A DNA stretch of 64,000 bases from a candidate division KSB1 bacterium (GTDB lineage Bacteria; Zhuqueibacterota; Zhuqueibacteria; Residuimicrobiales; Krinioviventaceae): positions 1,426,001 through 1,490,000 of the forward strand of contig JAXHMJ010000005.1 of NCBI GenBank assembly GCA_034521575.1, written 5' to 3'. Each line of letters opens with the position of its first letter. The stretch's first letter is position 1. Shown here in pieces: positions 1 through 64,000 of this stretch. A program made the position numbers and the translations under genes. Below the pieces are notes generated by a model. That model was given only the letters and a program-made list of their open reading frames with translations, was not told the origin of the DNA and ran no database searches.

Positions 1-130
1 CTCCCTGCATACCGGGTTCGATCTCGTCCAGCCCCATGACGGGCAGATCCCAATCGGTCCCGAAAGCAAGAGAGCCGGCCATTAAAAAAACAACAAAACT
101 GTAGATAAAAATTCGGTTCATAATCGCCAT
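1..130 (-). CDS. Secreted protein, N-terminal fragment; possible SpoIVB/S55-type peptidase domain
   Basis: The reverse strand opens with an ATG at 130 (a second in-frame ATG is at 121) followed by a hydrophobic signal-like stretch and then LPVMGLDEIEPGMQG before the window ends. The pattern of a short motif ending in GMxG right after a signal peptide resembles the start of S55 (SpoIVB) peptidase domains, which begin with a conserved I/V-x-PGM-x-G. Only about 43 residues are visible, so the family call is an inference. No good Shine-Dalgarno is present before either ATG, and the start is therefore uncertain. The gene continues off the left edge. Confidence 0.45.
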   Translation of the reverse strand, partial: MAIMNRIFIYSFVVFLMAGSLAFGTDWDLPVMGLDEIEPGMQG

Positions 131-482
131 TCTATCGTTTAGAAAAGAATTAATATAGGCAAATTGAACGTCTAAATCAAGATTTTCATGGGCTGCCGAA
201 TTTCCAATGCCTCAAGTGCAGCCGGACTCTGCAGCTTTATCCCAATCCTGCCGGCACGGGATGTTACTGCGTATCAAAATTTTAAATATGAGTAAAATCG
301 AACAACATAGCGGCCATTTTTCATACACACTCTTTAGCCGGCAAACACAGCCACTGTCAAGTCAAATTCGCACCGGCAAAGCCCCCCAGCTGCGGGCCCG
401 ATCATTCATATTGACCGTTTTTTCTTGGCAATTTTAACATAATTTTATATTTTCAGGCATCATATAAAAGGGAGGTTTGATC
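131..482. other. Intergenic region between divergent genes
   Basis: This stretch of about 350 bases separates a leftward gene from a rightward lipoprotein gene. No convincing protein-coding frame is present; the one forward frame here (207-437) is low-complexity and lacks a ribosome site. An AT-rich run with TTGGCA at 425-430 and TATATT at 446-451 could be part of a promoter for the lipoprotein, but the 15-base spacing is short. GGGAGG at about 470-475 is the ribosome site of the next gene. Confidence 0.4.
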
Positions 483-833
483 ATGAACCGCAACACGTTT
501 GTAATAGTTTCGGCGCTGTTGTTTGCCGTTGCATTGTTGACAGGATGCGCGGCAAACAATGAAATGTACATCACCGAACCGGCCGGCTTTTGGGCCGGTC
601 TCTGGCACGGACTGATCATTATCATCACATTTATCATCAGTCTGTTCACCGACACTGTCGGAATCTATGAAACCGCCAACACCGGCGGCTGGTATAACTT
701 TGGGTTTGTCCTCGGCCTCCTCATTTCTCTGGGCCATGACAAAGTGCGCAAACCCTGTAAACATAAAATCAAGAGTGAGAAAGAAAAAAAATGGGAGGAA
801 ATCGGCAAAGTGAGAACCGGTATCCAGAAATAG
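483..833 (+). CDS. Small lipoprotein, probably truncated by an in-frame amber codon
   Basis: Start ATG 483 follows GGGAGG by seven bases. The first 20 residues form a lipoprotein signal (LLTGC lipobox), so the mature protein should be attached to a membrane. After it come an aromatic GFWAGLWHGL stretch, a hydrophobic segment, and a GGWYNFGFVLG motif, a layout I recognise from small uncharacterised bacterial lipoproteins, then a basic tail rich in Lys/Glu with WEEIG. Translation ends at TAG 831-833, but the same frame stays open for 28 more codons to TAA 918-920 and contains a second WQEIGEKI repeat. The gene may originally have ended at 920. Function unknown. Confidence 0.6.
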   Translation: MNRNTFVIVSALLFAVALLTGCAANNEMYITEPAGFWAGLWHGLIIIITFIISLFTDTVGIYETANTGGWYNFGFVLGLLISLGHDKVRKPCKHKIKSEKEKKWEEIGKVRTGIQK

Positions 834-1133
834 CTGGAAGAAACAGACCGTCAAGATTCGGAATGGCAGGAAATCGGTGAAAAAATCAAACGCGAACTGC
901 GCAACTGGGCGGAAAAGTAAAGAATTTAATATAACCGCAAAAACCGCCGGACTTTTTCTGATCGTCTGGATCATATTTTTTGTTCGTCTGCCGAACTAAC
1001 CAGCCCGGCTGTCAACGGGGTACCTGGTCTTTCTGGTAAAAACCGGAGCAGCTGTAACATATGCTAACAAGTTGCAAGGTTTACTTACTTATTACTGCTT
1101 TATCCAATTGTTTTAATTGCATATAAATTACCC

Positions 1134-1167
1134 CCAAACAAAACGTACTGTAGTACGTTCTGTTTGG
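1134..1167. promoter_or_regulatory. 15-bp inverted repeat upstream of the methyltransferase gene
   Basis: CCAAACAAAACGTAC (1134-1148) and GTACGTTCTGTTTGG (1153-1167) are inverted copies with one mismatch around a TGTA centre. The inner core, AACGTAC-TGTA-GTACGTT, is perfect. The element ends 32 bases before the ATG at 1200. It could be an operator for a dimeric repressor or an mRNA hairpin; no U-run follows, so it is not a typical terminator. Which role applies cannot be told from sequence alone. Confidence 0.5.
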
Positions 1168-1199
1168 AATGTTCCAGTATCACATTTCAAACATCCCGG

Positions 1200-1889
1200 A
1201 TGAGACCAATGCCTCCAAATCATTGTCCACTTTGTCAAAATGATTCTGTATTCTTCCATACAGACAGACGCAGGTCGTTCCTGCGCTGCAGTGCTTGTCA
1301 TTTGATATTTGTCCCGCAACAATACTGGCTGAGCTCTGCAGAGGAAAAAGCCGAATATGATCTGCATCAGAACGAGGCACAGGACCCCGGTTACCGCCGC
1401 TTCCTCTCCCGCCTCACCGTCCCTCTCATGAGCAAATTATCTCCAGGAGCCACCGGCCTGGATTTCGGCTGCGGCCCAGGTCCGGCGCTGTCCGCCATGC
1501 TTGAGGAACAGGGATATAACATGGTTCAGTACGATCCGTTCTATGCCGATGACCCGTCTGTTCAGAATCGCCGTTATGATTTCATCTGCGCCACCGAAGT
1601 CGTGGAACATCTGAAAGCGCCCAAGCAGACCTTTGAGCAGCTGTTCTCAATGCTCAAACCGGACGGCTGGCTGGGTGTGATGACCAAACGGGTGCGCGAC
1701 CAGGAGGCGTTTCGCAACTGGCACTATATCCGCGATCTCACCCATATTTGTTTTTACAGCAAAAAAACGTTTACGTATCTCGCTCGGACATTCAACGCCG
1801 GGCTCGAATTTGCGGGGGATGATGTACTTTTATTGAACAGTCAAAAAGACGAGAGCATGAATAATAAGCCTAACCCGATACGGAAATAG
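1200..1889 (+). CDS. Class I SAM-dependent methyltransferase with N-terminal zinc-ribbon motif
   Basis: The N-terminus has a CPLC...CSAC pair typical of a small zinc ribbon, followed by a Rossmann-type methyltransferase core: LDFGCGPGPALS is motif I, the SAM-binding glycine loop, and YDFICATEVVEHL is the later acidic and post-motif region seen in the UbiG/Methyltransf_23 group. Further on, LKPDGWLGVMTK fits the beta-5 strand region. The open frame could extend back to a TTG at 1164, but that overlaps a long inverted repeat, so ATG 1200 or 1209 is preferred. Substrate unknown; zinc-ribbon methyltransferases of this kind are often linked to sugar or small-molecule methylation. It stands alone, with convergent genes downstream. 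Confidence 0.72.
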   Translation: MRPMPPNHCPLCQNDSVFFHTDRRRSFLRCSACHLIFVPQQYWLSSAEEKAEYDLHQNEAQDPGYRRFLSRLTVPLMSKLSPGATGLDFGCGPGPALSAMLEEQGYNMVQYDPFYADDPSVQNRRYDFICATEVVEHLKAPKQTFEQLFSMLKPDGWLGVMTKRVRDQEAFRNWHYIRDLTHICFYSKKTFTYLARTFNAGLEFAGDDVLLLNSQKDESMNNKPNPIRK

Positions 1890-1916
1890 CGGGCTTTAGC
1901 TCCCTTTCATTCCCGA

Positions 1917-1938
1917 GCCCACGGATTTATTCGTGGGC
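1917..1938. terminator. Hairpin between convergent genes
   Basis: GCCCACG (1917-1923) pairs with CGTGGGC (1932-1938) across an eight-base AT-rich loop, 28 bases after the methyltransferase stop and ahead of the convergent DUF1858 gene. There is no strong T-run, so efficient intrinsic termination is doubtful. It may be a weak bidirectional terminator or a dispersed hairpin element. Confidence 0.35.
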
Positions 1939-2058
1939 GATTGACCATTTCAGCAGGGTATGGCGGCTTTTTCTCCACTCATAAACCAGGTCTGAAAGTC
2001 ATATTTTTTCAAGCCCGGAATTCAAATTTCAGCGTTACAATTTTACAGCAAACACCTC

Positions 2059-2571
2059 TCAACTCTTGTACACATAAAGCGCGTACAATTCTCCCTGCCG
2101 TTCCGACCAGACAGGTATACCCTGTTCTTTCAGCTTATCCATCATGGGCATGGGAAGAAATTCAGACGTAAGCTTTAGAATGGAACCGCTTTCGACTTGC
2201 TTCAACTCGGCCTGAATCTGACTGTAAGGGTAATCCCCTTTTTCAAGCAGTTGAGCGGCGTTCACCGTTTTGACGATTTTCCGATCCTCCAACCAGTGCG
2301 GTTTTTCCCCGGTTTCGCCGCCTGTTTCCGATATCTCCAGCGCCGGTTGTCCGACCGCCTGCCGCAAATTGTTTACCAGGGATTCCACCGGTACCTCACC
2401 GACCCTGGCGGCCTGTTGCAGACTGGTAACTTTGGCGACGGTTCGTCGCAGCACCGGATTCTTTAATTTTTTGAATGCCGGAACCCGCCGGATCAATTCA
2501 TCCTCCAGTTCCGGAAAAGCCTTCAGCAATTCTGATATTTTGATACGCGGGGTAATATCCGGTTTTGCCAT
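2059..2571 (-). CDS. DUF1858 / DUF2249-like protein
   Basis: The N-terminal 65 or so residues (ISELLKAFPELEDELIRRVPAFKKLKNPVLRRTVAKVTSL) match the DUF1858 helical domain, found next to hybrid cluster and DUF438 proteins. The C-terminal third (EKGDYPYSQIQAEL...GSILKLTSEFLPMPMMDKLKEQG) resembles the DUF2249/TusA-like fold, with hydrophobic strand and helix spacing kept. It overlaps the upstream DUF438 gene in a TAATG junction, so the two are almost certainly translated together as the last members of the octaheme cytochrome operon. Known members accompany nitrosative stress genes; the biochemical role is not established. No catalytic Cys of TusA type is seen. Confidence 0.75.
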   Translation of the reverse strand: MAKPDITPRIKISELLKAFPELEDELIRRVPAFKKLKNPVLRRTVAKVTSLQQAARVGEVPVESLVNNLRQAVGQPALEISETGGETGEKPHWLEDRKIVKTVNAAQLLEKGDYPYSQIQAELKQVESGSILKLTSEFLPMPMMDKLKEQGIPVWSERQGELYALYVYKS

Positions 2572-3787
2572 TATTGCTCCTTGTACGACAAGATTCGTTG
2601 TTCGCCTTCAAGCTTGCGCAATTCAGTAAGGTCCTGAGTCACTTCGATCGTACCCAGATACTCGCCTTTTTCATTGCGCAGCGCAAAGTACTCAATATGT
2701 ATAAAACGTCCGTTCATTTGAATCCAGAACGGCGCGCTGTCCTGTTTTCCGGATTTGAAATCACTGACGATCTGTTCCACCACATCAACACTGGACGGCG
2801 GATGGCACATCCTCACATCCCGGTTCAATATAGCGCGGTTGCGATCGAATATGCGTTCCCGGGGCTGAGAAAAGAATTTCACCTTGTCATCCGCATCCAC
2901 GAACGTAATGTCAACAGGCAAAGAGTTAAACAAGACCGTTAGTTCCTCCAGCGTGAAACGGCCCGACGGCAGCTGGACATGGCCGGTATCCGGCTGACTC
3001 TCGGCTGTTTCAATGGTTTCCGGCTGCCAGTCGGTCTGCGGATCATAAAGACAGAACCCGATCTCCAGCGACTGCTGAACAATTTCATACCATTCATTCT
3101 CGGTCAGTTCATCCAGCGCCATGGGAAACAAAATTTGCTCTTCTTTATAGACCATTTCCTCCAGCGCATCCAGCAGCGGTTTAAACACCAAATCAATAAC
3201 AGACTCCCATTCCGCTTTATCGCCGGATTTCTCACTCACCGCCTCGTGCGCCGCTTTTAATTGTTCGCGAATTTCATCATGCTTGCCCCACATCACGGTC
3301 GGCGGACCGGTAATGTCTTTTTCTCCAGATACGGAAACAGCAGGTTTTCCTTGCGGCGGTAATGCTTGTCCACATCGGATAATTTATTCAGATAACCGCG
3401 GGCACTGGTTAAATAGTCATTCAGGGACAGATCCAAAAACTGTTGATTGAACTGTTCAAATCCGGCGATTTCAGCCTGCAGCGCGCGGTTCTCCTGTACA
3501 AACGTATGCACCGGATGTCCGGCCGGAACCTTGTCCATCTCCGATTCTTCCACCACGCCCTTTAATGCTTTTGAATGAACGTCGCACAGTTTGATCACTT
3601 CTTCCTGCGGCAGACCTTCGGCAATCAGTTCCTGTTCTACTTCGACTACATCACCATAGGGGATCTGTCCAAACAGTTCGGTAAGCTGTTTTTTAACCGT
3701 GTCTGTCTCTTTACCTTTGTGCAGCTGCAGGATCATATGTTTGAGCAGATCTTTGCGTTTTTTCGAATTATTAATCAGTTCACTCAT
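2571..3787 (-). CDS. DUF438 / hemerythrin-like / PAS protein, interrupted by a 1-nt frameshift
   Basis: Two adjoining frames form one family protein. The first part (ATG 3787, after TGAGG, to TGA 3293) carries the DUF438 domain (DLLKHMILQLHKG) and the start of a hemerythrin-like domain (GHPVHTF...HYRRKENLLFPYLEK). The second part (frame from 3296 to 2571) resumes with MWGKHDEIREQLK, YKEEQILFPMA and a PAS domain (FNSLPVDITFVDADDKVKFFS...RDVRMCHPP). The break is at an A5 run on the minus strand (3318-3322). One added A, or a -1 slip at AAA-AAG, restores LEKKDITGPPTVMWGKHDE, the conserved sequence. Such proteins bind di-iron and heme or NO and sense nitrosative stress. The gene sits between ygbA and the DUF1858 gene. 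Confidence 0.8.
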
Positions 3788-3795
3788 GAATAACC

Positions 3796-4113
3796 TCAAT
3801 GTTTTTGGTTGATAGAACGCAGCACATGTCGAACAGCCAGTATCGGATGGGTAAACATCATCCGTGGACCGGAATAGCGCATGACACGTTTAATCTGCTC
3901 CCGGCGTTTTGAACTGTAACAGTGTACCGCACATTTGGAACAAACCGGTTTATCACCGGAAAACGGACAATGCTCCAGTCTGGTCTGTGCGTATTTTAGC
4001 AGATCCAGACACGCTGTGCACGGTTCCGAGGTTGCCTGGTGATGCGCCCGGCAGTACATCGCGATCATTGTTTTCACGGTTTTCCATTCCTGCTGCAGTC
4101 GGCGTTCCGGCAA
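3796..4113 (-). CDS. ygbA: YgbA-family protein (nitrous oxide-stimulated promoter family)
   Basis: This 105-residue protein has the whole signature of the YgbA family (PF11756): MIAMYCRAHH near the N-terminus, CTACLDLLKYAQTRLEHC, then PVCSKCAVHCYSSKRREQ and VMRYSGPRMMF. The many conserved Cys and His suggest metal or Fe-S binding. In enterobacteria ygbA is under the NO-responsive repressor NsrR and helps recovery from nitrosative stress; the molecular activity is still unclear. Here it lies 10 bases after the NapC-like gene and 8 bases before the DUF438 start, in the middle of the octaheme cytochrome operon, which supports a nitrogen-oxide role. Confidence 0.9.
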   Translation of the reverse strand: MPERRLQQEWKTVKTMIAMYCRAHHQATSEPCTACLDLLKYAQTRLEHCPFSGDKPVCSKCAVHCYSSKRREQIKRVMRYSGPRMMFTHPILAVRHVLRSINQKH

Positions 4114-4123
4114 GCTCTTCTCC

Positions 4124-5614
4124 TCAGTATTGGCTTTTGAAAAACTCGTCTCTCAAATATCGGTGCATCGGCGCGTCGCGTGTGCTGTCGACCACTGGCC
4201 GGACAAAACTCAGCGGTGTCTCACTGTCCATAGCCAGAATCGAATGGCATAAAGTGCAGTCATGGCGCATGCTTTCGCCGCTTTCCGTGCGCATATTCTC
4301 GTTATGACATCGGAAACAGCCCAGATCGCGTTTGTGTCCGGCATGACTCGGATAGGCGCCCCATGATATGTTCATGTGGTGATGCCGGTTCACGCGGTAA
4401 ATGTCCTGCAGTACGGTCACCGCCTGTTCAAGGTCTGGTCTGTATGTTCGCGCTGCATCCGGATAGTGCCGTTGATAATAGCCAAAGAGTTCGTTTTCAA
4501 TTCCCTGCATGGCGGCCGCTTTGGACGCGTAGGAAGGGGTGATGGCAGACAGGGCCTGACGCTTGATAAAAGGAATCTTTCGGTTGATCTCGCCGCTGCG
4601 AATGGCTGCATCCACGGCCCGGTCCGGGTCTTTGTAAATATGAGTGGCGCGGTTGTGACAGTCAATACAGTCCATGCTGCGAAATTCGTTTTCAGTTTCA
4701 TGCCGGGATTTCCGGCGCACATTGGTGTAAACCCTGGTATCACCGTCCGACAGCAAGGCCTTGACCGTCAGCATTTCGCGGCGCTCATCCCCGATCGAGG
4801 TATACAACACCTGGTTTTTTTCATCAATATGCCAGTGAGCGCCCGGATCATGACCCGGCCGGCCCGCATCGATTTTCACGCTCAGTGTGGTATACTGCGG
4901 TGTGGACAAACTGTCTTTTTGATAATGGGCGCGGGTGATCAGCCGCTTGCCGTAAAATTTTTGCGGCCAGTGACATTTCTCGCAGGTTTCACGCGCCGGC
5001 CGCAAGGTGTGCACCGGTGTGGGAATGGGCTGATTGTAGAGATTGAATGCCGCCAGATACATCTGGCGAATGCCGTTGAGCTTGGAGGCGATTAAAGCAT
5101 CCAGCCCCTCGCCGACATGACATTCCACACAGGATACCCGGGCATGCGGGGACCGCTGATAGGTAACCCACTCGGGATTCATCACGCGGTGACAGGCGGT
5201 GCCGCAAAAACTCGACTGATCCATAAAATGCAGCATACGAAGGGTGGCAAAAGTCAAGACCAGAATATTGATGACCGTAAAAAAAGCCACAAACCGGATC
5301 AGTCGGGCGCCGACCGGCTGCGGCGCCAGATCCTGTTGATTGAACTGATCGCTGAGCAGTTCTTTGGTGGACTTGCCGGCGCTGTTTCTATACTTGATCC
5401 AGCCGATCGGGATGAGTAAGAGTCCCAGCACAAACAACACCGGAAACGCCAAATACGTGATCAGCCCGAAATAGGCGTTGCGGATAAATCCCAGCGTGTG
5501 GGCGGACTCAAAGACAAGAAAGGAAATGAAGGTAGCCGTCGTCAGGATAACGCCCAGTTTCCCGACCCAATTGATAGAGACGCCGCGCAAAAAGTACCTG
5601 TATTTGTTCCACAT
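4124..5614 (-). CDS. NapC/NirT-like membrane multiheme cytochrome c (quinol dehydrogenase)
   Basis: The 496-residue protein has three predicted membrane helices (about 17-38, 48-73 and 105-130), then a periplasmic heme domain. Heme motifs: CGTACH at 137-142 (C-x3-CH, followed by RVM), CVECH 162, CEKCH 211, CIDCH 316, CFRCH 433, CTLCH 453. NapC/NrfH proteins pass electrons from menaquinol to periplasmic reductases; the added C-terminal hemes make this longer than the usual four-heme members of about 200 residues. Its start overlaps the stop of the octaheme cytochrome gene (TAATG), as expected for the electron donor of that enzyme. The C-x3-CH first site is unusual and would need either a tolerant lyase or a distinct heme ligation. 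Confidence 0.8.
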   Translation of the reverse strand: MWNKYRYFLRGVSINWVGKLGVILTTATFISFLVFESAHTLGFIRNAYFGLITYLAFPVLFVLGLLLIPIGWIKYRNSAGKSTKELLSDQFNQQDLAPQPVGARLIRFVAFFTVINILVLTFATLRMLHFMDQSSFCGTACHRVMNPEWVTYQRSPHARVSCVECHVGEGLDALIASKLNGIRQMYLAAFNLYNQPIPTPVHTLRPARETCEKCHWPQKFYGKRLITRAHYQKDSLSTPQYTTLSVKIDAGRPGHDPGAHWHIDEKNQVLYTSIGDERREMLTVKALLSDGDTRVYTNVRRKSRHETENEFRSMDCIDCHNRATHIYKDPDRAVDAAIRSGEINRKIPFIKRQALSAITPSYASKAAAMQGIENELFGYYQRHYPDAARTYRPDLEQAVTVLQDIYRVNRHHHMNISWGAYPSHAGHKRDLGCFRCHNENMRTESGESMRHDCTLCHSILAMDSETPLSFVRPVVDSTRDAPMHRYLRDEFFKSQY

Positions 5615-6936
5615 TATTGCGCCTCAAAATAAGATTCATAAACCTGCTGCATTTTTCCGGACCCGATCTCTTTTTTTAGCGCCTCTGTTGAACGCCCCAG
5701 CCATTGATGCATGGGATCATTCTCCAGCAGATCATCGATCGTCTGATTCACCTCCGGATCATCATACGCACGCGCCTGCGGCAGAAACGTGAAATAGAAA
5801 TGCTGAGCGACCTCGTAAAAACCGTGCCACCAGGTGTAATCCGGTCCCATCATGGAGGATCCGTGCCGGGCGCGACGGCCTTCATGGTGCCACAATTCCC
5901 AGAAGGTCCATTCGATATCATTGGAAAACGAGGCCGGGTTGTGCATCAACTCTTTTTCCTTGATCAGAGAAATAATCTCCAGAGCCGGTTTGGCAAATTT
6001 ATCGTTATACAGCCGGATTGTGGCGTCCATTTGCGTATAGTGCCCGTCCACAAATACGGAACCATGACAAGTCGAGCACACATCTTTCATATGTTCCCGT
6101 TTGGTCTGCCAGTTGTCCTTTTTACCGGAAATCACAGGCCGCAATGTCCAGGATAGTCGGTCGCCCACATCATGCGTATAATCCTGTTTAGAGGTAGCGG
6201 ACATGTGACATGTGGCGCAGGTGGGCGCGGCAAAATAATCTTCTCCCACCACCCATTGATCATCATTTAGATTCATTTTTTCCAGATTGGTATAGTAGGT
6301 ATTGCCATGTTTGGATTCTTCATAGACTTCTTTCTGCGGATGATCAGGACCCAGATGACATTTGGAGCAGGCCTCCGGCTGGCGCGCCTGGGCTTTGGAA
6401 AAGGAATGACGGGGATGGCAGGCATTGCAGGACCCCAGAGATCCATCCGGATTGATGCGTCCGATCCCGGAATTGGGCCAGGACTTGTGCGACAGCTTGT
6501 TATCCGTGTTCGGATTTAGCTGTACCTTGGTTCCATGACAGCTTTCGCACCCTTGAATGGCTACCGGATTTCCAGCCGTCACATGTGCCAGATAAGCGTC
6601 CTGGGATTCCAGAATTTTTCCGGCCTGAGCGTGATAAGACTGTCTCACCTGATCCGCTTCCTGTTCATGACAGGCGCCGCAGTCTTTGGGTGTCACCAGC
6701 GTGGCAATATAAGCGTCATAATGTTCAAACGCATCCGATTCATTTTTATTCGCTCCGTGACAGTCAATGCAGCGCACCTTGTGCAGGGCATGTGAAGATT
6801 CATACCATTGATTGTACAATCCTGTTGTTTCTTTTTTATGACAGGTCATACAACGTCCGGCCACCGTTTCATCCGGCGCCGCCGACAAGCCAACTGCAGC
6901 CAAAAGCAAAATTAAAAACATTCTTTTGCAAAACAT
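5614..6936 (-). CDS. Octaheme hydroxylamine oxidoreductase-like cytochrome c
   Basis: Start ATG 6936 has AGAGGGAG just upstream; an in-frame TTG at 6957 is less likely. A Sec signal ends near residue 20. Eight CxxCH motifs follow at residues 29, 56, 86, 130, 170, 190, 240 and 287, and the helical C-terminal half includes DYTWWHGFYEVAQHF, all characteristic of the HAO family. Anaerobic members paired with a NapC-type donor are thought to work as nitrite or hydroxylamine reductases, unlike the oxidative HAO of nitrifiers, which has a Tyr-heme cross-link. Whether that Tyr is present cannot be settled without alignment. It is the first gene of the five-gene operon ending at 2059 and lies 78 bases after the amidotransferase stop. 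Confidence 0.85.
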   Translation of the reverse strand: MFCKRMFLILLLAAVGLSAAPDETVAGRCMTCHKKETTGLYNQWYESSHALHKVRCIDCHGANKNESDAFEHYDAYIATLVTPKDCGACHEQEADQVRQSYHAQAGKILESQDAYLAHVTAGNPVAIQGCESCHGTKVQLNPNTDNKLSHKSWPNSGIGRINPDGSLGSCNACHPRHSFSKAQARQPEACSKCHLGPDHPQKEVYEESKHGNTYYTNLEKMNLNDDQWVVGEDYFAAPTCATCHMSATSKQDYTHDVGDRLSWTLRPVISGKKDNWQTKREHMKDVCSTCHGSVFVDGHYTQMDATIRLYNDKFAKPALEIISLIKEKELMHNPASFSNDIEWTFWELWHHEGRRARHGSSMMGPDYTWWHGFYEVAQHFYFTFLPQARAYDDPEVNQTIDDLLENDPMHQWLGRSTEALKKEIGSGKMQQVYESYFEAQ

Positions 6937-7013
6937 GTCGTTCTCCCTCTGTTTCAAACCACAAACCTTTGCAAATCAGGTGTTTTTTTAAAACAACAAA
7001 CCCGCATAACTGA

Positions 7014-7700
7014 TTATTCGTTATAAAAATGATTCAATATTGAAAATAACTGCTGATTGACTGCATCACACGGATCGGACTTTGACAGGATCGTATTTGC
7101 CGATTGAACAAACGGCCCCGGCACAAGCTCAGCTTCATTCTGCACTAAACTCTGCACCGTAAACGGCGTCGCTTCCATATGGAATTGCAAAGCCAGCGCC
7201 TGCCCCTTGTACAAAAAACCCTGCTGCTCGCAACACTCACTTGAAGCAAGATGAATCGCACCGCTCGGCAGATCAAAAGTATCGGCATGCCAATGCAAAA
7301 CTCTTGATCCGTTTTTTTTCAACTGAAAGATATTCACAGCCTGATCTGTCCAGCTGACTGGAAACCAGCCGATTTCTTTTTCGCGATGCGGATAAACCCG
7401 TGCCCCCAGCGCCTGGGCGAGCAGCTGCGCTCCCAGGCAGACACCGATAACCGGTTTGCCCGTCGCAAGAAAAGATTCGATATACCGCCGTTCAGCGGGT
7501 AGCCATGGATACTGGTCCTCATCATTTACACCCATCGGACCTCCCATAATCAGCAGCATATCCACCCGATCCAGATCCGGCAGTTCAGCAGACCGGTACA
7601 ATGCTGTACGTGTCAACTGAATACCTCGCGATAGCGCCCAGTCCGAAAATTTTCCGGGGCCTTCAAACGGTACATGCTGAATCACATGCAGTCGGTTCAA
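7014..7700 (-). CDS. Type 1 glutamine amidotransferase (class I GATase)
   Basis: The 228-residue protein is a stand-alone class I amidotransferase similar to the GMP synthase glutaminase domain. MLLIMGGPMGVNDED holds the oxyanion region, GKPVIGVCLGAQLLAQALGA contains the nucleophile Cys at about residue 93, and ALQFHMEAT gives the His and Glu of the triad. Proteins of this size hydrolyse glutamine or gamma-glutamyl peptides; no synthase partner is seen next to it. It is co-directional with the octaheme cytochrome genes 78 bases downstream and might be in the same transcript. Its role in this neighbourhood is unknown. Confidence 0.82.
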   Translation of the reverse strand: MNRLHVIQHVPFEGPGKFSDWALSRGIQLTRTALYRSAELPDLDRVDMLLIMGGPMGVNDEDQYPWLPAERRYIESFLATGKPVIGVCLGAQLLAQALGARVYPHREKEIGWFPVSWTDQAVNIFQLKKNGSRVLHWHADTFDLPSGAIHLASSECCEQQGFLYKGQALALQFHMEATPFTVQSLVQNEAELVPGPFVQSANTILSKSDPCDAVNQQLFSILNHFYNE

Positions 7701-7804
7701 TCTTTTTCCTTTTTAAAAAAACAAGTTCAATCCGTTGCTGTTAGAATGTATATGTAGTATCATAACAATTTTTTTAACGGTTGCATTCTCTGTAAATTAA
7801 TTTA

Positions 7805-7880
7805 GCATTACACAAGGAGCAGAGGGAAAAGAATATAAACCATCAGGTTACTTTCCTTTGCGTTCTCTGCTGCGTGTTAT
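7805..7880. repeat. Dispersed hairpin-type repeat, copy 1
   Basis: A left arm with GGAGCAGAGGGAAAAG (7816-7831) and a right arm with TTTCCTTTGCGTTCTCTGC (7852-7870) form an imperfect inverted repeat. The right arm recurs almost exactly at 8398-8420, and a related sequence occurs at 50815-50845. The repeats lie in intergenic gaps, in the manner of REP-type elements. Confidence 0.5.
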
Positions 7881-7931
7881 TTGTAATTTTGCTCATAGCC
7901 CGGAAAAAACATCTGTACAATGAGATTTCTG

Positions 7932-8270
7932 CTATAAAACACGCGTTTTTCGTGTGGGCCGCGGCACCTTGCCAACCAAAACACGCAAGATTTGATCACT
8001 TTTATTGTACCAGCAATGCGGTATTCCTTGCGGGCTGTCAATCAGGGTATCTTTTGAAACGGTTTGTGTTTCATCACCGATTTCAACCACACCCTCACCT
8101 TCCAAAACATAGAAAAACACATCAACAGGTGTGATATGCGGTTTTAACTGCTCACCCGGCGCCAGTTCAATATGTACCACCTGCGCATGTTCTGTATCAT
8201 AGATGCGTTTCGCGTCAATCCCGTGCGAATTTTTCATGGGTTCCGCGTTGTTTATGTTTATTGTTTTCAT
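7932..8270 (-). CDS. Small cupin-domain protein
   Basis: The 112-residue protein is a single-domain cupin. HIELAPGEQLKPHITPVDVFFYVLEGEGVVEIGDE carries cupin motif 1 (G-x5-H-x-H-like; here one metal His is seen and others appear replaced), and DSPQGIPHCWYNKSD carries motif 2 with PxxxPH. Metal binding is therefore likely but perhaps not with the full ligand set. Small cupins of this type can be sensors, isomerases or dioxygenases, and no substrate can be given. It stands between two intergenic hairpin repeats and is co-directional with hcp upstream. Confidence 0.78.
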   Translation of the reverse strand: MKTININNAEPMKNSHGIDAKRIYDTEHAQVVHIELAPGEQLKPHITPVDVFFYVLEGEGVVEIGDETQTVSKDTLIDSPQGIPHCWYNKSDQILRVLVGKVPRPTRKTRVL

Positions 8271-8337
8271 ACATCACTCTCGTTTATTAATAATATGTTT
8301 AGTTTTTTAACTGTGGCATTGTCTGCAGATTATTTTA

Positions 8338-8435
8338 CAATTGTACGCAAAAGCGCAAAGAAGCAGAGGAATAAAATTCAAAACCTCTGATTTATTTTCT
8401 TTCCTTTGCGTTCTCTGCTGCTTTGCGTGCAATTC
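8338..8435. repeat. Dispersed hairpin-type repeat, copy 2
   Basis: The left arm ACGCAAAAGCGCAAAGAAGC (8345-8364) and the right arm from 8401 containing TTGCGTTCTCTGCTGCTTTG form a long imperfect inverted repeat separated by an AT-rich loop. The right arm matches copy 1 near 7852. It occupies the gap between the cupin and hcp genes and may terminate the hcp transcript or be a REP-like mobile hairpin. Confidence 0.5.
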
Positions 8436-8482
8436 ATAATTCTTGGCGTAAACGAAACAACCTACAGCGTAGAACAACAGAA

Positions 8483-10129
8483 TCAGCCCAAAATAGCTTT
8501 CAGGTCTTCATCCGCCGTGGTTACCGGTTTGACGTCAAACTGGTCTACCAGCACATTCAACACGTTATCCGTCAAAAATGCGGGCAATGTGGGACCCAAA
8601 CGCACACCTTTGATTCCCAGGGCCAGCAGTGACAGCAGTATAACCACCGCTTTCTGTTCGTACCAGGACAGCACCAGAGACAGGGGCAGTTCATTGATTT
8701 CGGTATCAAATGCCTCGGACAGCGTCTGTGCGATACGGATGGCGGAATAGGCGTCATTGCACTGACCCACATCCATCAACCGCGGCAGCCCGCCGATTTC
8801 GCCCAGGTCTTTGTCATTAAACCGGAATTTGCCGCAGGCCAGGGTCAGCACCACCGTATCCTCGGGCGTTTTTTCCACAAATTCTGTGTAATAATTACGT
8901 CCGGGTTTGGCGCCGTCACAACCGCCGACCAGGAAAAAGTGCCGAATATCGCCGTTTTTCACAGCATCGACCACGTTGTCAGCGACATTCATGACCGCAT
9001 TATGGCCGAATCCGGTCATGAGCGTGCCGCCCGGCTGTTCTTCCGTCAACCCGCCAAGTTGCAGCGCTTTGTCAATGACCGGTGAAAAATCATAATTTTC
9101 GATATGGGTCACGCCCGGCCAGGCAACCAATTGACTGGTAAACACCTGATCCCTATAAGACGGTTTTGGTTTTTGAATGCAGTTCGTATTGAACAAATAG
9201 GCTGCCGGCACACCGTCAAATTCTTTCTGCTGATTCTGCCAGGCGGTTCCAAAATGTCCGGACAGATGACTGAACTTTTTCAATTCCGGATAGCCATGCG
9301 CAGGCAGCATCTCACCGTGCGTGTAAATGTTAATCCCCTTGCCCTCGGTCTGCTGCAGCAGCTTAAGCATACTCAACATATCATGACCGGATACCACAAT
9401 GGCAGGCCCCGGTTTAATTGTTGTCGACACCACGGTGGGTTCCGGATGTCCCAATGTTGCGGTATGTCCGGTGTCCAGCAATTCCATGGTCCGCACATTG
9501 GTCATTCCGCAGCGCATGTTCAATTCCAGCCAGTCCTGCATCGGCTTTTCATCATTCATAGCCGACAGCGCTTCATGGAAAAAGGCATAGACTTGATCAT
9601 CCTGCTGCCCCAGAATGGCGGCGTGATCCGCATAGGCGGCCATGCCTTTCAGACCATAGGTCAGCAGCTCCTGCAGAGAACGGATATCAGCATCTTTTTC
9701 CTGCAGCACACCAATCCCGTTGATGGTCACTGCATCCTGCAGCAAACCGGACTCGTCGTTGGCCGGATTATATGTTGCCGACTCTGGCCAGAGACTCTCA
9801 TTCGGTTCAACCCGACTCTCTTTTGCGGCCTGACGCAGCAGTTGCGCCGCCTGATTACGAACCTCAGCCGCCTGCTGAATCCAATGCAGCATGCGTTCGG
9901 GATCAAAGTCCACATTGGTCACGGTTGTAAACAGGGCTTCCACCGTAAACCGATTGACTTTTTCGTCCGTGCGTCCGTATTGCCGGGCCTGATGCGCCAG
10001 ATATCCGATGCCCTTGAGCTGATACACGAGGATATCCTGCAGATCAGCAACCTCGGGACTCTTGCCGCAGACTCCGATTTTATCGCATCCTGTTCCACTT
10101 TTGGTTTGTTCACATTGATAACAAAACAT
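8483..10129 (-). CDS. hcp: Hydroxylamine reductase / hybrid cluster protein, class I
   Basis: The 548-residue protein is full length. Its N-terminal cysteines are C3, C6, C15 and C21 (C-x2-C-x8-C-x5-C), the class I spacing found in strict anaerobes. Later motifs include VSGHDM, YTHGEMLPAHGYP, FNTNCIQKP, VGGCDGAKPGRNYY and LACGKFRFN, which supply ligands of the hybrid 4Fe-2S-2O cluster. Hcp reduces NO and, in vitro, hydroxylamine to ammonium. It follows a ferredoxin-like gene by 18 bases, its likely electron donor, and the pair is read from a promoter with an FNR-type box. It ends in QFDVKPVTTADEDLKAILG, the usual C-terminus. Confidence 0.97.
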   Translation of the reverse strand: MFCYQCEQTKSGTGCDKIGVCGKSPEVADLQDILVYQLKGIGYLAHQARQYGRTDEKVNRFTVEALFTTVTNVDFDPERMLHWIQQAAEVRNQAAQLLRQAAKESRVEPNESLWPESATYNPANDESGLLQDAVTINGIGVLQEKDADIRSLQELLTYGLKGMAAYADHAAILGQQDDQVYAFFHEALSAMNDEKPMQDWLELNMRCGMTNVRTMELLDTGHTATLGHPEPTVVSTTIKPGPAIVVSGHDMLSMLKLLQQTEGKGINIYTHGEMLPAHGYPELKKFSHLSGHFGTAWQNQQKEFDGVPAAYLFNTNCIQKPKPSYRDQVFTSQLVAWPGVTHIENYDFSPVIDKALQLGGLTEEQPGGTLMTGFGHNAVMNVADNVVDAVKNGDIRHFFLVGGCDGAKPGRNYYTEFVEKTPEDTVVLTLACGKFRFNDKDLGEIGGLPRLMDVGQCNDAYSAIRIAQTLSEAFDTEINELPLSLVLSWYEQKAVVILLSLLALGIKGVRLGPTLPAFLTDNVLNVLVDQFDVKPVTTADEDLKAILG

Positions 10130-10147
10130 ATTAACTCCTTTTTCAGT

Positions 10148-10978
10148 TTAGATCCATTCCTCACGCAGGATATCGCCTTGCAGTCCGAGAATAATGGCCT
10201 TGATCGGTACGTGACGGGTTGCCTGTTCCGCAGCCGCCTGGGCCATGTGCAAAAGCCCGCCGCAGCAGGGAACCTGCATCATCAATACCGTGAGTGTATT
10301 GATTTGCGCTTCTTCTATTAATGCTTTGATTTTTTCAACATATACATTCTGTCCTTCATCCAGTTTCGGACAGGCAATGGCAAGTGTTTTATCTTTGAGA
10401 AAAGATTGATGAAAATCACCTGCAGTAAATGCCGAGCAATCCGACGCCAGCAGCAAATCCGATTTTTTGTAATGCGGCGCCGCAGGTGAAATCAAATGCA
10501 GCTGCACCGGCCAGTGGGTTAACTGTGAGGGCACAGAATCTTTCGTTTGCTGCGCCTGATTGCTCTGCGTTGCAAAAGACATAGACTGACTGCCGGGGCA
10601 GCCGCTGAATACGGGTTCCGGCCTGTCATCCGGAACGGGCATGCCTTTTTCTTTGAGAACGTTAACCGCCTCCTGTAAATAGTCGGTTTCTCCATGCTCA
10701 CGCAAATGCTGCAAATGTGCCTTGATTGTATTTTCTCCCTGTGAGATTACATTTTCCATCACGTTGCGTTCATCATAGGTCTCCGCGTCCCGCTCCTCGA
10801 TGGTTATGGCGCCTTCGGGACAGTGTCCGAGACAAGCGCCCAGACCATCGCAATAACGGTCACTGACCAGCCGCGCTTTGCCGTCGATCAGCTGTATAGC
10901 GCCTTCCGGACAACCCGGAATGCACAATCCGCAACCATTGCATTTTTCTTCATCTATGTTGATAATTTTTCGTTTCAT
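10148..10978 (-). CDS. 4Fe-4S ferredoxin-type partner of Hcp
   Basis: The start is taken as ATG 10978 (MKRKIINIDEEKC) rather than an upstream in-frame codon at 11035 that overlaps the regulatory box. The first cluster motif is CNGCGLCIPGCP; the second is CDGLGACLGHCP, where the second Cys of the usual set is Leu, a variant I associate with this family. The remaining 200 residues form a domain with SGCPGSQSM and VPCCGGLLHMA, the latter likely binding another cofactor. About 276 residues in all. It lies just before hcp in the same direction, as in many anaerobes where it is thought to feed electrons to Hcp. Confidence 0.85.
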   Translation of the reverse strand: MKRKIINIDEEKCNGCGLCIPGCPEGAIQLIDGKARLVSDRYCDGLGACLGHCPEGAITIEERDAETYDERNVMENVISQGENTIKAHLQHLREHGETDYLQEAVNVLKEKGMPVPDDRPEPVFSGCPGSQSMSFATQSNQAQQTKDSVPSQLTHWPVQLHLISPAAPHYKKSDLLLASDCSAFTAGDFHQSFLKDKTLAIACPKLDEGQNVYVEKIKALIEEAQINTLTVLMMQVPCCGGLLHMAQAAAEQATRHVPIKAIILGLQGDILREEWI

Positions 10979-11002
10979 ATCAATTTCCTTATTGTTAAAT
11001 TG

Positions 11003-11051
11003 TACTCCCAATATAAAAGAAAAACGGGTTATCAACCTTGATCTGAATCAA
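11003..11051 (-). promoter_or_regulatory. FNR/DNR-type box and class II promoter of the ferredoxin-hcp operon
   Basis: TTGATCTGAATCAA at 11038-11051 is an exact match to the TTGAT-N4-ATCAA consensus of FNR/DNR-type regulators. On the minus strand a TATATT hexamer lies at 11010-11015, which would put the transcript start near 11003, about 41.5 bases from the box centre: the classic position for class II activation. The box also lies 12 bases before the ATG of the divergent Crp/Fnr gene, so binding could repress that gene. The start site is inferred, not measured. Confidence 0.75.
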
Positions 11052-11063
11052 GAAAACAGAAAA

Positions 11064-11699
11064 ATGACAGAAAAAGAGAAAAAATTACTTGAATTTGATT
11101 ACTTTCGTCACATGGCGTCAACAAGCCGTCAGCATCTCGCGGATATTTGTTTGGAAAAAAATACGGAAAAACAGGAAATCATATTCACGGAAGCAGAGAA
11201 AGGATATGCTCTATTCTGCTGTATTCAGGGTCAAATCCAATTAAGTAAAATCACAGCCGACGGCAGGGAAATTGTAATCAAAGTCATACAGCCGGGTGAA
11301 ATTTTCGGTGAAGTCATTTTGTTCGAAAGCGACTTGTACCCGGTAACTGCGACCGCGTTAAAACCGAGCCGGCTTTATATGATCCCCAAACATCAATTTC
11401 TCTGTTTGCTGGAGAAACAGGATTTCCGCAATGATTTTATTGCCCTGCTGATGCGCAAGCAGCGTTATCTTGCGGAGCAAATTAAATATTTAACAATACA
11501 CGATGTGGAAGACCGGTTTTTTCGCTTTATAAAAGAGCACTATGAAGGAGCCAACCGTATTAAACCCGAACTGAGTAAAAAGGATATGGCCGCGGCGATC
11601 GGAACCACCCCGGAAACCCTGTCCCGTTTATTCAATCGCCTGATAAAAGATAAAAAAATTCATTGGCAGGGGAAATGGATGGTCATTGATCAACCCTAG
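11064..11699 (+). CDS. Crp/Fnr-family transcriptional regulator, probably NO/redox responsive
   Basis: ATG 11064 gives a 211-residue protein. It has an N-terminal cyclic-nucleotide-binding-type beta barrel (GYALFCCIQGQIQLSK...GEIFGEVILFESD), a long dimer helix, and a C-terminal winged helix with GTTPETLSRLFNRL. That recognition helix keeps the E-x2-S-R residues which in FNR read the TTGAT half-site, in agreement with the box at 11038-11051. The FNR N-terminal Fe-S cysteines are absent, so a DNR-like heme/NO mechanism or another signal is more likely. It is divergent from the ferredoxin-hcp operon, and its 3' end overlaps the HAD gene by 17 bases. Confidence 0.88.
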   Translation: MTEKEKKLLEFDYFRHMASTSRQHLADICLEKNTEKQEIIFTEAEKGYALFCCIQGQIQLSKITADGREIVIKVIQPGEIFGEVILFESDLYPVTATALKPSRLYMIPKHQFLCLLEKQDFRNDFIALLMRKQRYLAEQIKYLTIHDVEDRFFRFIKEHYEGANRIKPELSKKDMAAAIGTTPETLSRLFNRLIKDKKIHWQGKWMVIDQP

Positions 11700-12417
11700 C
11701 GCTGTCGCGCAAAAAAACAAGCAGCTCGGCCATTGATCCCGAGTAGTGCGGTGCAAATCCATTTTCTGCGTCGCCAAGCGCATAATTATTGACCAGAAAT
11801 GTCTCTAATCCTGCAACGCGCGCCGACATATCATCCTGATAATCATTTCCGATCATGAGGCACCGGCTCGGCCTGCAATCGAGTTTTTCGCAAATTTCCA
11901 GGTAATAGTCCGGATGCGGTTTGCTCACGTGCATGATTTCATAACTGGTGATCATTGAAAACATCGCACTGTCAAGTCCCGCCCAGCGCACGCGCTCTTT
12001 AATCGCGGCGTACGGGAAAATGGGTACCGTGGCCAGAACAAGATTTGATGTCAATTGCGCTGCAGCTTGAACAGCAGCGCTTGCTCCCGCAACAGGATGC
12101 GTGATTTGTCTGATCTTTAAATAGTCATTGTGATAATATTCTTTAACGATTCCCTCCAACGTTGAAAATGAAACAGAGGACTGCCGTTCAAAATAATCAG
12201 CAAAGACCTGGCGCAAGGTCCGGCGCCCGCGTTTTGCAGACAGGACCGCCTGGGTCGCCCCTGTCATCAGAGAAATAAATTCGGTTTCTTCAAAGTATCC
12301 AGAAACACACGGTGTCAATGTTTTAAAATAGTGTTTTACAAACCGGTCCGCGTTGTTGCGCAACAATGTATCGTCCAGATCAAATAAAATAGCTGAATAT
12401 TTCAATAAATTTTCCAT
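11683..12417 (-). CDS. HAD-superfamily hydrolase
   Basis: The 244-residue protein shows the four HAD motifs: AILFDLDDTLL (motif I, nucleophile Asp and acid Asp), a Thr in LATVPIFPY in place of the usual TN (motif II), SKPHPDYY (motif III Lys), and MIGNDYQDD (motif IV acids). A helical cap lies between motifs I and II, as in the phosphoglycolate-phosphatase group. Phosphatase activity on a small metabolite is likely, but the substrate is unknown. The start ATG 12417 is used. It converges on the Crp/Fnr gene with a short overlap. Confidence 0.85.
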   Translation of the reverse strand: MENLLKYSAILFDLDDTLLRNNADRFVKHYFKTLTPCVSGYFEETEFISLMTGATQAVLSAKRGRRTLRQVFADYFERQSSVSFSTLEGIVKEYYHNDYLKIRQITHPVAGASAAVQAAAQLTSNLVLATVPIFPYAAIKERVRWAGLDSAMFSMITSYEIMHVSKPHPDYYLEICEKLDCRPSRCLMIGNDYQDDMSARVAGLETFLVNNYALGDAENGFAPHYSGSMAELLVFLRDSARVDQ

Positions 12418-12495
12418 GTGCTCCGATCATTATCATATAGGCAGAATAATAAACATTTCAGCCGGGTATCAAAATCCAGTTAGAATGCCAATGCT

Positions 12496-13161
12496 TTAAA
12501 AACGCTTTGTCAACTCTGGCACTTTAGTGATAGTATACTCTAAGAGCTCTCCTTCAGCCGAAGGTAATTCGTATTTAACAGGTCCAACCCCTCTGGCGTA
12601 CCACCATACATGCTCTCCGGCAAAAACAGGACTTGCAGCCACATCCAGATAAGTCACGGCAATCTTCATCCGCAGACAATTATGAAACGTCCCCGCGGGT
12701 GTGATAACAGTTTCAATCCGGTTAATGTTATAATCTATCCTGATCTGAGACCGACGTGTTGCAGAATCCGTTTGAGTTTCTGTGAAGACCATACTGGTTG
12801 AAAATTCCATACGCTCCGACATGGGGGCATATGGAAGCGGCGGTGAAAACATAATCCTGGGGAATAACGGCAAATTCGGTTCAAAAGTTTTCCAATACAA
12901 TTGACTGTCCTGCAGGACGTGGGTTTCACTCCAAAGCGCTGTATCTAAAGTATCATAATAAATCAATTGAAATGTTTGAATTCCGTTACCGGTTTCAGTC
13001 ATCAGTATTTTGGATATACTGCCGGAAAACTCCCACGTATTCCCGTCATGGACCGGGAAATAGACGATCGGCTTAAAAACCGGTTCTTTTTCATTGCAGG
13101 CCATCACCAGGAAACCGACCAGCAGCGCAAAAATAAAATATTTACAGTCTTTTCGCTTCAT
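12496..13161 (-). CDS. Lipoprotein of unknown function
   Basis: ATG 13161 gives a protein beginning MKRKDCKYFIFALLVGFLVMAC, a type II signal with lipobox LVMAC, so it should be membrane anchored. The rest is beta-rich, with Trp and Tyr and repeated strand-like blocks such as VYFPVHDGNTWEFSG and ETVITPAGTFHNCLRMKI; the PAGTFxNCLRM motif near the C-terminus is one I recognise from uncharacterised bacterial outer-surface proteins. No catalytic motif is seen. It lies next to, and co-directional with, a DoxX-like membrane gene and may share its transcript. Confidence 0.68.
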   Translation of the reverse strand: MKRKDCKYFIFALLVGFLVMACNEKEPVFKPIVYFPVHDGNTWEFSGSISKILMTETGNGIQTFQLIYYDTLDTALWSETHVLQDSQLYWKTFEPNLPLFPRIMFSPPLPYAPMSERMEFSTSMVFTETQTDSATRRSQIRIDYNINRIETVITPAGTFHNCLRMKIAVTYLDVAASPVFAGEHVWWYARGVGPVKYELPSAEGELLEYTITKVPELTKRF

Positions 13162-13229
13162 TCCATTTCTTTTTTCTGGTTCTATCACACATCAAGTGGC
13201 CAAGAACCTCTTAAACGGCAAGGCGTAAA

Positions 13230-13673
13230 TCAAGTATTTTTTTCACTTGAGACTAACGAGCCGGCAATGAACAGGGCCGCGCTTATGATCGCAAAATTTT
13301 TAATAATATACTGACCTTCAAGCGTCAAACCATAGGGGAACTGTGTCCATACGGCATCCGGGGTGACCACAAGGGGCAGGAAGGTACCCGGCATATGCAG
13401 CGCCAGCAACAACAGGATCAGCCACATGGGGCGACCCAACAGAAAACCGATTCCAATGACAACCTCCCAGGTAGCAAGCACGGGAATAAACAGATCAGGA
13501 CTGATAAAGGTAATTGTATTCCTGACCACTTCTTCCGCCGGTGAAAGTCCGGGGAAATATTTCAAAACGCCGAACCAGATAAAAATAACACCAAGCGCCA
13601 GCCTTGCGACCCTCACACCGTTACGCTGGGCCCATATTGCAACTTTTGTTTGAATGCTGTGTATAAAATTCAT
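13230..13673 (-). CDS. DoxX-like small membrane protein
   Basis: ATG 13673 is favoured (GGAG nine bases upstream) over an in-frame start at 13724. Four hydrophobic helices are visible: VARLALGVIFIWFGVLKYFPG, LATWEVVIGIGFLLGR, MWLILLLLALHMPGTF and IIKNFAIISAALFIAG. RLALGxIFxWFGxLKxFP is the DoxX/DoxD-type opening. Such proteins are inner-membrane and are often linked to quinone or thiol redox, without a fixed function. It lies between a Nif3-like gene and a lipoprotein gene, in the same orientation. Confidence 0.8.
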   Translation of the reverse strand: MNFIHSIQTKVAIWAQRNGVRVARLALGVIFIWFGVLKYFPGLSPAEEVVRNTITFISPDLFIPVLATWEVVIGIGFLLGRPMWLILLLLALHMPGTFLPLVVTPDAVWTQFPYGLTLEGQYIIKNFAIISAALFIAGSLVSSEKNT

Positions 13674-13757
13674 TTCCTGCTCCAATTTTTCAAAGGTAAC
13701 ACCCGGATTTTGAAAACATTTCATTTTCTGATGTATTTTTATCTTTACCGGGCGCTT

Positions 13758-14504
13758 TTAGACCGGATTGTCAATATCAACAAATGACACTATAATATCA
13801 AACTTTTTGGCGACCAGACCTCCAAGCCGCTGAATGCCAAGCCGTTCTGACGCGTGATGGCCCATTGAAAAAAAATGTAATTTTCCCTCCTTGGCAAGAT
13901 GCATCACAGGTTCTGAAACTTCGCCTGTGACAAACGCATCCACTCCCATTTCCAGCGCTTCTGCAATTAACTTTTGCGCGCCGCCGGAACAGACCGCAAT
14001 CGTTTCAATGGTTTCCGGGCCATAGGCAAACGACAAGGGTTCTGATGAGTAAATCTTTTTTAAAAGCTGAACAAATTCATTCAGCTGAACCGGATGAATC
14101 CGTCCCCGGAGTCCGATGCCGCCAAACGGTTCAAGGTGAGTCATGCCCAGCAATTGCGCTGCAGCCGCATTATTCCCGATTTTGCGATGGGCATCCAGAG
14201 GCAGATGATACGCCAGCAATGTAATATCGTGCTTGAGCAGTTTTTGCAGACGCCCCTTGAGCACGCCTTTGACCACATGGCTTTCTTTGTCCCAGAGAAT
14301 GCCATGATGCACAATCACCATATCCGCTTTTTCTTCGATCGCCGCATCAATTAAATCAGCATTACAGGATACTCCGGTCACGATTTTACCGACGGTTTCC
14401 TTACCTTCCACATGGATACCTTTGGGAGTAAAATCCTGAAAATTTTCAATTTCAAGATATTCATTCAAATAGCGGATCACATCATCACGTTGCACTGTCT
14501 TCAT
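13758..14504 (-). CDS. Nif3-like dinuclear metal centre protein (DUF34)
   Basis: Motifs of the Nif3/YbgI family are present: VGKIVTGVSCNADLIDAAIEEKADMVIVHHG (metal-binding HH), LLAYHLPLDAH (second metal His), VCSGGAQKLI, and the closing MGHHASERLGIQRL with HxxxE ligands. At about 250 residues it matches the short YbgI form. The family makes hexameric toroids with a di-metal site; some members are GTP cyclohydrolase I type enzymes or damage-control proteins, but the role here is unknown. ATG 14504 (after TGAGGA) is chosen; a GTG at 14519 overlaps the nitroreductase stop, so translational coupling is likely. Confidence 0.9.
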   Translation of the reverse strand: MKTVQRDDVIRYLNEYLEIENFQDFTPKGIHVEGKETVGKIVTGVSCNADLIDAAIEEKADMVIVHHGILWDKESHVVKGVLKGRLQKLLKHDITLLAYHLPLDAHRKIGNNAAAAQLLGMTHLEPFGGIGLRGRIHPVQLNEFVQLLKKIYSSEPLSFAYGPETIETIAVCSGGAQKLIAEALEMGVDAFVTGEVSEPVMHLAKEGKLHFFSMGHHASERLGIQRLGGLVAKKFDIIVSFVDIDNPV

Positions 14505-14515
14505 ACTCAATGTCC

Positions 14516-15109
14516 TCACATTTCCGGATACTGGAACCCATTATGATGCAGTACGGATTTTATTGAACGTTTCGGGACGTGAAGCTGTTCTTGTTTATCT
14601 TTGAAATACTTGATCGAATCCGATAACGGTACCGCTACGGGTTTTTCATCAGGATAACCCAGGGCCAGGGCGGAATCAATTTCATGCGTTTCCGGTACAT
14701 TCAGAATATGAGCGGCCTTTTCCCGTTGTATTGAACCCAGCCAGCAGGATGCGATATCTTTTTCCAATGCGGTTAATATCATATTTTCAACAGCGGCTCC
14801 CACATCATGCCCGATCCATTTCGATTGACAATCCTTGCGCACCACGATGACGATATAAGCTGTCGGTTCTTTGCCCGGCGCCGGTCGGCCTTGATTGTTT
14901 TTTAAATATCCAGCCCAGCTCGTCAATTCGAATATAGAATTTACCACATCAGGATCATCCACCACGATGAATTCCAGAGGTTGCCAGTTTCTCGCAGAGG
15001 GAGCGAGGCGTCCGCTGTCAACAATACGTTCAAGAATAGTATAGGGCAGTTTGGCCGGTTTGAACTGCCGCACAGAACGGCGCTTTTGAATCATCTGATA
15101 CAAATTCAT
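14516..15109 (-). CDS. Nitroreductase-family flavoprotein
   Basis: The 197-residue protein has the family opening IQKRRSVRQFKPAKLPYTILERIVDSGRLAPSARNWQPLEFIVVDD, with the RRSVRxF and PSARNxQPxxF FMN-binding segments, and the distal DVGAAVENMILTALEKDIASCWLGSI block. It should be a homodimeric FMN enzyme using NAD(P)H. The substrate cannot be read from the sequence. It overlaps the Nif3-like gene, and the two probably form an operon. Confidence 0.9.
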   Translation of the reverse strand: MNLYQMIQKRRSVRQFKPAKLPYTILERIVDSGRLAPSARNWQPLEFIVVDDPDVVNSIFELTSWAGYLKNNQGRPAPGKEPTAYIVIVVRKDCQSKWIGHDVGAAVENMILTALEKDIASCWLGSIQREKAAHILNVPETHEIDSALALGYPDEKPVAVPLSDSIKYFKDKQEQLHVPKRSIKSVLHHNGFQYPEM

Positions 15110-15257
15110 TTTTTGCCTTCTTTTTTTACAATAATTTATCAGAAAAAGTTGTAAAACACAAGTGAAAATCCTTGTTCCTGCAGCCAGGTGTTTGTAACTT
15201 TTATAAACTCGTATCGTAAACCCTGTTAGAACAACAAAAAGAAAAGGAGGTGCACTT

Positions 15258-15632
15258 GTGACAGCCTCGGAACAAACAACCCGGAAACGGCAGACCCCTC
15301 AAAAGGACCCTTTGAGCGGTATTCTGGTCGGATTCATTTTAATGACAGCGGGTGTCATTTTTTATCTTTATGAACAACATGTGATATATGAATGGTTATG
15401 GTGGTTCTTGTTCGTCGTGGGAATTTTACTGATCATAGATGTGGTGGTTCGTCTCTTTATTTCCAAATACAGATATTCCATCGGAGGCCGGTTCATCGGC
15501 GCTGTTTTTATCTTGATCATTTCCGGCGGTAATTTATTCGATATAGACCATTGGTGGCCATTTTTATTGATCGCAGCAGGAATCGGAATCATTTTCAATG
15601 CCCTGAGACAAGGCCCGGTACCCCACGAATAA
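15258..15632 (+). CDS. Small membrane protein, LiaI/LiaF-like transmembrane region
   Basis: GTG 15258 follows AAGGAGGTGCAC, a near-perfect ribosome site. The 124 residues contain four hydrophobic helices grouped in pairs (GILVGFILMTAGVIFYLYE, WLWWFLFVVGILLIIDVVVRL, GGRFIGAVFILIISGGN, WWPFLLIAAGIGIIFNAL). This repeated pair with W-W at the helix starts matches the LiaI/LiaF-like or DUF5668 membrane module. A second protein of the same type is encoded at 27507-28211. In Firmicutes such domains belong to envelope-stress systems; no sensor or regulator is adjacent here. Confidence 0.72.
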   Translation: MTASEQTTRKRQTPQKDPLSGILVGFILMTAGVIFYLYEQHVIYEWLWWFLFVVGILLIIDVVVRLFISKYRYSIGGRFIGAVFILIISGGNLFDIDHWWPFLLIAAGIGIIFNALRQGPVPHE

Positions 15633-15669
15633 ATCCGTTTGCAGCAATAAAAATCACTTTTTTGAGCCC

Positions 15670-15726
15670 GGATTGAACCCAAACCAGAGACGGACAACAT
15701 AACACGGCCTCTGGTTTATTCAATCC
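15670..15726. repeat. Bipartite inverted repeat downstream of the small membrane gene
   Basis: GGATTGAA-CCC-AAACCAGAG (15670-15689) is mirrored by CTCTGGTTT-A-TTCAATCC (15709-15726). The two perfect arms are broken only by a short internal loop. No T-run follows, so it would be an atypical terminator; an mRNA-stabilising hairpin is also possible. Confidence 0.45.
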
Positions 15727-15824
15727 TGAAGCATCATCCCCTCCCCGTTAATCCGCTTTGCCATTAATACTTTTTGTATTTTTGTCTTTTTTTTATATAT
15801 TTCCCTTTATATCAAGGAGACAGA

Positions 15825-16295
15825 ATGAATTTAACCGACATTTTATCGCCCGATGTCATAAAAATCCCTCTTAAAGGTGCAGAAAAAAACGCAGTCCTCG
15901 AAGAAATGGTCGATATTCTGCACCAGGCTCAAAAAACCGACAAAAGAGATGATGTTCTTCAGGCGGTCCAGCAGCGGGAACGGATTATGAGTACCGGTAT
16001 GGGAGATGGTGTCGCCATTCCGCATGCAAAATCAGATGGTGTTGAAACATTAACCGCTGCATTGGGGATCACCAAACAGGGCGTGGATTTTCAGGCCATA
16101 GACGGAAAACCTGTAAGAATCGTTTTTTTACTGGTAGGACCCAACGATCAGGCGGGGCCGCATCTAAAAGCACTCAGTCGCATATCGAGACTCATGCACC
16201 GAAAAGAGTTCAGACAGCGTCTGGCCAAAGCCCGGAATGCGGAGCAAATATTATCAGCGATCGAAAAGGAAGAACAAAAGCACTTTTCTTCCTGA
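15825..16295 (+). CDS. PTS EIIA (PtsN/fructose-type) domain protein
   Basis: ATG 15825 follows AAGGAGACAGA. The 156-residue protein is a single EIIA domain of the fructose/nitrogen (PF00359) type: MSTGMGDGVAIPHAK holds the phospho-acceptor His, and VRIVFLLVGPNDQAGPHLKALSRISRLM is the usual C-terminal helix-strand segment. A lone IIA with no permease beside it suggests a regulatory PtsN-like role, not sugar uptake. An intrinsic terminator follows 27 bases after the stop. Confidence 0.88.
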   Translation: MNLTDILSPDVIKIPLKGAEKNAVLEEMVDILHQAQKTDKRDDVLQAVQQRERIMSTGMGDGVAIPHAKSDGVETLTAALGITKQGVDFQAIDGKPVRIVFLLVGPNDQAGPHLKALSRISRLMHRKEFRQRLAKARNAEQILSAIEKEEQKHFSS

Positions 16296-16322
16296 GATTC
16301 TGTTTCTTTGCAATGTGTAGCC

Positions 16323-16345
16323 AGGGCTGTAAAAGCCCTTTTTTT
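16323..16345 (+). terminator. Intrinsic terminator after the PTS IIA gene
   Basis: AGGGCT (16323-16328) pairs with AGCCCT (16334-16339) over a five-base loop, and seven T residues follow directly. This is a standard intrinsic terminator, and it separates the IIA gene from the DUF2007 gene whose ribosome site (AAGGAGGTGCG) begins a few bases on. Confidence 0.75.
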
Positions 16346-16361
16346 ATTTAAGGAGGTGCGT

Positions 16362-16691
16362 ATGAAACAATGTCCGGATTGTCAGCGCTTGTTTGCAAAA
16401 GAGATAAAAGAGTGTCCGCATTGTCATAAAAAACTCGAATCTTCATCTGCCGATGACACACAAGAAACATTCATCGGCCTCTATTCCTTACCCGGAGAGG
16501 TGTATGCGAAAATGGTCAAAGAAGTTCTGGAAAATGAAGGCATTACCTGTATATTAAAACAGGATGTCGTCGGAAGCAGTCTGTTGGTAAAAGGCACCAA
16601 TATATCAGGCGGGTCTTATCAGCTTTTTGTAAAAAGAAAAGACCGAGATCGGGCACAGAATATTCTACATGGAATGATGGATCACATATAA
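16362..16691 (+). CDS. Zinc-ribbon and DUF2007 protein
   Basis: ATG 16362 is set by the strong AAGGAGGTGCG upstream. CPDCQRLFAKEIKECPHCHKKL is a four-Cys zinc ribbon, followed by a DUF2007-type domain (LYSLPGEVYAKMVKEVLENEGITCILKQD...YQLFVKRKDRDRAQNIL). The DUF2007 fold is a small signal-transduction-like ferredoxin fold; its ligand is not known. 109 residues. The gene lies 15 bases before hisS and is likely co-transcribed with hisS and the two genes after it. Confidence 0.8.
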   Translation: MKQCPDCQRLFAKEIKECPHCHKKLESSSADDTQETFIGLYSLPGEVYAKMVKEVLENEGITCILKQDVVGSSLLVKGTNISGGSYQLFVKRKDRDRAQNILHGMMDHI

Positions 16692-16706
16692 GGAGCAACC
16701 AGACGA

Positions 16707-17960
16707 ATGAAATACAAATCAGTCACCGGTGTTCGAGATGTTTTACCGGAAGAACAGCCGTATTGGCGGTTGATTGAACAGAAAATTGCAAAGATCACAC
16801 AGCTTTACGGATATTTACGGGTAGACCCCCCGATATTTGAAGAAACCCGTTTGTTTGAACGCGGTGTAGGGGATACCACGGATATTGTCGAAAAGGAAAT
16901 GTACACCTTTCAGGACAAGGGGGATCACAGTTTGACCCTGCGCCCTGAATTTACAGCCGGGGTGATGCGGCTTTATATTGAAAACGGATTACACAAACAG
17001 CCCAAACCGGTTAAGCTTTACAGTCAGGGACCGGTGTTCCGATACGAACGTCCCCAGGCCGGACGCTTTCGCCAGCATAACCAGTTTAATGTTGAAGCAT
17101 TGGGCGAACAGGACCCGGCCCTGGATTTTGAGGTCATGTCCATCGCCTGGCAGATCTACAGCGAACTTGGCTTTACCGGACTGAAATTTCAGCTCAATTC
17201 TACCGGATGCCCGACATGCCGGCCCGCTTATATTGGTAAATTAAAAGAATATTATCGCAAACACTACGACAGCATTTGCAAAAACTGTGTAAACCGTCTG
17301 GATCGCAATGCCTTGCGTTTATTGGACTGCAAGGAAGAGCAGTGCCAGCCTATTATAGCCAGCGCGCCGGTGATCAGTGAACATCTTTGTTCAGAGTGCG
17401 AGGAGCATTTCACCAGATTGCAATCCTATTTAGCAGAAACCGGGCGAACATTTGAAATCAACCACAAACTGGTGCGCGGACTTGATTATTACACTAAAAC
17501 GGTATTCGAAGTCTGGATTCAGGGCATCGGTTCACAGAATGCCATGTGCGGAGGCGGAAGATATGACGGATTGATCGAGCAGCTGGGTGGCGAACCGACG
17601 CCCGGCATTGGATTTGGTTCCGGAATCGAACGTATTATTCTCAGTATGAAGGAACAAGGCATTACACCTCCTGACCTGCCGTCACCTTCCGTTTATCTTT
17701 GTCCGCTGGGAGATAAAGTCAGAAATACAGCCGTTCAACTGACGGCATCACTGCGTGAATCAAATATTGGTGTATATCTTGCCTTTGGACAAAAAAGTAT
17801 GAAAGCCATGATGCGCGATGCCAACCGTAAAAACTGCATCTACGCCGTCATCCTCGGTGAAACAGAACTGGAACAAAGCAACGTCATTGTCAAAACTCTG
17901 GAAACCGGCGATCAGCAGACCATGGCGCTGGATGCAGTGGCAGACTTTTTTAAAACATGA
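16707..17960 (+). CDS. hisS: Histidyl-tRNA synthetase
   Basis: The 417-residue protein is full length. Class II motifs: GVRDVLPEE at the N-terminus, motif 2 region YSQGPVFRYERPQAGRFRQHNQFNVE, the histidine-binding LVRGLDYYTKTVFE, and motif 3 GIGFGSGIERIIL, then the C-terminal anticodon-binding domain (FGQKSMKAMMRDANRKN). It charges tRNA-His in the cytoplasm. AAGGAGCAA precedes the ATG. Its end overlaps the TrmH-type gene by four bases. Confidence 0.97.
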   Translation: MKYKSVTGVRDVLPEEQPYWRLIEQKIAKITQLYGYLRVDPPIFEETRLFERGVGDTTDIVEKEMYTFQDKGDHSLTLRPEFTAGVMRLYIENGLHKQPKPVKLYSQGPVFRYERPQAGRFRQHNQFNVEALGEQDPALDFEVMSIAWQIYSELGFTGLKFQLNSTGCPTCRPAYIGKLKEYYRKHYDSICKNCVNRLDRNALRLLDCKEEQCQPIIASAPVISEHLCSECEEHFTRLQSYLAETGRTFEINHKLVRGLDYYTKTVFEVWIQGIGSQNAMCGGGRYDGLIEQLGGEPTPGIGFGSGIERIILSMKEQGITPPDLPSPSVYLCPLGDKVRNTAVQLTASLRESNIGVYLAFGQKSMKAMMRDANRKNCIYAVILGETELEQSNVIVKTLETGDQQTMALDAVADFFKT

Positions 17961-18751
17961 CTGATCATTTATTCGAAAATGCGCCGAGCCTGTCCCGGAG
18001 ACAGATTCAATTTATCCGTTCTCTTGCCGGGAAAAAAGTCCGTGATCAATCCGGTCAATTTTTCATAGAAGGTGTGCGAATTTGCGAAGAAGCTTATCAG
18101 GCACGCGCAGCCATCGCCTATGCCGTCGCCTGTCCGCAATTGATATCCGAACGCGGTCGGGCATTACTGGCGTCTGTTGAACTCTCGGACATCCCCATAC
18201 ATAGGGTGTCTGCATCAGGATTCAAATCCCTGTCCAGCACCCGCTCACCCCAGGGTATCGGTATGGTCGTTTCCAGGATGCAACCTCATTTAAATCCGGG
18301 ACCTATAATCATGGCCCTGGATCATATCAGGGACCCGGGAAATATCGGCACGTTGTTCCGGACAGCAGACTGGTTTGGTATTTCATCCATCATCCTGTCG
18401 CAAGGCTGCGTTGACGTTTACAATGACAAGGTTGTACGCAGTTCAATGGGTGCGATTTTCAAGGTTCCCTTTACTGAAAATGCAGACCTGATTGACATAT
18501 GCAACCAAATGAAAACAAAAGGTTATGTCATTTTAGGCACTGCAGCAAACGCTGACACCTCGCTTGTCGATTTTCAAAACAGGGATAAAATATTATGTGC
18601 GCTGGGAAGTGAAGCTGAAGGGTTGTCTCCCCCTCTGCTGAATAGTTGTGACGCTGTCATTTCTATCCCCGGCAACGGCAAATCAGATTCACTGAATGCC
18701 GCCATTGCAGGTTCAATTCTCATGTACCATTTAACTCTGGAACGCTCATGA
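17957..18751 (+). CDS. TrmH-family (SPOUT) RNA 2'-O-methyltransferase
   Basis: The N-terminal 90 residues are a SpoU substrate-binding domain (KKVRDQSGQFFIEGVRICEEA). The SPOUT domain has motif 1 LDHIRDPGNIGTLFRTADWFG with the catalytic Asn/Arg, motif 2 LGSEAEGLSP and motif 3 ISIPGNGKSDSLNAAIAGSILMY, which make the trefoil knot that binds SAM. It methylates a ribose 2'-OH in rRNA or tRNA; the site is unknown. The ATGA overlaps with both hisS before and the CPBP gene after show a tightly coupled operon. Confidence 0.92.
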   Translation: MTDHLFENAPSLSRRQIQFIRSLAGKKVRDQSGQFFIEGVRICEEAYQARAAIAYAVACPQLISERGRALLASVELSDIPIHRVSASGFKSLSSTRSPQGIGMVVSRMQPHLNPGPIIMALDHIRDPGNIGTLFRTADWFGISSIILSQGCVDVYNDKVVRSSMGAIFKVPFTENADLIDICNQMKTKGYVILGTAANADTSLVDFQNRDKILCALGSEAEGLSPPLLNSCDAVISIPGNGKSDSLNAAIAGSILMYHLTLERS

Positions 18752-19515
18752 ATTCTGATACCGGTTACCAGCCGCCCGAGCCGCAAAAAATAATGCTGGT
18801 CTTGTTTCTGACCATCATTGGAATCATAGTGCTGAACTTTTTGCCACTTTCCACAGGTCATTTATTATTTTTGCTGGCCGGTGAATTATTTATTATTATA
18901 CCTGCTCTGCTGTTCGTTTTGAGGACCAGGCATTCTTTATTAAAAGCCTTCCGGATCAAGCCTGTAAAACCGCGAAAGCTGTTTGCAACTGTTCTGTTTT
19001 TTGTTCCGATTTATATACTTACGGACGAACTGGATCGACTGGTGATGCATTTTTTCCCGCTTCCGGAAGAGCTGCAGCGTGCAATCACGGAAATGGTGAC
19101 CTTTACCTCTCTGCCGCAGACCCTATTGCTGATCTTCACGGGAGTGTTCATTGCCGCTATCGTGGAAGAAATGCTGTTCAGAGGCTTGTTCCAGCAATCC
19201 CTTGAATACTATCGTGATCCGGCCATTGCCATTGTGCTCTCTGCCGTATTATTTGCAATCCTGCACTTTAATCCCTGGACCTCACTTCAAATTCTTGTTC
19301 TCGGCTTAATTTTGGGCTATGTGACCTGGAAGACCCGCTCCATTCTGCCGGCGGTTATCCTTCACGCTCTCAACAACGGCGTATCCATGGTCTTTATCAA
19401 CCTCCCCCCTGAACAGATGACCTGGTATGCCCGGAATGGTCACGTCAATGTGCCGTGGATTCTTTTTGGAATAGCCGCTATGGTTCCGGCTTTTCGGTTT
19501 TTTCTCAAACGGTAA
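18748..19515 (+). CDS. CPBP-family intramembrane metalloprotease (Abi/Rce1-like)
   Basis: The 255-residue protein has about seven hydrophobic helices. Its CPBP motifs are EEMLFRGLFQ (EExxxR, motif 1), FAILHFNPW (FxxxH, motif 2) and HALNNG (HxxxN, motif 3), all needed for the metal site. Bacterial relatives process membrane peptides or serve in bacteriocin immunity; the target here is unknown. It is the last gene of the hisS operon, and its 3' end overlaps the convergent pncB gene by 11 bases. Confidence 0.88.
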   Translation: MNSDTGYQPPEPQKIMLVLFLTIIGIIVLNFLPLSTGHLLFLLAGELFIIIPALLFVLRTRHSLLKAFRIKPVKPRKLFATVLFFVPIYILTDELDRLVMHFFPLPEELQRAITEMVTFTSLPQTLLLIFTGVFIAAIVEEMLFRGLFQQSLEYYRDPAIAIVLSAVLFAILHFNPWTSLQILVLGLILGYVTWKTRSILPAVILHALNNGVSMVFINLPPEQMTWYARNGHVNVPWILFGIAAMVPAFRFFLKR

Positions 19516-20677
19516 TTTCATCTGTTACGGACAAAGTCCCGAGAACCTTTAGAATTTTTTCACGGATACCTGATACAGTCGGCAAATCCGTGATCACGTT
19601 TCCATCTTGAATGATCGGTATCAAGACTTCCTTATAGCCTTTCGGCTTTTTGGCCTGCGACGGATGGATAATGCGCTGCTTGCCGTCGTTTTTCTGCAGC
19701 AGCGTTTTTCTACCGCCCATTTTACCGCGCTTGGCAAGCGGTTCTCCCTCTATCTCGACAATATCCATGGCAAAGTCAAATACCGGGGCATTGCTGATCG
19801 AGGTTCCCACTCCATACGCATCGGCAATTTCATTCAAATTCATGATTGAATATTCATCCAGTCCCCCGGACGCAAACAATTTAATATCCTTGTAACCGCG
19901 CATATCCAGTTCCCATCGCACCTCTTTGAGTAAATTCAGAAAATCCCCACGCCGGCTCCCGGGTGTATCAAGCCGGAGCGCATCAACCCGTTTTAGCTGT
20001 TCAGCGACACGAATCGCTTCGAACTTTTCATCATTAAACGTATCAATCAATACAACCCGTGGAATCGAATCCGGCATCAACTCGTCAAAAGAACGCGCGG
20101 ATTCTATCGTATCACCTTTCAGCAAAACCAATGTATGCGGGATCGTCCCGACCGGATCGAGTCCCAGCATCTCGGCGCTTTTGACGGCAGCCACTCCATC
20201 ACATCCTCCAAGGTAAGCGCTTTTGTCAATCAGGGGAGCAATAGCCGGATGCATGCGCCGGGCGCCAAAACTGTAAACAGGCCGTCCCTGGGCGGCAAGT
20301 TTGCATCGGGAAGCTTTTGTGGCGACCCCGGTGGCCTGACATAACATTCCCAAAATAGAGGTTTCATAACAGCCGAATTTTGTATAATCACCTTCTATTA
20401 TCAAGACCGGTTCATGCTCGTGAAAAAACGTACCCTCCGGTACAGACCAAACATTCACAGGCTTGTTCTCCAGTAATGTTATGACGTCTTCGAGCCCCGT
20501 GAACACACCCCATTTGTAGGGTTTCGGGATACTTTTAATGGTGCATTCCATTACCACCTTTTTGTGGATATTCTCGGACTGCAGTATGGTTTTTGTTCGA
20601 TCAAAATACACATCAGTCACCCTGGCATCAAGAATATCCTGTTGAGAGGCGATATACAGTCTGCTTTTTTCACGCAT
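19505..20677 (-). CDS. pncB: Nicotinate phosphoribosyltransferase
   Basis: The 390-residue protein belongs to the nicotinate/nicotinamide phosphoribosyltransferase family: FGARRMHPAIAP is the conserved substrate loop with Arg and His, GGCDGVAAVKSAEMLG and GTIPHTLVLL follow, and VLIDTFNDEKFEA and LFASGGLDEYSI complete the barrel's phosphate-binding regions. It makes nicotinate mononucleotide in NAD salvage. Its length fits the shorter archaeal and clostridial type. It stands alone between convergent and divergent genes. Confidence 0.9.
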   Translation of the reverse strand: MREKSRLYIASQQDILDARVTDVYFDRTKTILQSENIHKKVVMECTIKSIPKPYKWGVFTGLEDVITLLENKPVNVWSVPEGTFFHEHEPVLIIEGDYTKFGCYETSILGMLCQATGVATKASRCKLAAQGRPVYSFGARRMHPAIAPLIDKSAYLGGCDGVAAVKSAEMLGLDPVGTIPHTLVLLKGDTIESARSFDELMPDSIPRVVLIDTFNDEKFEAIRVAEQLKRVDALRLDTPGSRRGDFLNLLKEVRWELDMRGYKDIKLFASGGLDEYSIMNLNEIADAYGVGTSISNAPVFDFAMDIVEIEGEPLAKRGKMGGRKTLLQKNDGKQRIIHPSQAKKPKGYKEVLIPIIQDGNVITDLPTVSGIREKILKVLGTLSVTDEITV

Positions 20678-20826
20678 ATAGCAATCCTTTCTGATTCAAC
20701 ATATTTTTGTTATCGACGGAAATGTTCGCGCACAAAAATCCGTTTAGATATATGAACGGTTAAAGATAATGTTACATTCTATAACAACAAAAACCGGTCA
20801 TTTATTTACTGAAACGGCTCTTGAAA

Positions 20827-22191
20827 ATGAATACTAACTTTATACAAGAACAAACAGGATCCGGTTTGAAAGCATTACTTGTACAGCCTCCATTACAAGA
20901 TTTTTTTACAACTCCCGGGCGTATGTACCCCCTCGGTCTGCTCTACGTTGCCGCCGTTTTGGAGAAACTCGACATCCAGGTGAAATTACTGGACTGCCTG
21001 GCGCCGCACCGAAAACGCCAATTACGGCTGCCAAACGATTTTAATTACTTGCGTCCGTTTATACAGGACAACTCTTTTCTATACAAAGGTTATTATCACT
21101 TTGGTATGGACACTGAAACAATTATTCAGAATATCAAAGAACAAAACCCGGACTTTATCGGGATTTCATCAAACTTTACAGCTTATTATTCTGCCACAAA
21201 AAAACTGATCAACGATATTTGTTCAGTGACTTTAGTCCCGATCATTGTGGGCGGACACCACATCACAGCCCTGGGAGATCAACTCCGCGGTACACTTCCG
21301 GACCAGGTAAAACTTTGCGCCGGAGAAGCGGAAAAAAACCTTCCGGTACTCATGAATCGGATTTTTGGAACCCGAAAAATTTCCCTAAAGTGGCATGACC
21401 TTTTTCCTGCCCATCATTTAGCCCAAAACCGGGATTATATGCAAAACGGAGAACCGGCGATTTCCCTCACAGCGAGCCGCGGATGTCCGCATCTGTGTGA
21501 TTACTGTTCAGTATCGGCTATGTTTGGACACAAATTTCGCAAACGCCCGGTTGACCACATTATTAAAGAAATGGAATGGAATACCGTTCACAAAGGCATA
21601 AAAGCATTTAACTTTGAAGATGACAACATTACAATGGACCCGGGATGGTTTGAACAGTTATTAGAGAACATCCTTGCCAGTCGAATATTGTCAGACAGTC
21701 GTCTAATCGCACTGAATGGATTGTATTATAAACCTCTCTCCCAGCCTATCTTTGAAAAAATGAAACGGGCCGGATTTGAACATATTTTTCTCTCTTTTAC
21801 ACAACCCCCGGGTACGTGTATTGATGACAATAAAAAACAGGTTAGGGACCTGATTGACCGCATACGCAAAGCTCAAAAATGCGGATTGCATGTACATGTG
21901 TTTACGATCATTGGATTGCCCAACCAAAAATTGAAAGAAATTAAAGAATTATTTAACCTGCTTGAATCAGAAAAAGCGGATATCAAACCATCCGTTTTTT
22001 ACCTGGCGCCGGGCAGTGACTTGTATAAAAACCGGGTCGTTTCTGAAAATCCAATAAATTGGAATTTATTGCGGTCATCGGCATTCCTGTTCGAAAATGA
22101 AAATCTTCGCCGGGAACAGCTTTTGGAACTTTGTCGCACCGCGAGAAGCAAACATACACTATATAACAGGAGGATTAAACATGCGTATTGA
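20827..22191 (+). CDS. B12-binding radical SAM protein
   Basis: The N-terminus (LLVQPPLQDFFTTPGRMYPLGLLYVAAVLEKL) and the GISSNFTAYY...VGGHHITALGD region form a cobalamin-binding-like Rossmann domain, although a classic DxHxxG motif is not evident. The radical SAM domain has SRGCPHLCDYCSVSAMFG, with C-x3-C-x2-C, followed by AFNFEDDNITMD and the barrel. The C-terminal 40 residues are unusual for the family. Substrate unknown. The start is ATG 20827 (a TTG lies at 20821). Its end overlaps the ParB-like gene by 11 bases, implying a coupled pair. Confidence 0.85.
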   Translation: MNTNFIQEQTGSGLKALLVQPPLQDFFTTPGRMYPLGLLYVAAVLEKLDIQVKLLDCLAPHRKRQLRLPNDFNYLRPFIQDNSFLYKGYYHFGMDTETIIQNIKEQNPDFIGISSNFTAYYSATKKLINDICSVTLVPIIVGGHHITALGDQLRGTLPDQVKLCAGEAEKNLPVLMNRIFGTRKISLKWHDLFPAHHLAQNRDYMQNGEPAISLTASRGCPHLCDYCSVSAMFGHKFRKRPVDHIIKEMEWNTVHKGIKAFNFEDDNITMDPGWFEQLLENILASRILSDSRLIALNGLYYKPLSQPIFEKMKRAGFEHIFLSFTQPPGTCIDDNKKQVRDLIDRIRKAQKCGLHVHVFTIIGLPNQKLKEIKELFNLLESEKADIKPSVFYLAPGSDLYKNRVVSENPINWNLLRSSAFLFENENLRREQLLELCRTARSKHTLYNRRIKHAY

Positions 22192-22582
22192 CATTGATGA
22201 TATCCAGATAAAGGACAGACTACGCCGTGAAACAGGAGATTTATCTCTGCTGATGCGATCGATTAAACAGGTTGGATTAATTCACCCTATCATCGTTGAT
22301 GAAAACAATCAATTGCTGAGCGGCTACCGGAGATTACAGGCCTGTCGCCAATTGGGCTGGAAAAAAGTTGTCGTCAAAGTCGTACCGGTCGGTGATGATA
22401 AAGTGAGGGGATTGGACTGGGAATTTCATGAAAATCTGGGGCGCCGCGATCTCTCAGAGCAGGAGGCCCAGGATTATATCGAGTCACGAAACCGGCTCTT
22501 GCATCCGGAGCCCAAAGGAATTTGGCAGCGCATCAAATCTTTGTTCCGAAAATTGATTGGGCTTTTTAAGAGAAAGAAATAG
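22181..22582 (+). CDS. Small ParB/Srx-domain protein
   Basis: ATG 22181 follows ACAGGAGGATTAAAC. The 133-residue protein has a ParB N-terminal/sulfiredoxin-like nuclease fold: LMRSIKQVGLIHPIIVDENNQLLSGYRRLQACRQLGW, with the conserved G-x-RR-x2-A. There is no helix-turn-helix, so it is not a chromosome-partitioning ParB; the C-terminus is a basic tail (KGIWQRIKSLFRKLIGLFKRKK, abridged). Such short forms may bind CTP or act on nucleic acid. It overlaps the radical SAM gene and converges on purA, with the two stops adjoining. Confidence 0.78.
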   Translation: MRIDIDDIQIKDRLRRETGDLSLLMRSIKQVGLIHPIIVDENNQLLSGYRRLQACRQLGWKKVVVKVVPVGDDKVRGLDWEFHENLGRRDLSEQEAQDYIESRNRLLHPEPKGIWQRIKSLFRKLIGLFKRKK

Positions 22583-23863
22583 CTATTCTACGAAGAATGT
22601 CTGTTCCCGATCAGGCCCCACCGATCCAATAATCAGAGGAACATTCAAAATCTCAACAATACGCTGCAGATATTCTTTGGCAGCGGGGGGCAGCTGCTCA
22701 TACGAGGTTACATGCCGGGTTGAGGTCTTCCAACCCGGCAGAGTTTCATAAACAGGCTCTGCATTGTATTGCCTTGTGAGATCAGCGGGATAGTCTTTAA
22801 TAACCTTCCCCTGATAGTTATAGCCGGTGCAGATTTTTAAGCTCTCAAGGGAATCCAGAACATCCAGTTTGGTGATAACCAGGCCGGAAAGCCCATTTAC
22901 CCGAACCGAATTGCGAACGACGACGGCATCGAACCAACCGCAGCGCCGCGGCCGTCCGGTGGTTGCCCCGAATTCTCCGCCCAGTTCTCTGACGGTCTCT
23001 GCAAATTCAGGATCGAATTCAGTCGGAAGCGGTCCTTTGCCGACACGGGTCGTATAGGCTTTGACGATACCCCATATCTCATCGATGACATTCGGCGCGA
23101 CTCCGGTTCCGGCGCATACTCCGCCTGCGGTTGGATTGGATGATGTAACAAACGGATATGTGCCGTGATCAATATCCAGCATCGTACCCTGCGCGCCTTC
23201 AAACAAAACGCTTTTGTTGTCATGCAAAGCCCGGTTGAGAAAAACCGAAGTATCGGTTATGAACGGAGCAATCGTCTCGGAATAGTTTAAAACCTGATCC
23301 ACAACAGCCTGAACATCCAACGGTTCTTCACCGAAAATTTTGACCAGCTGTTCGTTGGCATACTCGACATTTCGACGGGTTTTTTCATAAAGAACGGGTT
23401 CATCAGTCAAATCACAAACCCGGATGCCGCTTCTGGATATTTTGTCCATATAGGCCGGGCCGATACCGCGTCCCGTGGTTCCGATTTTCTGATCGCTGGA
23501 CAGACTTTTTTCCTTTGCCTTGTCCAGTTCCCGGTGATAGGGCATAATCAGGTGTGCCCGGTCCGAGATGAACAGTCTGTCCTTAAAATCAATATTGTGA
23601 TCCTTGACCAGCTGCAATTCATCCACGAATACGTCCGGATCAATCACCACCCCATTGCAAATCACATTCAGAGTGTGCGGCCACAAAAGCCCGGATGGAA
23701 GCTGATGCAGTATGATCTGTTCCCCTTTAACGACAACCGTATGCCCGGCATTGGGTCCACCCTGATAGCGGGCAACAATGTCCATCTTTTCACTCAGCAG
23801 ATCAACGATTTTTCCTTTTCCCTCATCGCCCCATTGAGCGCCAATGACCACAGTAGCTCCCAT
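22583..23863 (-). CDS. purA: Adenylosuccinate synthetase
   Basis: The 426-residue protein is full length and has GAQWGDEGKGKIVD (GTP loop), QGGPNAGHTVV (IMP/His site), GTTGRGIGPAY, ATTGRPRRCGWFD and VITKLDVLD. It joins IMP and aspartate with GTP in AMP synthesis. Upstream on the same strand lies the STAS/sec group, cut off by a hairpin at 23884-23910. Confidence 0.98.
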   Translation of the reverse strand: MGATVVIGAQWGDEGKGKIVDLLSEKMDIVARYQGGPNAGHTVVVKGEQIILHQLPSGLLWPHTLNVICNGVVIDPDVFVDELQLVKDHNIDFKDRLFISDRAHLIMPYHRELDKAKEKSLSSDQKIGTTGRGIGPAYMDKISRSGIRVCDLTDEPVLYEKTRRNVEYANEQLVKIFGEEPLDVQAVVDQVLNYSETIAPFITDTSVFLNRALHDNKSVLFEGAQGTMLDIDHGTYPFVTSSNPTAGGVCAGTGVAPNVIDEIWGIVKAYTTRVGKGPLPTEFDPEFAETVRELGGEFGATTGRPRRCGWFDAVVVRNSVRVNGLSGLVITKLDVLDSLESLKICTGYNYQGKVIKDYPADLTRQYNAEPVYETLPGWKTSTRHVTSYEQLPPAAKEYLQRIVEILNVPLIIGSVGPDREQTFFVE

Positions 23864-23883
23864 AACACTCCTCTTACATATAA

Positions 23884-23910
23884 AAGCCCCGTGGCAACGT
23901 AACGGAGCTT
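23884..23910 (-). terminator. Intrinsic terminator between the STAS gene and purA
   Basis: On the minus strand AAGCTCCGT pairs with ACGGGGCTT (one G-T wobble) across a nine-base loop, then TTTAT. It follows the STAS gene stop by about 30 bases and would end the secD-secF-STAS transcript before purA. Confidence 0.6.
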
Positions 23911-23938
23911 AAAAATGATACCTATTTCAGACTATTTG

Positions 23939-24274
23939 CTAAAACGCAGCGACCGCAGACTCTACCACATCATAGATATCAAACACCTTGTCCAGTTTTG
24001 TAATCTGTAAAAGCCGCTGGATACGATCCGTAACCGATGCGATTACAAGTTCACCGCCTGCATTGCGGATCGTGGTCAACGCGCCGATAAGAATGCCCAG
24101 ACCGGAACTGTTAACCCAGCTCACTAAAGACAAATCCACAACCACCTTGAGGTTACCGGATTCGATCAACTCGTGCAGTTTGTCATTCAGGGCTGTCGCA
24201 TCCGGTCCTCCCATCATCTCACCGGACAACTTTAAAACAACAACATCATCATGTAACTGTTCTTTAATTTCCAT
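23939..24274 (-). CDS. STAS-domain protein (anti-sigma factor antagonist-like)
   Basis: ATG 24274 is chosen because AGGTG lies nine bases before it. The 111-residue single STAS domain has VVVDLSLVSWVNSSGLGILIGALTTIRNAGGEL, with the Ser-Ser-Gly phosphorylation loop of SpoIIAA/RsbV proteins (D-x-S-x-V-x-W-x-N-S-S-G). It probably takes part in a partner-switching pathway with an anti-sigma kinase, which is not in the window. It follows secF by eight bases. Confidence 0.88.
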   Translation of the reverse strand: MEIKEQLHDDVVVLKLSGEMMGGPDATALNDKLHELIESGNLKVVVDLSLVSWVNSSGLGILIGALTTIRNAGGELVIASVTDRIQRLLQITKLDKVFDIYDVVESAVAAF

Positions 24275-24282
24275 AAACACAC

Positions 24283-25206
24283 CTATCGAGATTTACGGCC
24301 CGAGCGTTTTTTCGGATCAGAACGCAACTCCCACTCTAAAACAATAGGACTGGCCACAAAAATAGAAGAATACGTTCCAATCACAACACCAACAATCATG
24401 GCAAAAGAAAAATCATGAATGACCTGGCCGCCGAACAGGAACAGAACCAACAGCACAAACAAAGTTGTGACTGAAGTGATAACGGTTCGACTGATCGTTT
24501 GATTCAGACTGATATTCACCAGGTTTGGAAACGTTTCACGTCTAAGAGTTTTCATATTCTCACGAATTCGGTCATACACCACAATGGTATCATTGAGCGA
24601 ATAACCGACAATGGTCAGGAAAGCGGCTACCACTGCAAGCGATATTTCCAGGTTGAGCAGTGAAAATATGCCAAGTGTGATCAAAACATCATGAAAGAGA
24701 GCCGCTACCGCACCGACGGCAAATTTAAACTCGAACCGCCAGCTGATATAAATCAAAATGCCAAGCAGGGAGATGAGAACAGCCATGATCGCTGCTCGCC
24801 GAAGCTCTCCTCCAATTTTGGGGCCGACTTCCTGTACCGAGATGATCTCATACGGATTATCCGACAGATCATTGCCCAGTTCTGTTTCAACCAGACCAGC
24901 TGTCTCTGCGCCTTCGTGCTGCTGTTCCACTCGAATCATGATTTCATTTTCTTCAGCAGTCCCCATCTGCTTAATTTCAGCATCCGCCAGACCGATATCT
25001 GTAAGCGATTCACGTATTTGCTCCGCGGAAATCGACTTTTCAAAGGCCAGGTGTAATGAAGTTCCACCTGTAAAATCAATCCCGTAACGTGGACCGCCTT
25101 GAATGACGAGAGAAATTAAGCCAATGAGTATAAGGACACCTGAAACAACATAGGCGATGTTACGTTTTCCGATCAGATCAATTTTGAGGTTCTGAAAAAA
25201 TTGCAT
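24283..25206 (-). CDS. secF: Protein translocase subunit SecF
   Basis: The 307-residue protein opens with FFQNLKIDLIGKRNIAYVVSG and RYGIDFTGGTSLHLAF (the FTGG motif), then a periplasmic P1-type segment and five further helices. YSLNDTIVVYDRIREN is the signature of SecF. With SecD it uses the proton gradient to complete export. It lies 14 bases after secD. Confidence 0.97.
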   Translation of the reverse strand: MQFFQNLKIDLIGKRNIAYVVSGVLILIGLISLVIQGGPRYGIDFTGGTSLHLAFEKSISAEQIRESLTDIGLADAEIKQMGTAEENEIMIRVEQQHEGAETAGLVETELGNDLSDNPYEIISVQEVGPKIGGELRRAAIMAVLISLLGILIYISWRFEFKFAVGAVAALFHDVLITLGIFSLLNLEISLAVVAAFLTIVGYSLNDTIVVYDRIRENMKTLRRETFPNLVNISLNQTISRTVITSVTTLFVLLVLFLFGGQVIHDFSFAMIVGVVIGTYSSIFVASPIVLEWELRSDPKKRSGRKSR

Positions 25207-25220
25207 TACTTTATCCTATA

Positions 25221-27266
25221 TTAAATACTTAATGTTTTAATTTTATAACGAGCCAGAACCAGTTCAAATACCAGACGCGTGACAACAATAGCCGTGAACA
25301 TACTGGCAACGATACCGATAGACAGCGTCAATGCAAATCCCTGGATGGGCCCTGTGCCGAAACTGTAAAGAACAATAGCGGTGATCAGAGTGGTGACATT
25401 GGCATCCAGAATCGTTGTGAACGCACGCCCATAGCCGCTGTCAAGCGCTGCCTGTACGGTTTTCCCCCCGCGCAACTCTTCGCGTATACGTTCAAATATC
25501 AGCACATTGGCATCAACAGCCATACCAACCGTTAAAATAATGCCGGCAATACCCGGCAGGGTCAAGGTTGCATGAAATCCGGCCATCACGGCAAAAACAA
25601 ATAATATATTTAGCAGCAACGCAAAATCAGCGACAAGGCCGGATGCGCGGTAATAAATGACCATAAACACAACCACAAGGGCCAATCCGATCACAGCGGA
25701 TAGTTGTCCTCTCTGAACGGAATCGCGTCCCAGGGACGGTCCGACCGTGTTCTCAGTGATTGCATACACCGGAGCGGGCAGCGCACCGGCACGAAGCACC
25801 AGAGCCAGGTCCTTAGCCTCGTCCATGGAGAACGAGCCGCGGATAACCGCACTGCCGGTGGGGATTTTCTCATCAATATTCGGCGCGGAAGCGACTTTAC
25901 CGTCCAGCACAACCGCCAATTGACGGCCGACATTCATACCGGTAACGCGTGCAAATATCTTGGCGCCTTCGTTGTTCAACTCCATTTGCACCTGGGGATT
26001 CCCCGCGGTCAAACTCGCATCACCGCCGGAGATTTGCACACTGGCGTCCGTTAGCATTTTTCCTAAAAGTTCAGGTTCTTTGTTCAACAAGTAGAGTTTG
26101 TGAAATTCCTGTTCATTAAAATTAATCGGCCAGCGTCCAAAGACAAATTCCGTATCATTGGGAATCACATCCTGAACTTCCGGCAGTTGAATGATACGTT
26201 GGACGGCGTTCAAATTCTTAGCCGGAACCGCGATATAATTGGCCTGTCCGGATAAACGGCGGAGCAGCGAGGTGAACGGTTTTTCGGAAAAGGTCTTTTC
26301 GTCAACAACAACCGTTGTATCCTCTTCTTCAGACATCGTATCCTGATCACCGAATAATTCTTCGAGTGAAACTTCGGATTCGTCCGCGACCTCTCCTTCT
26401 TCAAAGGTTGTATCGGTTTCAGTTTCTACATCATCAAGAATTTCTTTACCGGCGCGCTGCGAACGCAACACGCGGTCAATGTCATCCAGAATCGACCACA
26501 CCATATCTGCTTCTTTTACCAACCTGAATTCCAGTAAAGCGGTCTGACCGATAAGGCGTTTGGCGCGTTGGATATTCTGAATACCCGCCAATTGTATCTC
26601 TATACGCCGGTCGCCCTGTTTGGTAATAGAAGGCTCGGAGACGCCAAACTGATTAATGCGGTTACGCAGAACTTCCAGCGTTCGATCAATGGCATCTTCA
26701 GCTTCCAGTTTCAGGTCCCGGATAATTTCATCAGGGGTTTCACCCTTGCGGCCAAAATAACGATTCATGGCAAGATCGCGCTTTTCAAAACTCTGTTCCA
26801 AAGCGACGAAAAAATCCACACCCTCTGATTCAACGGCTTGACGCGATTCCTGAATGATCTCTTCCAGGCGTCCGTCGGGGTTCTTGGCCAAATCCTGAAG
26901 CAGTTCAGGCAGATCGGTTTCATAAACAAGATAAGTGCCGCCCCGCAGATCAAGACCCTGTCGTATGGCTTTGGCGCTGACTTTATCAATTTTTTGGTTC
27001 AATTCAATCAGATTATCAGCGGTCTCCAGTGCGATTTCCTGAGAATCTGCAGATACGTTTTTACGCACAAGATTTGCCAATTCACCGGTTACCAACGCAT
27101 CCGTCAATTGGACCTGGGAAAGACCGGTCATGGCGTTCAATTCACTGAATAATTCCGATTCCTTTTCCTGCAGATCACCCAGCTGAAACGTCGGGTATAA
27201 CGACACCACTGCAAGAATGATTAAAGCAACTATAAATATCAACCGTGTCACATGTTTTCGTTGCAT
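25221..27266 (-). CDS. secD: Protein translocase subunit SecD
   Basis: The 681-residue protein has an N-terminal helix, GLDLRGGTYLVYET (the D1 motif), a large periplasmic P1 domain with an acidic low-complexity insert (EEGEVADESEVSLEELFGD, abridged) and five C-terminal helices with GMAVDANVLIFERIREEL. The insert explains why it is longer than the usual 520-620 residues. It is followed by secF; yajC is not in the window. Confidence 0.97.
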   Translation of the reverse strand: MQRKHVTRLIFIVALIILAVVSLYPTFQLGDLQEKESELFSELNAMTGLSQVQLTDALVTGELANLVRKNVSADSQEIALETADNLIELNQKIDKVSAKAIRQGLDLRGGTYLVYETDLPELLQDLAKNPDGRLEEIIQESRQAVESEGVDFFVALEQSFEKRDLAMNRYFGRKGETPDEIIRDLKLEAEDAIDRTLEVLRNRINQFGVSEPSITKQGDRRIEIQLAGIQNIQRAKRLIGQTALLEFRLVKEADMVWSILDDIDRVLRSQRAGKEILDDVETETDTTFEEGEVADESEVSLEELFGDQDTMSEEEDTTVVVDEKTFSEKPFTSLLRRLSGQANYIAVPAKNLNAVQRIIQLPEVQDVIPNDTEFVFGRWPINFNEQEFHKLYLLNKEPELLGKMLTDASVQISGGDASLTAGNPQVQMELNNEGAKIFARVTGMNVGRQLAVVLDGKVASAPNIDEKIPTGSAVIRGSFSMDEAKDLALVLRAGALPAPVYAITENTVGPSLGRDSVQRGQLSAVIGLALVVVFMVIYYRASGLVADFALLLNILFVFAVMAGFHATLTLPGIAGIILTVGMAVDANVLIFERIREELRGGKTVQAALDSGYGRAFTTILDANVTTLITAIVLYSFGTGPIQGFALTLSIGIVASMFTAIVVTRLVFELVLARYKIKTLSI

Positions 27267-27506
27267 GAAGACAATTCCTCCAGGAATTTATTTTTCGTAA
27301 AGACACAACCGCGAAATATACTTGATTTCCTTGAAAATGTCAAATGGAAATTGGATTTATGCGGGTTTATTCTTAAATTATCAACACTTGAACAAAACAA
27401 TGCCGTCAAATGCGGCAATTTTTTAATTATCCTATACAATAAGAAATATTTTGCAAGAAACCTAATATTATTTTCTCCGTATAGGCTAAATAAAAGGAGA
27501 ACTATT

Positions 27507-28211
27507 ATGAACCGACGCAAACAGGATATATTAATCGGCAGCATCATCATCCTTATCGGTGTTTTTTCCCTGCTCAGCCAAATGGACTTTTTTTATTCGC
27601 TCAATAATTTCATTTTCGGCGCCCTGTTTTTGATTGCCGCCGGCTATTTTATAAAGCTCTATGCCGGGAATCGAAAACAGTGGTGGAGATTACTGGTCGC
27701 ATGCGTATTCGGATTTTTGGGAGCAGGTATTCTCTTAGAGAGTTTTCTCGAATTGCCCGGAAGCCTGTACGGAATTCTTTTATTTTTAGCTATAGCCTCT
27801 TCATTCGCTTATGTGTATGGCCGGGATACACGTCAATGGTGGGCCGTGATTCCCTCGGGAATCAGCTTTACTCTGGCAACCCTTGTCCTGCTAAATGCCT
27901 TTGAATGGTTATCCTCGGATGTTCTGGGGGTTGTTTTCCTGTTCGGCACCGGACTGACGTTTCTCTACCTTTGGGCCCAGCGGTCTAAAAACAACAAACT
28001 GCAATGGGCTGTTTTCCCCGCAGCGGTTTTTATTGTTCTGTCCGTCATTGTGTATATCGATGCCAGCAGCTGGCTGCATTCGGATTTTATCTTTCCCCTC
28101 CTGCTGATTATTGCCGGCATTTTACTGATATTAAATACGATCCGGTTACATCATAAGGAAACATTGCAAAAAGATGAATCGTTAACAAGCAACAAAGAAA
28201 AACAAGAGTAA
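27507..28211 (+). CDS. Multi-pass membrane protein, LiaI/LiaF-like repeat
   Basis: ATG 27507 follows AAAAGGAGAACT. The 234-residue protein has eight hydrophobic helices arranged as four similar pairs (IGSIIILIGVFSLLSQ..., WWRLLVACVFGFLGAGILLES, WWAVIPSGISFTLATLVLL, WAVFPAAVFIVLSVIVYI). The repeated W-W/A-V-x-P-x-G pattern matches the LiaI/LiaF-like module of the 15258 gene. No catalytic motif. It lies between secD and selA, with its own ribosome site and a divergent promoter region. Confidence 0.72.
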   Translation: MNRRKQDILIGSIIILIGVFSLLSQMDFFYSLNNFIFGALFLIAAGYFIKLYAGNRKQWWRLLVACVFGFLGAGILLESFLELPGSLYGILLFLAIASSFAYVYGRDTRQWWAVIPSGISFTLATLVLLNAFEWLSSDVLGVVFLFGTGLTFLYLWAQRSKNNKLQWAVFPAAVFIVLSVIVYIDASSWLHSDFIFPLLLIIAGILLILNTIRLHHKETLQKDESLTSNKEKQE

Positions 28212-28287
28212 ATGACGGTTGTCGTCGGTTATTGCAGTTGAAAACCATTAGACAGTGACAAGTCTATACCCGCAGAGTTTTTATAAT

Positions 28288-29664
28288 ATGAATCCATTGA
28301 GCATAATACCGCCTGTCGACGACCTTTTAAATACATCCGAGGCCGTCGCTCTAATAGACGAGTACGGCAAACAGTCCGTCAAAGCTGCCATACAATCCGA
28401 ACTGGTGCAAATACGAAAAAAGATAATAAACAAATCGGGTCAAACGACAAGAGCAGCATTAATTGAACACATTCTGAAAAGTATCCGGGAAAACCTGACT
28501 TTTGAATTCCGCTCACGCCTCGGCTATGTGATCAATGCGACGGGGATCATTCTGCACACCGGATTGGGCCGCGCGCCTCTTTCGGAATCCGCCGGAGAGC
28601 ATATCCAACACGTCATAAAGGGATATTCAAATCTCGAACTGGATATGGAAAGCGGCAAACGCGGCGACAGAATGACTCATATCCGGGACCTGTTGTGCAA
28701 ACTTGCAGGTTCTGAAGACGCCCTGGTCGTGAATAATAACGCCGCGGCGGTTTTCCTGAGCCTGAACACACTGGCCTGCGGCAAAGAGGTTCTGGTGTCC
28801 CGGGGGGAATTGGTGGAAATCGGCGGATCATTCCGAATCCCTGATATCATGCATAAAAGCGGTGTGATCATGCATGAAGTCGGTACAACCAATAAAACCA
28901 AACTCTCTGATTATAAAAATGGTGTATCTGAACACACCGGGGCTGTCATGGTCGCACATACATCCAATTACCGAATAACCGGATTTACAGAGACCGTCGC
29001 CTTGAACGAGCTTTGTGATGTCGCACACTCGCATAACATGCCGGTGATTCACGATCTGGGAGCCGGTGTGATACATGACTTGAGAGCATTCAATTTACCG
29101 TATGAGCCCCTTGTTCAGCACAGTCTTCACGCCGGTGTTGATGTGGTCACATTCAGCGGTGATAAGGTTCTGGGGGGACCCCAATCCGGTATTCTCGTCG
29201 GGTCCCGTTATTATCTCGAGCAGATTTTTGAAAATCCGATTATGCGCGCGGTCAGATGCGGAAAACTGACGCTGGCAGGATTGGAAGGCACATTAAAACT
29301 CTTTTTCAAGGCTGAATTCCCCCAAAATCATAAAAGTATGCAACTGTTAACAGATTCTGTTGAACATATTGTAGAAAAAGCAGAATACATAGTATCCCGA
29401 CTGCATACCGACATCCGGACTCGCTACCGGGTCAAGATTGAAACATGCACAAGCCAGCCCGGCAGCGGCGCGCTGCCCACTGAAGAACTGCCCAGCCGGG
29501 CCATCGTACTCGAGCATTCATCACCGCACAAAGTCGCCGAACACTTGCGGAAAAGCGATCCGCCTGTCATTCCATATATCTACAAAGGCCTTGTTTTTTT
29601 AAATTTACGTACGGTTGACAAAACCGAACTGGAACCATTAACAAACGTTCTAAATCAGCTATAA
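28288..29664 (+). CDS. selA: L-seryl-tRNA(Sec) selenium transferase
   Basis: The 458-residue protein (from ATG 28288; a GTG at 28255 is also possible) is full length for SelA. VINATGIILHTGLGRAPLSE, DALVVNNNAAAVFLSLNTLA, SRGELVEIGGSFRIPDIM and TFSGDKVLGGPQSGILVG, whose Lys holds PLP, are the key segments. It turns Ser-tRNA(Sec) into selenocysteinyl-tRNA(Sec). selB, selC and selD are not in the window. A strong terminator follows directly. Confidence 0.96.
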   Translation: MNPLSIIPPVDDLLNTSEAVALIDEYGKQSVKAAIQSELVQIRKKIINKSGQTTRAALIEHILKSIRENLTFEFRSRLGYVINATGIILHTGLGRAPLSESAGEHIQHVIKGYSNLELDMESGKRGDRMTHIRDLLCKLAGSEDALVVNNNAAAVFLSLNTLACGKEVLVSRGELVEIGGSFRIPDIMHKSGVIMHEVGTTNKTKLSDYKNGVSEHTGAVMVAHTSNYRITGFTETVALNELCDVAHSHNMPVIHDLGAGVIHDLRAFNLPYEPLVQHSLHAGVDVVTFSGDKVLGGPQSGILVGSRYYLEQIFENPIMRAVRCGKLTLAGLEGTLKLFFKAEFPQNHKSMQLLTDSVEHIVEKAEYIVSRLHTDIRTRYRVKIETCTSQPGSGALPTEELPSRAIVLEHSSPHKVAEHLRKSDPPVIPYIYKGLVFLNLRTVDKTELEPLTNVLNQL

Positions 29665-29695
29665 AAAAAGCGGTGTCTTAAAGACACCGCTTTTT
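29664..29695. terminator. Bidirectional intrinsic terminator after selA
   Basis: GCGGTGTCTT (29670-29679) pairs with AAGACACCGC (29681-29690), flanked by six A residues on one side and five T residues on the other. It can end selA transcription and the convergent surface-protein gene from the opposite strand. Confidence 0.85.
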
Positions 29696-29754
29696 CAAGA
29701 GTTCCCACCCGGTCAATCAATCAAAGTACGGAGTTCGAGGCAAAACCCGTTCTG

Positions 29755-31092
29755 CTATTTAATCAAAGTCATTTTTCTGATTTTTGTATACGGCCCGGTA
29801 CTCATTTTGTAAAAATACGTACCGGCGCTCATCTGTGAAGCATTCAGGGTGATATGATGAGACCCGGCGGGCATCGTGCGATCAATGAGTACCTGAATAC
29901 GTTTACCCAGCAGATCATAGACTTCCAGGGTGACATGCGTCTCTTTTTTCAACTCATAAGAGATGGTGGTTTGGGGATTGAACGGATTCGGAAAATTTTG
30001 CTGCAAGGCAAATTCATGGGGAACAGCCTTGAACTCGCGAACCGGAGAATACTCAAAACTTCCATCCGTATCCACCTGTTTCAGGCGATAGTAATAACTC
30101 CGGTCTGAGGCGGGCACAGTATCCAGAAAAGAATATTCTTTTGCAGCGCTGGACGTCCCGGCGCCGGGCACAAACCCGATGACTTGCCAATCAGCCTGAC
30201 TTGCGCCGGCTCGCTGAATCTGAAATCCATAATTGTTGGTTTCCGTCGCTGTCTGCCAGGTCAGCAGGACACCGTCAACGCTTTGTGTGACCGAAAAAGC
30301 CGCCAATTCGACCGGGATGACCTGTTCAAAATTTGCGGTATAGGACTCGTCTTCTTCCATAATGAAAACGACCGTTTCATTGGTGTCCGACTCTGCATCC
30401 CACGTCCATTCGATAAATTCATACAGTACAGCATCTTTGCTGGCTGCGGCCAGCCAGACGGTATCACCTTTCTGGACGTTATAGGAAGGATCAGCCGCCG
30501 AATAGGCAGCCGACTGGGTGAATTTGGCAAGAATATCACCCATCGTTTCGTCATTCACGCTGAGATCAAGATCCAGTTCCTCTGCATTGATTTCCACGGC
30601 AGCAGTGCCTTGACCTTCATATTTTAATGAATCAATCGGTATTTCCTCAGAGGTGGAAGGGTCAAGATTGGTCAATTCTTCATCATTGAACACATAAACT
30701 TCATCTTCAGCCGCCTTGTAGACGGCCAGTTTAATCCTGTGACCCTCAATAAATCCCAGTTCAGTAATGAGACCACTGGATCGTTCCGCCTTGTAAGCTT
30801 CAAACCAGAGTATACTTTCATTCACATCCATGCTGGTGTATGAACTTGTCAGTGTTTTCATACCGACACATATTTCATTACCTTCTACCGTGTCGAACGC
30901 GCCTATTTTGTCTCCGGCAACCAGATTCGTTTCATTAAAACCCGCATCAATAGAAACACTGGTTACATATATCTGCATGGGGAATTGTGTACTCTCGGGA
31001 TTCTCAAACATCTCGGGAGTAATCTCCGCTTGTACTGTACTTGCTACAAAAGTAAGGCAGCACAGCACCAAAGTCCTCAACATACCTTTCAT
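29755..31092 (-). CDS. Secreted surface protein with FlgD-type C-terminal sorting domain
   Basis: ATG 31092 follows TGAGGTCAATC; a Sec signal ends at VQA. The next 120 residues (QIYVTSVSIDAGFNETNLVAGDKIGAFD...GLITELGFIEGHRIKLAVYKAAEDEVY, abridged) carry a degenerate copy of the GDEIAVYD module found in the two neighbouring proteins. A middle fibronectin-like part (LAAFSVTQSVDGVLLTWQTATETNNYGFQIQR) leads to the C-terminal sorting domain LQQNFPNPFNPQTTISYEL...GTYFYKMSTGPYTKIRKMTLIK. In related phyla this domain is exported by a type IX-like route and attached to the surface. Function of the rest unknown. Confidence 0.78.
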   Translation of the reverse strand: MKGMLRTLVLCCLTFVASTVQAEITPEMFENPESTQFPMQIYVTSVSIDAGFNETNLVAGDKIGAFDTVEGNEICVGMKTLTSSYTSMDVNESILWFEAYKAERSSGLITELGFIEGHRIKLAVYKAAEDEVYVFNDEELTNLDPSTSEEIPIDSLKYEGQGTAAVEINAEELDLDLSVNDETMGDILAKFTQSAAYSAADPSYNVQKGDTVWLAAASKDAVLYEFIEWTWDAESDTNETVVFIMEEDESYTANFEQVIPVELAAFSVTQSVDGVLLTWQTATETNNYGFQIQRAGASQADWQVIGFVPGAGTSSAAKEYSFLDTVPASDRSYYYRLKQVDTDGSFEYSPVREFKAVPHEFALQQNFPNPFNPQTTISYELKKETHVTLEVYDLLGKRIQVLIDRTMPAGSHHITLNASQMSAGTYFYKMSTGPYTKIRKMTLIK

Positions 31093-31198
31093 GATTGACC
31101 TCATATTTTTGTACATTCTAAATGTAATTTACAATGGTTTCGGTAAAAATTCAAGTTTTTTACCAAGCCTTTGCAAATAAACATCACATCGTTCTTGT

Positions 31199-31978
31199 TC
31201 ACCGTATCAGGGACATTTTCCGGGTTTCCTGATACATGTCCGTTGATAATCTGTAAAAAAACATCCCGGATGCGACGGGAATACCCTGCTCATCAGTTCC
31301 GTCCCATTGTACAGAATAGGTCCCATTCCTCTGGATATCGTTCACCAGCTCCCGTATATGCCTTCCCGTCAGGTCGAATATATTTAAAGCCACATGACCG
31401 GTTCGAGACAGTGAATAGCAAAGAGTGGTCACCGGATTGAATGGGTTTGGAACATTTGCATCTAATCTAAAATCATTGTTAACCTGTTCTGCTTCACTTA
31501 CATGGCTATGTGCTCCGCCATGGTGAATTTTTATTGCAATTGAACTCATTTCTGTTCTGTAAATCCCATCTACAGGTTCACCGGTATTGGCATTCAAAAA
31601 CTCAATATCATCATAATCAATTATCGTTTCTTTTTGATCAGAAAAATCCCAAAACCTGAACCGAAGCGTATCGCCTTCATTAAAACCCACCGTATTTGAA
31701 TCACTCAACCCCGCTCGTAAAATCTCGTATTCATCAGGAGCCGGGGCCAATTGTTGTTCCAACACAAAAGAATCAACCAAAAGCGTATCCGGGTTAAAAA
31801 CAGCAATTTCATCACCGCTAACCATATGCCGACCGTTATATGTCGCTTCGATCACATAAATGGTCATGGGTTGATACGGATTTTGATCCGGTGGCTTGAA
31901 ATGCTGTCCTTTCGCCATACCGGCGAGCAAACATACAATTAAAACAAAATACTTGATGCTCAATCTAAACAACCTCAT
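31199..31978 (-). CDS. Secreted surface protein with one GDEIAVYD module and sorting domain
   Basis: The 259-residue protein has a signal peptide ending near GMAKG, a single module (NPYQPMTIYVIEATYNGRHMVSGDEIAVFNPDTLLVDSF... GFNEGDTLRFRFWDFS), and a C-terminal sorting domain (LDANVPNPFNPVTTLCYSL...SGMFFYRLSTDMYQETRKMSLIR). It is close to the minimum form of the architecture seen in the two flanking genes, suggesting domain shuffling within the cluster. It lies 41 bases after the giant protein's stop in the same direction, so the two are probably co-transcribed. No enzymatic motif seen. Confidence 0.75.
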   Translation of the reverse strand: MRLFRLSIKYFVLIVCLLAGMAKGQHFKPPDQNPYQPMTIYVIEATYNGRHMVSGDEIAVFNPDTLLVDSFVLEQQLAPAPDEYEILRAGLSDSNTVGFNEGDTLRFRFWDFSDQKETIIDYDDIEFLNANTGEPVDGIYRTEMSSIAIKIHHGGAHSHVSEAEQVNNDFRLDANVPNPFNPVTTLCYSLSRTGHVALNIFDLTGRHIRELVNDIQRNGTYSVQWDGTDEQGIPVASGMFFYRLSTDMYQETRKMSLIR

Positions 31979-32019
31979 GTTAAAAAGCCGGGGGCGGTTT
32001 CAACCGCCCCCGCTTTGCT

Positions 32020-35000
32020 TTATTTTGCAAACATCATTTTACGGGTTTGAGTAAAGTCACCGGATTTCAGGTGGTAAAAGTAAATACCGGTTGCAACCTG
32101 ATTGCCGTAACGATCCGTACCGTTCCAGACCACGGTGTGATAACCGGCTTTTTGCTGAGTGTTCACCAGAGTGGTCACCAATTTACCGGTCACATCAAAG
32201 ATCTGAACGGTTACCTGGTTATCCGCGGGCAGAGCATAATGAATGCTGGTAGACGGATTGAACGGATTCGGGTAATTCTGTTCAAGCGCAAAATCCTCGG
32301 GCAGTTCCGCCTGTTGTGCAACTTTTGTGTTGATATTGACAACTGCGGTTCCCATTTGCGAGAACAGAGCCGGAGCCATGGATTCACCGGTTTTCGGGTC
32401 GCTGTACTGTACAGCTTTGGCGTCAATGTTCAGCAGTTTGTTTTCCGCCTTGCTCCACAGTTTAAATGTCATCGCGTGACCTTGAACGAATCCCGGAGCA
32501 TTTCCGTCAGTAGCAGATGCTTTGATCAGCAATGGCTGTTCCTTGGAAACCGGCTGACTGACCACAGCGGCGCCGACGAGTGTTTCGCCGTCATAAACCG
32601 CGATTTCATCACCGACCTGAACATCATAGTCATTCACTTTGGCTTCCGTGACATAGACGGCCATAGGCTTGTATGGATTGTCCATACGTTCCATCTCAAA
32701 GTATTGCGGCATCTGTTCCACAGTTTGTTCAGCAACTGCCTTGGGAGTACTGCTGGGACAATTGACAGTGAACGTACCGCCGCCATCGACTTTGACGTAA
32801 TAGCCTTCACCCGCCTGAACATTACCGATTTTGTTCTGCCAGCCTGAGAAGAACAGTTCTTCCAATGGATTACCTCTTTCATCCAGAGCCTTGACAAATA
32901 CACCCTGATTGATGAGAGTCTGGAAGAATTGCTGCGCATCCTGACTTGAACCCAGGCAGGGATAGCTGACAATGTTCCATCCATCATTCAGCGATATATT
33001 TAACGGAGTCTCCAAACGGGTTCCGCTGACATGCAGCACGCAGGGGCCGTCAACATTGATATAATAGCCCTGTTCCGGCTGCCAGTTCCCGATAAAGTTC
33101 TGCCATTGACCGAAAAGTACTTCAATAGAACCGATACCGGGACCGCCTTGTACTTTTTCAAGATTGGATTCAATTTGATTCAGAATACCGTCCGAGCCGT
33201 TTGTATCGAACATATTATGACTGCCGGTAGGATTGACAGCCAATGAGAAGATATGCCAACCGGCTTTGCTGAATTCAATATACTGGTTGTACATGGCGTC
33301 CGCCATCGTAAACTCAATCCGGACAGACTGTCTGTAATCAAATATATACGTATTCGGTGTTGCGGGATTGACATATTCATCCACATTCACTTTAAAGAAA
33401 TCGACAACCGGTACGATATATTCCTGCTGCTGACTTTGATCCCACACTCGAACCGTAACCTCGTGTCCGGGGGTAAACCCGTCTTTATCAGGCGTGGTTT
33501 CATCATCAGCTGAACAGGTAATCGTCAGCGGATTCTGAGGTGATATAACAGCGCTTAGCTGGCTATAGCCTACGCACATATCATTATCATAAATCGCAAT
33601 TTCATCGCCGTATTCCATAGGAACACCCGCTTCAAGATTGGCGTCTGTGACGTAAGCCGTCAGCACCTGATAGGGGTTTTTACCGAGCCAGATCAACTCG
33701 TCACGAAAGTGCGTGTTGGTAATGACTGACTCTTCCAGCCCCAGGGTGAACAAGGCGCCTTCGGATCTCAAACCGCCCAGAGAATTGCGGTTGATGATAA
33801 CCGGACTGGGCTGATCAACATATTCAGCGTTGTCGTATTCATTCGGGCTACCCTGTAGCCGCCACTGGTTCTCAACATCCTGTTCATTACCGTGACGACG
33901 AATGATACGCAGGATCTTCAACATCCTGGTATTCGGTAAATCCGTCGGCAATCAGTTCCAGATCAAAATAGCTTTGGGAATACGTGCCGTTTGCCCGAAT
34001 ATCCCAGTAGAAATCCGGATAACCGCCGATATCGCGATTGGCTTCAATCCCGTTCTCAATCGGCAGACCAACATCGCCTTGAGGGGATTCCGAAACGTGT
34101 TTTACAGTCAGTTCAATTCCGCTCGGAATCGTCGGTTGCGCTCCGATCGGCTGGAAGGTAATCACAGCCGGACGATAGGCAAACCGGTTCCCGACCGGAA
34201 ATTCACTGCGCTGGAAGGTTGAGGTTGCCAGATTACCGGTATTCACCATTCCTTTCCGGACATTGCCGACCACGTGGCTCAAATCATCATCACCGACATC
34301 AGAGCGGTCAAATCCCTGTCCGTCCGGCGGCGCGGGAATCACAAAGGCATTGTCATCCTGAGTGGCGAGCAAGCCATTGCTGAAAAAGATAACACCGGTT
34401 TCAATGTCTCCGCCCTGCAGTGTGACCATCGAGTCGGAATTGGTTTTTGCCACCCGCAGATTAGCATTGGCAACGCCACCGCCGGTCAGGTCCATACCCG
34501 CCGAGGGCACATGAAGCATCTGCGCGTTGGGTCCGGCAAATTCCAGAGGTGCGTGGAATTTACATTTCGGATCCGTGGCAAGATTAAACGCATTGGATTC
34601 GTTTGCAAAATATACATCACCCATGGTGGTGATTTTGCCGAATGTCTCTACATTGTTTTTCACATGCAGAGAATTCAAACCGCTTACCACAACCGGGGTC
34701 ATTACCTGTGTATATTTATTTGCAATATTTCTATATCGGGTAAACTCTAACCGTTCAACCTCCGGCGGAAGTTCCGGACCCGTTACCCGATCCGTACCAT
34801 TGTTATAATAATAAACCCAAATACCGGAACCGTAATTCGTTGACGCTGTTCCTAACAGCTCCAATGTTCCGTCAACAACTTCAATCACAGCATCGTTGGC
34901 AACGGTGAATACATTGCCATCCGGTACCTGAACGTTACCTCTGTAATAATTCATGGTGTCATTAACGGTTCGACTGCCCGGCAACACCATATCAACCGAT

Positions 35001-38000
35001 GCGGCTGTGGCGCTGTCGTTTACCGTCGTGACCAGGGTTGTGGGTGCGGCAGGCCATATCTCATCAGAGATCGGATGATCACTGTCACACACCAGATTCA
35101 GACGAATTGTCCCTTTGTAATCCGGTGGATCATCAAACGTACCATCCTCGAAAGTAAAGGTCACGCCATTCGACATGGCAAGTTTGCCGTCATGATTGAA
35201 CTGATGCCCGTCACCGATACGCAAATCAAAACGCTGGGTGACTGTAAAATCGGCATCTTCGGTTGCGGTAAAATTACCGTTATAGATCAGACTGAGATTC
35301 GGTATGGTGAATGCAGTTGCACCCTGTCGGAAGGTATTGGTATTAATAACCAGATACCCTGTTGTTGCCGCATAGGTGCCGTCATCACGATGATAATGCC
35401 CGTTCACGGTGATATCAATAGCGCCGAAATTCAGCAGACCATCGCCGTGGCGGAACCAACCATTGACATCCAGAGCCGGATTCGCCTGAGCACCGGACAG
35501 ATTCACATCTTCCAGAACCGTCAGATGATTCAGACTGGGTGAATCCTCGATCATCATTTCCATGGGCGGTGTTAAACTGGCCAAAAACAGCGTATCTGCA
35601 CCGATCACGGAACCATCTTCATGGAAATTGAAATGCTTTCCACGCAGATGCAGCTCTCTGAATAATCGAATGGTGCCCTGTATCAGAGTAAAATCACCAT
35701 CCAGATACAGGTCCCCGGGAGTGCCGACAGGCCGCAGTTCAAGCTTGTTGGCCGCATTATCCAAATTAACCACAACATCCGCATCAATATCCGGATCGTT
35801 GCCGCCTATTCGCTCCAAACCAAGACGAACAGTACTCGGATGATCAAACAGGAGATAACCCTCGTCACCCAGTGTTGAGGAACCGCCCTGGAAATTATGT
35901 TGTTTGGTACCGGACATGAACCAGTAGACAAAATCACTGACATTAATCGCGGCATCCGCAACGTGTCTCAAGTATCCGCCTTGATTCATATTGGATAACA
36001 GAGTCAAATTCGCGCCCGAGCCCATAAAAATATTTTCGATATGAGATTGACTGCTCGGTGCAAAACGGATCGCCAGTGAAGAGATACTGCCGGCCGGGTT
36101 GTTCTGAAAGCTCAAACTGCCGCGTACAGCTGATGTGTCGCCTGCGATCAAATTATCATTCATAAAGTATTCCGTGTAGAGAGCCGGCGCATCATAGATC
36201 ACATTGCCCTGTGACAGGGCGGAAACATAAGTATCGGGCAAACCGCCGGGGTCATCTCCGGGCGCTGAACTCAGACAGTTGATCGTTGTACCACTGGGAC
36301 GAGACAGCACAAAAATGCCTCGATCAATATAAAGCGGCGGTGTCGGAGTAGCCAGTGCATTTTCTGCCTGAACGCTCTGCTCCTGCGCCGATTCACGTAT
36401 GGGCACTATGGGTGTATGTTCATTGGCGAGATCACCGTAAATCGTCGCATTGCTGCCCATCATCTGCAGATAGGTACCGGTCGCGATGATCAGCGCCTGA
36501 TCTTCATTGACATTCAGCGACCCGTGCACGGTGGCATCGCGACTCAGATAAATGGTACCGCGTCCCGGGGCCGTAAGACTGTTGGTCGTTTCAACAGACA
36601 GATCGTTCAAATGCGAACCGTCGGATGGAATTTCATACCCGGATTCTTTGTCTTTGCCGATATACGCCACATTCACGCGTGTGGTGTCGCCGCTGTCGTC
36701 AAAAAGCGGCAAAGCAGCCAATTCACCGCGATTGCGCACGATGGTCGGCTGAACACCGGTGGTTTCATCCATATTAAAGATAATATAGGCGGGACCGGAA
36801 TTATCAACTTGTCCCTTGACCAGGTACATATGTTCTGTACATCTCAGCGTATCACCGAGAAAGATATCAAGACCGCCGGCATTGGCGTCGTTGTTAAATG
36901 CAATATTGGCAAATTCTCCGTCACCGGTCACAAATTGGGGTGAGGCGTTACCATTCATTTCAACATGGCCCAGGTTCAATGATTTGTAACCCGCGTCGTT
37001 GGTAAAGGTACCGTTCGCCATATAGGGCGGTGTATCACTGCCGACGATAAGATGAAAATCGCTTAGCGTAATATCGCCGGTCTGGAAATGCACATCATCC
37101 AGAACACGCAGCTGCCCGCGAAAATCATCGCCGATAAACACCACCTCATTGTTGCCGTTATTGATCGTCAACGGACCAAACCAGAGAGCGGCTTTCTGAC
37201 GGCCGAAAATGTACTGATTGATGCCGCCGTTGAACAGCAGGGTGACGGCATCCATGTCCGTATGATTAAAATCCGTGACCGTGCTGCTGCCGAAGGAATC
37301 AGTGCCGAAAATCGTGGTATCGGACTGAATCGACAAGGTACGGGTACCGGAATTAGGTCCCATGCTAAAGTCACCGCCCAGGAACTTGGCCGGGCTGCTT
37401 TTGATAATGACAGCAGAATCGTTGGTCGCCGGATTAAATTTGACCAGTCCGTTGACGAGATTCAGCCCGTTGAGGACAACTTTACCGTCATTGCGGAAAA
37501 AGATCTCACCGCCGTTCATCTCCGATGTGGTATTATTGGCAATGTAAACATCGCGCGGCGCCGCCGCCAACCAGCTGACCACAATCTCCCCGCGCTCTTC
37601 ATTGGACAGTCCGTAAATCTCGTTGCCGTCCGTTCCGGAATGCGGGATTTTGACTTTGATCCAGCGGGATTTGTTGGTGACTTTGCCGATGCTTTTGTCG
37701 GTTTTGAGCTGCAGAGAGTCCATACCCGTGCTAATAAAGCGGGAGGCCACAATATTGGGCAGTTTGTAATCGCCATCTACTACGACTGTATACCCACCGC
37801 TTCCGCCTTCCATACGGAAATACAGGGCGCCGCCGCTGGTGTATTCAAAATCAGCTTCTACAGTATGTTGATCACGCGACCAAACCACCAGCGTATCTTG
37901 TAAAATAACCGGACCCTTGTTATGCCAGTCTCCACGAATCCCCTTGACCTGAGCCGAATCCACAAATCCACCCCCTGATTCATTGGCCAGGGCCGGTAAT

Positions 38001-38695
38001 TGATAGGTGGTTCCGGTTTCAATGGTTAAATTATTGATCGGGAAATCGCCACCATTAACATCTAAAAATCTGTGTCCCGAGGAAGAAGTAGGATCAAATG
38101 GATTACCATTCTTGTCAATAAAAGGCGCATTCACAACCGGATGCTCGGGTCCTGAAACAATCGTATCTCCTGACAAGGCATAAGTCAGATTGCACCACCC
38201 GGAAAACTGCGGTGAAGAGTCAAATGTCCCATCCATCCTCATAATTTGAGACCCGCTGGCCAGAATCAAGTTATACGCATTGACAAACTCACCGCCACCC
38301 CAGATTTTCAGGTGTTCATCAATGAGAAACTCGCCAAGAAAGGTGTGCCTGCGGATGGTTTCCCATTTCTGAACGACGGGGGCATCCGATTCTCCCTGGT
38401 ACGGGGAGAAATACATGTCCTTGTCGTCCGTGGTATCGATATTGACGGGCTGGTATTCGTTGCCGTTCGCGTACGCCACATAGATCGTGTCGTTCGCCGA
38501 CGCGGCGCGAATCGCATCATTAATAGTCTGTTTGGGTCCCTTGACGCCGTCAATCGGCAGGGAGTAAAGACCATTATACCCGTCGTTCCCCTTCAGGACG
38601 TGCACGTACCATTTTTCGGCATGCACCACGCCCAGCATACTCAGTGTAACCAGGATGATCAACACAAAGTACGCTTTTGAGTATCTCAGGTTCAT
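32020..38695 (-). CDS. Giant secreted surface protein (about 2,220 residues), interrupted by a 1-nt frameshift
   Basis: ATG 38695 follows GGAGGTCATA. The first frame (to TAA 33887) has a Sec signal ending VVHA, then a long repetitive beta-rich region beginning KWYVHVLKGNDGYNGLYS with DUF1565-like features and many N/D/G-rich strands that suggest a parallel beta-helix. The second frame (33951-32020) continues with RIIRRHGNEQDVENQWRL, two GDEIAVYD modules, two GWNIVSYP/GYYVKVDG repeats and a C-terminal sorting domain (LEQNYPNPFNPSTSIHYAL). Removing one C at 33912-33913 joins the frames (DVED-LRIIRRHG). An adhesin or cell-envelope role is inferred. A sigma-54-like promoter lies upstream. Confidence 0.78.
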
Positions 38696-38707
38696 TATGA
38701 CCTCCAC

Positions 38708-39170
38708 AAAAATAAATGAATAAATTAATGTTTTCGGATTAAGTCAAGCATGTATCTTGTACAGCAGTAAGCAATTTCAGTGCCATGACTTTGCTGCCGT
38801 ATACTTTAGGGATGCTTTATATAATACTATTTTTATTAGCACTTTACAACACTTTTTTTAATATTTTATAATCCGTTGTAGCATGTGATGGCAAAAACAC
38901 CGCAATTGTTTGCAATAATGTGACACGATTGAAACAAACTGATACATTTTAGCGTTAAAAACCTCTTTTATATGACTTTTATCGCGGTTGCCATTGTGTT
39001 TTATGCAATTATAATGCCACAATTGAATATATTTCATTTTTTTAGACACAACATCCCTTGCAGAGTTTTAAAACAGCCAAACAACCTTGAACAATCCCAC
39101 AACCTGTCCTTTACTTTATCATTCACTTTTCATATATTAAACGTTCTAATTATTACACGATGACGATTTT
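38708..39170. other. Divergent intergenic region, 460 bases
   Basis: AT-rich, no coding frame with ribosome site. It holds a sigma-54-type promoter for the giant surface gene (38770-38785) and must also hold the promoter for the CCA-adding enzyme gene, which cannot be pinned down. A weak run of short T/A tracts is seen near 38825-38870. No tRNA-like or repeated structure noticed. Confidence 0.5.
38770..38785 (-). promoter_or_regulatory. Sigma-54-type (-24/-12) promoter
   Basis: On the minus strand TGGCACTGAAATTGCT has TGGCAC and TTGCT with exact consensus spacing (TGGCAC-N5-TTGCW; the GG and GC doublets are the normal distance apart). Transcription would start near 38760 and leave a leader of about 65 bases before ATG 38695. 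No RpoN or bacterial enhancer-binding protein gene is complete in the window. Confidence 0.6.
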
Positions 39171-40602
39171 ATGAAAAAAGACAGTCTCTCTTTTATTTCA
39201 AACCCTGTATTTCAAATAATCGGAGATACAGCGGATCAATACGGCGTCCAGGTTTATGTGGTTGGCGGTTATGTCAGAGATCAGTTCCTCGACAACAAAT
39301 GCAAAGACATTGATGTTGTGGTGATCGGTGACGGACCGCAGTTCGCCCGTCAGGCCGCAAACGCGCTGGGAACCCGACACATCTCTGTTTACAAACGCTT
39401 CGGCACCGCCATGCTTCGCTACAAAGATTTCACCCTGGAATTCGTCGGCGCGCGTAAAGAAAGCTATCAACGGGATTCCCGAAAACCGATCGTTGAACAG
39501 GCAGAGCTGAGCGATGACATTGCCCGCCGGGATTTTACCATCAATGCCATGGCCATCGCGCTGAACCGGGAAAATCGCGGCGATCTCGTTGATCTCTACC
39601 ATGGCGTGCATGACCTGGAACATCATCTGATTCGAACTCCGCTAAATCCTGAGCGTACCTTTTTTGACGATCCCTTGCGCATTATGCGGGCCGTCCGATT
39701 TGCTTCCCGGTTTCAGTTTAAAATAGAGAAAAAAACACTAAAAGGTCTCAAAAACGAGGCGCACCGGTTATCCATCATTTCCCAGGAACGAGATCACCGA
39801 TGAACTGGTCAAAATATTGCTCACGCCCCAACCGTCTGTCGGACTTTCTCTGATGGACGAAACCGGCATATTCAAAGTTATTCTCCCTGAAATCGAAAAG
39901 CTTAAAGGGGTCGAACAAATCGGCAAACATCGCCATAAAGACGTTTTTGATCATACACTCAAAGTTGTGGACAATATTGCGCAAGTCAGTAAAGATCCGC
40001 GCCTGTTAATCACAGCGCTCTTTCATGATATTGCCAAACCGGCCACAAAAGCCTATGTCCCTTCTGTTGGGTGGACCTTTCACGGACACGAAGAAGTGGG
40101 CGCCCGCATCTTTGAACGTCTGGGCAAACGCCTGCGCCTGTCCAATGACACCATTCAATATGTCAGCAAATTGATCAGACTGCATCTTCGGCCCATCAGC
40201 CTGTCCGAGGAAGGCGTAACTGACAGCGCCATCCGGCGTCTCATTTTCAAAGCCGGAAATGACATTGACGATCTGATCAGTCTGTGCCGCGCGGATATCA
40301 CCTCGGGAAATCCCAAACGCGTCAAGCAGCATCTGGGCAACTTTGATTGGGTTGTAGAGCGCATTCAAAAAGTCGAAGCAAAAGACCATATCCGCGAATT
40401 TCAACCGCCGGTTCGCGGCGACGAGATCATGCGGGTTTGCGGCATTCCGCCCGGCCCGTCGGTGGGCAATATTAAAAATGCCATTCAGGACGCCATATTG
40501 AACGGCGACATTCCAAACGAGCATGAGGCAGCATACGAATATATGCTGAAAATTAAAGACCGCTATCTTTCCCGGTCCCGGAGAAACCATCAGTCGGGGT
40601 GA
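39171..40602 (+). CDS. CCA-adding tRNA nucleotidyltransferase with HD domain, interrupted by a 1-nt frameshift
   Basis: Two adjoining frames form one enzyme. The first (39171-39803) is the nucleotidyltransferase domain: YVVGGYVRDQFLDNKCKDIDVVV has the GGxVRD and DxD catalytic motifs, followed by RRDFTINAMAI and RPxx-type RFASRFQFKI. The second (from about 39793 to 40602) carries the rest of the head-neck region (LMDETGIFKVILPEIEKLKG) and an HD domain (HRHKDVFDHTLKVVDNIA...LFHDIAKP). The frames join by removing one base of CGAG at 39789-39792, giving QER-ITDELVKILL. It adds or repairs the 3' CCA of tRNA. Being essential, the break is likely an artefact. Confidence 0.85.
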
Positions 40603-41010
40603 GTGCGCTCCAACCGGTAAAGCAGGACAGCTGCCGCCAATAGTACGGCATCCTCTACCAGCCGCATGACTCCGACATTCGAGTCACCCGAAAAACATCC
40701 GCACTCGATGTCCAGACCTCGAATCAATGCAGATGAAATCGCTGCCATAAATACAATATTCAATCCTATGAGTATCAGAGCTGTCGGCCTCACCCACCGG
40801 TTCAGTATCAGCAATACCGCACAGACCAGCTCAAGCCAGGGAAGAACAATTGCCGTCAGCTTTATCACCAGCGGCGGGATCAAACGATAATTTTCAATAT
40901 CATTCAAAGTCAGCCGGATCCATGATTTTGCTTACAGCCGCAGCAATAAAAACCCCGGCCAACAACAAACGCAATACAAATTTTATCCCAAAAGCCATTT
41001 TATCATTCAT
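40590..41010 (-). CDS. MauE/DoxX-like membrane protein, interrupted by a 1-nt frameshift
   Basis: ATG 41010 overlaps the stop of the rhodanese gene (ATGAATGA). The frame runs MNDKMAFGIKFVLRLLLAGVF..SKIMDP (abridged), then stops at TGA after DFE; the second frame resumes with NDIENYRLIPPLVIKLTAIVLPWLELVCAVLLI and ECGCFSG. Removing one T in TTT (minus strand; 40906-40908) joins them into the usual four-helix MauE/DoxX form with KIxDP-x-F-x2-x-I-x-NY-RL-x-P. The C-G-C pair suggests thiol redox. MauE-like proteins with a rhodanese are thought to help disulfide or sulfur handling. It overlaps the 3' end of the convergent CCA gene. Confidence 0.8.
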
Positions 41011-41464
41011 GCGCAACCTGCTCAGTTTGTTTCCACTCCTCAATTCCGCTTTTATAATAGCCGACGTATTCGTATCCTAAATTGTACAGTTCATCAGCCA
41101 GCAACTCGCCGAGATCACATTCGGGACTGTCACAATACGTGATCAACCACTTTTCCTTTGGCAGGGTTTGAATTTTATCATAGACCATTCCCAGACGTTC
41201 AAAAGGAATATTGACAGCGCCAGGAATATGAGCGTCGTTATAGGCATCGGGCAGTCGGGCATCCAGAATCAAACAAGCGTCTTTTTGTATCATTTGTTTC
41301 AGATCAGACCGGCTCACAGATACCGGTTGAGCCGGCGGCGCATCGAACTTGAATTCTTTCTGCTCCTGCTCAAACAAAGAAATACCATTGGGATTGATAG
41401 AATTGGAAATGAATCCCAATAAAACAGAGAGCGCCAGAATCGCCGTTATTTTTATCATACTCAT
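41003..41464 (-). CDS. Rhodanese-domain protein, membrane-anchored
   Basis: The 153-residue protein has an N-terminal hydrophobic anchor (ITAILALSVLLGFISNS) and a single rhodanese domain: CLILDARLPDAYNDAHIPGAVNIP, GMVYDKIQTLPKEKWLITYCDSPECDLGELLADEL. The active-site Cys lies in ITYCDSPECD. It can transfer sulfane sulfur, probably on the periplasmic side. Its stop overlaps the MauE-like start, and the two likely form one operon for thiol or sulfur metabolism. Confidence 0.85.
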   Translation of the reverse strand: MSMIKITAILALSVLLGFISNSINPNGISLFEQEQKEFKFDAPPAQPVSVSRSDLKQMIQKDACLILDARLPDAYNDAHIPGAVNIPFERLGMVYDKIQTLPKEKWLITYCDSPECDLGELLADELYNLGYEYVGYYKSGIEEWKQTEQVAHE

Positions 41465-41473
41465 GCCAAAACC

Positions 41474-42724
41474 TCACTCTTTTATATTGGCGTTTTGATA
41501 TTGCCGGGCCAGTTCCATAAACAGTTCCAAATCATTTTCAACAGAGGCCTGGTTGCCGTCAAAATAAAACACCCGCACAGGAAAATTGTTGTGCTCCTGA
41601 CAAACTCGCGGATATACCGCTTCGGTGACAATACCGTTCATGCAGGAAAACGGGCTGATATCAATCACCCCGGCGGCGCCATGATGATAATACCAAAGCG
41701 CTTTGCCCATACTCATCACCATCTCTCCGTTGGAACCTTCGCGCGGCAGATAAGGCCGGGAAAGTTCCAAAATCTCACGAACGTGATGCGGCTCGGGAAC
41801 ATTTTTAAAATCATCTTTAAAAACATTTGTAATCTTTTTCTCATCATGATGCATAACCGCCTGCTTTATTTTACAGCCCAGCATCTGAAAAGACCAGGTT
41901 TGACCTGTATCTTTCAAGCGCATTTCTTCTTCATCATGAGTGTACCAAACCCATTCTGCAATATCGGAAATCCAGACCACTCCATTGTATTTCTCAATGT
42001 GTCTAAACATATCCTGATTGCTAAAGCTGTTAAACCGGCAAAAGATTTCTCCAACCACGCCGATAATCAGTTTGTCCTGCGAGTAATCAGCAGGGATGCC
42101 GCGAAACGCTTCTCTGGCCGCCGATAAAACGTTTACGATCTCGCTTAATCGTTGAGAGTGAGGCAGCGCCCGAACTTCAATAGCAGAACATAGTTCTTTT
42201 AGGGACTGTTCAAACACCCGATCCGCATCGCCCGGGTTCAGTTCATAAGGGCGCGTGATTAAATAAAGTTTTCTCAGACAATCCGACGCCACAACTGCCT
42301 GCCAACCGGTGCGCACCAGATTTTGTGCTTCTTCGCCGATATCCTGGTATCCATTTGTGCTGGTCGGGGAACAAATCATGACATTTTCTTCCCGGTCGGC
42401 AAATATTTTCCGGCAAAGCGGCATATAATGCCCGAATCGGCAGGGACCGTTTGAAGTGGGCAGCATAAACGCCGTATGATCGGGATCATAATCCGGCATT
42501 TCCGTTACTTGCAGAAAATTACCCAAAACCACGGCCTGAGGCAGACATTCATCCCCGGAAAGAACTTTTCGCGCGGATTCCAGAGTTTTGGCATCACTTG
42601 CCGGTGAAGGCCGGGCATTCACGCCGATAGACCGGAAAGCGGCCGCCATGCACGCAGCGCCCTCATAAGACATTTGCGGAATATATAATGTGCGCTCCTG
42701 CAGTGGAATCGATCGGTTATTCAT
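41474..42724 (-). CDS. 2-hydroxyacyl-CoA dehydratase-type component, activase partner
   Basis: The 416-residue protein belongs to the 2-hydroxyacyl-CoA dehydratase-related (HgdB-like/DUF2229 C-terminal) family: SYEGAACMAAAFRSIGV, LSGDECLPQAVVLGNF with a Cys, TSNGPCRFGHYMPLC with two Cys, VVGEIFCRFNSFSNQD, and ISPFSCMNGIVTEAVYP. The spread of Cys fits [4Fe-4S] binding. In many genomes this part is fused to the activase; here it starts at the activase stop (TGATG). Its substrate is unknown. Confidence 0.8.
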   Translation of the reverse strand: MNNRSIPLQERTLYIPQMSYEGAACMAAAFRSIGVNARPSPASDAKTLESARKVLSGDECLPQAVVLGNFLQVTEMPDYDPDHTAFMLPTSNGPCRFGHYMPLCRKIFADREENVMICSPTSTNGYQDIGEEAQNLVRTGWQAVVASDCLRKLYLITRPYELNPGDADRVFEQSLKELCSAIEVRALPHSQRLSEIVNVLSAAREAFRGIPADYSQDKLIIGVVGEIFCRFNSFSNQDMFRHIEKYNGVVWISDIAEWVWYTHDEEEMRLKDTGQTWSFQMLGCKIKQAVMHHDEKKITNVFKDDFKNVPEPHHVREILELSRPYLPREGSNGEMVMSMGKALWYYHHGAAGVIDISPFSCMNGIVTEAVYPRVCQEHNNFPVRVFYFDGNQASVENDLELFMELARQYQNANIKE

Positions 42725-45700
42725 CAGACCAGACTCTTTATTTTTTCCCGGGATTGACCTAAAACATGTTTACTTTGCAAAAAGGCCTCACATCGAGTGA
42801 GAATACCGGCATCGTTGCCATGCCCGTCAAATTGCAATGTCAAATAAGGAGAACCCAATGCATCGCGCACAAAATGCTTAATATAGGAATCCGGACCGCA
42901 CTTGAAATTCGTCAGATAAATCAAGTGTAAATTGTCATGCTGTCCTGTAAATTTGGCGGCCTGCAGGATTCGATATCCATAGGTCCAGAACATATTTTCA
43001 TGCACATCAGAAACGTTTATATTCTCAATGGGCAGAAAATCCATGGGGATGATATTGATCCCGTACTGTTCTCGGAGTTTGTCAGGAATACTCAAGTTCA
43101 CCCCGTTATCATAGATGTTATAAGGCCGTCCGACGATCACCACAGCGGATTCGTTGTTTTTTACAATCCGGTCCAGCACGGTTTTTCCGGTCTCTTTGAC
43201 CCGTTTTTTAAACATCCTCTGAGCATCGTAAGCAAAATCTACAGCCTTTCCACATCGACGCCGTGACACCCCGAGTCTTTCGGCAACCGGATACAACTGT
43301 TTTTTGATAAAATCGGGGCCATATCGAAAGCGCAGAACGGGTGACAGCATTTTATCGCGCATGTCCGGGGAACCGGCATTCATCGTCACCAAAGGAAACG
43401 TTTGACCCCACGGGCAATACCAGGAAAACACATCGGGGGTTTGCGCTTCCGAGTTGACAGATACCGGTGCAAATATAAAATCCACGTCTTTATCAAAAAG
43501 AGTTGCAATATGCCCGTGAGCCACCACGACCGGAAAACAGGGCTCCGCAATGCACAGTTCCCGTCCGGCGCTGATAATCTCATTGTTCGTCGGTTCGGAT
43601 AAAACAATCTCGGCTCCCAATTGACGGAAAAATGTTTTCCAAAACGGAAAACGATCATAATAGAAAAAAGTCCGGGGAACACCGATTTTTGTATCCAGGC
43701 CGTCAGGACCCGGCAGTTCCTCAACCAGCCACTCCCGATAAGCCGCAAACAGATCAGGAATCGTGGGCTGCAATTCCGCTTTCCGACAAGTGCGAAACCG
43801 ATTTGAACATTTATCTCCCCAAAACGTTTTTTCACCCTCGATGGTAATTTGCTGAATATTGCAGTGATTTGTGCACCCCTTGCAGACAAAATGCCGGATG
43901 TCAAAGTCAACTTGATTCAGATCAAAACCGCGAAATCTTGAGCGGACCTGGGTCAAATTTATCTTGTCCCGCGCCAGCAGGGCGGCACCGATGGCTCCCA
44001 TCACGCCGTTATGAGGCGGCACAATAATCGGTTTGCCCAGAGTGGTCGCAAACGCAGCCGCTACCGCTTTGTTATAGGCCGTCCCGCCCTGAAAGAAAAT
44101 AGAATCTCCGATTTTGCGTCCACGCACAACCCGGTTCAGATAATTCTGCACAACGGCAAAGGCAAGACCGGCTGTTATTTCTTTAACCGCATGCCCTTTC
44201 TGCATATAAGCTGAGACATCTTTTTCCATAAATACGGTGCATCGTTCACCCAGCCGAAGCGGCCGGTCACTTGATAAAGCGTAATCGGCAAACTGCTGTT
44301 CAATTGAAATCCCGAGTTTGTCCGCCTGTTCTTCCAGGAAAGACCCGGTACCCGCTGCACAAGCTTCATTCATCGTAAAATCCACGACAATACCATCATC
44401 GATCGAAATAAATTTCGAATCCTGTCCGCCTATTTCAAATATGGTGTCAACATTGCCGTCAAGATATGTCGTGGCGATATGGGTGGCGCCCGTTTTGTGC
44501 GCGGTAATTTCATCATGGATGACATCCGCCCCGATCAATTCACCAATCAGTTCACGACCGGAACCGGTTGTCCCCACCCCCTCTATTTGTATTTGGTCCT
44601 GCCAGCGACGGGCAAGCCTTAACAGTTCTCTTTTGACCACATCCACAGGGCGTCCCTGAGTGGCGGTATAAATTTCATCCAGCACACATCCGGTTTCATC
44701 GATTAAAACCAGATTCGTACTGACCGAACCAATATCCACCCCCAGGAATGCATTCAATTTTTCTATGGGTCTGATGGCGTCGGGTTGCGGCGCCTCGATG
44801 TACTGAACCTGTTCCAATTGTAACGCGGGGTAACTGGTGTTTTCTTCAAAATCGGTCAACGCTTCCAACCGCGCCCAGCGGCCACGAGACACACCTTTTT
44901 CTCCCGCGTTTAGAGCGCAGCCCAGAGCGCCGACAAAGGTATGCAAATCAGGCACAATGAGTTCATCAGTGGATAACCCGCAAATATCCTTAACCGCCTG
45001 GACAACCCCGTCATTGGCAGCCACACCCCCGACAAAAGCCACCCGGGGTTCCAGTGTTTTTCCACGCAGGACGGTGCCTTTGAAATTTCTCACCACAGCC
45101 TGACACAGTCCCTTGAAAATAACAGCCGGGGAATATCCGCGCTGCTGGGCGTGTATCATATCTGATTTGGCAAACACCGAGCATCTTCCGGCAATAGACG
45201 CACCGGTTTCGGCTGTGGCCACCAAATCGCCGATTTCTTTGACATTATACCTGAGCCGTAATGCCTGTTGATCGATAAAAGAACCCGTACCCGCTGCGCA
45301 ATCGCCGTTTCGTTCATAATCAAGAATCCGAACTTGACCGGTTCCGGGATTTCGGTGCACCTTGAGGAATCGCGAACCATCGCCTCCGATTTCCAGTATC
45401 GTTTTTACATCGGGAAACAGTTCAAGAGCGCCAGCAGCGATTGCTTTGAATTCATTCAATACATTCAAATCAAGAACATGTGCAATCTGCACCCCCTGGC
45501 TTCCTGTTACTGTGATTTTGAACTCATCTTTAGGAAACATATCAGCAATAGAATCAAACAATATCCGTGCAGCTTTTTGTGGATTCCCCCTGACAGGTTC
45601 TTGTGCATAGAGGAATAAATTTTCGCCAAACCTGTATTCACGCCACCCGTTTACCAAAGCATTCGGTATCGTGTTTTTCTCACATATCACCACCGCCTTG

Positions 45701-45744
45701 GCATTGACGGAACCAACATCCAAACCAATCCTTAAATCCGGCAT
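42724..45744 (-). CDS. Acyl-CoA dehydratase activase (BadF/BcrA/HgdC-like), double ATPase
   Basis: The 1006-residue protein has two ASKHA-type ATPase domains: IGLDVGSVNAKAVVIC at the N-terminus with CAAGTGSFIDQQALRLR, and LGVDIGSVSTNLVLID in the middle with CAAGTGSFLEEQADKLG. A CKGCTNHCNIQQI segment can bind an Fe-S cluster, and a C-terminal DUF2229 domain follows (IGVPRTFFYYDRFPFWKTFFRQLGAEIVLSEP, abridged). HgdC-type activases use ATP to drive one electron into a dehydratase. The double form with DUF2229 lacks a defined substrate and is common in anaerobes. It is coupled to the partner gene. Confidence 0.85.
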   Translation of the reverse strand: MPDLRIGLDVGSVNAKAVVICEKNTIPNALVNGWREYRFGENLFLYAQEPVRGNPQKAARILFDSIADMFPKDEFKITVTGSQGVQIAHVLDLNVLNEFKAIAAGALELFPDVKTILEIGGDGSRFLKVHRNPGTGQVRILDYERNGDCAAGTGSFIDQQALRLRYNVKEIGDLVATAETGASIAGRCSVFAKSDMIHAQQRGYSPAVIFKGLCQAVVRNFKGTVLRGKTLEPRVAFVGGVAANDGVVQAVKDICGLSTDELIVPDLHTFVGALGCALNAGEKGVSRGRWARLEALTDFEENTSYPALQLEQVQYIEAPQPDAIRPIEKLNAFLGVDIGSVSTNLVLIDETGCVLDEIYTATQGRPVDVVKRELLRLARRWQDQIQIEGVGTTGSGRELIGELIGADVIHDEITAHKTGATHIATTYLDGNVDTIFEIGGQDSKFISIDDGIVVDFTMNEACAAGTGSFLEEQADKLGISIEQQFADYALSSDRPLRLGERCTVFMEKDVSAYMQKGHAVKEITAGLAFAVVQNYLNRVVRGRKIGDSIFFQGGTAYNKAVAAAFATTLGKPIIVPPHNGVMGAIGAALLARDKINLTQVRSRFRGFDLNQVDFDIRHFVCKGCTNHCNIQQITIEGEKTFWGDKCSNRFRTCRKAELQPTIPDLFAAYREWLVEELPGPDGLDTKIGVPRTFFYYDRFPFWKTFFRQLGAEIVLSEPTNNEIISAGRELCIAEPCFPVVVAHGHIATLFDKDVDFIFAPVSVNSEAQTPDVFSWYCPWGQTFPLVTMNAGSPDMRDKMLSPVLRFRYGPDFIKKQLYPVAERLGVSRRRCGKAVDFAYDAQRMFKKRVKETGKTVLDRIVKNNESAVVIVGRPYNIYDNGVNLSIPDKLREQYGINIIPMDFLPIENINVSDVHENMFWTYGYRILQAAKFTGQHDNLHLIYLTNFKCGPDSYIKHFVRDALGSPYLTLQFDGHGNDAGILTRCEAFLQSKHVLGQSREKIKSLV

Positions 45745-45850
45745 TTACTCTCTTTTACTCCATTCGTTCTTCCTTTTTTGAATTTCTAAAATAACAAAGT
45801 TCAGACTCTCAAACAAGTTAAATATATACTGTTGATTTATCTTTTGTGAA

Positions 45851-46568
45851 TTAATAGCCGAAAAAAGACTCGGATTTGATATTGTTTTCCGATACTCCCA
45901 AGCGGTTCAGAATATCCGTCAAATCAGTCACCATCGCCGGCGGACCGCTGATATAATCAGACAGGAACGGTCAGATCATTCACATAATCCCGAACAAAAG
46001 CATCATCCAGCATGCGTTTTTCCCCGTTCCAGTCATTATGATGAGTATTGGTTTCAGTCAGTGTCGGAACGTAATTGAGAGCAGGGAAATCTTTTATCAT
46101 CCGCGTGAAAAAAGAATGGAACGCAGCCGTTTCAGCGGTCTTGTTGCTGTACAGTAACGTCAATGGCGTTTCCACTCCCTCATGATAGTTGTCCAGAATC
46201 ATTGACCGGAACGGCGTTATTCCAATACCTCCTGTTAAAAAAACAGCCGGCTTGTCCTGATCAAGCACGAGTTCGCCTTTTGCCGGTGTGATTCTGATCT
46301 CAGATTCCAGCGGTAATTCTTGCCAGGTTTTTTTGAATCCACTGCCTGTTTGTCGGGTCACAATCAAAAGAGTTCCCGCTCCCGGCGCTGATGCAATCGT
46401 GAACGGACGGGACGCGCCTTTTTTGTCTTCATATTTCAACTCGGGCAACTGTACGATGGTGTGTTGTCCCGCTTGAAACCCAAACCCCTCCGGTTTTTCC
46501 AGTTCGAATGCCATTGTACCCGCTGCGATGACATATCGGCTCAGCAATTTCACAGCTATCGTTTCCAT
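45851..46568 (-). CDS. Ferredoxin-NADP reductase-type flavoprotein, interrupted by a 1-nt frameshift near its end
   Basis: The first frame has the FAD domain (QHTIVQLPELKYEDKKGASRPFTIASAPGAGTLL, with RPFTIAS) and the NAD domain (GGIGITPFRSMI, TLLYSNKTAE) and stops at TGA 45957. The next frame continues TATATCAGC as YISGPPAMVTDLTDILNRLGV and ends FFGY at TAA 45851. The GPPAMV motif is the NAD(P)-binding end of the family, so removing one base near 45964-45965 restores it. No 2Fe-2S domain. It could reduce ferredoxin or a cytochrome; the partner is unknown. Confidence 0.82.
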
Positions 46569-46675
46569 AGTCTACCCCTTTAAATTTAACCTATAACCTA
46601 TAACCTCACTCTATTAAACGAAAACAACAATTTTTCTATAACATTCCCCCAAAACTCAAAATGTTTGTCCTGATT

Positions 46676-47645
46676 TTACAGGGGCAATTCAATTCGAAAA
46701 CAGGCGCCTCCCAATTCAGAATCAGAGATATCCATACTGCCGCCCAACACATCAACATACACTTTGATCGAGGTCAAACCTAAACCCGTACCCTTTGTCT
46801 GAGTTGTATAAAATGCTTTCAGGACATTATTGCGTTCTTCCTCGGGAATTCCCGGCCCGTCATCATGTACCTTGAGCACGGCATTATTTTCATGCCGGTG
46901 CAACTCTAATAGTATATGTCCCTGATGATCAATCGCGCGCCCTGCATTAATAATTAAATTGACAAGCAGCTGACGACAGATTGTCGGGCTGCCCTCGATT
47001 TCAAACTCTTCTTCCCCTCGATATTCAATGTTGCAATGATTCACTTCCTTGTATTTTCTTAAAAATCCAATCGTTTGCTTGATCAGCTTGGCAAAATCGA
47101 AACAGTTCCAGCTCTGATGGCAGGTTCTCTTTACCCGTATTCATCAGACGCTGTGACAATATTTGCAAATCTTTGATCGCTTCCCCAAATTTTTCACGCA
47201 CCTCATCATCAATCTTTACATCTTTGTTAATTTGGGTGAGCAAATACCAATGGTAATCCAGTATGGTTAAAACATTATTAATATCATGTGCGACGGATGA
47301 AGCGAAAATGCCAGCCATTGCCTGGCGTTGAGAAATCAAAAGTTCATTTTTTTGGGCCATTATTTCTTCATGCTGATGAGCCAGCCGTTTAAAAAGAATA
47401 TATAGCAATAGAAAGATCAACACCGAAGTCACAAAGACAAAGACAACCCCTTTTATTATTTCCAGACTGTAAAAATTTTCTGTATTTGCTGCAATATTTT
47501 TGACAACATTCCCCGAGATCCAAATATATGCGACACAGACCACAAAGTAAAAAACAGAGCTGAAAAACGCCCATCTGAATGGTTTTACAAAAAAATAATT
47601 TTCAAAAAATTCGATATCCCGGCCCTTGCCGTGTTCAGACTTCAA
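46676..47645 (-). CDS. Membrane sensor histidine kinase, interrupted by a 1-nt frameshift
   Basis: The first frame starts at ATG 47645 with two membrane helices (FFSSVFYFVVCVAYIWISG and GVVFVFVTSVLIFLLLYILF), then a coiled coil and the H-box MAGIFASSVAHDINNVLTILDYH. The second frame (to 46676) gives SPTICRQLLVNLIINAGRA (N-box), DDGPGIPEEERNNV (G1/F) and TKGTGLGLTSIK (G2). Removing one C (G at 47099) joins them as ELELFDFAKLIKQTIGFLRKY. The small sensor part has no PAS or CHASE domain. No response regulator is adjacent; acetate kinase follows, so acetyl phosphate metabolism may be linked only by location. Confidence 0.83.
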
Positions 47646-47716
47646 AGTACTCCCTCCCGTTTATATGGTTATTATACATTCTTAACAACGTTTAGATCAC
47701 GAATAATCCTGTGTTT

Positions 47717-48919
47717 TTAAAACAATTTTTCACCTCTCTCTGATTGATCCAGAATGGCCCGGGTATCTCGGGCGATGGCCAATTCTTCATTTGTCGGGAT
47801 CACCAGTACCTTGACACGCCCTTTGCCGATATCTAAATCATTCCTTTCATTTCTTTGATGATCAAGCAGTAAACCGAATGCATTCAGATTAAATACAATT
47901 TTCCCCCGTATATAAGCTGAATGCTCACCGACACCGGCGGTAAAGATCAGAACATCTAGCCCGCCCATCAGGCACATATAAGCGCCTATGTATTTTTTTA
48001 CGCGATGAGCATAGAGTCTTAGTGCACAATCTGCAGCCGAATCACCGTTTTTAGCGTTTTCCTCTGCAACTCGAAAATCCGTCGTGCCGCACAGGGCTTT
48101 TAATCCGCTTTCCCGGTTCAAGACAGTGTCAATTTCTTCTACCGACAATCCTTCATGTTTGGCAATAAAGGGTATAATGGCGGGATCAATATCGCCGCTC
48201 CGAGTGCTCATGACAAGGCCTTCCAGCGGTGTAAATCCCATACTGGTTTCCACGCAACGGCCATTTTGTGTCGCGCAAACACTGGCGCCACTGCCCAAAT
48301 GGCAACTGATGATCCGTAACGCCTCCAGCGGCTGTTGAACGATCTCTGCAGCCCGGCTGCTCACATAGGAATGGGACGTACCATGAAAGCCATATCGCCG
48401 TATATGATGTTTCGTTTTCCAGGGTTCCGGGATGGCATAGTCATATGCAGCCTGAGGAAGCCGGGCGCCATAGGCTGTATCAAATACGGCGACTTGAGGT
48501 GTATCCGGAAATAATTTTTGACAGGCTGATATTCCTTCCAGATTCGGCGGATTGTGTAACGGACTGAGAGAAATGACGGCGTTGATTGCTTTGATCACCT
48601 GTTCAGTAATCAAAGTTGATTGATCAAATTCCGGCCCGCCATGTACAACACGATGTCCGATGGCCGAAATCTCGGTTTTTTTGCCGATCACGCCATACCG
48701 CTTATCCAGCAACGTGTCAAGGACGAGTTGAATCGCATGTTCATAAGAGCTAATATCAAGACTCTGTGTCAGTTCTTTGTTATCACCCGTTTTAAAAAAA
48801 AGTTGAGAGGCATGGCCGATTTCTTCGACAATTCCCCCGGCCAGTTCGGTTTCATCTGCCATTTCTAATAATTTAAACTTTACAGAAGAACTTCCGCAGT
48901 TGAGTACCAGAACTTTCAT
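47717..48919 (-). CDS. ackA: Acetate kinase
   Basis: The 400-residue protein is full length: VLNCGSSSVKFKLLEM (N-terminal ATP-type loop), GHRVVHGGPEF, RRYGFHGTSHSYV with a catalytic His, SCHLGSGASVCA, STRSGDIDPAIIPF and FTAGVGEHS. It makes ATP and acetate from acetyl phosphate, or the reverse. pta is not adjacent. Anaerobic energy gain fits the rest of the window. Confidence 0.97.
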   Translation of the reverse strand: MKVLVLNCGSSSVKFKLLEMADETELAGGIVEEIGHASQLFFKTGDNKELTQSLDISSYEHAIQLVLDTLLDKRYGVIGKKTEISAIGHRVVHGGPEFDQSTLITEQVIKAINAVISLSPLHNPPNLEGISACQKLFPDTPQVAVFDTAYGARLPQAAYDYAIPEPWKTKHHIRRYGFHGTSHSYVSSRAAEIVQQPLEALRIISCHLGSGASVCATQNGRCVETSMGFTPLEGLVMSTRSGDIDPAIIPFIAKHEGLSVEEIDTVLNRESGLKALCGTTDFRVAEENAKNGDSAADCALRLYAHRVKKYIGAYMCLMGGLDVLIFTAGVGEHSAYIRGKIVFNLNAFGLLLDHQRNERNDLDIGKGRVKVLVIPTNEELAIARDTRAILDQSERGEKLF

Positions 48920-49060
48920 TTGGCGCCTCCGGTTAAAAGTGTACAGCAGAGAATAACAGGAATATGATAAATAAAGCAGTGAAATCCAAGTCCCGTTTGA
49001 AAAAATATTTGGATTTCAGGATTTTGGCGTTAAATTAGTGCTAAAACAAAGGAGAGCTTT

Positions 49061-50647
49061 ATGCCGAAAACATGTATCGTACTATTTACCATTATTCTTC
49101 TCATGCAACCACTATCCGCAAAACAGGACTGGGAAGGCGACCGGCCGGACGGCTGTACCAGTATCACGGTAGGAAAACTGGCATCCGACGACGGTTGGGT
49201 CAGCACCTCGCATACCTGTGACAGTCACAGAACACGATCCTGGCTGGACATCACAAAACGACAAACCCATACACCGGGATCCAAAGTCACCATGCGGAAG
49301 CGGGTCAATGATGACTCTAAAACCATGCCTACGTATAAAAAAATTGAAACCGGACAAATTACTCAAGCAGATACAACCTATGGATTTATCAATACAGCTT
49401 ATCCCTGTATGAATGAACATCAATTGGCTATTGGAGAATCGACGTTTGGAGGCCGGGAAAGCCTTCGTTCCGAAAAAGGATTGATTGACTGTCAGCAGTT
49501 GGTCCAGCTGATGCTGGAACGCTGCAAAACAGTTAAAGAGGCGATCCATTTGTCCGGAACGCTTTTAAAGACCTATGGATGGAATGATTACGGCGAATGC
49601 CTGACCATTGCAGACACAGAACAAGTCTGGCACCTTGAAATTGTCGGTCCCGGAAAAGGCAACAAGGGAGCCGTCTGGGCCGCACAACGCGTGCCGGACG
49701 ACCATGTATCCGTGAACGCCAATGCCAGCCGGATCCGCCAGGTCGATGTGAGCGATAGCGAATATTTTCTCGCCTCGGAAAATTTGACTCAAGTAGCCCG
49801 GGACAGCGGGTGGTGGGCTCCGGAAGACGGTCCGTTTGAGTTCTGTTATGCCTACGACCCGGAAGGACGCGAATCTTTTGCCGGACGTCGACGCGAATGG
49901 CGTGTTCTCAGTCTCATGGCGCCTTCTCTGAACCTGCATCCGAATGCGGAAAACTTTCCGTTTTCTGTAAAACCGGACGAACCGGTGAGCCTGCAAAAAA
50001 TCATATCCATTTTTCAGGATTATTACGAGGGCACAGACTATAACTTTGTCAAGAATATCACGGTCACCGATGACAGCGGTTACACGATTCTATCCCCGCT
50101 GGCCAACCCGTTTATGCCCTATGATATGAACAAGGTATTCGACATCAACGGCGGCTGGGGATGGCGCGGGGAACGCACGATCGCACGCTGGTATACCATG
50201 TACGCCACCATTACACAGTCCAGAGCCGATCTACCCGATGAAATCGGCGGTGTGGTCTGGATGGCGATGGACAATGTCGCCAGTTCCATCTATACTCCCA
50301 TTTACTGCAGCGCCGCCGATGTGGCGAAACCCTACAAAGTGCCGGGCCGGGTGAACGGCTATACCCGGGAAAGCGCCTGGTGGGCCTTTAATCGGTTGGG
50401 CACCCTCACCGCCCAGCGCTGGGGCGATATGCGCCATGATGTACGCGAGGTCTGGGACCCGATGCAGGAAACACTGCTGAACAATCAAAAAGACGTGGAA
50501 GCCAAAGCCATGAATTTGTTGAAAACCGACCCGGGGAAAGCGCAAAAATACTTGACGGAATACGGCATCAAATGGGGAAACAAAGTGGTTGAACAGGCTT
50601 GGGACCTGGGAGACCTGCTGTGGACCCGGTATGATGAAAAATTTTAG
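49061..50647 (+). CDS. Secreted C69-family dipeptidase
   Basis: ATG 49061 follows AGGAGAGCTTT. A signal peptide ends near LSAKQ. DGCTSITVGKLASDDGWVSTSHTCDSH is the PF03577 (peptidase C69) Ntn-type start, where the Cys of GCTSI would be the nucleophile after processing. TYGFINTAYPCMNEHQLAIGESTFGG and CYAYDPEGRESFAGRRREWRV also match. At 528 residues it is normal in length. It would cleave dipeptides in the periplasm. A strong terminator follows. Confidence 0.92.
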   Translation: MPKTCIVLFTIILLMQPLSAKQDWEGDRPDGCTSITVGKLASDDGWVSTSHTCDSHRTRSWLDITKRQTHTPGSKVTMRKRVNDDSKTMPTYKKIETGQITQADTTYGFINTAYPCMNEHQLAIGESTFGGRESLRSEKGLIDCQQLVQLMLERCKTVKEAIHLSGTLLKTYGWNDYGECLTIADTEQVWHLEIVGPGKGNKGAVWAAQRVPDDHVSVNANASRIRQVDVSDSEYFLASENLTQVARDSGWWAPEDGPFEFCYAYDPEGRESFAGRRREWRVLSLMAPSLNLHPNAENFPFSVKPDEPVSLQKIISIFQDYYEGTDYNFVKNITVTDDSGYTILSPLANPFMPYDMNKVFDINGGWGWRGERTIARWYTMYATITQSRADLPDEIGGVVWMAMDNVASSIYTPIYCSAADVAKPYKVPGRVNGYTRESAWWAFNRLGTLTAQRWGDMRHDVREVWDPMQETLLNNQKDVEAKAMNLLKTDPGKAQKYLTEYGIKWGNKVVEQAWDLGDLLWTRYDEKF

Positions 50648-50712
50648 AAATCAGGATGATGAAATACCTGACACAGTCATTTTTCAAAAGTCATAAATTA
50701 AGGCACAAATAA

Positions 50713-50756
50713 AAAATCCCGAAACAGGACTTTTTGCTATCTTGTTTCGGGATTTT
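50713..50756 (+). terminator. Intrinsic terminator after the C69 peptidase gene
   Basis: AAAATCCCGAAACA (50713-50726) and TGTTTCGGGATTTT (50743-50756) are a 14-base perfect inverted repeat with a 16-base loop, ending in a T-run. It can work on either strand. Confidence 0.8.
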
Positions 50757-50810
50757 AAAATTCTATCGGACAATATAAGCGCTACATTTTGATAGCACAA
50801 TTTGGGTGAA

Positions 50811-50862
50811 TCTTTTTTCTTTGCGCTCTTTGCTTCTCTGCGTGGTTTGTTTTTTTAAAAGA
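50811..50862. repeat. Dispersed hairpin-type repeat, copy 3 (related)
   Basis: TTTGCGCTCTTTGCTTCTCTGCG near 50819-50841 resembles the right arms of the elements at 7852 and 8398 (shared CTTTGCG...TCTCTGC elements). It is in a gap after the C69 terminator. Only one arm is clear. Confidence 0.35.
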
Positions 50863-50874
50863 AACGCATTGATA

Positions 50875-51228
50875 TTATTTAAACAACGGCTGTGTCTTTT
50901 CATCCAGCATCACCCAAAGCTCATAAATGCCGATCAGGGTTCCAATGGGAAACTGGATCAAATCCAGAACCGCGATGACGATTGTCAGTATTCTCGCCCA
51001 GCGTTGATATTTCAGCAGTCCCAGACCGGCAATGATTTCAGGAATCGCAATCAGCACAAAAAAGATCGCCAGAACGGTGCCCACAATGGAGGTGATTGCC
51101 ATCGCCTCCGGATCGCCCGAGATCAATCCGCCGCCGGCGATCACGAGAAACAATATCCCGCCAACCATCATTTTGATCACACCAAACACCAAATTCAAAA
51201 CCGCAACAACGGTAATATGCTTTTCCAT
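50875..51228 (-). CDS. Small four-helix membrane protein
   Basis: AAAGGAG lies before ATG 51228. The 117 residues have hydrophobic segments ITVVAVLNLVFGVIKMMVGGILFLV, AITSIVGTVLAIFFVLIAIPEIIAGLGLL and ILTIVIAVLDLIQFPIGTLIGIYELWVML. The pattern of a small integral protein ending YELWVML-x-E fits uncharacterised DUF4064/DUF2127-like families, but I cannot assign one. Function unknown. Confidence 0.65.
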   Translation of the reverse strand: MEKHITVVAVLNLVFGVIKMMVGGILFLVIAGGGLISGDPEAMAITSIVGTVLAIFFVLIAIPEIIAGLGLLKYQRWARILTIVIAVLDLIQFPIGTLIGIYELWVMLDEKTQPLFK

Positions 51229-51389
51229 TTTTCATCTCCTTTCGTGTGCGTATACGGAGATAATGAGAAAAAGTTTTAGAGCAAATACATTTTTTTCTAT
51301 TTAAAAGGATATTATCTTGATATCACAAAACCTGTCATTGAAAGACAAACCAATAACGGTTAAAAAAGCGCCTTTAACTTGCTATCAGT

Positions 51390-52067
51390 CTAGTCATCAA
51401 CATCCATCTCGTCCCATTCTTCTTTCAAATCATCAATAAACACTGAATTTTCAAAAACCGGATTGGTGATGAGATTGCGTAATTTTTGACGTCTCTCTTC
51501 CGAATCTTCAATTTCCTGCAATTTTGTGTATATCACGCCAACGGCAATATCGTTCTCCTGCAATGAGACGGCATCCAGTTTGACCCAGCCTTTGGGTTTA
51601 TTCTGGTTACCGATAATCTCTAGCCCAATCCCTTCTGATTCTGTCACAGCCACAAAGGACATGGGCTCAAGATTGGTTTCCGTCATGGTAATCAAATCCG
51701 GACGCTTGAACACCGGGGTTTTCGACACCACCACACCCGGCTCTCCCTGGGCAATGACGTATTCCGAAGACCAACCGATCGTGCTGTCTGACAGCATAAT
51801 TTTGTAATAAGAACGTTCAGGTTTGGCCGAATCCGGCTGTGTCATGCCCAACCAGGTTAGTTTTTCTCCGAGAGAAAGGGAGGTGATCCAATCCGCACTC
51901 GCAGACGGTCCTTGGCGGACAGAGGCTCCGTCCCAAACACAAACAGCAGGCAAGGAACGGTGTGCCGGCTCGATCGTTTGTTGTTCGACATCATTTTGCT
52001 GTTCCGGTTTTGGTTCACAGGCGAAAATTAAAAACAGAACAGCCATCAATACAGAAACATACTTCAT
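51390..52067 (-). CDS. Lipoprotein with SH3-like (SH3b) domain
   Basis: The signal LMAVLFLIFAC is a lipobox (IFAC), so it is membrane attached. CVWDGASVRQGPSASADWITSLSLGEKLTWLG is the SH3b/SH3_3-type core, as in proteins that bind peptidoglycan or act as modular sensors. A second, weaker copy may begin at VVVSKTPVFKRPDL. The C-terminus is charged and helical (LQEIEDSEERRQKLRNLI). GGAGGATCT precedes the ATG. Confidence 0.75.
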   Translation of the reverse strand: MKYVSVLMAVLFLIFACEPKPEQQNDVEQQTIEPAHRSLPAVCVWDGASVRQGPSASADWITSLSLGEKLTWLGMTQPDSAKPERSYYKIMLSDSTIGWSSEYVIAQGEPGVVVSKTPVFKRPDLITMTETNLEPMSFVAVTESEGIGLEIIGNQNKPKGWVKLDAVSLQENDIAVGVIYTKLQEIEDSEERRQKLRNLITNPVFENSVFIDDLKEEWDEMDVDD

Positions 52068-52427
52068 AGATCCTCCTTGTTTGCATTCTTTAATTGAATA
52101 AAACCCGCACTTTTAAATCCATCCCAATAGTAGTATTGTTCAGACCAGAATTCAGACAACAGCAAAGTCCGCAAAAAACGACAGCCGGGCGCTCGAGTGA
52201 GATGGATTGGGGCAATTTTCAGAATCGAAATTCAGACCCTGTTCTTCATGCTCATCCCAGATGGCGCGAGTCGAAACGTCAAGACATTCGATAGAGGCGC
52301 ACATATCTCCGCGCTCATCTCTTTTAACAAACCGAAAAGTTGATCATTCCCGGTTTGTGGCGGCAATGACCCGGCAATCGATTTGTTTGACTGGGGTGTC
52401 AGGGGGCAAATAATTTCATTGTTCAAT
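52068..52427. other. Intergenic region with an activator relic
   Basis: This 360-base gap separates the SH3 lipoprotein gene from the 3' end of the sulfatase gene. It holds a short fragment of a sigma-54 activator (52347-52409), listed apart. The rest has no frame with a ribosome site or a recognisable domain. Confidence 0.5.
52347..52409 (-). pseudogene. Fragment of an NtrC-type AAA+ activator
   Basis: On the minus strand 21 codons read LPPDTPVKQIDCRVIAATNRE before TGA 52344. The block PVKQIDCRVIAATNRE matches the very conserved sensor-1 region of sigma-54 activators (PV-x-x-DVRVIAATNRDL). Nothing else of the AAA+ domain is seen, and the frame is closed by stops on both sides. It is best read as a relic of a deleted gene just after the sulfatase stop. 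Confidence 0.5.
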
Positions 52428-54071
52428 TCAACCGGGATTTTTAATTTTTTCATGCCAGCCGCGCCCGTCAATGGGATAAACATCATGTTCTTTTGCCCAT
52501 TGATCCCAGAGCGCCGCCAGATTTTCAACTTTTTCAGGATATTGATCCGCCAGATTTTCAGTCTCCGATCGGTCACGGGACAGGTTGTACAATTCCCATT
52601 CGCCCACATAGGGAGGTTCATGCACTTTTTTGGATACCAATTTCCAGTTTCCATCGCGCACGGCCCGATTGGCGGTATGCTCGAAAAAAATGGGTCCGCG
52701 TTCAAACACCTCACTGTCAAAATTGGCAACCAGACTTTTGCCCGGCAAGGGATGGATGGGAACACCGTTCCATTCCCGTGGATAGGGGGTGTTGGTAATC
52801 TCCAAAAGCGTCGGCATAATATCAATGACATGTCCGATCTGCGGAATGATCTCGCCGTTTGCCTCAAAACGCTGAGGCCAATGCAGGATGAGCGGCGTGG
52901 CAATACCGCCTTCATGCACCCAGTGTTTGTACATGCGGAACGGCGTATTGCTGACATTGGCCCACTGTATGCGGTAACTCTGCATGGGATACTCTTGTCC
53001 CAGTTCATCAATTTGCTCATAGTCCAGTTCACCGCCCTGCGGTTCATGGCAGCCGCCGTTATCCGACAAAAACAAAACAAGCGTATTTTCCAGCTCACCA
53101 TATTCTTTTAACACATTGAGCATTTTACCGACGCCCTGATCCATACAATCGATTTGTCCGGCATACACGGCCATGCGCGCATCCCAGATTTGCTTTTCTT
53201 TTTCGCTCAAGGACTCCCAGGCGGGAATTCGCGCATCCCGTTCAGACAATGGCCAGGATTCATCCGCTATACCGAGTTCATAAAGACGCGCCAGCTTTTC
53301 TTTCCGCATGCGGTCCCAGCCTTTCATAAAAGCTCCGCGGTATTTGGCCACATCTTTTTCCAGAGCATGCAACGGCCGGTGCGGCGCGTAATAGGCGGCA
53401 TAGAAAAAGAAGGGCTGGTTCTTGTTCGTCTCCATATGCTCGCGCAGGAACTGTTCGCTTTTTTCATTGACCGCCGTGGTCAGATAAAAATCCTCCGGGA
53501 CGTCCAACCACTCATTGCCCTCAATTAAATTCTTCGGATGATAATAGCCGCCGCCCCCGGACAAATGGCCGTAATAGCGATCGAACCCGCGCTGCAGCGG
53601 CCAGTTGTGTTTCGGGCCTTTGGGTTTCATGGTTTTGTCGCTGGTGACATGCCATTTCCCGGTCATATAGCAGGCGTAACCCGACTGCTGCAGGGCCTGG
53701 GCGATGGTGATGCAATGTTCATTGAGGTCGCCCGTATAGCCGGGATGTCCCAGATCCGCTACAGTCATCCACCCCATTCCGGTCTGATGCTGATACAGTC
53801 CGGTGAGCAATGACGCGCGTGTGGGACAGCACCTGGAGGTATTGTAAAATTGATTGTAAACCAGACCGTTGCGGGCCAGTCGGTCAATATTCGGTGTCTG
53901 AATACCGGAGCCCATAAATCCCAGGTCGGAAAATCCCATATCATCCGCCATAATGAGCAGGATGTTGGGTTGTTTGCTCTTGTGAGAATCGGCGCATTGG
54001 AAAATTGAAAACAATCCGGCGCTCAATCCCCCGGCTGCAAACTGTTTTAAAAATTGCCGTCTGGATCTCAT
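52428..54071 (-). CDS. Sulfatase (arylsulfatase A-like), probably Tat-exported
   Basis: The 547-residue protein starts MRSRRQFLKQFAAGG, a twin-arginine signal, with a possible lipobox at FQC. The catalytic domain begins PNILLIMADDMGFSDLGFMGSG (metal Asp pair), and the sulfatase signature is RCCPTRASLLTGLYQHQTG, where the first Cys of C-x-P-x-R would become formylglycine. SDNGGCHEPQGG and GPKHNWPLQRGF match later metal and substrate segments. It would remove sulfate from a glycan. A maturase is not adjacent. GH5 and alpha-mannosidase genes are near. Confidence 0.92.
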   Translation of the reverse strand: MRSRRQFLKQFAAGGLSAGLFSIFQCADSHKSKQPNILLIMADDMGFSDLGFMGSGIQTPNIDRLARNGLVYNQFYNTSRCCPTRASLLTGLYQHQTGMGWMTVADLGHPGYTGDLNEHCITIAQALQQSGYACYMTGKWHVTSDKTMKPKGPKHNWPLQRGFDRYYGHLSGGGGYYHPKNLIEGNEWLDVPEDFYLTTAVNEKSEQFLREHMETNKNQPFFFYAAYYAPHRPLHALEKDVAKYRGAFMKGWDRMRKEKLARLYELGIADESWPLSERDARIPAWESLSEKEKQIWDARMAVYAGQIDCMDQGVGKMLNVLKEYGELENTLVLFLSDNGGCHEPQGGELDYEQIDELGQEYPMQSYRIQWANVSNTPFRMYKHWVHEGGIATPLILHWPQRFEANGEIIPQIGHVIDIMPTLLEITNTPYPREWNGVPIHPLPGKSLVANFDSEVFERGPIFFEHTANRAVRDGNWKLVSKKVHEPPYVGEWELYNLSRDRSETENLADQYPEKVENLAALWDQWAKEHDVYPIDGRGWHEKIKNPG

Positions 54072-55366
54072 ATCGACCTCCTGTGTTTTGTCATATGTTC
54101 ATTCACCAGTAACACCAAAGGTTCGTACAGCTGCGCCCGGGAAAACGCAAACTCGTCTACAGCATCATCCCATTCTTTGAAATCCGTTTGAGAAAGATTC
54201 ACGGCAAAGGTCTCGTGCGCCTTTGTGGTTTCTGCGATCAATTGTTTGTAAAACCGGTAGCGATTTTCCATATCGTCAGAAGCCAATATACTGTCTTTGC
54301 TGAACAAATCCCAGAAATTCCAGCCGCCGGTGAGATCCTGCATCAGATGCGCCCATTTGCCGTTTTCCGGCGGATTGATCACCCCCATGGAACCGCAATC
54401 CTTGAGCGGCCACAACGCCCAGGATATGGCTTGTTCTTCCAGCACATCCAGAAACCCAGCCAGAGCATCAAAATGATTCGGCAAATGCTGCGGATGACCG
54501 GTTTCACCGCAGAATAGCGGCTTGTTCAGATCGCGCAAATGCGCCAACGTCACATCGCGCGCCAGACTCATCTCGATCGGCTTGCGCAAATCGGTTGCAT
54601 CCAGATCATCAGGGATTTGCAGAAACGGGTAGAGATGAAACGAGTAGGAACAATTTTCATCCGGATTGCTGCGGAACATGGAAAAATCGCGCGCATACAC
54701 ATTGCCCTCGTAGAACAGAATATGATTCGAATCCACTTGACGGATCGAATCTGTACATTGCGAATAAAACCGAAGCATCACCTCGTCATATTCGTGATTA
54801 AAATAACAGGGCTCATTCAGCACATCATATCCGCCGATCCATTGCGCATCACTGTAATAATCGGCGATCTTTTGCCAGAGCTCAACCATTTCTGTCTGTG
54901 CCGGTTCATCGCCCCAGAACCGGTCCTCCCCGTTCGGATTGTCACTGTGCCAGTCTGGGTTTTGTCCGCCGGGTGCGGTGTGCATATCCAGAATGGCCCA
55001 GATTCGATGCTGCTCACAGAATTTGAGCAGTCGGTCGATCTCACGCACCCCTACACTCTTTTCAAACGAACCGGAAAACAAATGGTGATTGACCGGAACA
55101 CGCACCGTATTTAATCCGAGCGTGGCGACAAATCCCAGGTCCGCCTCATCGGTGTAACAGGTGTAATAGTGATCCCAGAACGCCTGTGCACGCTTTTTCC
55201 CAAACGCATGCACAATGGCCTCTCGAATCTGCGCATCCGTGCCTGGAAATCCAAACATAAAATGTTCCAGATTCAGATAGTTGCCCAGTCCGAATCCGCG
55301 CAGTCGAACCGGGGCATCATTGTACATGAATGTATTACCGGTGGTCGAAAGAAATGTTTTTTTCAT
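54068..55366 (-). CDS. Glycoside hydrolase family 5-like (cellulase-type) protein
   Basis: ATG 55366 follows AGGACC; the upstream in-frame codon at 55393 lacks a site. The TIM-barrel motifs are present: GLNTVRVPVNHHLF, WAILDMHTAPGGQNPDWHS, YDVLNEPCYFNHEYD (acid/base Glu of NEP) and PLFCGETGHPQHL (nucleophile Glu). It has no signal peptide, so it probably acts in the cytoplasm on an imported glycoside. Its start codes for MKKTFLSTTGN, next to the possible operator at 55440-55470. Its 3' end overlaps the sulfatase start. Confidence 0.88.
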   Translation of the reverse strand: MKKTFLSTTGNTFMYNDAPVRLRGFGLGNYLNLEHFMFGFPGTDAQIREAIVHAFGKKRAQAFWDHYYTCYTDEADLGFVATLGLNTVRVPVNHHLFSGSFEKSVGVREIDRLLKFCEQHRIWAILDMHTAPGGQNPDWHSDNPNGEDRFWGDEPAQTEMVELWQKIADYYSDAQWIGGYDVLNEPCYFNHEYDEVMLRFYSQCTDSIRQVDSNHILFYEGNVYARDFSMFRSNPDENCSYSFHLYPFLQIPDDLDATDLRKPIEMSLARDVTLAHLRDLNKPLFCGETGHPQHLPNHFDALAGFLDVLEEQAISWALWPLKDCGSMGVINPPENGKWAHLMQDLTGGWNFWDLFSKDSILASDDMENRYRFYKQLIAETTKAHETFAVNLSQTDFKEWDDAVDEFAFSRAQLYEPLVLLVNEHMTKHRRSI

Positions 55367-55429
55367 AGTTGGTCCTGTTGTTGTGAGGTGCAAAAAGTGT
55401 TTGAGTAAAAATATGTTGCATTATTATAA

Positions 55430-55470
55430 TTCTATATTGTAAAATATTGTACAAGCTTGCTATATTTTGA
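55430..55470. promoter_or_regulatory. Possible operator, CAAG-CTTG palindrome
   Basis: Between the divergent GH5 and methyltransferase genes, AATATTGTACAAGCTTGCTATATT contains CAAGCTTG (55452-55459) inside AT-rich inverted sequence. Two related elements with CAAG...CTTG in an ATAT frame are at 57583-57644 and 60513-60572, in the same carbohydrate gene region. This pattern is compatible with a LacI- or GntR-like regulator, but none is encoded in the window. Confidence 0.4.
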
Positions 55471-55477
55471 GGGTGAA

Positions 55478-56545
55478 ATGGCAAACATTTATACTATTCA
55501 ACAAGCCGCAGAACTCATTGGAGTGAGTAAAGAGACGCTCAGACGCTGGGATAAATCCGGGAAATTCCCGTCTCAAAGAAATCAAATGAACAATTATCGG
55601 CTATATACCAAAGAACAAGTCGATAATCTTATTAATGACCTGCAATTGCAATATGGCACAATGGAAATGGGCACGACTCTCGGGCAGCCATATTTCAGCA
55701 CTGAACTGGGAAATTTATATAACCATGATGTGATTCACTTTTTCAGGAGAACTGACAGCGAGTCCATAGATCTCATATTTGCTGATCCGCCCTATAACAT
55801 CAAAAAAGCGGAATGGGACACATTTCATTCACAAAAACAGTACGTGGAATGGAGTCTGGAATGGATCAAGGAAGCTCATCGAGTATTGAAACCGAAAGGC
55901 ACCATTTATATTTGCGGATTTAGTGAAATCCTGGCTGACATTAAATGGGCGGCTGATGATCTTTTTCAGGGCTGCAAATGGCTGGTTTGGTATTACCGCA
56001 ACAAAGCCAATTTGGGCAATGACTGGGGGCGCTCACATGAGAGCATCCTGCACTTTAGAAAAAGCAAAAAATTCACATTTAACATCGATAATGTCAGGAT
56101 TCCTTATAATGCGCATACCTTAAAATACCCAAAACGCAGTCAAGCTGAAACGTCTCAATACAACAATGGCAAAGGTAAAAAATATGTATGGGAGCCCAAT
56201 CCGAACGGAGCCAAACCCAAAGATGTTTTTGAGATTCCCACTCTTTCAAACGGCTCATGGGAAAAAACGCCGCATAAAACGCAAAAACCCGCGGAATTAT
56301 TGAAAAGATGCATTTTATCTTCCTCCCATCCGGGTGATCTAATTGTTGATCCTTTTGGCGGATCCGGTACAACTTTTGCCGTAGCGGAAGCTTTTGAAAG
56401 AAATTGGCTGGGCACCGAACTGAATCAGGCGTATTGTAAAATTATCAAAGAACGTTTATCTGATAAAGAACAAATCAACCGCATCAAACTTGGTAAAGAC
56501 GAATCAGAAGCGCAAATGAGACGTAAAAAACTACGATCTCAATAG
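55478..56545 (+). CDS. MerR-type HTH fused to a site-specific DNA methyltransferase (orphan, beta class)
   Basis: ATG 55478 follows GAGGGTGAA. Residues 1-60 or so are a MerR-like winged helix (TIQQAAELIGVSKETLRRWDKSGKFPSQRNQMNNYRLY, abridged). The methyltransferase domain has LIFADPPYNIKKAEW (motif IV, DPPY), then the target region, and DPFGGSGTTFAVAEAFERNWLGTEL (motif I, FGGSGTT); IV before I is the beta order. It would put N4-C or N6-A methyl groups on DNA. There is no restriction endonuclease next to it, so it looks like an orphan. The HTH fusion may let it regulate itself or bind a fixed site. Confidence 0.88.
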   Translation: MANIYTIQQAAELIGVSKETLRRWDKSGKFPSQRNQMNNYRLYTKEQVDNLINDLQLQYGTMEMGTTLGQPYFSTELGNLYNHDVIHFFRRTDSESIDLIFADPPYNIKKAEWDTFHSQKQYVEWSLEWIKEAHRVLKPKGTIYICGFSEILADIKWAADDLFQGCKWLVWYYRNKANLGNDWGRSHESILHFRKSKKFTFNIDNVRIPYNAHTLKYPKRSQAETSQYNNGKGKKYVWEPNPNGAKPKDVFEIPTLSNGSWEKTPHKTQKPAELLKRCILSSSHPGDLIVDPFGGSGTTFAVAEAFERNWLGTELNQAYCKIIKERLSDKEQINRIKLGKDESEAQMRRKKLRSQ

Positions 56546-56635
56546 AGTCCATATATCCTCAAGTATAAATTTTGAGAATCTAAAGATATACTGATTGAAC
56601 GGCGCTTCTTTGGCCTTTTTGGGCCTATCAAAATT

Positions 56636-56839
56636 CTACTCCTCTACCCGCTTGATTTTCAGCGCCCAGTCCTGCCCGCACAACTGCGGATCATCCGGAA
56701 ATCCTGACAGCTTTAGCACACCGGCCGTATCAGTCATGGCAACCTGACCGCTTTCCAGCTGCAAACAGTCCTGCGGGTGATACCCGTTCAATGAACAGTC
56801 CAAAGGATTGTTGAGTTCATGTAAATCGTTTAAGATCAA
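56636..56839 (-). CDS. Small open frame of uncertain status
   Basis: A TTG-started frame of 67 codons (LNDLHELNNPLDCSLNGYHP, then ...DTAGVLKLSGFPDDPQLCGQDWALKIKRVEE). It lies 40 bases after the UPF0158 stop in the same direction and has no clear ribosome site. Composition is protein-like, with no family I recognise. It may be the tail of a degraded gene. Confidence 0.3.
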   Translation of the reverse strand: MILNDLHELNNPLDCSLNGYHPQDCLQLESGQVAMTDTAGVLKLSGFPDDPQLCGQDWALKIKRVEE

Positions 56840-56881
56840 AGTTCTTCAGCGGATTTCGATTCGATAGTTTTAAAAAGAGGT

Positions 56882-57337
56882 TTATTCGTATTCGATGCCG
56901 TTCTCCCGGCACCAGGCAATGGCTGCCTGCTCTTGTGCCTGATCCCGGAATTCATACCAATCATCTTCCAGGCCATATCGAATGACAGCATGTTTAAAGC
57001 GTTGAAATGCGCCTTTGCCCTGGATCAGGTTGTACAGCTCATTAGCTGTTTTTTCATCAGATACCTTTTGACAAAAGTCACGCAAGAGAGTCCACTCTTC
57101 TCTGGCATCCTTTTCCGGAAACTCGATATACTTGTTCGTATCCAGGATATCACGCGCCAAAGCGGCCTGTTCCTGTTCTTCATCAAACAAACCGCTGTCA
57201 TCATCACTGTCTTCGACATGTAGAAAAATATCATCGGTCACATAGACAATCTCGCCGGTTTCCTTGTTCAGAAAGGAACGTGAAAACTCGCTCTGAAACT
57301 CCATTGCTTCCAGAATATCTGAAAGTTTTACATTCAT
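56882..57337 (-). CDS. UPF0158-family protein
   Basis: The 151-residue protein shows the family pattern: LSDILEAMEFQSEFSRSFLNKETGEIVYVTDD, an acidic linker, KYIEFPEKDAREEWTLLRDFC, and the end RFKHAVIRYGLEDDWYEFRDQAQEQAAIAWCRENGIEYE (abridged). It is soluble and of unknown function; members occur across many phyla as single genes. The start ATG 57337 has GGAGCG upstream. Confidence 0.88.
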   Translation of the reverse strand: MNVKLSDILEAMEFQSEFSRSFLNKETGEIVYVTDDIFLHVEDSDDDSGLFDEEQEQAALARDILDTNKYIEFPEKDAREEWTLLRDFCQKVSDEKTANELYNLIQGKGAFQRFKHAVIRYGLEDDWYEFRDQAQEQAAIAWCRENGIEYE

Positions 57338-57339
57338 AA

Positions 57340-57874
57340 CGCTCCTCGCAGTTGGTTCACATCAGGCTGACTTTTCATGCGCCTCCTTGCCCTCAATCGA
57401 AACACCAAGATTTACTTGATTTTAATTCGGTTTCGGTCATGCGGCCATGCTCCATTTGAAACGGCCTGTCCGTTGCTGACGGCCTCCGGCGCGTCCGTAA
57501 CAGACAAATTTAAGAAAACAATAACGCAAGCGCTGATGTATCATTGTCCCGGGTTTTCCATTTTAAATAATATTGATATGAACAAAGATTATTAAATAAT
57601 TTGCACAATATCAAGACTTTTAATGATCATCTTGTAAATATTGACAAAACATAGAACCCCAAAAAGGGTCGCCGGGAGTTGAACTCTTTCCTCACTTTTA
57701 CTGAAAAAGGCCTGTGGGGCGCGGGCCGGCGATGAAAGTAAATAATTAGACACAACCGCAACACTCCGGTACGATCCGACCATGAACCGCATTCCAGAGA
57801 TCAGAGCACCATCCAGGCCCTGAAAGGGCGATATCAACACCACTGACCGCACTGCCTCTTGACATACAATCAAA
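57340..57874. other. Intergenic region with repeat and REP-like hairpin
   Basis: About 535 bases without a confident gene. 57583-57644 is a copy of the sequence at 60513-60572. GCCC-TGAAA-GGGC at 57817-57829 is a short palindrome of the kind found in REP-like repeats. A leftward frame (57592-57873) includes SPFQGLDG and covers this palindrome; it has no ribosome site and looks like repeat-derived translation, so it is not listed as a gene. Confidence 0.45.
57583..57644. repeat. AT-rich repeat with internal CAAG...CTTG inverted arms, copy A
   Basis: The left 31 bases (from AAGATTATTAAATAATTTGC to the ACAATATCAAG segment) match 27 of 31 bases in copy B at 60514-60544. The right half (CTTGTAAATATTG) matches copy B as well. 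ACAATATCAAG and CTTG..AATATTG are inverted arms, so it could be an operator or transposon-derived end. Confidence 0.45.
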
Positions 57875-60475
57875 TCAACTCGTTTTCAGATTTATTGTTA
57901 ACTCGTGCGGCCCTTTTCCCTCAACCGCAACACTCAGATAAACCGATTGTTCGACGCTGAGCGTCCGGACCGGAATGTCAGCGGCATTCAGGTGCGCGCT
58001 GCGAACCCGGGCGCCTTCCGGCAGCAGCAGGTCCACCTGACTGTGATCCGCACTGCCGGTAAAGGTCAGGGATAATTGTTTGGACGATTGATCGTACCGG
58101 TATTCATAGGACACATAACCGCCGGACGCTTCGTACTTTGCTGTGGCCGATACCTTTTTCACCCCCGCTGCGCTCCAGCGCGGCGCAATTCGCGCCCGGT
58201 CAAAAGCAGTGCCCGCATTCTGTATGCCCGCCAGGCCTTCCATCAGCGCGTACATGCACTCGGCTGCCGCCCACTGCTGTGGAATCGTGGACACGATACT
58301 CGGTTTGAAATACACCTGTGCGTCACACAGCGTGAGACCGAGGATCATCCATTTCACGTCGGATTTCATGGCATTGAATTCAATGGATTCGATCACGTTG
58401 TCGGGATTCGGATTGTTCAGGCCAAACACATACACCCCCACATCGTTGGTCACCGGATTTTCTCCCCTCCAGGCGACTTTTATCTGCGGGATGCCTTTGC
58501 GCGGATTCGGCACCGACGGCTGCCACCAGTTACCGATCTCTTTTGCACCGACCGTGTACATGTAGCGGGTGTGCGAGCTGCCGTCGGCATAGTGCAGAGT
58601 CACGGACCCGGCGCACAATGCGTTGCCCGCGCCGCCGCCCATGGTATGCAAAACATACAGACTGGCGGCTTTTTGATTCAGATTCAGGGTCGACTCTTGT
58701 TTGTAATCGGGGTCTCCGGACAGCGCAAGAACCGCGCGCCGGCTGTTTTTCGCCGGATCGATCACCGCAAACGGAATATCGTGAAACACCTGGTCCCCGA
58801 CCGGCATGTTGCGCAGATCATTGTCGCCCTCACCGGTCCAGCCCGGCACACCGGGCGCGCCGTCGCCATGCAGATCGGCGTTGGCCGCATCCCGCAGATC
58901 GAGTGTGGTAAACTCGCGCGGCGGCGGTGGAATAATTTTACCCTTGTAACAGCCCTGAATGACATTGTTGGTCTGTTGCGCCAGATCGTACACACGCCGC
59001 AGGATATCGGCGCCATAGGACTCGTAACCGTGCTCCAGCGCACCCCGGGCCAGTTCCCCGGCGGCGATCGGCGACACGCCGCCGTTCATATATTCCCATT
59101 TGTTCACATGCCAGCCTTTTTCAAAGGGCGGATAACAGCAGTACCACTCACCGGGCGACGTCTCGGGCATCTGTTCACGGATGCGCTGATAAGTGCGGAT
59201 AATCGCCACCGCCTGTTCGTGCGTCACACCGTGATTCAGCGCCCAGGCATTCGACAGAGTCACCTGTTCCAAAGTATCCGTATCGCCGAAATCCCGCTGC
59301 ACCGGATCAATGGGGATCTGATGCGTGTAAAACCGGCCGTTCCAGGACAACTCGTCAATGCGGCGTTTGAGACCGCGCCCCAGTTTTTCCATGCGTTTCG
59401 CCTCATCCGCGCGACCGGCCGCCCGCAGCATCTCGGACAAATACAGGCAGCTCTGTGCCAGTCGCACATTGTCGCCGTACATGATGTTGAATTTGGTCTT
59501 GTCCAGATATACGCGCATAATGTCGCCGCCGGCGCGTTCGGCGTCCTCAATGCTCTGGAAATCCCAGATATCAATGGTATAGCCGCGTTTGAGCAGTTTG
59601 TACTCCTCGGACCAACGATAGGGATCGGTGGTGGCATAATCGACCGCTTTCAGCATGCTGTCCAGTTTTCTCTGCATCCAGTTGAAATCGCCGGTGATCT
59701 TCCAGACATCGTACACCGATTCCAGATAGGTAAACTCGGCGATATTCTCCACCGGCACGCGCACATAGATGCAGGAGGAATGCTCATCCTCGGGAACCGT
59801 GACAAAATTGCCGTAATCAAAGCGGTCCGACCAGGATGAGGTGTGACTATAGGGGTGTTTGTAATTGTCATGAATCATCCCGTCTTTGCGTTGACCGTCC
59901 GTATACAGATTCACGCCGGATTTCAGCATACGATAAAAATATTTTTTGCCTTTGGCGATATACATATGATCCTGGAACCAGCTGGAGTAATAGTGATAGA
60001 GTTTGCCATTCATGCGCCGGGTCTGGGCCACGCCATAACCGCTGTGATCCATGGTATAGCGCAGCATATCCATGATGCGAGAAAACTCTTGTTTTTCATC
60101 CCGGATTGCACTGTGACAATCGACATGAAAAGCGGCCACGTCCTGTTCTGCTCCCGTTTTCGAGCGCATCACAATGAAATGATGTCCCAGGGTCCCGCCG
60201 ATGCGGATGCGGTTTTCAGATTCGGATTTAAACTCGTGATACACACTGCCGCGGCTGTCCAGCACCTGAATCTGCCGTCCGGCAGGCGCGGTGAACTGTA
60301 ATATCTGCAAGGGATGGTAACAGGATGTGTCGGAGATGGAACCGATTTTTAACTCGGCTCCGTCCAGACGGCCGTTGTCCATTGCCAATGCCTGTCCCCC
60401 ACTCACTGCTGCAGCTGCGCCCATCACAGACACATTCAGCAAAAAAGACCGCCGGTTCTGCTGTGCTGTTGTCAT
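57875..60475 (-). CDS. Tat-exported alpha/alpha-barrel glycosidase-like protein
   Basis: The 866-residue protein starts MTTAQQNRRSFLLNVSVMGA, a twin-arginine signal. The central 400 residues are a helical (alpha/alpha)6-type fold like that of GH63/GH15/amylo-alpha-1,6-glucosidase proteins: WFQDHMYIAKGKKYFYRMLKSG, DGMIHDNYKHPYSHTSSWSDRFDYGNFV, WSEEYKLLKRGYTIDIWDFQS, and WALNHGVTHEQAVAIIRTYQR. Flanking N- and C-terminal parts are beta-rich. Exact family and substrate are unknown; the location beside GH92, GH5 and sulfatase genes favours polysaccharide breakdown. The promoter region carries repeat copy B. Confidence 0.72.
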   Translation of the reverse strand: MTTAQQNRRSFLLNVSVMGAAAAVSGGQALAMDNGRLDGAELKIGSISDTSCYHPLQILQFTAPAGRQIQVLDSRGSVYHEFKSESENRIRIGGTLGHHFIVMRSKTGAEQDVAAFHVDCHSAIRDEKQEFSRIMDMLRYTMDHSGYGVAQTRRMNGKLYHYYSSWFQDHMYIAKGKKYFYRMLKSGVNLYTDGQRKDGMIHDNYKHPYSHTSSWSDRFDYGNFVTVPEDEHSSCIYVRVPVENIAEFTYLESVYDVWKITGDFNWMQRKLDSMLKAVDYATTDPYRWSEEYKLLKRGYTIDIWDFQSIEDAERAGGDIMRVYLDKTKFNIMYGDNVRLAQSCLYLSEMLRAAGRADEAKRMEKLGRGLKRRIDELSWNGRFYTHQIPIDPVQRDFGDTDTLEQVTLSNAWALNHGVTHEQAVAIIRTYQRIREQMPETSPGEWYCCYPPFEKGWHVNKWEYMNGGVSPIAAGELARGALEHGYESYGADILRRVYDLAQQTNNVIQGCYKGKIIPPPPREFTTLDLRDAANADLHGDGAPGVPGWTGEGDNDLRNMPVGDQVFHDIPFAVIDPAKNSRRAVLALSGDPDYKQESTLNLNQKAASLYVLHTMGGGAGNALCAGSVTLHYADGSSHTRYMYTVGAKEIGNWWQPSVPNPRKGIPQIKVAWRGENPVTNDVGVYVFGLNNPNPDNVIESIEFNAMKSDVKWMILGLTLCDAQVYFKPSIVSTIPQQWAAAECMYALMEGLAGIQNAGTAFDRARIAPRWSAAGVKKVSATAKYEASGGYVSYEYRYDQSSKQLSLTFTGSADHSQVDLLLPEGARVRSAHLNAADIPVRTLSVEQSVYLSVAVEGKGPHELTINLKTS

Positions 60476-60512
60476 AGTTTCACCTTGATAGTTTTTTGAT
60501 ACAAGTATATCA

Positions 60513-60572
60513 AGATTATCAAATAATTCTTACAATATCAAGCGTTTTTATACTTGTTTTGTAAAATATTGT
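60513..60572. repeat. AT-rich repeat with internal CAAG...CTTG arms, copy B
   Basis: This copy begins about 40 bases upstream of the glycosidase-like gene start (60475) on the minus strand. ACAATATCAAG (60532-60542) and CTTGTTTTGTAAAATATTGT (60553-60572) form inverted arms with ten bases between. It matches the element at 57583-57644 and may be an operator for that gene. Confidence 0.5.
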
Positions 60573-60613
60573 CGGTGTCTATAGCCAGAAACCGCCGGGA
60601 CCCGTTCTGAAGA

Positions 60614-60656
60614 AAAAGTATACGTACAACTGCTGATGATTTATACGTATACTTTT
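60614..60656. promoter_or_regulatory. Perfect 13-bp inverted repeat
   Basis: AAAAGTATACGTA (60614-60626) and TACGTATACTTTT (60644-60656) are exact inverted copies with a 17-base spacer. The T-run after the right arm means it could be a bidirectional terminator or a paired operator. No gene ends next to it. Confidence 0.5.
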
Positions 60657-60837
60657 GCGGGATGATTAGATTTGGGCTTTCAGGAATGACAGTAAAAAGG
60701 AGGAAGGAAAGAGTGAAACCCGTTTTAAGTGACAAGTTTTAAGAAAAGTGACCGCTAAATCCATCTCCATACCATAAGATTTAAAGGTGAAAGACTCCCC
60801 CTCGATGCAGCCAGGCCGCCCGCTCCATATAATAGTA

Positions 60838-60858
60838 GGTCGACCAGGCTAGTCGACC
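60838..60858. repeat. Short perfect palindrome with GTCGAC arms
   Basis: GGTCGAC (60838-60844) and GTCGACC (60852-60858) flank a seven-base loop. It lies in a GC-rich stretch of the long gap before the GH92 gene; role unknown. Confidence 0.35.
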
Positions 60859-61378
60859 GCCGAAACCGGACTGGGTACACCAGACAATCGTCCTGACTCG
60901 TTTCAGAATCAAAGCGTTTGCATGAACAATCAAATCAAGACAGAAAAAGTCCCCAAATCCTCCCGTTGAGTTTACCGGATATTAATAACCTGATTTTTAG
61001 GGAAAAGTATCCCCCTCCTGAACACAATTCGATTCATCACATCGCGGCTGCCTATCCATTTTTGACAAATTTTTCTCACTCTCCCATGCTCCCGCACCTC
61101 GTATCCCTCACCTCAAACCCCGTACCCATACCCGTATTTCATACTGCTGTATCTGATCCCGCCTCAAAATCCTTGATTAATTCAACCATAATGCGTATTA
61201 TTCCCTACTGGTACATAACAGTCCGATAAACTTGTTCCAGCAGGAGCATCCATGACAAGCATCCTGTTCCCCCTATTTAATATGACTATTGCCATTTTTT
61301 ACCAGGACATTAGGCTGGCGCGAATCACCACTTGTTTTTTCGACACAAAAAAATACATTATAAAATAAAAGGATCAAC

Positions 61379-63676
61379 ATGTCCATAAAAACATTCATTT
61401 TAATATTTCTGCTCCCGGTTCTGACTCTACACGCCGGTAAACCGCCGGTTGACCAGGTCAATGTGTTCACCGGCACCTCCAATTCCCGCTGGATGCTGTT
61501 CCCGGGCTCCTGTATGCCGTTCGGACTGGTCAAACTGAGTCCGGATAACCAGGAAAACGTCTGGAACGGAGGCTATGAATATACGGTGGGCAGTATTTCC
61601 GGATTCAGTCATCTGCATGGGATGAGTCTGAGCGGGGTCAGTTATATGCCAGTGTCCGGGAACCTGGAGTTCGGCGAAGAATACAGCAAACTGTTTCCCG
61701 GACAGGCGGACGGTCCGTTCGGGCATATGTGGACAGCCGGTTACCGGTCGCGTTATAAAAAAGAAAGCGAAACCGGATTTCCGGGATACTATTCCGTGCA
61801 TTTACTGGATTATGATATCACTGTGGAATTGACCGCCACCCTGCGCTGCGGCATGATCCGGGCGACTTATCCGCAGGGCAAAACAGCACAGCTGCTGCTG
61901 AACCTGGACATTCCGGCCGAGGAACTCAACGAGATCAGGGCCACACATGTCACGCGGAATTCGGAGACTGAAATTGAAGGCTTTATTGAACAGTCCAATC
62001 AGTACGCGGACGATTACGCGGTTTACTTTGTGTCCCGGTTCAGCGAGCCGGTGGCGAGTATGGACGCATGGCAGTACCAGCCCTATAGCGGCGATAATGT
62101 CAAATACGGCACCGCCTGGCGGCGTCCGTACCACATCGAAAAGGATGTGCAATCATTCACGTCCGCGGCCAACAGCGGCGTCATTCTCAATTTCCCCGGG
62201 AAAGAGGCAAAAACAGTTACGATCCAAACCGGTATTTCGTTTGTCAGTATTAAAAACGCCCGACTGAATCTAAATGAGGAAATGCACGGCGACTTTGACA
62301 CCGCCGTGCAACAGGCCCGCCAGGCCTGGAACGATTTACTGTCACGTGTTAAAGTGCAGGGCGGTACACAGGACGACCGGGTGAAATTTTACACCAATCT
62401 CTACCGCAGTTTCACCGGCAAGAATATTCTCAGCGATGTCAACGGCGAGTACCGCGACATGTGCGAAAAAATCCGCACGATCAAAGCTCCGGCGGACGCG
62501 GTGTACAGCGGCGACGGCTTCTGGGGCGCGCAATGGACCTTGATCCCGCTCTGGACTCTGATCGCACCGGAATATGCCAATTCGATCAGCCATTCTTTTT
62601 TAGAGTTGTACGACGCCGGGGGCTGGATCCCGGAAGCGCCGACGGCGCTGGAATATGCCCCGATCATGGGCGCGCAGCATCACAATGCGCTGTTGATCAG
62701 CTCCTTTCAAAAAGGTATTGCCGAGTTTGATGCGGAAAAAGCCTATCGCGCCATCAAGCACGATTACATCACGCCCGGAATCGAACATCCCTGCGGCGGA
62801 TTCGCCGGCAACCGGCATCTTGCTCCGTATATGGAATATGGTTATGTGCCGGAAGAATATGGTCCGGTGTCCAACACCCTCGAATACGCTTATGACGACT
62901 GGTGCCTGGCTCAGTTCGCCAAGGCGCTGAATAAGGCGAAAGACGTAAAGACTTTTACCGAGCGTTCGATGAATTATCAAAATGTCTACGATGAACAAAC
63001 CGGATATATGCGGCGCAGACACGCGGACGGCCGCTGGGTTCAGGACTTTGATCCGTTCCGTATGGGCACCGAAGGCGGATGGAACGGTCCCGGATACATG
63101 GAAGGCAATGCCTGGCTGTACACCTGGTTTGTGCCGCATGATCTAAAGGGATTAATTGATCTATTAGGCTTGGAAGAATTTAACAGACGCCTCGAAACCG
63201 GTTTTGAACACGGCTATGTGGATCTAAGCAATCAGCCCAATCTGCAGGCGCCGTTTTTGTTCAATTATTCCGGCAAACCCTGGTTAACACAAAAATACTC
63301 GCGTCACGTGGTCGATGATCTGTTCAACACCTCCCCCTACAGCGGCTGGGTCGGCGAGGAAGATGAAGGTCAAATGGGATCGTTGTGCGCGCTTTTGTCT
63401 ATGGGATTGTTTGAGATGAAAGGCGGCTGTTCGGTCGAGCCCTATTACGATTTAAGCAGTCCGATGTTTGAAAAAATCATTCTGAATTTACATGAAACCT
63501 ATTACAGCGGAAACACTTTCACCATTATTGCGCACAACAATTCCAAAACCAACCGGTACATCCAGTCGGCGGAGCTGAACGGCAAAACCCTGAAACAGCC
63601 AATACTGTTGCACCGCGATATTGCAGCTGGCGGCACGCTCGAACTGCAGATGGGACCGGAACCGGACAAAAACTGA
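61379..63676 (+). CDS. GH92-family alpha-mannosidase-like glycoside hydrolase
   Basis: ATG 61379 follows AAAAGGATCAAC. A Sec signal ends near LHAGK. The protein (765 residues, normal length) begins its domain VNVFTGTSNSRWMLFPGSCMPFGLVKLSPDN and has GGYEYTVGSISGFSHLHGMS, then the (alpha/alpha)6 part with VSNTLEYAYDDWCLAQFAKAL and EGNAWLYTWFVPHDLKGL, the usual GH92 segments. GH92 enzymes cut alpha-linked mannose in a calcium-dependent, inverting way. It is followed 26 bases on by a nucleoside hydrolase-type gene. Confidence 0.93.
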   Translation: MSIKTFILIFLLPVLTLHAGKPPVDQVNVFTGTSNSRWMLFPGSCMPFGLVKLSPDNQENVWNGGYEYTVGSISGFSHLHGMSLSGVSYMPVSGNLEFGEEYSKLFPGQADGPFGHMWTAGYRSRYKKESETGFPGYYSVHLLDYDITVELTATLRCGMIRATYPQGKTAQLLLNLDIPAEELNEIRATHVTRNSETEIEGFIEQSNQYADDYAVYFVSRFSEPVASMDAWQYQPYSGDNVKYGTAWRRPYHIEKDVQSFTSAANSGVILNFPGKEAKTVTIQTGISFVSIKNARLNLNEEMHGDFDTAVQQARQAWNDLLSRVKVQGGTQDDRVKFYTNLYRSFTGKNILSDVNGEYRDMCEKIRTIKAPADAVYSGDGFWGAQWTLIPLWTLIAPEYANSISHSFLELYDAGGWIPEAPTALEYAPIMGAQHHNALLISSFQKGIAEFDAEKAYRAIKHDYITPGIEHPCGGFAGNRHLAPYMEYGYVPEEYGPVSNTLEYAYDDWCLAQFAKALNKAKDVKTFTERSMNYQNVYDEQTGYMRRRHADGRWVQDFDPFRMGTEGGWNGPGYMEGNAWLYTWFVPHDLKGLIDLLGLEEFNRRLETGFEHGYVDLSNQPNLQAPFLFNYSGKPWLTQKYSRHVVDDLFNTSPYSGWVGEEDEGQMGSLCALLSMGLFEMKGGCSVEPYYDLSSPMFEKIILNLHETYYSGNTFTIIAHNNSKTNRYIQSAELNGKTLKQPILLHRDIAAGGTLELQMGPEPDKN

Positions 63677-63702
63677 ACTATTCAATAACAGGAGATAGTA
63701 TC

Positions 63703-64000
63703 ATGAAAGCAAAGTTCGTTATTCTTCTAGTACTCGGTCTCTCGAGTATTCAGGTTATGGGAGCTGAAAAACAGAAAATTATCTTTGACTGCGATCTGGG
63801 CGGAGACGTGGATGACGCCTATGCCGTGGCTCTGGTGTTGAGCAGTCCCGAGTTCGAGGTACTGGGACTGGTCATGGACAATGGCAATACGCCGGCACGC
63901 GGTCGCGTGGCTTGTCGCCTGCTGTACGAAACCGGCATGACCCACATCCCCGTGGTGCTGGGCCGTCAGACCGATGACAGCCGCTCGCATCAGTTTGACT
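63703..64000 (+). CDS. Secreted nucleoside hydrolase-like protein, N-terminal part
   Basis: ATG 63703 follows CAGGAGATAGT. A signal peptide (FVILLVLGLSSIQVMGA) is followed by KIIFDCDLGGDVDDAYAVALVLSS, the DxDxGxDD calcium-binding motif of inosine-uridine nucleoside hydrolases, and GLVMDNGNT. The family cleaves the N-glycosidic bond of nucleosides, but secreted members next to glycosidases may act on other substrates. It continues off the right edge and follows the GH92 gene in an apparent operon. Confidence 0.88.
   Translation, partial: MKAKFVILLVLGLSSIQVMGAEKQKIIFDCDLGGDVDDAYAVALVLSSPEFEVLGLVMDNGNTPARGRVACRLLYETGMTHIPVVLGRQTDDSRSHQFD

Follow-up and report, generated by a model that had tools for sequence, protein, structure and literature searches.

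Three neighbouring genes and four module copies

The window, a 64,000-nucleotide stretch of a contig from a candidate division KSB1 bacterium, contains four copies (A to D) of a module of ~125 residues, here called M, distributed across three neighbouring secreted surface proteins that are all encoded on the minus strand (Table 1). Identity of the other copies to the first copy in the alignment is 20–31%. When profiles built from three copies were used to score the fourth, copies A, B, C, and D received 59.9, 83.3, 56.9, and 36.0 bits, respectively, compared to a maximum of 12.6 bits for shuffled controls (best of 2000 shuffles per copy). Because these left-one-out scores lie so far above the shuffled maximum, we consider the repeat to be real, copy D included, and the module shared by four copies that the first-pass annotation proposed is thus upheld. 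A larger family profile of 78 rows, with a core of GDEI-x-V-(F/Y)-D and G(F/Y)-x-x-G, matched all four copies (E 5e-38 to 4e-20), but the four copies are themselves rows of this profile, and so the left-one-out test is the independent one.

Table 1 Features of the module-bearing locus, in window positions
Feature	Positions	Strand	Description
Giant protein, N-terminal 1606 aa	33887-38707	-	No Pfam or NCBIfam match
Giant protein, C-terminal 643 aa, other frame	32020-33951	-	Holds copies A and B
Module copy A	33304-33696	-	In 643-aa frame; first M of M-W-W-M cassette
W-W, two "GWNxxS...EGYxV" domains	32764-33294 (approximate limits)	-	Conserved in 51-row alignment A5
Module copy B	32326-32703	-	In 643-aa frame; second M of cassette
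T9SS sorting tail of giant protein	32032-32274	-	FlgD_ig 4.7e-12, Por_Secre_tail 3.9e-8, TIGR04183 4.8e-12
259-aa protein	31199-31978	-	Signal region, module C, T9SS tail
Module copy C	31520-31909	-	In 259-aa protein
453-aa protein	29755-31116	-	Module D, middle region, T9SS tail (Por_Secre_tail 3.8e-11)
Module copy D	30583-31008	-	In 453-aa protein

The giant protein had been described as one protein with two copies of the module; both copies are present, but the protein is divided here between two frames, which overlap by 65 nt and break near positions 33905–33925. In the relative G036, a single frame of 2192 aa aligns end to end with both pieces: residues 1–1595 of the 1606-aa frame align with residues 5–1567 of the ortholog (32% identity over 1686 columns), and residues 3–643 of the 643-aa frame align with residues 1560–2192 (45% identity). 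As one frame in this relative covers both pieces, the break represents a frameshift in one gene, for which an indel error in the assembly is probably the likeliest cause.

T9SS sorting tails are found in all three carriers, with TIGR04183 above its cut-off in each, which agrees with the earlier description of M as a module of surface proteins bearing such tails. Scans of the three proteins against Pfam-A and NCBIfam recovered only these tails above cut-off. The genome also has a SprA_N match (E 1e-39), as do three relatives, and the three carriers are predicted to be T9SS cargo, their signal peptides having been read by eye. The further claim that all four copies stand before a sorting tail was only partly correct. 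Copy B directly precedes the tail, and copy C lies at the N-terminus of a short protein, ahead of the tail, but between copy A and the tail come the W-W pair and copy B, and copy D is N-terminal with ~190 residues between it and the tail.

The last 267 residues of the 453-aa protein are 45% identical to a 745-aa protein adjoining the giant protein in G036; judged from sequence, the gene for the 453-aa protein is orthologous to the one next after the giant in relatives. The 259-aa protein, which consists of M and a tail, is similar to the end of giant proteins (E 4e-44 to that of the relative G035), and G036 has no counterpart of it between the giant and the second gene. A second gene of the window, for CCA tRNA nucleotidyltransferase, is split in the same manner (39171–39803 and 39817–40602, covering TIGR02692 positions 13–209 and 218–458), and the frame with the SprA match is 1359 aa long in this genome, as compared to 2064–2124 aa in three relatives; both observations fit indel errors in the assembly.

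Module family, cassette, and gene order

M usually forms part of an M-W-W-M cassette that recurs across genomes, and this cassette, together with its polar gene pair, is the larger and more interesting unit. The cassette was taken as two M domains about 285–350 residues apart that enclose two W domains. The starts of the modules lie 288–336 residues apart in 53 module pairs, and between them are two copies of W, a second unnamed domain (GWNxxS ... W-x-N-x-IG ... EGYxV, a consensus of the pairs with the window's row included); the W-W domains of the window have no Pfam or NCBIfam match. A cassette model covers window positions 32314–33723 over model positions 2–436 of 439 (E 3e-127, the window being one of its 51 rows), and a second protein of the same genome, which lies outside the model, gives a full cassette match at 6e-74. 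Within the phylum, 33 of 82 genomes match the cassette model at E <= 1e-30, some in part only. The cassette follows a large N-terminal part and precedes a C-terminal export or anchoring domain; M itself stands ahead of such domains or immediately after the signal region. Tandem arrays of M also occur, with four modules in a row at locus L121 and two at L110.

The first-pass annotation had suggested looking for the module in other KSB1 and Calditrichota surface proteins; it is found there, and well beyond both groups. With a five-row profile (E <= 1e-4), 33 of the 82 phylum genomes had at least one copy, and one had 23. In a wider scan, a 9-residue pattern searched against 84,980 species genomes yielded 167 relatives, from which 76 loci were kept, a set biased to relatives of copy B. 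These comprise 48 loci from Bacteroidota, five from Thermodesulfobacteriota, four from Fidelibacterota, two each from Ignavibacteriota and Chlorobiota, and one each from Calditrichota, Cloacimonadota, and Kiritimatiellota, the remainder belonging to KSB1 and further bins. The 78-row profile has eight matches in the genome under study, four of them in the window; outside it, a 2311-aa protein with InlB-type repeats has one close copy, a 1975-aa protein has two distant ones, and a 452-aa frame has a third distant one. Carriers elsewhere contain CotH kinase, LTD, PKD, Fib_succ_major, and LamG domains. The distribution of recognizable sequences indicates that M is a widespread, uncatalogued domain family of several bacterial phyla.

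That no named domain covers M, as had been stated at the outset, was confirmed by Pfam-A and NCBIfam scans of the 78 modules, which gave scattered single hits only; across the 51 cassettes and the modules, no family was common to more than a few members. The 78 modules had no match to carbohydrate-binding families or cohesin, sequence searches of solved structures found no match (best E 0.015, for alignment A6), and a literature search on the motif, on KSB1 and Calditrichota T9SS cargo, and on Desulfonema dockerins returned nothing describing M. The sorting tails themselves (the type A sorting domains PF18962 and TIGR04183, and FlgD_ig, PF13860) are beta-rich like M and occur in the same proteins, but they are separate, correctly annotated domains that adjoin it.

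Several individual candidates were set aside. TANFOR (TIGR02542) is the N-terminal domain of T9SS-linked polymorphic toxins of Bacteroidota (PMC7073777). It resembles M in its length of about 130–147 residues and in its position at the N-terminus of large secreted repeat-domain proteins of T9SS genomes, but M occurs at C-termini as well and no toxin domain was seen with it. At its 67-bit cut-off TIGR02542 matched none of the 78 modules, and its best score in the genome was 12.1 bits (E 0.44). Weak hits of copy B to the SH3 domain of kalirin (Pfam E 0.06–0.1; PDB 1wfw, E 0.3) were absent from the rest of the family, and ankyrin/DARPin hits obtained with a four-row profile disappeared with the 78-row profile. 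One apparent relative (L008, G000:C5:1311192, E 0.008) was a chance hit to an unrelated gene. Hits to PUA_4, CarboxypepD_reg, and HYDIN in alignment A5 derive from three or four of its 51 rows, and these rows are taken to be modules flanking something other than W-W.

Neighbouring M genes tend to be arranged in a polar order. Among pairs on the same strand, less than 400 nt apart and both with M, 32 have the C-terminal module in the first gene and the N-terminal one in the second (26 pairs, plus six whose second gene has a module near both ends), compared to about one reverse case, in which the first gene is ambiguous. Because several loci come from the same genomes, the 32 pairs do not represent 32 independent events; the loci were chosen by similarity to copy B and not by order, and the N and C labels depend on thresholds. 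Gaps within pairs are mostly under 150 nt. Where a C-type gene has at least 800 nt downstream, an N-type gene follows in 31 of 56 cases, and 25 of 56 have no N-module neighbour. The window fits the polar order, with the giant (copies A and B) followed by the 259-aa protein (C) and then the 453-aa protein (D), and orthologs of the locus have the same gene order; the 643-aa frame was labelled "NC" by the script because the frame break shortens the giant.

Predicted fold and candidate roles

Structure prediction, which the first-pass annotation had recommended, gave a confident all-beta fold: the AlphaFold2 model of copy B, computed with 78 rows, has a mean pLDDT of 95.2 and a pTM of 0.89, contains eight strands, and lacks any helix of four or more residues. 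A 470-residue model of the cassette scored slightly lower (pLDDT 92.8, pTM 0.81), and a Foldseek search of PDB with it returned three matches under E 0.001, all multi-domain beta-sandwich pilins at TM 0.12–0.14. TM values this low indicate a resemblance in kind only. The Gram-positive pilin stalk domains among these best hits (BcpA and PitA, of Cna_B type) are chains of beta-sandwiches like the cassette, but identity is 8–9% and there is no sequence match.

We tentatively favour a reading of M, drawn from architecture, as an extracellular structural and assembly module that combines stalk and docking. The T9SS tail would perform export and M would act afterwards as a rigid structural and assembly element; the cassette would serve as a stalk that keeps the giant's large N-terminal portion clear of the cell. 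The second protein, presumably expressed from the same operon, would dock through its N-terminal M, either on the cassette itself or on a surface partner shared with it. The arrays of consecutive modules and the constant M-W-W-M spacing have a structural look and, with the polar order of neighbouring genes, argue for such a role. The C-type genes that have no adjoining N-module gene count against it, as do acidic residues and glycines that are strongly conserved and located in turns (G35, D36, E37, D42, G48, and G75), which could equally mark a candidate metal or ligand site.

Those residues also point to a serious rival, somewhat doubtful in our estimate, in which M is a putative ligand-binding module, for example glycan- or calcium-dependent; the carriers would bind the same surface or substrate, and neighbouring genes would be co-expressed as acting on the same target. 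Four acidic positions (D36, E37, D42, and D70) are conserved at 79–99%, several of them at turns, and the carriers are very different from one another (C25 peptidase, M23/SLT, CotH-kinase/LTD, Fib_succ_major/LamG, and PKD), and it is these two observations that make the rival serious. Against it stand the lack of any match to a carbohydrate-binding family or, at E < 0.001, to a solved binding module, and the same arrays and spacing that favour a structural part.

A broader proposal can be made, albeit one that we consider rather unlikely: the polar gene order may mark a two-protein surface-assembly system of several phyla, in which the C-terminal cassette of the upstream giant and the downstream N-terminal M would bind one another after export, whatever the export route, and so join the co-encoded proteins in a single structure. 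As an idea this recalls cohesin and dockerin, by which co-encoded surface proteins are joined through dedicated beta-sandwich modules, and one Desulfobacterales carrier of M ends in a near-threshold Dockerin_1 match; M differs in that it has no cohesin match and the modules in both genes belong to the same family. Secreted proteins are numerous in T9SS genomes, well above one hundred (this genome has 147 tail matches), and most of their parts beyond the tail are unnamed; a family with a confident fold, a fixed cassette, and a polar order in several phyla would allow many "hypothetical" giant surface proteins to be annotated. Such a family also provides a testable hypothesis for the way in which surface proteins encoded together are joined.

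A separate alternative concerns the fold and is compatible with either functional reading. M could belong, as a diverged member that profiles have missed, to one of the known beta-sandwich families (transthyretin/CarboxypepD_reg, Cna_B, or FimA-like fimbrial), and weak matches to the Epf adhesin, transthyretin, intradiol dioxygenases, and FimA prepilins (E 0.1–0.6) are consistent with this. We regard it as improbable, given that TM was at most 0.42 with an rmsd of at least 6 Å and that no profile matched. Foldseek with the M model found nothing in PDB at E <= 0.001 (best 0.049; TM <= 0.42 among the first 50), which supports a confidently folded, compact all-beta module without a close solved relative; as the comparison was to PDB only, it is no proof of a new fold.

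Origin of the copies and relation to secretion

A phylogeny of 52 modules (support given as bootstrap/SH-aLRT) placed the window copies mostly with counterparts in other genomes. Copy A is grouped with the first module of the ortholog in G036 (99/83), copy B with the C-terminal module of a CotH protein at locus L057 (98/94), and copy D with N-terminal second-gene modules of G036 and a Calditrichota bin (100/97). Copy D had been called degenerate, which this grouping with the N-terminal modules of an orthologous second gene contradicts. The placement of copy C among N-terminal modules, on a long branch, is weaker than the others (95/78). Forcing the four copies into one clade was worse by 45.6 log-likelihood units (AU p = 0.00109). 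Since the copies group by position with those of other genomes and a single clade is rejected, the locus holds old, mostly position-specific copies.

The earlier suggestion that M spread within the locus by local duplication therefore did not hold, and we consider it very improbable. Adjacency of the carriers had made it plausible, as had the likeness of the 259-aa protein to giant ends (4e-44, G035) and its missing counterpart in G036, but the AU test and the starred support joining A and D to position counterparts elsewhere tell against it. Copy C alone could still be an old duplicate. Some loci elsewhere (e.g., L080) are locally similar, and within-locus exchange also happens.

We give almost no credence to the idea that M belongs to the sorting signal of the T9SS or serves as a recognition domain specific to that system: although M proteins of this genome and of most relatives end in Por_Secre_tail or FlgD_ig, M is often N-terminal and far from the tail, the genome has 147 Por_Secre_tail matches and only eight of M, and the strict form is refuted by Desulfonema magnum. 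The complete chromosome of that species has four M matches, with a cassette in a Peptidase_C25 protein, and neither a SprA_N nor a Por_Secre_tail match; with M present and no T9SS marker detectable there, M is not a T9SS signal. The Desulfobacterales carrier with the near-threshold Dockerin_1 match at its end, from another bacterium, contains M23 and SLT domains, and C-terminal stretches of other Desulfobacterales carriers appear dockerin-like by eye.

Interrupted frames

The two frames of the giant surface-protein gene overlap at 33887-33951, with a frameshift between them, and protein alignment showed that its counterpart in a relative is one 2192-aa frame. The splitting of the CCA tRNA nucleotidyltransferase over two frames points to indel errors in this assembly. 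Elsewhere in the source genome, the SprA match (contig coordinates G000:C5:127777-129078) is located within an open frame of 1359 aa, compared to 2064-2124 aa in three relatives, and the shortness of this frame perhaps reflects another frame break. At a further module-bearing locus (L011:5370-10879), two frames of 1388 aa and 452 aa share 16 nt; they look like a single surface protein that has been broken, containing repeated 'DFGDAP...GEVEDY' units together with one module M.

W domain and the Desulfonema magnum carrier

Cassette scans yielded no name for the W domain in Pfam or NCBIfam. In Desulfonema magnum, the M cassette (M-W-W-M) is found within a gingipain-type Peptidase_C25 protein (L058:2635-7494); the T9SS markers SprA_N and Por_Secre_tail were not detectable in this organism using profile searches.

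Neighbouring genes

The presence of selA suggests that the source organism makes selenoproteins.

Features of the window and their profile matches
Feature	Position	Match
selA, L-seryl-tRNA(Sec) selenium transferase	28255-29664	TIGR00474, E 1e-160
W domain, 'GWNxxS...EGYxV', paired, between modules M	32764-33294	
CCA tRNA nucleotidyltransferase, two frames	39171-40602	TIGR02692 positions 13-209 and 218-458
1006-aa protein, two acyl-CoA dehydratase activase stretches	42724-45744	TIGR00241
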